In this document: piece by piece, positions 1 to 20,022 of the stretch | Layout of the letters: every line of letters starts with the position of its first letter | Position numbering within the stretch: position 1 is the stretch's first letter | IMG/VR virus record: IMGVR_UViG_3300017757_000226 | Location: 1-20,022 of that record | Length of the DNA stretch: 20,022 bases | Source of the DNA: a virus | Reading direction: 5' to 3' (one strand) | Program-made: the position numbers and the translations under genes | Notes under the pieces: generated by a model | The model's database searches: none | What the model was told of the DNA's origin: nothing | The model's input: the letters and a program-made list of their open reading frames with translations, nothing else

Positions 1-764
1 TATGCATCATATGCATTTACATAATCTTCAGGAATTTCATTTTTGCGGCTTAACTTAAGATCCGCGTAGTACTTTTCCTTATGACTTGTAAAAAAATTAC
101 GAGCATTATGAAGTTCTTCTTTGTAAGCGCGTTTTTTTGCGCGTATTTCCTTAGGCTCTTCCGTTTCTTCATCATATGTGAAATTATCTTCCATATACTC
201 TGAAATTTCTTGCGAGTCCCAAGGTTTTGCTTGTGAATAATATTGACGCAGTAGTTCTGCATCAGATAACGTTGAAACATCTCTATTCATATTAACATAA
301 TCCTCAAGAGACCCCCCAGTGTCATCCATAAACTTAACTAGCTTATCAATATCTTCTGGTAATTTTTGTTCAGGAGCTTTTTCTTTTGGCTCCGGTATTT
401 CATTTACTTTAGACGCGTTTTCATCGATTTTAGGCCCTTCAGCCTTTTCGACAACCTCATCTTCTTTGATGATTTCAATTGGCGACTCTTCTTGTTTATC
501 TTCTCCGGCAGGTTCTTCAACTTCCTTTTGGTTTTCTTTTTGAACTTCTTCGCTAGTTCCGGATTCGTCGCGTACAGAAATCTCATCTGCGCTTTGCTTT
601 TGAACGGCATCTAAATTAATTTTTGGTGTTTCATCTAATTCTTTTCCCGCTGATTGAGGATCAATTTCTCCTTTTTCAACAGCTTTATCAAGAATCGCTT
701 GTTCTGTTTCTTTTTTTGACTTAGGTTCGCTATCAGCTGTGCCTTTTACTGTCCACTTTGCCAT
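1..764 (-). CDS. Probable capsid scaffolding protein, partial (C-terminus off the left edge)
   Basis: An open frame starts at the ATG at 764 (MAKWTVKGTADSE...) and runs without a stop to the left edge, giving about 254 residues. The first ~145 residues are very rich in Glu, Lys, Asp, Pro and Gln and look disordered. From about residue 150 the sequence looks more ordered (KLVKFMDDTGGSLEDYVNMN) and then becomes charged and helical. It lies 30 bases downstream of the portal gene on the same strand, where many tailed phages carry the scaffold or a scaffold-protease, with the major capsid protein next. No catalytic motif is seen in the visible part. The scaffold role is inferred from composition and position only. 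It could also be another acidic head-assembly protein. Confidence 0.65.
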   Translation of the reverse strand, partial: MAKWTVKGTADSEPKSKKETEQAILDKAVEKGEIDPQSAGKELDETPKINLDAVQKQSADEISVRDESGTSEEVQKENQKEVEEPAGEDKQEESPIEIIKEDEVVEKAEGPKIDENASKVNEIPEPKEKAPEQKLPEDIDKLVKFMDDTGGSLEDYVNMNRDVSTLSDAELLRQYYSQAKPWDSQEISEYMEDNFTYDEETEEPKEIRAKKRAYKEELHNARNFFTSHKEKYYADLKLSRKNEIPEDYVNAYDA

Positions 765-794
765 AATTTAATAATATATAATAGTTTGTAAAAA

Positions 795-3155
795 TTATCT
801 TGGTTCAAACCTACTTAGATCAATTCCGCCTAATACGTCATTGCCAGAAGATTCAAACCCTTTTTTAGGCTCCGGGTTTGTTGGAGCTTTTTGTAAATCT
901 AATTGTTTTTTAGCATTAATATCCATTTCTTTGAGCTTAACATTTAAATCAAACTCATATTGCATAAGTTCTCTTTTAGTTGCAGCCTCTGATTCTAATT
1001 TTTTAATGTCTAATTGAGTTTGTAGTTCTGCTAGTTTACCTTTAGCTTCTACTTTTATATTTTCTGCTTGTGCTTTAGCAAGTTCAGCAGCTTGAGCCGC
1101 CTGAGCATTAGCTTGTGACTGCGCTGCAATATTTTTTTGTGCTTTTTGTTGATCAGCAGCTTCTTTTTTAGTTCTTCTATATTTTAATAGCTGATTCGCT
1201 AGCTTTATATTTTTTATTTGTCTAATATCAATAACATCTTCTAAAAATATTTGATCTCTAGACAGTGCTGCTTGAATATTATTTTCAACAAGTTGCTTTT
1301 CTACTTCATCAGGATCTAAATCTAAAAATATACCAAAATCATGCAAATGAAGATTTTCCATTTCTTTTAAAGCCCCTACACTGAACCGTCCAATTCCGCT
1401 AATCAAAGCTTCTTTTTGCGGGTGGTATTGCAACACATCTTTTATTCTTATGGATATAGCCTCAGCAATAGTAGCTGTAATATATAAAGAACTATGCAAT
1501 ATGTGTCTTGTAGCTGTATTCGAATTTGCTGCAGCTAATTTTTGTACGCCTACAAGAGCATACGGGTCCGGATCTGATCCATCTCTTGCTTCATTTAGAC
1601 CAGTAACATCTCTTAGCATTTGCATATAATAGTTGTACGCTTGTACTAAAAGCTGACTTTGTTGTCCACCGCCACCAGGTAATTCTTGAATCGGCACTTT
1701 ACCACTGTTCATATCCCCATCAACAGTCATAGACCTACCTATTATAGAGCCTGTTTGAAAATATAAGTTTAACGCCTCTTGAGGGTTATAATTAGTTCCA
1801 TTGCCCAAATCTACCTCCGCTAGACCATCTGCATCAACATAAACTCCCGACGGCGTCATTCTTTGTATTACTTGTTGTAATTTTAGGTGAGTTAGCTGTA
1901 TTAAATCAGCATAAGTTATCATACGACCTACTAAACTTTCAATACGGCCCTTATATAATCTTGGCGCGCTAACAACGTAATTCATCATTACTTTATTAAC
2001 GTTTGAGTCTGGGCGAACCATATTAGTTGCTTTTTGCCATTTAAGAAGTTTATTAGCACCTAAAACCATTATACCTTCGTAAATAACCTCTCTAGCCTGT
2101 GATACTTTATTAAATCTACTTCTTTGATCTTTTGGAGGGTTAAAAGTATCATCTTTTTTTATAGCTTTACTTGCTCCTGTAGAAGTTTCTTTTATTTTAT
2201 AAACACTTTTTTCCCAGCTTTTCCAGTTAAAATATAAAACGGTTAAAGTATTGCTATCAGTAGAATCGCTAGAATAATTATTTGAATAATCGTAATTATT
2301 ATAATTAGAAGATTGCTTTACAATTTGGTCAAACTCTTCATTAGATAGGTTTGGAAATAATTTTTTTAATTCGTTTGATTTTATTTGTTTTACCTCCCCA
2401 AAATAATATACATCGTCAAAATTAGGGTCTTCCGTATAGGAATATATTAAATTAGCTGGATCAACATATTCTAATTTTATACCATCTGTATTATTAAACG
2501 TGTGCTTAGCGGCGGCTATACCTAATACTGTTTGGTCATAGTCTAATCGTTTTTTTAATTCGTTATAATTATTTCTTTTAAAAACATTATCAATAGCCTG
2601 CTCATGAGCTATCTCTATAGAGGGTTTATAACCTATTTGCATATATAGCTCTAGCTCTTCCTCTGAAGCCGGGGTGTTACCCTCAGGAATATTTCTAACA
2701 TCAAGGCCTAATGTTTTATCTATCTCTTCAATAAAATCTTTAGCAATTATGTCTTCTTGAACACTTTCAACAAAGCTCGTTCTTATTTTTGTAGACGTAG
2801 GATCTTGTGCAAAAGCTTTAACTGTAAATAATCTATCTTGCATACCGTTTACAACAATATCTACAAATTTAGGTATTATTGGCACGGGTTTCCAATCTAA
2901 ATTTAAATATGATAAATCACCGTTAACGGAAAATTCATCCTTATACTTTTGAACAGATTGCTCACCTCTAGCGTATAGTCTTAATCTATGAAACTCACGT
3001 TGATTTTGTAAAAATCTACCCGTTCCAGAATTTTTTCTGAACCATTCGTTCTGAATACCTCTGGCCACTTCCATTCCATAATCTTCGCTCGCTTTTTCTG
3101 CGTCACTTACGGATTGGCTGGGAAATTGGGTAACTTGTCCTGTAGCTTCTGCCAT
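795..3155 (-). CDS. Portal protein
   Basis: This 786-residue protein should form the dodecameric ring at the head vertex through which DNA enters and leaves. The N-terminal part (about 30-120) starts with a charged helical stretch (FHRLRLYARGEQSVQKY). The central part contains the helix-rich segment around residues 400-560 (RLYKGRIESLVGRMITYADL, then GLNEARDGSDPDPYALVG) that I associate with portals of marine phages. Residues about 645-755 are rich in Ala, Gln, Lys and Glu and form a long predicted coiled coil, as in the barrel or tail of long portals. It follows the large terminase by 6 bases and precedes the scaffold-like gene, the normal packaging/head order. A Tyr/Asn/Ser-rich insert sits near residues 285-300 (YNNYDYSNNYSS). 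Identification rests on context plus overall pattern, with no alignment run. Confidence 0.9.
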   Translation of the reverse strand: MAEATGQVTQFPSQSVSDAEKASEDYGMEVARGIQNEWFRKNSGTGRFLQNQREFHRLRLYARGEQSVQKYKDEFSVNGDLSYLNLDWKPVPIIPKFVDIVVNGMQDRLFTVKAFAQDPTSTKIRTSFVESVQEDIIAKDFIEEIDKTLGLDVRNIPEGNTPASEEELELYMQIGYKPSIEIAHEQAIDNVFKRNNYNELKKRLDYDQTVLGIAAAKHTFNNTDGIKLEYVDPANLIYSYTEDPNFDDVYYFGEVKQIKSNELKKLFPNLSNEEFDQIVKQSSNYNNYDYSNNYSSDSTDSNTLTVLYFNWKSWEKSVYKIKETSTGASKAIKKDDTFNPPKDQRSRFNKVSQAREVIYEGIMVLGANKLLKWQKATNMVRPDSNVNKVMMNYVVSAPRLYKGRIESLVGRMITYADLIQLTHLKLQQVIQRMTPSGVYVDADGLAEVDLGNGTNYNPQEALNLYFQTGSIIGRSMTVDGDMNSGKVPIQELPGGGGQQSQLLVQAYNYYMQMLRDVTGLNEARDGSDPDPYALVGVQKLAAANSNTATRHILHSSLYITATIAEAISIRIKDVLQYHPQKEALISGIGRFSVGALKEMENLHLHDFGIFLDLDPDEVEKQLVENNIQAALSRDQIFLEDVIDIRQIKNIKLANQLLKYRRTKKEAADQQKAQKNIAAQSQANAQAAQAAELAKAQAENIKVEAKGKLAELQTQLDIKKLESEAATKRELMQYEFDLNVKLKEMDINAKKQLDLQKAPTNPEPKKGFESSGNDVLGGIDLSRFEPR

Positions 3156-3161
3156 CTTTTA

Positions 3162-5393
3162 TTATATTATTTTACTTTTTAATCCTGAATTGTTATATTT
3201 AGAAAATCCAAAATCTATTTTCTTTTTTTCTCTAGCACCTCTTGGCGCGTATAAATGTCTTTGACAAGCCATGATTGCTAAGCCACTACTAATGGAAGCA
3301 TCATATTTTGTTCTATTATTAATATTAAATTTTGACCAATCCTGCAATGTTCTTTGAAGGTACATACTGCCGTGATCTCCACTTTCAAGCCTGCCTACGT
3401 ATGTTTCTATATAAGATTCTATAGCTGAAGCATGAGCTTGTTTTATATCTTCAGAACTATTAGGTATACCACCTAATTCTTTTTCTGTAATTGATAACTT
3501 ATTAAATAATTTATCTGGGCGGTTCATAGAGTATCCTCTATAACCTCTTCTTTTTAAATAATATAATAATCTTGGTTTATTGTTTTCCGCTAAAATAGGC
3601 ATGCCATAAAAAACAATTGCCATTAAAACATCTTCAAAAAATATTTCAGCTGTTTGAGGTCTTGCAACATATTCTAAAAAGAAATGTGTGCTAGGTACAT
3701 CTTCATGCATATTAAAAGAAGTTAATCCGTGCAAAGCTCCGTTAGAGCCACCACCGTCAACTGTACCGCTAATGTCATAACTATCACAACCAAAAGAACC
3801 AAAGTCGGAATTGCCAGGATATTTAGTTCCATTTTTTATTTCAATAACATTTTGCATTGAAACAGGTGGTATCCAAGACAATTTAAACCTACCATGAGGA
3901 TTAGGGTGCCATTCTACTGTGGTATCTTGAACACCATTTTTCCACTGAAAAGAGCCTTTGTTTATATAGCCTTTTAGCATTAACTCCTCATTATAATCTA
4001 TTTGTTCGTATATTTTTGTTAAATTAAATATAGACTCTTTTGTTTCATCTCTAAAAGCGTGCTGCTCTGTTTTTGGGAATTGCCTATAAAATTCATTTAA
4101 AGCGTCAGAATTGTTTTTAAGTCCATCTGCTTCATTCTCCCAATGCTCGATAACTCCATTGTGGATAGTTCCCCCGTCGATTCCTTTAGTAGGTTCCTCT
4201 GGAGTATCGAAGACAGGAAATCCATACTTATCGATGAATCCCTCGTAATTCCACTCCATAGGTATGAACATAGCATATAATCCACTAGAAGTCTGCCCAT
4301 TGCGATTTCGCTTCGTTTTTGTGAGATCTGAGTCATCATAAAGTTTTTTAAAGTTTTCGCCCCCTTTATCAAGTGAGTTTGAGGTTGATCCCATTAAACA
4401 TTTACCAACAATCCTAGCTCCTAGTCTTAAACAAGTTTTTGTAACTCGCCAATTGTTTAAAATATTATCGGGTTTATCCCATTTGCCGGACTCGTCATGA
4501 ACTAACAGTTTTAGTTTTTCACCGTCATAAGAGTTGTCACCTGTATTTTTCCAATCTATAGTAGTATCCAAACCTTCTTCTGATTCTTCAGTTTTTACTT
4601 TAAAACTATTTCTAGTAAGTTTAGAAGCCGGTACTCTATAAGATAATTCTGTTTTAGGTTTGTCCATTCCATCTTGTATCGGTTTAAAAAAGAATGGGTA
4701 GTTTGATGATATTGGAACTACTTTATCAGTAAACATTTTTTTAGCATCAGCACCTGATTTGGATAATATACCAAACCTTGAGTCTCTTGACGCTGTAGCC
4801 AGGTTAACAGTTTCTGATGATGCCATGAAGCTAAAGCCAGACCGTCTATTTTTGAGGTAGCACATTCCATAGCATCTTTCGTCTGCTTTACAAGCTTCCC
4901 AGAAATAGAAGAATAGCTTATTTGATTGTCTAAAGTCTGGAGCGCCAATATCGATTTTTGTCCAGTTAAGGTACATATAATGCGATCCTGTAAGATAACA
5001 CGCGGACCCATTGCACATGAACCAGTAACCATCATTACGCCTATTAAATTCAGTGTCAATATAATCGTAGTACTCTTCTTTAATATCTTCCGGTAACGTT
5101 TTAAATTCATGAACTGATCTTATTTTTTTTAACGAAGAAGGCTTTTGTCTTCTTCTAAACACTTGTGAACTTTTGTTAAGTTCATTACCATCTATTTTTT
5201 TAGGAGCCGAGGGTAAACCTATTCTAAGACCTTGAATCTCGTATATTTCACCAATAGTTCCATCTTTACTGATTATAACACAATCAAGATCTTCGTTATA
5301 TCCGTATTTATATTTTTTGTATCTATTATTATTTTTAACTTTTTTAGAACTAAGATGCTCTAAGCTTACATTATATAATATTTGTTTATACAT
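3162..5393 (-). CDS. terL: Terminase large subunit (packaging ATPase and nuclease)
   Basis: This 743-residue DNA-packaging motor is long for the family because of an N-terminal extension of about 150 residues. ATPase domain: a degenerate Walker A at residues 180-189 (LKNRRSGFSF), where the usual GK[ST] is replaced; Walker B at 293-301 (KLKLLVHDE, with D300 and E301); and the coupling motif GSTSN at 335-339. Nuclease domain (RNase H fold): the likely metal-binding acids are D537 (SFGCDSYD), E603 (PILAENN) and D698 (TKYDASISSGLA), spaced as in other large terminases. The start codon overlaps the stop of the upstream 82-residue gene by one base (TAATG), which supports this start. The portal follows immediately. 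The motif order and spacing make the identification strong despite the altered P-loop. Confidence 0.94.
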   Translation of the reverse strand: MYKQILYNVSLEHLSSKKVKNNNRYKKYKYGYNEDLDCVIISKDGTIGEIYEIQGLRIGLPSAPKKIDGNELNKSSQVFRRRQKPSSLKKIRSVHEFKTLPEDIKEEYYDYIDTEFNRRNDGYWFMCNGSACYLTGSHYMYLNWTKIDIGAPDFRQSNKLFFYFWEACKADERCYGMCYLKNRRSGFSFMASSETVNLATASRDSRFGILSKSGADAKKMFTDKVVPISSNYPFFFKPIQDGMDKPKTELSYRVPASKLTRNSFKVKTEESEEGLDTTIDWKNTGDNSYDGEKLKLLVHDESGKWDKPDNILNNWRVTKTCLRLGARIVGKCLMGSTSNSLDKGGENFKKLYDDSDLTKTKRNRNGQTSSGLYAMFIPMEWNYEGFIDKYGFPVFDTPEEPTKGIDGGTIHNGVIEHWENEADGLKNNSDALNEFYRQFPKTEQHAFRDETKESIFNLTKIYEQIDYNEELMLKGYINKGSFQWKNGVQDTTVEWHPNPHGRFKLSWIPPVSMQNVIEIKNGTKYPGNSDFGSFGCDSYDISGTVDGGGSNGALHGLTSFNMHEDVPSTHFFLEYVARPQTAEIFFEDVLMAIVFYGMPILAENNKPRLLYYLKRRGYRGYSMNRPDKLFNKLSITEKELGGIPNSSEDIKQAHASAIESYIETYVGRLESGDHGSMYLQRTLQDWSKFNINNRTKYDASISSGLAIMACQRHLYAPRGAREKKKIDFGFSKYNNSGLKSKII

Positions 5394-5641
5394 TATTTAA
5401 CTCGATTTTCAACACCTAAAAATTTAATAGAATCTTTTTCAGTTTCTTTTTTAGTATTATCTACTTGTTCTATTCTATCTATAATTTTAAAAGAATCTTC
5501 TATTGCTGCCCATTTTGCTTGTGCTGCAATTTTTGCTTTTTCAGGATCAAGCTCAGCTAAGTCAATTTTTTGGCGTATTACTTTATCTAACTCAATTAAA
5601 GCCATTTCAGCCGCTTCAATTATTTTCTTGCGTCTGTCCAT
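5393..5641 (-). CDS. Small helical protein upstream of terL (possible small terminase)
   Basis: An 82-residue charged protein predicted to be almost entirely helical (RRKKIIEAAEMALIELDKVI, then AQAKWAAIEDSFKIIDRIEQ). Its start overlaps the end of the 192-residue gene upstream by 26 bases, and its stop overlaps the terL start (TAATG), so it is translationally coupled to the large terminase. Position and helical character fit a small terminase subunit or another packaging helper. However, it is short, and no clear helix-turn-helix DNA-binding domain is visible. The packaging role is therefore a guess from context. No family was recognised. Confidence 0.75.
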   Translation of the reverse strand: MDRRKKIIEAAEMALIELDKVIRQKIDLAELDPEKAKIAAQAKWAAIEDSFKIIDRIEQVDNTKKETEKDSIKFLGVENRVK

Positions 5642-6194
5642 ATTTAATATTTACGTCATTTGATTTAATTCTATATAATTTTTTACCCTCAATATTAAAT
5701 TCGTATTCAGAAGCAGGTGTAAAGCCTACTATGTCTCCTACGGATACACCTAAGGACTTTAAATAGTCGTTGCTATACACAAGCTCTCCAACTAATTCTT
5801 TTTCGCTTAAAACGCTCCACTTGGAGTCTTGTTTTACAGGCTCTACAAAACAAAAATCCGGTAAAGATTTCCATTCGCCTTTTTGTTTATAACCAAATAT
5901 TTGATCATGATAAACAGTGTAGGTGTTTTCTGTTACAAACGAACCAGAGTTGCGCTCATTACCGCGAGCGTCGAACCATCTTCTAAAAACATTATGATGA
6001 ATAATTACATCATCTCCTTTTTGTACAGGAGTTTTTATATTAATAGGTACACTAATTACTTTTGCAATTCTATTTACAAAATGAAAATCTCTTTCTGTAA
6101 TTTCAGTATTTAGTATAAGTTCTTTCCCTTTTAGATCTTTTTTATTATTGTAACGTTCTTCTGTAAATATAATATAATTGTATAGTGATCTCAT
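5616..6194 (-). CDS. Protein with two GroES-like segments
   Basis: A 192-residue protein with two stretches that read like the co-chaperonin barrel fold. Segment 1, about residues 24-75, has the pattern of a GD-containing beta barrel (TPVQKGDDVIIHHNVFRRW). Segment 2, about 130-187, resembles the C-terminal half of GroES: GELVYSND..., then GVSVGDIVGF, SEYEF, a 'G..LYRIKSNDV' ending like the GroES 'GEEYLILRESDI'. No clear mobile loop (GGIVL-type) is visible, so binding to GroEL is not implied. It overlaps the 72-residue gene upstream by TAATG and the 82-residue gene downstream by 26 bases, within the head/packaging block. It might be a structural beta-barrel protein or a virion-specific cofactor. 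The fold assignment is from pattern only. Confidence 0.8.
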   Translation of the reverse strand: MRSLYNYIIFTEERYNNKKDLKGKELILNTEITERDFHFVNRIAKVISVPINIKTPVQKGDDVIIHHNVFRRWFDARGNERNSGSFVTENTYTVYHDQIFGYKQKGEWKSLPDFCFVEPVKQDSKWSVLSEKELVGELVYSNDYLKSLGVSVGDIVGFTPASEYEFNIEGKKLYRIKSNDVNIKYGQTQENN

Positions 6195-6412
6195 TAATAA
6201 TCTAAATTGTATTCTATTGAGACGGCCATGTTTTTATTAAAGTGTTTCCATGGCAGCTGTGACCCGTTTTTTTGAATATAAATTGAATAACCTTCGGGTT
6301 TTTCTATAATGTCGCAAATCGTGTGCCCTCCGTAAACTTCTTGTCCAACGGAATAATGCATTGCTTCATTTTTATAATCTTGGCCTACTGATATTTTTCT
6401 AATTAATTTCAT
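6194..6412 (-). CDS. Small conserved-looking protein of unknown function
   Basis: A 72-residue protein (MKLIRKISVGQDYKNEAMHY...). The alternating pattern (SVGQEVYGGHTICDIIEKPE, then GYSIYIQKNG) suggests a small beta-strand domain like an SH3 or Tudor barrel, often seen in phage accessory proteins. It starts one base beyond the end of the M15 peptidase gene and its stop overlaps the next gene by TAATG, so it belongs to the same transcript. No transmembrane segment, signal peptide or catalytic motif is seen. Function unknown. Confidence 0.8.
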   Translation of the reverse strand: MKLIRKISVGQDYKNEAMHYSVGQEVYGGHTICDIIEKPEGYSIYIQKNGSQLPWKHFNKNMAVSIEYNLDY

Positions 6413-6413
6413 T

Positions 6414-6758
6414 TTAATATGTCCAAAGTGTTACAGGAGGAGCATCAGGATAACCTATACCCACGTGCACAAAGTTACTTTTTCTACTAACTCCTATTCT
6501 AGTAAAACCTACATCCATTGCGGCTTTTACTAATTTAAATGTGTTTTGTCCTCCCACAGAAGCTATATCAACTGCAGCCCCATAAGCGTGTTCTCCGGGT
6601 GATTTTTTTTTAGCCTCTATAGGATGATCTGGGCTTCTATATGTTGATGTTAACTTTATAGGATCGCCATATACTTCTCTTAGCCTGTCAAGCATTTTGA
6701 GAAGCTTTTGATCCATCATCTCAAAATTACTAAATTCAGATTCACTAAAGTATTTCAT
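6414..6758 (-). CDS. Peptidoglycan peptidase of the M15 type (endolysin)
   Basis: A 114-residue single-domain protein with the zinc peptidase M15 layout: R41 in the TYRSPDHP segment, H57 and D64 in GEHAYGAAVDI (the H-x6-D zinc motif) and H98 in NFVHVG. The length is normal for the compact M15_3 type, which cleaves peptide cross-links in peptidoglycan. There is no signal peptide, so it should depend on a holin to reach the wall. Its ATG overlaps the stop of the 52-residue membrane protein gene by ATGA, and the 3TM holin gene lies just before that, forming a lysis cassette. A virion-borne wall-digesting enzyme is less likely given this context. Confidence 0.92.
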   Translation of the reverse strand: MKYFSESEFSNFEMMDQKLLKMLDRLREVYGDPIKLTSTYRSPDHPIEAKKKSPGEHAYGAAVDIASVGGQNTFKLVKAAMDVGFTRIGVSRKSNFVHVGIGYPDAPPVTLWTY

Positions 6759-6913
6759 TTTTTATTTCTATCTTTTAATTTCATATAAATATTCATCCCT
6801 GTATATAGTATCGTCATTATTAATACTACAGTTTGTAACGCGGGGTTAATGTTAGGCATTACTGAGAATGCCACCGCTCCGACATTTATGCCGTAAATTT
6901 TTAAGTCGTTCAT
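6755..6913 (-). CDS. 52-residue membrane protein in the lysis cassette
   Basis: This small gene was read by eye between the holin and endolysin genes. Its ATG (6913-6911) overlaps the holin stop as ATGA, and its TGA overlaps the endolysin start as ATGA, so both ends are fixed by coupling. The protein begins MNDLKIYGINVGAVAFSVMP and then has a hydrophobic stretch at about residues 25-44 (ALQTVVLIMTILYTGMNIYM), ending with a basic tail (KLKDRNKK). One clear TM helix and a weaker one at about 8-20 are expected. I recall similar short 'INVGA...' membrane proteins beside lysis genes in marine phages. Holin, antiholin or pinholin-like roles are possible, but which one is not shown. Confidence 0.85.
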   Translation of the reverse strand: MNDLKIYGINVGAVAFSVMPNINPALQTVVLIMTILYTGMNIYMKLKDRNKK

Positions 6914-7326
6914 TTTTGATGTTTGCTGTTTCCAAATACTTTTTCAACTCCACGCGATCCAAAATAACCGCCAATTACAATTGTAAGTAAACCAGTTATT
7001 GAATCTAAAGGGTAGCCCATATACCAGCCGGCTACATAACTTACTGTTAAAAAAACTAAAGTTAAAGGACGAACATTTGCCGCAAGCCACGATCCTGAAG
7101 TTGCATCCGCCACCCAGCGTCTTGTTGTCCCGTCTATTTCAGCTCTTTCAATATCTAATTTTTTAAGCGCAATTTTTTTATCCCCCTCTGACATATCAGA
7201 GCCGCCTATAATAGCTTGTATTACGGAGCCTACAGGCGTATCACCTGCTATTGCACCAACAACGTTAGGTATTTTTTCTAATAAAAACTTCCCAACGCCG
7301 GTGTCTTTAAAACGTTTTTTAGCCAT
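6910..7326 (-). CDS. Holin, 3TM (GTA-type) family
   Basis: A 138-residue protein with an N-terminal amphipathic/hydrophobic segment (about 16-41), a charged linker (DMSEGDKKIALKKLDIERAE) and then the pattern SWLAANVRPLTLVFLTVSY followed by a second hydrophobic helix (about 106-123, SITGLLTIVIGGYFGSRGVE). The 'SWLA..RP.T' stretch before the paired membrane helices is characteristic of the 3TM holin family found in gene transfer agents and many phages. It would permeabilise the inner membrane to let the M15 endolysin out. It leads an overlapping cassette (ATGA to the 52-residue protein, which in turn overlaps the endolysin). The start sits after an A/T-rich leader without a Shine-Dalgarno sequence. 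Confidence 0.88.
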   Translation of the reverse strand: MAKKRFKDTGVGKFLLEKIPNVVGAIAGDTPVGSVIQAIIGGSDMSEGDKKIALKKLDIERAEIDGTTRRWVADATSGSWLAANVRPLTLVFLTVSYVAGWYMGYPLDSITGLLTIVIGGYFGSRGVEKVFGNSKHQK

Positions 7327-7348
7327 ATTTAATTTAAAATTAATTTAT

Positions 7349-7912
7349 TTAACAAGTTCCCTGTGGCGTGTCGGTGTGTGCGCCATAACCCGAACTAGTA
7401 ACCAGCAAACATTGCGTCCCGCCAAATCTGCTCGATGTAAATAATACATTCAAACCTATAGGATTGCCAAACCCTCCGGGAACATACGAGGATGCTGTAA
7501 ACCCACCACCACTGTTAAAATAACCAAAAACGCCGCTTGTTGTATTCCAAGTAGTTGTATAATAAGTAGTATATGTTGTGGATGCGTAGTTTGGTGTACT
7601 AGTCCCAAAAGTTGTCGTAGTTGAGCGAGTTGTATTAAAACTAGTGTTAAAAGTTGTTGTGGTCGATAAAGTCGTATTAAAAGTAGTAGCGAAAGTTGTA
7701 GTTGTACTTTTAGTGGTACTAACCGCATAGGTAGAAGACCACGAAGTGTTAAAAGTAGTATACGGCGTCGATACTGTAGTATTTACCGCTGAGTTAGTGC
7801 TGCGACTAGTGGACCTAATCGTGTTAGTATATAAGGTTGTATTAAAGGTCGTGTTTACTTGCTCAACAAACGTATTAAAAGAGTGTATTTTAGACCAGCC
7901 TATCTGTCGCAT
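7349..7912 (-). CDS. Thr/Asn/Ser-rich repeat protein with C-terminal Gly-rich domain
   Basis: A 187-residue protein. Residues about 20-125 are dominated by Thr, Ser, Asn and Phe, with a 14-residue period best seen at 69-105 (STTTTFATTFNTTL, STTTTFNTSFNTTR, STTTTFGTS...). Residues about 126-187 change character to Gly, Phe, Ser and Val (GVFGYFNSGGGF... ending DTPQGTC) and look like a small beta domain, perhaps a receptor-binding tip. No signal peptide is seen. It is likely a tail-fibre or other surface virion protein, since a second protein with the same repeat lies beyond the adjacent glycosyltransferase gene and the long tail fibre is nearby. The Thr-rich stalk is a plausible O-glycosylation target for that enzyme. 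This is inference, and the function is not known. Confidence 0.85.
   Translation of the reverse strand: MRQIGWSKIHSFNTFVEQVNTTFNTTLYTNTIRSTSRSTNSAVNTTVSTPYTTFNTSWSSTYAVSTTKSTTTTFATTFNTTLSTTTTFNTSFNTTRSTTTTFGTSTPNYASTTYTTYYTTTWNTTSGVFGYFNSGGGFTASSYVPGGFGNPIGLNVLFTSSRFGGTQCLLVTSSGYGAHTDTPQGTC
7598..7708 (-). repeat. 42-bp (14-codon) Thr-rich tandem repeat
   Basis: Encodes residues 69-105 of the 187-residue protein: two full 14-residue units and part of a third, each beginning STTTTF. Degenerate copies extend outward to roughly 7538-7855. The reading frame and protein pattern are kept while the bases vary, so the repeat is conserved at protein level. Confidence 0.8.
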
Positions 7913-7933
7913 TATTTATTTTTTAATTAGTTA

Positions 7934-8854
7934 TCATTCACAATCTTTACAGGGTTTTTTTTCCTGTTTTTCTTTAATAATATACCATTCTTTATGATTG
8001 TTTCTATATTTCTGGCTGTAATCTAAAAACTTATTTAAAGTTTTTTTCCAATTTTTATCAATTATTGGATTGATAATACCAGATTTATAATTTGATAGAA
8101 TTCTATTTATAACTTCATCACCTAGATTTTGATTATCAAATAAAATCCTGTTCAAGCTATAAAATGAGGATTTATGTATTATGTGGTGGACATCTATAGG
8201 CTCAATAGGTATACCTAAAGCAACACCATAAATAGCTGACTCACTTAAATGAGTTGTGTATACTTTTTTTGCTTTATACAGATAGTGATAAAGGTCTATA
8301 TCTCTTGGAAGCAAAATATTTTCTTTAAATATATCTTGCAGCTCCCCTATGGTAGCAAAGTTACAAACCGGGTGAGGTTTAAACCAAACGTTACCTTCAT
8401 GCTTTTTAGCTATATGCTTAAGCTTATTAAGACAAACATGCTCTTTAATTTTATTTGACCCTGGTAAAACCACAATATAATCTCTAGCAGGGAAATTTTT
8501 AAAATCGCTATTTCGGTTTTGATACTTGTTAACCGTTTTTTCTTTTATATTATTACGTAAAAACTCAGCAAAATCTAATTGCTTATCTGAGCTTTCGTAA
8601 AACGCGTCATCAATCATTTTATCTCTAAAAGCTAATGATAACGGCTGAAACATAAAATTTCGTGCAAACTCAGTATAGCCCATGGTTTTAAAATAAGGAG
8701 GCTCATTTGCTATTACATCGTAGCTATGTTCAATACCTAATTTGGTTATTTGCTCTAGCGCATATTTTTCAACATGCTCAAGGTGTTCTATTGCTTCACT
8801 TTTTTTTAAGTCTCTAAGCCTATCATTTAAAACATCGGGGTGGAACATTTCCAT
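7934..8854 (-). CDS. Glycosyltransferase-like protein (GT-B, capsule-synthesis type)
   Basis: A 306-residue protein whose C-terminal half matches the pattern of capsule polysaccharide synthesis/export glycosyltransferases. It has a beta strand ending in a Gly-containing loop (YIVVLPGSNKIKEH, about 126-139), then WFKPHP at 157-162, then YTTHLSESAIYGVALGIPIE at 199-218. The last resembles the family's donor-binding 'S...E.A...G.P' segment. The N-terminal half is helical and probably the acceptor half. The protein ends with Lys-rich residues and CKDC. Such enzymes transfer sugars such as Kdo or sialic-acid-like donors. Acceptor and donor here are unknown. It lies between two Thr-rich repeat proteins, which suggests virion protein glycosylation, but modification of host surface glycans to block superinfection is an alternative. 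Confidence 0.75.
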   Translation of the reverse strand: MEMFHPDVLNDRLRDLKKSEAIEHLEHVEKYALEQITKLGIEHSYDVIANEPPYFKTMGYTEFARNFMFQPLSLAFRDKMIDDAFYESSDKQLDFAEFLRNNIKEKTVNKYQNRNSDFKNFPARDYIVVLPGSNKIKEHVCLNKLKHIAKKHEGNVWFKPHPVCNFATIGELQDIFKENILLPRDIDLYHYLYKAKKVYTTHLSESAIYGVALGIPIEPIDVHHIIHKSSFYSLNRILFDNQNLGDEVINRILSNYKSGIINPIIDKNWKKTLNKFLDYSQKYRNNHKEWYIIKEKQEKKPCKDCE

Positions 8855-8888
8855 AATTATATTTAATTTTTATATTTAATTTTTTATA

Positions 8889-9248
8889 TTAAGAGCTGTA
8901 AAAAGTTGTTGATCTAAAAACATCTTGACTAGTACTTACGCTAAAAGTTGTAGTAGGCGTATTTACTGTAGTATTAAATGTTGTTGTTGTACTGTAGTTA
9001 GTAGATCTTAAAGTATTAGTATTTAGTGATGTATTAGTACTTAAATTTGTAACGTAATTAGTATTAAATGTTGTCGTTGTTGATGCTGTAGTATTTACAC
9101 TAGTTGCAAATGTTGTAGTAGTAGACTTACTCGTGCTTACGCTAGTCGAAAATGTTGTGGTAGTCGAACGGGTTGTATTTGGTGTAGTATACCACAGCGT
9201 AGTTCGGGTTGTTGAGTGCGATGTGGTTTGTGAGGTATTTGGTACCAT
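8889..9248 (-). CDS. Thr/Ser-rich repeat protein
   Basis: A 119-residue protein made almost wholly of a degenerate 14-residue repeat, for example STTTTFSTSVSTSK (28-41), STTTTFATSVNTTA (42-55) and STTTTFNTNYVTNL (56-69), continuing more loosely to about residue 110. There is almost no other domain: a short N-terminus (MVPNTSQTTS) and a short C-terminus (QDVFRSTTFYSS). It shares the repeat with the 187-residue protein on the other side of the glycosyltransferase. A fibrous beta-rich stalk is likely, with threonines in regular rows. It is followed after about 34 bases by the glycosyltransferase start and preceded by fibre-associated genes. Function unknown. A fibre or adhesin component that may be glycosylated is inference. 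Confidence 0.83.
   Translation of the reverse strand: MVPNTSQTTSHSTTRTTLWYTTPNTTRSTTTTFSTSVSTSKSTTTTFATSVNTTASTTTTFNTNYVTNLSTNTSLNTNTLRSTNYSTTTTFNTTVNTPTTTFSVSTSQDVFRSTTFYSS
8919..9167 (-). repeat. 42-bp (14-codon) Thr-rich tandem repeat
   Basis: Encodes residues 28-110 of the 119-residue protein. The first three units are regular 14-mers starting STTTTF; later units are degenerate, with one unit apparently broken by an insertion around residues 80-86. Same family as the repeat at 7598-7708. Confidence 0.8.
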
Positions 9249-9263
9249 TTTGTTAAAATTTAA

Positions 9264-9617
9264 TTAGCTAAAATTTCCAACATAATTAACTAAAACTATT
9301 GTTGTACTTACCACCAAATAACTTAATATTGATACATCTCCGTTATCAGTCTGAAAAACAATATTATCGCCATTAGGAGTTTTAAATTGAGAAGGCAATG
9401 CACCTGGGGTGGTGGTTCCTCCATTTTCTATTATTATTGTTCCAGTTTGACCCACTTGTTCACTGCCCACAGTTGGCACAATTGTCCAAGCCCCGGTTGG
9501 TGCGATTTTAAAATTAATGTTTTTCGCAAAGTCTATTGCAAACTGGTTACTCCCGTTTATTGATACCGTAGTTGGTATCATTGAGGTCATGTTTTGATCT
9601 ACTCTGGTTAAAGCCAT
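9264..9617 (-). CDS. Small fibre-associated structural protein
   Basis: A 117-residue protein with no charged helices and a strand-rich pattern (NFKIAPTGAWTIVPTVGSEQ, then VGQTGTIIIENGG). It ends with the hydrophobic strands SYLVVSTTIVLVNYVGNFS. This 'GQ.GTI.I.N...PG.LP..(Y/F)KTPNG' pattern recurs, in my memory, at the C-terminus of tail-fibre or tip proteins of marine phages. It would then be a separate fibre tip or fibre-binding protein. It is downstream of the 1345-residue fibre and the 99-residue gene, and upstream of the Thr-rich proteins, all on one strand. Exact function is not known. Confidence 0.8.
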   Translation of the reverse strand: MALTRVDQNMTSMIPTTVSINGSNQFAIDFAKNINFKIAPTGAWTIVPTVGSEQVGQTGTIIIENGGTTTPGALPSQFKTPNGDNIVFQTDNGDVSILSYLVVSTTIVLVNYVGNFS

Positions 9618-9623
9618 AATATA

Positions 9624-9923
9624 TTATTTTTCCCAAGGAAGTTTTTGCTCAACACCTAATACATCTTCAATAATTCTATCTTTAGCTGTTCTAGTTTGTC
9701 GCTCTATATCAGTACTAGTAATCCAGCTTTGCACTTCTGACTCACTCAATTGATCTAAAGATATAAATGAAGACTGCTCGGGCTCAGATAAAACAGCTGA
9801 AGCTTTTACAATTTTACTAAAACCTTTCCATTCTAATGTAAAATCGAAAGCAATGCGTATTATTTGGCCTTCAAAGCCTAAATCCGAAGTTGTTTCTAAT
9901 TCTGTTATTTTAATTGTAGCCAT
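9624..9923 (-). CDS. Small protein downstream of the tail fibre (DUF7936-like)
   Basis: A 99-residue protein. The N-terminus is a strand-rich stretch (MATIKITELETTSDLGFEGQ) followed by a beta hairpin (IIRIAFDFTLEWKGFSKIVK). The C-terminal half is helical with the pattern SLDQLSESEVQSWITSTDIE and ends LGVEQKLPWEK. This two-part layout, with the 'L.e..V..W....' helix and a proline-Trp ending, resembles phage proteins I recall as DUF7936. They are often found next to tail-fibre genes. It follows the long tail fibre by 5 bases. Role unknown: a fibre assembly factor or a minor tail protein are both possible. The family name is from memory and not checked. Confidence 0.78.
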   Translation of the reverse strand: MATIKITELETTSDLGFEGQIIRIAFDFTLEWKGFSKIVKASAVLSEPEQSSFISLDQLSESEVQSWITSTDIERQTRTAKDRIIEDVLGVEQKLPWEK

Positions 9924-9928
9924 TGGTT

Positions 9929-12900
9929 TTAATTTGTAGTGGTTATAGTTTCAACGTGTGCACCTTCAGGAAAATTACCTGCACTTAATGTTAGAGTGCT
10001 ACCTGAAACTCCGTAATTAGATTTACTCTGATAAACACCAGAAACAAATAAATCAACAAAGTTTTTATTTGTTGGGGTTGCTCCTAAAGCTATGGAATTA
10101 GTGGTAGCGTTAGCGACAGAAGAAATTTCAGCCACTGTTTTACTCACAGCAGTGACAGCTACAGTCTGAACACTTCCATCTCCAAACTCAATACCATTTG
10201 CCCCTACAACAATCTTACCACTACCATTTGGTGTAATGTTAATATCTCTATTAGATGCAGATACAATACTATGTGTTACAACATCTAAGTTGCCACCTAA
10301 CTGTGGAGACGAGTCGTCTGATACATTTTGAATACCTGCGCCAGCAAGTGAACTAACAGATGCAAACGCAAGGTTTCCAGAACCATCTGTTTTAAGAACT
10401 TGTCCAGCATTACCGTCTGCTTGCGGGTGTGAAAGTCCATCAAGAATTACTTTACCAGAACCATTTGGTGTAATGGAAATATTACCATTTGATGCAGAAA
10501 CAATTGAGTTGCCGTTAACATCTAAATTGCCACCAAGTTGTGGGGTTGAATCCGCTGCTACATCTGCAATACCAGATGCAGAAACAACAAGATCTATTGT
10601 TCCATCTAAATCTTGATATGTTGCAGTTATATTTGTTTCAGTATTACTACTAAACATTGCACCGACTGTATCTTGAATTACTTCAGATAAGTCAATATCA
10701 GCAGAACCGTTAAATGCAACACCATGAATATTCCTTGAGGTTGCTAGGGTTGTAGCGGTGCCTGCGTTTCCAGAAGTATCTTGGGTTCCGCTAGCATTAA
10801 CTCCCGGCAAATTTATATCAGCAGTACCATCAAAAGATACTCCACCAATATTTCTTGCGGTTGCAAGTGCAGTTGTAGTATCTGCAACAACACCACTTAA
10901 ATTGTTTATAAATGTGTTTGTAACTCTACTATCAATTGCAGAATTTACTCTTGCGGTTGTATGATAAAGATTACTGGAGCCTTCTGATAAATTATCTGTA
11001 TCAAACCCGGTTAAATTTCTTGTATTGAACACAGTTTTCCATCCCATATTAGAATGAGCTGAACACTGATAATATAAAGTAGTAGGTGTTGACTCTGTTG
11101 GTATAATTTGTGTATAAGAGCCAGAATTTCCAGGTGCAGTTGAACCGTGATTGTTAGTTACACCCGCTGTATAAGCTGTTGTTTTTGCCTCATCATAATA
11201 AAACAATAGAGGATGATTTGCGTTAGTTGAGTCTGACTGGTCAAATTTATAAGTGTTACCCACTGCAAAGGTTATTTCAGGGGATTCAATACCATCTATC
11301 GCATATCCTGATGAACTTCCAGATCCGTTAGCCGGATGAGCAGCAGTTTTAGTTACAACAGTAACAGCCATTGTTTTTGCTGCATCACTATGTTTTGTTA
11401 GTATTTTAGAGTCTAAAATTAAATCATGATCAAACTCTATTTTATCTGAAGTAAGCCCTCCTAAGTAGGAGCTAGAATCTGTCTTAGCTCTGTTGCCCAT
11501 TCCAGTATGGTTGGGGCAATAATAATATAATGATGAATATTCGTAGTCTCCAGTTATGTCAATGTACGCTCCAGCTTGACCGGGAGTTCCCACTGCATTT
11601 GTGTTAGCCGTGTATGCTCCAGTTCCTGCTCCTTCTATGTTTTCACTAAATTGGAATGCATGGCCGGTGTTTGTACTATCACTTACATCAAACCTGTATG
11701 TATCGTTTGCAGATATAACAAGAACAGGCGCTTCTCCTCCGTCTACGTAGAAAGCATTGCCCCCTCCCGTCTTACTTCCTACGGTAACAGTATGGTATTT
11801 GTTACCAGAAGATGTTGAAGTATTAAACACGGCTTTCCAACCCATGTTGCCATGATATTGGCACTGGTAGTATAAAGCATTAGGCGTAAGTTCGGTAGGT
11901 ATAATTTGTGTATAAGAACCACTTTGCCCAGGTGTTCCATTTGTAGTTACTCCTGCTGTATAAGGGTTATTCCTTGCTTCGTCTTTATAAAATTTTAATG
12001 GATGCCCTAAGTTGCTTGAATCGGACTGATCAAATTTGTAAGTATTACCTGCAGCAAAAGTTAATTCAGGTGATTCTATACCGTCTATAGAGTATCCAGA
12101 AGTGCTCCCAACCCCATGTGCAGGGTGAGCAGCTGTTTTAGTAACGACAGTGGTTGTCATAGATTTTACACTATTACTATGCTTCGTTACTATTTTAGAA
12201 TTTATTACTAAGTCTTGATCTAGCTCTAGCTTAGCTGAGGCTAAATCACCTATACTTGTTGCTAATTGATAAAATGTTGAACCATCATTTGTAAATTCCC
12301 ATTTGTCAGACGTTTCATTCCATCTAAAAGCTACATCTGTTCCTGATCCTCTGTTAATTTCAATTCCTGCGTTTTCAGTGGGCGAAACACCTCCTCCTAA
12401 ATCACTATTAAGAGTTATAATAGCGTCTCCGATATTAAGGTCTGTAGAGTTGACTGTTGTGGTAGTACCTGAAACAAGTAAGTTACCCTGTACAGTTACG
12501 TCATTAGTAAATACTTCCGCTTGATCTTTTCTTGCAAATTTAGGGTCTGCATAATCAAACACGTGATCTCCCGTCACTAGATTGGCACTACCGTTTGCTA
12601 CAGCCGCAGTGGATAACCCTATTGTTAAATTACTTGAACTAGGCGTAAGTGTGATATTGGTACCCGCAACAAGGGTTACATCATCAGTTGTTGAATCGCT
12701 TCCGGACAACCGTATTATTGCATCGTTGCCACTGTCATGCACCGTAAGATCATAAGTTGTGTCATTTGCTGCAATTTCTCCAAGACCGCTTATAGTAATG
12801 TTACTACCTGCTGATAAAGCCGCAACCACGTTTGTTGTATCCGTGACGTCGGCACTTGTTTCAATATTAGTAAGCTTTGTTCTCTCTGCACTGGTAATTA

Positions 12901-13966
12901 TAGCGCCTGATCCGGCGTTTGTTATATCACCTAGTTCTGTAACATTATGACCACTAAGTACGGTTACATCAGTTGGCTTATTCGATAAAGTGTTATAATC
13001 ATGAGCTACATTAACCTCCGCTCCTGCCGCAATACCATTTAGCTTAAGCAGTAAAGCATTTGTAAAATCTTCTGACGATAAACTTTTACCTGCTACAGAA
13101 TTCTCTTTAGCATCAAGTGCCGCTTGTAAACCAGGTATGCTACTAATACCTAAAGAAGACAAGGTAGCTGCATTTGCCTGACAGAAGTTTACAACTTCTC
13201 TTAATGTATCTAATGCGGGTTTGTCTGCGGCATCGACATCTAACAAAGCTGTTAGTCCATCTATTAAGTCTTTTAATACCTTCCCTTGAGCAGCTGACAA
13301 AGGAACATCTGCAGCCGTAGAGGTTACATTATTTATGACATCCGCATGTAAAAGCGCGTTAGACAGGTTTGTTCTTTCTGCGCTAGTTATAATTTGCCCA
13401 GATCCTGCGTTTGTTACATCACTAAATTCGGTTACAGAATCATCGGAAAAATCCTGATCATAAAGTGCTGAATAGTTTGCAACAAAATATTTTTCTCCTA
13501 CAGTTAAATTACCATTAGTACCTCTTGGTGTAACAGTTAATGTTCTATATTCCCCGCTACCTGAACTTTGTATTGCAGTAACTTCAAATATACCGAAGTT
13601 ATTTAGGTTATCTTTTTTACTAATTTTTATAAAATCATTAGCTGTATTATCTAAATACTCTGCTAAAGACAAGCCTGAGGAATCTTTAACACTTATAAAA
13701 ATTTGGTTTATAGCGCTAAAAGCCGCGGTTGTCGCGGTACCTTCATTTAAATTTAATATGCCCTGTGGCGATGAGCCCGGTGCAACATAATCTGTAAATT
13801 GAAAGGTAGACCCGTCAAACGCTTGTACTAGCCCGCCGTCATTTACAAGACCCAGCACTGACTGAATTGTAAAGTTTTTAGTAGCGCCTGTTGCGGAGTC
13901 TGTCCCTAATAACTTATCTGCTGAGTTCAGCGATGAATCTTGATCATAAGATGATATTCTAGCCAT
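9929..13966 (-). CDS. Long modular tail fibre with three cupredoxin-like repeats
   Basis: A 1345-residue protein, the longest in the window. The N-terminus (about 1-45, LNSADKLLGTDSATGATKNF) is of the fibre anchor type. Residues 181-210 and 345-373 are near-identical modules containing ITSAERT. Residues 220-330 carry the tail-fibre pattern 'PLSAAQGKVLKDLID' and 'NKPTDVT'. Residues 603-716, 724-828 and 864-982 are three related beta domains, each keeping a His, then Cys-x2-His-x2-Met (H655/C702/H705/M708; H769/C817/H820/M823; H918/C968/H971/M974), which looks like a type 1 copper-site arrangement. The C-terminal third has classic fibre repeats (LATARNIGGVSFDGTADI) and a duplicated PQLGGNLDV module at 1142-1177 and 1221-1256. 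The start overlaps the upstream gene by 8 bases. It is probably the main host-contact fibre. Confidence 0.9.
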   Translation of the reverse strand: MARISSYDQDSSLNSADKLLGTDSATGATKNFTIQSVLGLVNDGGLVQAFDGSTFQFTDYVAPGSSPQGILNLNEGTATTAAFSAINQIFISVKDSSGLSLAEYLDNTANDFIKISKKDNLNNFGIFEVTAIQSSGSGEYRTLTVTPRGTNGNLTVGEKYFVANYSALYDQDFSDDSVTEFSDVTNAGSGQIITSAERTNLSNALLHADVINNVTSTAADVPLSAAQGKVLKDLIDGLTALLDVDAADKPALDTLREVVNFCQANAATLSSLGISSIPGLQAALDAKENSVAGKSLSSEDFTNALLLKLNGIAAGAEVNVAHDYNTLSNKPTDVTVLSGHNVTELGDITNAGSGAIITSAERTKLTNIETSADVTDTTNVVAALSAGSNITISGLGEIAANDTTYDLTVHDSGNDAIIRLSGSDSTTDDVTLVAGTNITLTPSSSNLTIGLSTAAVANGSANLVTGDHVFDYADPKFARKDQAEVFTNDVTVQGNLLVSGTTTTVNSTDLNIGDAIITLNSDLGGGVSPTENAGIEINRGSGTDVAFRWNETSDKWEFTNDGSTFYQLATSIGDLASAKLELDQDLVINSKIVTKHSNSVKSMTTTVVTKTAAHPAHGVGSTSGYSIDGIESPELTFAAGNTYKFDQSDSSNLGHPLKFYKDEARNNPYTAGVTTNGTPGQSGSYTQIIPTELTPNALYYQCQYHGNMGWKAVFNTSTSSGNKYHTVTVGSKTGGGNAFYVDGGEAPVLVISANDTYRFDVSDSTNTGHAFQFSENIEGAGTGAYTANTNAVGTPGQAGAYIDITGDYEYSSLYYYCPNHTGMGNRAKTDSSSYLGGLTSDKIEFDHDLILDSKILTKHSDAAKTMAVTVVTKTAAHPANGSGSSSGYAIDGIESPEITFAVGNTYKFDQSDSTNANHPLLFYYDEAKTTAYTAGVTNNHGSTAPGNSGSYTQIIPTESTPTTLYYQCSAHSNMGWKTVFNTRNLTGFDTDNLSEGSSNLYHTTARVNSAIDSRVTNTFINNLSGVVADTTTALATARNIGGVSFDGTADINLPGVNASGTQDTSGNAGTATTLATSRNIHGVAFNGSADIDLSEVIQDTVGAMFSSNTETNITATYQDLDGTIDLVVSASGIADVAADSTPQLGGNLDVNGNSIVSASNGNISITPNGSGKVILDGLSHPQADGNAGQVLKTDGSGNLAFASVSSLAGAGIQNVSDDSSPQLGGNLDVVTHSIVSASNRDINITPNGSGKIVVGANGIEFGDGSVQTVAVTAVSKTVAEISSVANATTNSIALGATPTNKNFVDLFVSGVYQSKSNYGVSGSTLTLSAGNFPEGAHVETITTTN
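10199..10306 (-). repeat. Tail-fibre module repeat, copy 2 (PQLGGNLDV type)
   Basis: Encodes residues 1221-1256 of the fibre. It is a direct repeat of the module at 10436-10543: both begin PQLGGNLDV, share SIVSASN and end with ITPNGSGK. The change between them is mostly in a short loop (NGN versus VTH). Confidence 0.85.
10436..10543 (-). repeat. Tail-fibre module repeat, copy 1 (PQLGGNLDV type)
   Basis: Encodes residues 1142-1177 of the fibre and is repeated at 10199-10306. Between the two lies a spacer with the segment LKTDGSGNLAFASVSS, as seen in many beta-structured fibres. Confidence 0.85.
11021..12160 (-). repeat. Three cupredoxin-like domain repeats in the tail fibre
   Basis: Three copies at 11819-12160, 11483-11797 and 11021-11377. 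The first and third are close relatives: both hold TVVTKTAAHPA, GYxIDGIESPE, GNTYKFDQSDS and SGSYTQIIPTE, and their DNA is also similar. The middle one is more divergent but keeps the same order of His, Cys, His and Met. This looks like duplication of one domain, with the outer pair duplicated more recently or homogenised. Confidence 0.85.
12848..12934 (-). repeat. Tail-fibre module repeat, copy 2 (ITSAERT type)
   Basis: Encodes residues 345-373 (LGDITNAGSGAIITSAERTK...SADV). It repeats the module at 13337-13426, with the same TNAGSG and IITSAERT core. Confidence 0.8.
13337..13426 (-). repeat. Tail-fibre module repeat, copy 1 (ITSAERT type)
   Basis: Encodes residues 181-210 (FSDVTNAGSGQIITSAERTN...). 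Its partner is at 12848-12934. The two copies are separated by about 400 bases of unrelated fibre sequence. Confidence 0.8.
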
Positions 13967-14414
13967 CTAAATTACTTTTGTTAAATTTATTTATTGCCTG
14001 AGCGTATACCTTATCTATATAAGTTTCTTTTCGCATAATTTTACTTCTACGAGCTGACTCAGGTAAGTTTTCTTTTCCCACTAAAATTCTATATATACGG
14101 GCTATTAATCTTTGCCCTTTAGAACTAACTGTATATTTATTGTGATCACCAAGTCTTCCATTACCTTTATGAACTTTAGTTAACCACTCTTGTGACTGTA
14201 GTCTATAAAAACGCATTTTATCCCAACTGTAATAAAACGTGCCGTCTTTAAAATCTTGTATTGTAAAGTATTTGATAGGATCTAAATAAAATAGTAATTC
14301 AAGGTCTGAAATAGAAATATCGTTTTCTTTACAAGCCCATCTTGAAACAAGCCTGTAGTATTTAAGAAAATCAACTTTTAATTCACCTCTTTCTACAAAA
14401 TCTGAACGATTCAT
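13959..14414 (-). CDS. Winged-helix-like protein downstream of groES
   Basis: A 151-residue protein. Residues about 35-115 read like a MarR-type winged helix: a helix (ISDLELLFYLD), a second helix (FTIQDFKD), a recognition-helix-like stretch (WDKMRFYRLQSQEWLTKVHK), a wing with a GRLGDHNKYTVS turn, and a following helix (SKGQRLIARIYRILVG). The C-terminus is basic (ARRSKIMRKE). Its ATG overlaps the GroES stop (TAATG), and its end overlaps the tail-fibre start by 8 bases. A role in transcription, or in DNA packaging as a small terminase, is possible, as some of these use winged-helix DNA-binding domains. The function is not shown. Confidence 0.8.
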   Translation of the reverse strand: MNRSDFVERGELKVDFLKYYRLVSRWACKENDISISDLELLFYLDPIKYFTIQDFKDGTFYYSWDKMRFYRLQSQEWLTKVHKGNGRLGDHNKYTVSSKGQRLIARIYRILVGKENLPESARRSKIMRKETYIDKVYAQAINKFNKSNLDG

Positions 14415-14674
14415 TATAAAACTATAATTACATCTCTTTCTTCTATAACTTTAAAAATAGTATCATCTATTTCTAAGTTATTACCAGCATGACGATCATA
14501 CCAAATAGTATCTTTTTCATCTATGCCATTAACGTTTGTACCGGTAGAAATCACTTTACCCTGCCGGTATCTTATGTCTTCCCTATGGTTTTCCGCTAGT
14601 AATAGCCCACCTTCGGTTTTTTTTAGGTCTTCTTTTAACTCTTCTATAACTATATATTTACCTATCGCCTTCAT
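14414..14674 (-). CDS. groES: Co-chaperonin GroES
   Basis: An 86-residue protein with the GroES 10-kDa chaperonin layout. The N-terminal strand is IGKYIVIEELKED. The mobile loop is KKTEGGLLLAENHRE, with GGLLL in place of the E. coli GGIVL that binds GroEL. The roof/barrel part follows (RQGKVISTGTNVN, then DEKDTIWYDRHAG), ending FKVIEERDVIIVL, which matches the family's 'ilresDilavl'. It would cap GroEL to make the folding chamber. The gene lies after groEL and overlaps its end by 17 bases, so the two are co-translated, but in reversed order compared with bacterial groES-groEL operons. It is somewhat short (about 95 residues is usual). The strong mobile loop suggests a working partner. Confidence 0.93.
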   Translation of the reverse strand: MKAIGKYIVIEELKEDLKKTEGGLLLAENHREDIRYRQGKVISTGTNVNGIDEKDTIWYDRHAGNNLEIDDTIFKVIEERDVIIVL

Positions 14675-16253
14675 AATCTCTGATGTTTGAAATTACACAA
14701 TCGGTTGACAATATAGTTGTAGCAACAGAAACAGCGTTAACAAGTGCTGATTTTGTAACAAGTAAAGGATCTATTATACCCTTTTTAATCATATCAACAT
14801 TAACCCCTTTTGTTACGTCTACACCTCTACCCCATTTAGAAACTTTTATATCTTCAGGTTTAAACCCTGCGTTTGAAAGTATTCTTATGTAAGGTGAAGC
14901 TAGTGCCACCTTTAATATTTGAAGTCCAGTGTATTCGCCTTGATTTAAAGTATCTTGCCAATCAGCTGCCCCTGCAAATAAAAGAGCAGTACCACCTCCT
15001 GGTAGTATTCCTTCTTTTTTAGCAGCTCGAACAGCGTGTATTGCATCATCAACGCGATCTTTCTTTTCTGAAACTTCTACTTCGGTATCGCCTCCTACAT
15101 AAACTATAGAAACACCTCCGTTTAATATCGCTAACCTGCTTTCTAAGTGCGGGCGCATTACGTGGTGTTTTTCGTCTGCTAATTGTTCTTCTAGGTATTT
15201 GACCCGTTTGTCTACTTCTTCAGATGTTTCTTCTATTGCTATAGTAGTACCATCTGTATCTATGATAGCCTTTTTGGCTGATCCAAGCACTTCAGGGGTG
15301 ATATTGTCAAGCGAATCTCCTAAATTTTCATCTAATACAGTAGCACCCGTAAGAAGGGCAATATCATCCAGTATGTCTTTTCTTTTTAAACCGAAAGACG
15401 GGGGATCGATAATATTGCAACGTATATTGCCCTTTACGTGATTCATTGCTAAAGCAGAAATGATCTGGTTGTCGCACGGGGCAATGAGCAGTAGCGATTT
15501 GTTTTGTTTAATCGCATACTCCAATAGCGTTTGAATTCGTCGGATGCTTTTAATTTCAGAAGCGCATAAAAATATTAATGGCTTTTCTAACTCCGAGACT
15601 TCCTTCTCTTTATTGGTATAAAAATGTATACTTTTACTTATAGACTTAACATGCGTTCCGTCTACAGTTTCAATATACGTTTCATTAGTTGGAGATGACT
15701 CCATTGTTACGACACCGTTGTCGCCAGCCGCTTCAAAAGCCTGGGCAATAAAATTGCCAAGTGACTCGTCATTGTTACACGATATAGTTGACACTTGGTT
15801 CAATCTTTTATTATCTACAGGCAAAGCTTTCTTGTCTAGGAAATTCACGACATGTTTTACAAATTTCTCCATACCGTTTCTTACGTCACGGAAAGAATGC
15901 TCATCTCCATTTAATTCAAAATAGTTTTTAATAATACTTTGTGCAAGGACGGTAGATGTTGTTGTACCATCTCCTGCTTTTGTTGCTGTCTGTCTAGATG
16001 CTTGCCGTAGCATATTTACACCTAAGTTTTCTATAGGGTCATCTAGATTTATATAGTTAGCAACTGTAACCCCATCTTTGGTTACGTGTGGGTTTCCAAA
16101 ATCATCTTCAAGCACAACTGTTCTACCTGAAGCGCCTAGCGTTGTAGCTACAGCCTCAGACAGTTTGTCTATGCCACGAATTAATTTATCTTTAGCCTCT
16201 TTACCGAAGCTTAAATTTTTTACAATCTTTGGTGATCCAAATTGTACAGCCAT
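14658..16253 (-). CDS. groEL: Chaperonin GroEL (phage-encoded)
   Basis: A 531-residue 60-kDa-type chaperonin. ATP site: TLGASGRTVVLED at about 38-50, TKDGVTVA at 58-65, DGTTT at 95-99 and the hydrolysis aspartate equivalent D403 in VDDAIHAVRAA, with PGGG at 418-421. All main nucleotide residues appear kept. The apical domain (about 195-380) is more divergent: the usual DRGYxSPYF stretch is replaced by SIHFYTNKEKEV, although the LLLIAP segment and later parts are recognisable. The C-terminal Gly-Gly-Met tail is absent; the protein ends NIRDYEGDR. It should fold phage proteins with the downstream GroES. The start follows an AT leader sharing TTAAATCAAAT with the leader at 18,946. Confidence 0.97.
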   Translation of the reverse strand: MAVQFGSPKIVKNLSFGKEAKDKLIRGIDKLSEAVATTLGASGRTVVLEDDFGNPHVTKDGVTVANYINLDDPIENLGVNMLRQASRQTATKAGDGTTTSTVLAQSIIKNYFELNGDEHSFRDVRNGMEKFVKHVVNFLDKKALPVDNKRLNQVSTISCNNDESLGNFIAQAFEAAGDNGVVTMESSPTNETYIETVDGTHVKSISKSIHFYTNKEKEVSELEKPLIFLCASEIKSIRRIQTLLEYAIKQNKSLLLIAPCDNQIISALAMNHVKGNIRCNIIDPPSFGLKRKDILDDIALLTGATVLDENLGDSLDNITPEVLGSAKKAIIDTDGTTIAIEETSEEVDKRVKYLEEQLADEKHHVMRPHLESRLAILNGGVSIVYVGGDTEVEVSEKKDRVDDAIHAVRAAKKEGILPGGGTALLFAGAADWQDTLNQGEYTGLQILKVALASPYIRILSNAGFKPEDIKVSKWGRGVDVTKGVNVDMIKKGIIDPLLVTKSALVNAVSVATTILSTDCVISNIRDYEGDR

Positions 16254-16282
16254 TTGATTTGATTTAATTTATATAAGTTATA

Positions 16283-16339
16283 TTATTGTATAAAGCGAAA
16301 GATTATCCACAGGGCTATAAAGCCTATCAATACTTCCAT
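16283..16339 (-). CDS. Possible 18-residue membrane micropeptide
   Basis: Between the 115-residue gene and groEL an ATG lies one base after the upstream stop (TAAGATG) and opens a frame MEVLIGFIALWIIFRFIQ, then TAA. It is nearly all hydrophobic with one Arg near the end, as expected for a single membrane helix. The coupled position favours translation, but short frames like this arise by chance in AT-rich DNA. The same DNA holds a perfect DnaA-type nonamer. Uncertain. Confidence 0.4.
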   Translation of the reverse strand: MEVLIGFIALWIIFRFIQ

Positions 16340-16340
16340 C

Positions 16341-16688
16341 TTAGCAGTTCCATTTACGTCTTGCGGCTTTCCCCCTTTCGGATTTCCAGCTACGAGATCT
16401 AGCACAAAAAGATTTTCTTCTTTTCCAAGCTTTACTACCTCTTTTTAATTTAGAAGGAGGCGTTGTAACCGCAGTCTTTAATTTAGATCCCGGGTTATCT
16501 CTTCTATATTTAGCAACTCCTTTTGAGGTCATACCGCCACCGGCTGATTTCCCAGAGCCTTTGCCCTTTTTTACTTTGCCGTAATAACCTAACGATTTCT
16601 TTCTTGAAGGTGCATTAGATTTACGTCTAGTAAGAGGACTCATGCCGCAGGTGCAAGTTGCATGCTTGTGCATAAAAGTTTCACTCAT
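16341..16688 (-). CDS. Basic protein, DUF6321-like
   Basis: A 115-residue very basic protein. The core at about 50-95 reads GGGMTSKGVAKYRRDNPGS, then KLKTAVTTPPSKLKRGSKAW, then KRRKSFCARSRSW, and it ends KAARRKWNC. That core matches a conserved protein I recall from marine phages as DUF6321, where it also ends in KWNC. The N-terminus carries a His/Cys cluster (MHKHATCTCGM) that could bind a metal. Function is not known. Abundant Lys and Arg suggest nucleic-acid binding or a virion role. The start overlaps the end of the upstream 79-residue gene by 4 bases (ATGA). Confidence 0.88.
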   Translation of the reverse strand: MSETFMHKHATCTCGMSPLTRRKSNAPSRKKSLGYYGKVKKGKGSGKSAGGGMTSKGVAKYRRDNPGSKLKTAVTTPPSKLKRGSKAWKRRKSFCARSRSWKSERGKAARRKWNC

Positions 16689-16924
16689 TTTGTGTTATTT
16701 TTCTTAGTTCCTTTACCATAGCCGCCTCTGTTTTTTTTAACAGAAACAAATTTTTTAGCAGTATGGTCATAATCAAGTCCTACTATTATTTTACCCTTTT
16801 TTATAGCAGCCCTTCTTTTTCTTTGGTTCTCCGCTTTCATCCTTGTACGGCGAGGGGTTTTAGCTACTTTAAGGTCACGGGCTAATTTTGCTTTCCTGGC
16901 CTTAGGACTTAATTTTTGAGGCAT
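16685..16924 (-). CDS. Very basic small protein, conserved type
   Basis: A 79-residue protein with a lysine/arginine-dense N-terminal helix (KARKAKLARDLKVAKTPRR) and a distinct C-terminal part, IIVGLDYDHTAKKFVSVKKN, followed by RGGYGKGTKK. I recall the 'DYDHT...F.SVKKNRG..GKGTKK' ending from other marine phage proteins without assigned function. It overlaps the upstream gene by one base at 16,924 and the downstream gene by 4 bases. A nucleoprotein or virion-internal role is possible from charge alone; this is not shown. Confidence 0.85.
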   Translation of the reverse strand: MPQKLSPKARKAKLARDLKVAKTPRRTRMKAENQRKRRAAIKKGKIIVGLDYDHTAKKFVSVKKNRGGYGKGTKKNNTK

Positions 16925-17313
16925 TACTTCTTTTTATAAGGTTTAGATCCACCTCCACAGAATTTCATGTGACGTGTAAGTGGAATACCTTTTTCATCTT
17001 TTGTATATCCCATGTTTTTTTGCACCTCTGGCGGCAATTCTTGTAAACCTTCTGCATCCTTAGGTATAGGTTTTGTAAGAGCGCTATTATACATACGTGT
17101 AGTTGGGGGAAAGTGTCCCGTTACTCTAGCTTCCATAGATTGCGTGGGCATCATGGTATCTGATCTATCTTTATTTTTTAGCCTAGGTATTCCCCCTAAA
17201 GCTTTAAGCACAGCGGGAGCTGCTTCTTGCATTTCACCCCTAGCATTCTTATCTATTTTTTTTGCAATGGCGGTTTTAGCAGCCACCATGCCTAACATTG
17301 GAATTCCTAGCAT
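16924..17313 (-). CDS. Unknown protein, 129 residues
   Basis: A protein with a moderately hydrophobic, Met/Ala-rich N-terminus (MLGIPMLGMVAAKTAIAKKI), a middle part APAVLKALGGIPRLKNKDRS and a C-terminal part with ELPPEVQKNMGYTKDEKGIP, ending in GGGSKPYKKK. The hydrophobic start may be a short membrane anchor or an amphipathic helix. It sits within the basic small-gene cluster: its ATG follows the stop of the 45-residue gene by 1 base, and its stop overlaps the next start by one base. I do not recognise the family. Confidence 0.8.
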   Translation of the reverse strand: MLGIPMLGMVAAKTAIAKKIDKNARGEMQEAAPAVLKALGGIPRLKNKDRSDTMMPTQSMEARVTGHFPPTTRMYNSALTKPIPKDAEGLQELPPEVQKNMGYTKDEKGIPLTRHMKFCGGGSKPYKKK

Positions 17314-17314
17314 C

Positions 17315-17452
17315 TTAATAATCGTATTTTCCGTTCATTCTTTTATATGGGGTTGTACCCATACCTTTGCGGCTAGTTTTTACACCTTTTTCTTTTCTAC
17401 CTAAAATTGCTTTGATAGCGTTAGGATACGCTTTTGGTCCTTTCATTCCCAT
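17315..17452 (-). CDS. 45-residue basic protein
   Basis: Found by reading a gap between genes. The ATG at 17,452 lies 2 bases after the stop of the upstream 39-residue gene, and the TAA ends 1 base before the next start. The protein reads MGMKGPKAYPNAIKAILGRK followed by EKGVKTSRKGMGTTPYKRMN and GKYDY. It is strongly basic with no membrane helix. The perfect fit between neighbouring genes, plus Lys/Gly/Arg content like the rest of this cluster, supports it as real. Function unknown. Confidence 0.82.
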   Translation of the reverse strand: MGMKGPKAYPNAIKAILGRKEKGVKTSRKGMGTTPYKRMNGKYDY

Positions 17453-17454
17453 GA

Positions 17455-17574
17455 TTACTTCTTTTTAGTGTTCATTGATTTTAACATGGCATCTATTCTA
17501 ATAGCTTGCCCTTTATGCATCGCAGATGCTTTCTTTAATTCCGCAGATATTTTTTTGAGTTTTCGCGCGTCCAT
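17455..17574 (-). CDS. 39-residue basic helical protein
   Basis: Another short gene fitted into a gap. It starts 1 base after the stop of the 90-residue gene and ends TAA, with the next start 2 bases on. The protein, MDARKLKKISAELKKASAMH then KGQAIRIDAMLKSMNTKKK, looks like a single amphipathic charged helix pair. No motif is recognised. Coupled spacing on both sides is the main support. Confidence 0.8.
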   Translation of the reverse strand: MDARKLKKISAELKKASAMHKGQAIRIDAMLKSMNTKKK

Positions 17575-17575
17575 A

Positions 17576-17848
17576 CTATTTCTTTTTACGTTTTGTTTTC
17601 TTTCTTCTTATTTGAGATGTGCGCTTACCCATACCCACTCGTTTCTTTTCGGCTACTGCCTTGCGTTTTTCAGACGAGGACATTTCACCCCAGGTTTTAA
17701 CTGTTTTACCAGATATACGCTTAGAAGGCCTGCATTTTTTAACACCCCTACGTTTAGAAGAACCACAGGGATTACCTTTTTCGTCGGTCCATTTTTCTTT
17801 AAACCAACGTTTAAGATTTGCTCCTTTCTGCGTTTTTCTTACTGGCAT
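17576..17848 (-). CDS. Basic protein, DUF5872-like
   Basis: A 90-residue protein with the pattern NLKRWFKEKWTDEKGNPCGS, then RRGVKKCRPSKRISGKTVKT and WGEMSSSEKRKAVAEKK, and a Lys/Arg-only tail (RRKKTKRKKK). The 'L.RWF.EKW.D....G.PCG...' part is what I recall as DUF5872, a conserved domain of large and phage-type viruses. Two cysteines (C28 and C39) could pair or bind metal. It is part of the run of basic proteins between the membrane genes and GroEL. A role in DNA compaction or in the virion is a guess. Confidence 0.87.
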   Translation of the reverse strand: MPVRKTQKGANLKRWFKEKWTDEKGNPCGSSKRRGVKKCRPSKRISGKTVKTWGEMSSSEKRKAVAEKKRVGMGKRTSQIRRKKTKRKKK

Positions 17849-17849
17849 T

Positions 17850-18263
17850 TTATTCTTTTAATAATTCTTTGGCTTTAGCCCTATCATCATAGTCAAGAGC
17901 AGCCCTTAAGATAACTTTATCCATAATGTCATCTTGATTCTTTAACATCTCTCTTTGGAGATCGATAACCATTTTTTCTAGGTCATCTTTTGATTTTATT
18001 AAGTAGTCGATTGAAAGTTGCTTTCTTTCGATGTCCGCCTTGAGTGCGTTGATGTCATCTGGTTTAGATCCAGTGATTGTGGATACTACTATCCCTATGG
18101 ATGCAGATATAGTACCAATGAGCATCATAACTACTTCTTTGTTGCCGTCTAATACAGGGTATTGTATAAGCGCGACGATTACTGCAATTACAAATAAGAA
18201 AATAAATAAACTACCAATATAATGGCGAATTTCCTTTGCTACTCCGTTCCTAGGCATGTTCAT
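17850..18263 (-). CDS. Two-TM membrane protein with coiled-coil tail
   Basis: A 137-residue protein starting MNMPRNGVAKEI. I chose the ATG at 18,263 because it overlaps the upstream stop as ATGA; an in-frame ATG 24 bases earlier (18,287) would add 8 residues inside the upstream gene. Hydrophobic helices span about 17-34 (GSLFIFLFVIAVIVALI) and 44-62 (VVMMLIGTISASIGIVVS). A charged heptad-like coiled coil follows (about 69-113), then an acidic-basic tail. Both ends should face the cytoplasm. This is not a known holin sequence but could be a membrane protein used in lysis or infection. It sits beside the spanin-like pair. Confidence 0.8.
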   Translation of the reverse strand: MNMPRNGVAKEIRHYIGSLFIFLFVIAVIVALIQYPVLDGNKEVVMMLIGTISASIGIVVSTITGSKPDDINALKADIERKQLSIDYLIKSKDDLEKMVIDLQREMLKNQDDIMDKVILRAALDYDDRAKAKELLKE

Positions 18264-18400
18264 CCCCGAGCAGCTTTTTTTCTGCATTTTGCAATAGCAC
18301 CTGAAGCATACGCGGAAGGGAATACTTTATACGTGCGTTTTACCTTGTAGTAGCAGCGATCCTTTTTCATAAAGGGTGTCGCTCTTTTTAATGGTGCCAT
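18260..18400 (-). CDS. 46-residue conserved basic protein (PSAYASGAIAKC type)
   Basis: Read by eye: ATG at 18,400, stop TGA at 18,260. The protein is MAPLKRATPFMKKDRCYYKV followed by KRTYKVFPSAYASGAIAKCR and KKAARG. The 'Y.VFPSAYAS.A..KCRK' stretch is one I have seen repeatedly in short proteins of marine phages, always with unknown function. Its two cysteines (C16, C39) and basic charge suggest nucleic-acid or metal binding. The stop overlaps the following gene by ATGA. The gene is out of frame with, and overlaps, the longer version of that neighbour, which is why the neighbour's shorter start is preferred. Confidence 0.85.
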   Translation of the reverse strand: MAPLKRATPFMKKDRCYYKVKRTYKVFPSAYASGAIAKCRKKAARG

Positions 18401-18407
18401 GGTTAAT

Positions 18408-18650
18408 TCATTTTTTGGTTAATTGCGAAGCATCTAGAAATCCTTTTTCGTATTCTACATGCTTTTCTATATTAAGGATGCGTTCCTCAAGACGTGATAT
18501 AACTATTATCTTTTCGTCAAGTCTTTCGTGTACCAGTGATATTTCATCTTTTAGAGCGGTAAACTCAGAGAAGATGCCACCTGCTGTGAATACAGCTACG
18601 ATGAAAGATACCACAAGGGACAGGTTGTTCTTTACAAATGTATCGGGCAT
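18408..18650 (-). CDS. Membrane-anchored coiled-coil protein (inner-membrane spanin candidate)
   Basis: An 80-residue protein with a short N-terminus (MPDTFVKNN), one hydrophobic helix at about 10-28 (LSLVVSFIVAVFTAGGIF) and then a charged coiled coil (TALKDEISLVHERLDEKIIV, ISRLEERILNIEKHVEYEKG). That is the plan of an inner-membrane spanin: TM anchor, then a periplasmic coiled coil. It starts one base after the stop of a predicted lipoprotein gene, which would be its outer-membrane partner. The usual Rz/Rz1 order is reversed and the coil is short, so this is a candidate. Alternatives are a holin-associated or other inner-membrane phage protein. Confidence 0.82.
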   Translation of the reverse strand: MPDTFVKNNLSLVVSFIVAVFTAGGIFSEFTALKDEISLVHERLDEKIIVISRLEERILNIEKHVEYEKGFLDASQLTKK

Positions 18651-18651
18651 A

Positions 18652-18822
18652 CTAATTATGCATTATCTCAATGTACAGCGTCTGAGCTAAGCGGGCCTCA
18701 ACGGGCGTCGCTATGCGCATGTCTTGAGTTAGTTCTTTAAATCTATTGTACTTATTCGTTTTGGCACTGGCACAGCTTGTCATTACCGCTAGAGTGACCA
18801 TCATTATCGTGATCCGTATCAT
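18652..18822 (-). CDS. Small lipoprotein (outer-membrane spanin candidate), overlapping ORF
   Basis: A 56-residue frame starting at the ATG at 18,822 and ending TAG at 18,652. It overlaps the 3' part of the 64-residue gene by 71 bases in another frame. The start MIRITIMMVTLAVMTSCASA has a charged n-region, a hydrophobic core and MTSC, a plausible lipobox with C17. The rest is a short polar/helical tail (KTNKYNRFKELTQDMRIATP, then VEARLAQTLYIEIMHN). An in-frame stop just upstream fixes the first possible Met. Its stop lies one base before the 80-residue TM/coiled-coil gene. An overlapping tiny lipoprotein next to a membrane-anchored coiled coil recalls Rz/Rz1 spanins. Confidence 0.72.
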   Translation of the reverse strand: MIRITIMMVTLAVMTSCASAKTNKYNRFKELTQDMRIATPVEARLAQTLYIEIMHN

Positions 18823-18946
18823 GTTTGGTTGTTTGCGCTATATGTATTTCAATAATAGCATGTGTTAGTTTGTCCACGGCTTTACGTAACTCCTTAAGTT
18901 CATTCCGGATACCGTTAGCTTTAATGTGGGTGTATTCTTTGCTCAT
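18752..18946 (-). CDS. 64-residue helical protein with an EF-hand-like loop
   Basis: The first gene of the leftward block next to the control region. Residues about 8-36 form a charged helix (GIRNELKELRKAVDKLTHAI). Residues 45-56 (DHDNDGHSSGND) fit the 12-position calcium loop of EF-hands: Asp at 1, 3 and 5, Gly at 6 and Asp at 12. Position 8 is Ser instead of the usual hydrophobic residue, so folding as a true EF-hand is doubtful. The end has CQCQNE. Its 3' end overlaps the lipoprotein frame. The upstream leader is AT-rich with the TTAAATCAAAT motif seen before groEL. Function unknown. Confidence 0.75.
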   Translation of the reverse strand: MSKEYTHIKANGIRNELKELRKAVDKLTHAIIEIHIAQTTKHDTDHDNDGHSSGNDKLCQCQNE

Positions 18947-19382
18947 TACATTTGATTTAAATTATTTGTCAATATAAATAGAATCTTTGTGTTGCATTAT
19001 ACATTTAGCAATAAATGTTATAATTTAAAGTCATATTAGTAACCTATGCCACTATGTATTGCATTATTTACATACATTACTCAATATTACTGCTACATAC
19101 TCAGTTCGTAACTCACTGTTATACAATTACATGCACAGTGTACTGTCATATCCTCAGTATTATGTACATTATATCATCACATTGTCAGTACATATCTATA
19201 CATATTAATACATACTCAAAATAAATTATATATTGTCACTAATATAGTAATTGTTCTATATATGTATTGAGTAAATTATTATATTAACAATGTTTAATAC
19301 ATTTTATCATTACATATACAATATTTATATTACTTTATTATATAATTTATATTACTATAATATATATTACATAAATTTTACA

Positions 19383-19396
19383 AAAAGTATACTTTT
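19383..19396. promoter_or_regulatory. Perfect 14-bp palindrome, possible operator
   Basis: AAAAGTATACTTTT is a perfect palindrome centred on GTATAC, extending to TAC...GTA on each side if one extra A is allowed. It lies about 30 bases upstream of the first copy of the early 56-bp repeat. Palindromes of this type are common regulator sites, but they also arise often in AT-rich DNA. Confidence 0.4.
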
Positions 19397-19425
19397 GTAT
19401 TTATTATTTAATTATTATATATAAT

Positions 19426-19481
19426 ATACGTCACAAACTATATATAAATGTGATAATATAAGTGTAATTAAAATATAAATA
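19426..19481 (+). promoter_or_regulatory. Early promoter-like 56-bp repeat, copy 1
   Basis: Begins ATACGTCACAAAC and contains GTGATAATATAA and TAAAATATAAATA. It matches the copy at 19745-19800 at 50 of 56 positions without gaps, and ends 22 bases before the ATG of the next gene. The constant distance to a start codon suggests a promoter plus leader for each early gene, with TAATAT as a candidate -10. No standard sigma-70 or Bacteroidetes (TAnnTTTG) element was clear, so the polymerase or sigma factor used is unknown. Confidence 0.6.
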
Positions 19482-19503
19482 TAAACTTTAAAAAAATATA
19501 AAA

Positions 19504-19731
19504 ATGTCAAATTTAAAAAACTTAAAAACTAATCACTATATTTCTAAAATATTAAAAGTTAAAAAACTAAAATTTAAAAATAATATATACTTTGGTTTTA
19601 ATATAAATGATTTACAAAATATAAAATTAAAAGATAAATTAGAAATTGAAAATGTTATAGAATTTAATTTAAAAGGTTTAACATTTATAAATAAAAAATA
19701 TATAAAAAATTCTACTTTAAATAATATTTAA
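19504..19731 (+). CDS. Early-region small protein, Lys/Asn-rich
   Basis: A 75-residue protein beginning MSNLKNLKTNHYISKILKVK. It has a strongly basic N-terminus (KVKKLKFKNN) and then a mixed strand-like part (IYFGFNINDL, IENVIEFNLKGLTFINKKYI). Codons are almost all A/T-ending, in contrast with the leftward genes. It is the first gene of the rightward region, and the promoter-like repeat ends 22 bases before it. No family was recognised. Small basic early phage proteins often bind host proteins, but nothing here shows that. Confidence 0.75.
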   Translation: MSNLKNLKTNHYISKILKVKKLKFKNNIYFGFNINDLQNIKLKDKLEIENVIEFNLKGLTFINKKYIKNSTLNNI

Positions 19732-19744
19732 AATAATAATAAAA

Positions 19745-19800
19745 ATACGTTACAAAGTATATAAAAAAGTGATAATATAATTGTAAATAAAATATAAATA
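19745..19800 (+). promoter_or_regulatory. Early promoter-like 56-bp repeat, copy 2
   Basis: ATACGTTACAAAG...GTGATAATATAATTGTAA...TAAAATATAAATA, the second copy of the repeat at 19426-19481. It starts 13 bases after the stop of the preceding gene and ends 23 bases before the next ATG. TTACAA and TAATAT lie 17 bases apart, a bacterial promoter-like spacing. Confidence 0.6.
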
Positions 19801-19823
19801 ATAATAAAATAAAATATAATAAA

Positions 19824-20018
19824 ATGAATAAATTCTTAATAAATGAATTAAAGTTATTAAAAGATAATAACTATTATGGAAGTAAAAAACAAATAGAAAG
19901 AGAAAAGTTTATATATAATATAAGTTTTAAAGATTTTGGTTTAGAATTAAAATATAATGAAAGTATAGAAGAATTTTATAATAGATATTTAAAATTAAGT
20001 TTAATATATAATATATAA
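19824..20018 (+). CDS. Early-region small protein
   Basis: A 64-residue protein, MNKFLINELKLLKDNNYYGS then KKQIEREKFIYNISFKDFGL. It continues with LELKYNESIEEFYNRYLKLS and ends LIYNI, complete just before the window edge. It is predicted helical with an even mix of Lys and Glu and many Tyr and Asn. Base composition is as extreme as in the gene before it. Its own copy of the promoter-like repeat precedes it. No family recognised. Confidence 0.72.
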   Translation: MNKFLINELKLLKDNNYYGSKKQIEREKFIYNISFKDFGLELKYNESIEEFYNRYLKLSLIYNI

Positions 20019-20022
20019 ATAA

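What the first reader, a model, noticed from the sequence alone, without database searches (positions are those of the whole stretch)
7349..9248. Glycosyltransferase flanked by two Thr-rich repeat proteins: a possible phage fibre-glycosylation module
Seen: a GT-B/capsule-synthesis-like protein (WFKPHP; YTTHLSESAIYGVALGIPIE) lies between two proteins dominated by Thr, Ser and Asn in a 14-residue repeat. Known: enzymes of the capsule-synthesis type transfer sugars onto surface acceptors. Inference: the enzyme may glycosylate the Thr-rich stalks (O-linked, or on the many NTT/NTS sequons), or the three genes may act together to alter host-surface recognition. I know of no described system with exactly this arrangement, but I could not search.
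Basis: partly seen in the sequence, partly recalled or inferred. Interest (0 to 1): 0.75.

Follow-up and report, generated by a model that had tools for sequence, protein, structure and literature searches.

The report
Phage threonine fibres with sugar-adding enzyme
Many environmental phages carry fibre-like proteins made largely of threonine, almost always beside one enzyme of the kind that moves CMP-activated sugars, and some also carry genes to make such a sugar (Kdo), which suggests that these viruses coat their own fibres with a bacterial sugar; no experiment has yet shown the sugar on the protein.

Summary
In detail: two Thr-rich repeat proteins (8889-9248, 7349-7912, minus strand) flank a 306-aa GT-B enzyme (7934-8854). 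The association is far stronger than one window shows. Of 120 loci with relatives of the enzyme, 108 have a Thr-rich gene within 2.5 kb upstream; 11 hold too little DNA to tell. In a blind search for the repeat, 48 of 50 testable Thr-rich genes are followed by the enzyme. Cultured Caulobacter phages of three lineages carry the pair. The predicted fold is closest to the Kdo transferases KpsC, WbbB and KrkA and a polysialyltransferase. All 124 dereplicated relatives keep the CMP-binding KXHP motif; the nucleophile motif of retaining Kdo transferases (QXXXD) is absent. In several phages KdsA (Kdo-8-phosphate synthase) lies by the enzyme, in two also KdsB (CMP-Kdo synthetase). Some upstream Thr-rich proteins end in tail-fibre chaperone (Peptidase_S74), Hint or LamG domains. 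Best explanation: the enzyme puts Kdo, or a similar CMP-activated sugar, on threonines of a virion fibre. Acceptor, linkage and presence in virions are inferred. I found no earlier description in the papers searched.

The parts
8889..9248 (-). Thr-rich repeat protein A, 119 aa, 40% Thr; N-terminus MVPNTSQTT resembles the MPNTS start common among Thr-rich proteins next to the enzyme (TRP2 type)
   Evidence: N-terminus counts
7934..8854 (-). 306-aa GT-B enzyme (PHROG 26179, unknown function); predicted fold nearest to Kdo transferases KpsC/WbbB/KrkA and a polysialyltransferase
   Evidence: relatives
8369..8380 (-). KPHP (residues 159-162): (K/R)XHP CMP-binding motif; K, H and P in 124/124 relatives
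   Evidence: motif meaning from PMC12887879
8453..8464 (-). PGSN (residues 131-134): G132 and N134 invariant; in the region where retaining Kdo transferases have the QXXXD nucleophile motif, which is absent here
   Evidence: correspondence inferred from sequence context, no coordinate superposition
8717..8719 (-). Asp46, acidic residue invariant in 124/124 relatives; candidate general base (inference)
7349..7912 (-). Thr-rich repeat protein B, 187 aa, 29% Thr, C-terminal Gly-rich tail; N-terminus MRQIGWSK as in upstream (TRP1-type) Thr-rich proteins of relatives
9264..9617 (-). 117-aa protein ending NYVGNFS; a similar C-terminus lies before the Thr-rich genes in other loci
9929..13966 (-). 1345-aa tail fibre (context)
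   Evidence: PHROG 30742, E 1.5e-93
6910..7326 (-). holin (context: next gene, lysis region)
   Evidence: PHROG 3427, E 2.7e-13

Best explanation
[quoted passage not shown] Shown here by computation: near-obligate gene pairing in both directions, GT-B fold, invariant CMP-binding motif, linked KdsA and KdsB in some relatives, fibre-maturation domains on some upstream Thr-rich proteins. Inferred: that the Thr-rich protein is the acceptor, the O-linkage, Kdo rather than another CMP-sugar, and virion location. Phages without kdsA/kdsB, such as the fragment in the window, would draw CMP-Kdo from a Gram-negative host. Because the QXXXD nucleophile of retaining Kdo transferases is missing and Asp46 is an invariant acid, an inverting mechanism is the likelier guess.
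For: Linkage: of 120 loci, 108 have a Thr-rich gene within 2.5 kb upstream of the enzyme (98 within 200 bp), 11 hold too little upstream DNA, and the one apparent exception, L039, looks like a frameshifted Thr-rich gene. Blind DNA-pattern scan for the repeat: 48 of 50 Thr-rich loci with at least 1.5 kb downstream carry the enzyme. Cultured Caulobacter phages Cr30, Quill_5.2 and BL199 have a Thr-rich protein directly upstream of the enzyme. Fold: model pLDDT 88, pTM 0.86; VIA-align ranks KpsC first (Z 10.7, 226 aligned, rmsd 3.9), with WbbB, polysialyltransferase 5wcn and KrkA close behind. Motif: KXHP in 124/124, described as shared by CMP-sialyltransferases and retaining Kdo transferases (PMC12887879). 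Donor genes: locus L110 reads Thr-rich > enzyme > 2OG-Fe oxygenase > KdsA (TIGR01362, 373 bits, cut-off 314) > two small genes > KdsB-methyltransferase fusion (TIGR00466, 186 bits, cut-off 155); L253 has KdsA+KdsB; the L152 type has KdsA directly after the enzyme. Among 81 phage KdsA loci, Thr-rich genes occur in 17 of 21 with the enzyme and 0 of 60 without (Fisher p 4.7e-14). Fibre nature: Peptidase_S74 in 14, intein/Hint in several and LamG in 2 of 36 C-terminal regions scanned. Precedent: a Maf flagellin transferase puts Kdo on Ser/Thr (PMC11339370).
Against: No biochemical or mass-spectrometric data. The window fragment has no kdsA/kdsB, and most enzyme-bearing records lack them: KdsA in 12 of 44 searched, 6 of 38 among those not already known to have it. 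Enzyme relatives in Vibrio phage D484 and in DLP6 do not sit beside a Thr-rich repeat protein, so the family may have other acceptors. QXXXD is absent, so this is not simply a KpsC-type enzyme. The sequence match to Capsule_synth stays below the Pfam cut-off. The Thr-rich protein could not be modelled (pLDDT 29). Strict Thr over Ser could also reflect beta-strand structure rather than glycosylation. Many loci are near-duplicates (61 adjacent + 7 within 2.5 kb of 75 after dereplication), and in the KdsA set many are near-identical.
Confidence: 0.6

Rival explanations
1. The enzyme transfers a CMP-sugar other than Kdo (a sialic, legionaminic or pseudaminic acid type) to the Thr-rich protein.
For: KXHP is shared by CMP-sialyltransferases; polysialyltransferase 5wcn is among the top folds; several KdsB-like hits in enzyme-bearing records are below the kdsB cut-off; an A. 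baumannii pseudaminic acid transferase is a KpsC homologue (PMC12887879).
Against: The linked genes that reach family cut-offs are KdsA and KdsB, the Kdo pathway.
Confidence: 0.2
2. The enzyme alters host LPS or capsule (receptor masking or superinfection exclusion) and is merely clustered with fibre genes as part of a host-interaction module.
For: Nearest folds are LPS/capsule Kdo transferases whose acceptors are glycans. Phage genes that change host surface glycans are known (general knowledge).
Against: Position next to fibre, lysis or neck genes; pairing with Thr-rich proteins in both directions; Thr-rich genes absent from 60 phage KdsA loci lacking the enzyme; accompanying radical SAM, 2OG oxygenase and GT25-oxygenase genes in some loci, of kinds that can modify proteins.
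Confidence: 0.12
3. The enzyme is a non-catalytic assembly factor or chaperone for the Thr-rich fibre that kept a GT-B fold.
For: GT-B accessory proteins of serine-rich-repeat adhesin export (6lnw, 5vae) appear among weaker fold matches; obligate pairing also fits a chaperone.
Against: KXHP, Asp46, K110-Y111 and G-x-N are invariant in 124 relatives, and sugar-donor genes are linked.
Confidence: 0.06

Closest known systems
Retaining beta-Kdo transferases KpsC (GT107), WbbB (GT99), KrkA (GT140)
   Same: GT-B with nearest predicted fold; HP/KXHP CMP-binding motif; linked KdsA/KdsB in some phages points to the same donor
   Different: QXXXD nucleophile absent; sequence similarity below family cut-offs; lies with phage Thr-rich proteins instead of capsule/LPS genes
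CMP-sialyltransferases / polysialyltransferase (GT38, 5wcn)
   Same: KXHP motif and fold of the C-terminal domain
   Different: linked sugar genes that reach cut-offs are KdsA/KdsB, not sialic acid genes
Serine-rich-repeat adhesins with dedicated GtfA/GtfB transferases (Gram-positive bacteria; from general knowledge)
   Same: long repetitive hydroxyl-residue protein next to its own transferase, proposed O-glycosylation
   Different: Thr instead of Ser repeats, phage fibre instead of wall adhesin, CMP-sugar-type enzyme instead of GtfA/GtfB
Mycobacteriophage virion glycosylation (Freeman et al. 2023, as cited in PMC12619734)
   Same: glycans on phage virion proteins, with phage transferases proposed
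   Different: there glycans sit at C-termini of capsid and tail-tube subunits; here a dedicated Thr-rich repeat protein is the proposed acceptor
Mimivirus L230 GT25-lysyl hydroxylase on viral collagen (PMC9614988)
   Same: a virus modifies its own repetitive fibrous protein; a GT25 plus 2OG-oxygenase-like gene lies near the pair in L033/L034
   Different: acceptor hydroxylysine in collagen; here Thr repeats and a CMP-sugar-type enzyme
Maf flagellin transferases (CbMaf, PMC11339370)
   Same: shows that Kdo can be put on Ser/Thr of a protein
   Different: Kdo is a substitute donor used in E. coli; enzyme family and acceptor differ

Membership tests
Retaining beta-Kdo transferases (GT99/GT107/GT140) | GT-B fold with nearest similarity to KpsC/WbbB/KrkA | tested here: met
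   model pLDDT 88; KpsC Z 10.7, WbbB 9.8, KrkA 8.9; Foldseek also finds KpsC at E 8.8e-4 but ranks UDP-GlcNAc 2-epimerases first
Retaining beta-Kdo transferases (GT99/GT107/GT140) | QXXXD motif with catalytic Asp nucleophile | tested here: not met
   the strand before KXHP ends in an LPGSN-like motif, G and N invariant, no conserved Asp/Glu beside it; Q...D occurs upstream in 23 of 124, and the 12 printed examples lie elsewhere (motif). Position by sequence context, not superposition
Retaining beta-Kdo transferases (GT99/GT107/GT140) | HP / (K/R)XHP CMP-binding motif | tested here: met
   KXHP in 124/124
Capsule_synth (PF05159) | score above the Pfam gathering cut-off | tested here: not met
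   no member reaches 20 bits; best 19.8 in Quill_5.2, window protein no hit
CMP-sialic acid/Kdo-dependent GT-B transferases (broad group) | invariant KXHP together with transferase activity on a CMP-sugar | tested here: inconclusive
   motif met; activity cannot be tested here
Phage tail-fibre-like virion proteins (Thr-rich partner) | fibre maturation domain on the protein, or detection in virions | tested here: inconclusive
   Peptidase_S74 in 14 and Hint/intein or LamG in others of 36 C-terminal regions from relatives; the window's own two proteins carry no recognised domain; no virion proteomics
Serine-rich-repeat adhesin glycosylation (GtfA/GtfB) | GtfA/GtfB-type transferases beside the repeat protein | tested here: not met
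   no Pfam glycosyltransferase model matches the window enzyme, and the fold groups with CMP-Kdo enzymes
N-linked glycosylation at N-X-S/T | conserved sequon Asn and an oligosaccharyltransferase | tested here: inconclusive
   Asn is one of several residues at variable odd positions while Thr is fixed; no oligosaccharyltransferase search was made

The most novel reading that the evidence does not exclude
Many unrelated phages build extremely long Thr-rich fibres (open reading frames up to 2,639 aa in the DNA held) that are decorated with Kdo by a dedicated phage enzyme, with some phages carrying their own CMP-Kdo synthesis; this would be a natural Kdo-glycoprotein and a mucin-like viral fibre.
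Probability: 0.45. Interest if true: 0.88.

Novelty: new variant of a known kind. Interest (0 to 1): 0.76.

Why it matters
If true, it gives a function to a phage protein family of unknown function (PHROG 26179) and to giant Thr-rich repeat proteins in environmental phages, names a testable sugar and enzyme, and shows viruses using an LPS sugar pathway to coat their own fibres. It can be tested at once in cultured phages of Caulobacter vibrioides CB15.

Tried and rejected
AlphaFold2 of Thr-rich protein B gave pLDDT 29 and says nothing about its shape. A profile of the NYVGNF-type C-terminal domain found no match in the Caulobacter and DLP6 phage regions, so a shared fibre-tip domain there is not supported. 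Sequence searches of the enzyme family against solved structures found nothing usable. tblastn with a Thr-rich protein (L007) found no match in the phage collection, where low-complexity filtering is on. Genome-contig scans found one relative, a contig of a Flavobacteriales MAG that reads as phage (L332). N-linked glycosylation at NTT/NTS was considered and not favoured. The literature searches with the terms used returned no description of the pair among the titles and abstracts listed; only open-licence papers were searched.

Full report
Observation. On the minus strand the window reads tail fibre (9929-13966), two small genes, Thr-rich protein A (8889-9248), a 306-aa enzyme (7934-8854), Thr-rich protein B (7349-7912), holin, M15 endolysin, then genes that read as terminase and portal. 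A and B are 40% and 29% Thr; no other ORF of 60 aa or more in the window exceeds 14%. The 14-residue period is present, but relatives show a more general rule: the strong lags are nearly all even, from 4- and 6-residue units with Thr fixed at offsets -8, -4, -2, +2 and +6 from an aromatic residue. Over 260 long Thr-rich ORFs the fixed positions hold Thr rather than Ser in 98.9% of Thr+Ser cases, against 61% at the intervening positions. Thr codons in the repeats are used in roughly the proportions of the rest of the window, so the pattern is kept at protein level.

Linkage. The enzyme belongs to PHROG 26179, of unknown function. Distant relatives occur in cultured Caulobacter phages of three lineages, Cr30 (with T4-type neck and baseplate genes) and the autographiviruses Quill_5.2 and BL199; in each a Thr-rich protein lies directly upstream. 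Alignment-based scans of IMG/VR gave 96 and then 308 relatives, of which the best 80 are kept per scan. Of 120 loci examined, 98 have a Thr-rich ORF within 200 bp upstream and 10 within 2.5 kb; 11 lack enough upstream DNA; one, L039, had none, and its upstream DNA reads like a frameshifted Thr-rich gene (inference). After dereplication the counts are 61 adjacent, 7 within 2.5 kb, 6 with too little DNA, 1 none. In the reverse direction a DNA pattern for TTTT[F/Y]NT repeats, blind to the enzyme, gave 80 loci that were analysed; of the 50 with a Thr-rich ORF and at least 1.5 kb downstream, 48 carry the enzyme. The two others, L153 and L200, lie among baseplate-type genes. Enzyme relatives in Vibrio phage D484 (KVP40-type) and Stenotrophomonas phage DLP6 are not beside Thr-rich repeats; in DLP6 the upstream ORF is a large Ser/Thr/Asn-rich protein. 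A control: among 81 phage KdsA loci, Thr-rich ORFs are in 17 of 21 with the enzyme and 0 of 60 without it.

Enzyme. The AlphaFold2 model is good (pLDDT 88, pTM 0.86). VIA-align ranks KpsC first (Z 10.7, 226 aligned, rmsd 3.9, 9% identity), with WbbB, polysialyltransferase 5wcn (Z 9.8, 133 aligned) and KrkA close behind. Foldseek gives weaker, broader GT-B matches with KpsC at E 8.8e-4 and UDP-GlcNAc 2-epimerases slightly ahead. In 124 dereplicated relatives K159-x-H161-P162, Asp46, K110-Y111 and G132-x-N134 are invariant. (K/R)XHP is described as the CMP-binding motif of sialyltransferases and retaining Kdo transferases, and QXXXD as carrying the nucleophile of the Kdo enzymes (PMC12887879, PMC10148158). 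The phage family has KXHP and lacks QXXXD at the matching place. I therefore read it as a CMP-sugar transferase with a different, perhaps inverting, mechanism; that is inference.

Donor. Neighbours in 133 dereplicated loci include KdsA directly after the enzyme in L152 and L168 and two genes after it in L110. L110 reads Thr-rich, enzyme, 2OG-Fe oxygenase, KdsA, a CxxCxxCC protein, a cupin, a KdsB-methyltransferase fusion, a 101-aa gene, then a protein that reads as tail sheath; KdsA and KdsB exceed their NCBIfam cut-offs. L253 has the Thr-rich gene and enzyme, a run of genes that read as sugar enzymes, then KdsA and KdsB. A KdsA search found 21 loci with the enzyme, many near-identical. Of 44 enzyme-bearing records 12 have KdsA; leaving out six already known to have it, 6 of 38. 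KdsB above cut-off is in 2. The window fragment shows neither; its phage would need host CMP-Kdo.

Fibre. C-terminal regions of the Thr-rich proteins of relatives match Peptidase_S74 (14 of 36), intein/Hint families or LamG, domains of self-processing or carbohydrate-binding proteins; Peptidase_S74 is a chaperone domain of phage tail fibres and spikes (general knowledge). Other neighbours in some loci are a radical SAM protein between Thr-rich gene and enzyme (L007 and five more), a GT25 plus 2OG-oxygenase-like protein, a GT4-like and a GT29-like protein. Thr-rich open reading frames reach 2,639 aa in the DNA held.

Judgement. The Thr-rich protein as acceptor is inferred from linkage and has precedent in Kdo placed on Ser/Thr of flagellin by a Maf enzyme (PMC11339370) and in viral collagen glycosylation (PMC9614988). 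I put 0.6 on glycosylation of the Thr-rich protein with a CMP-sugar, most likely Kdo. The closest known kinds are phage virion glycosylation and repeat-protein-plus-dedicated-transferase systems, so I class it as a new variant.

Noticed in passing
window 14414-16253: GroES-like (Cpn10) and GroEL-like (Cpn60) genes in the phage structural region; a GroEL-like gene also lies two genes after the enzyme in L067.
   Followed up: partly
window 18950-20022: G+C falls to about 15% and short ORFs switch to the plus strand; perhaps a control region before early genes, or an assembly joint.
   Followed up: no
L007 4941-5981 and five further loci: A twitch-type radical SAM protein sits between Thr-rich gene and enzyme; its substrate may be the Thr-rich protein.
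   Followed up: no
L033 8953-10305, L034 8954-10312: GT25 domain followed by a 2OG-oxygenase-like region (below the Pfam cut-off), recalling the giant-virus collagen enzyme L230.
   Followed up: no
L226 1810-2754 and 30 further loci: A protein of about 315 aa, no Pfam match, directly follows the enzyme in a distant clade.
   Followed up: no
L097 3744-4793, L101 4833-5396: A methyltransferase-like protein with an intein-like C-terminal part and a 188-aa protein without match lie between the two Thr-rich genes in about 20 loci each.
   Followed up: no
L247/L248 (phage DLP6, record ends): A large open frame upstream of the enzyme, reaching both ends of the record, carries no gene annotation.
   Followed up: no
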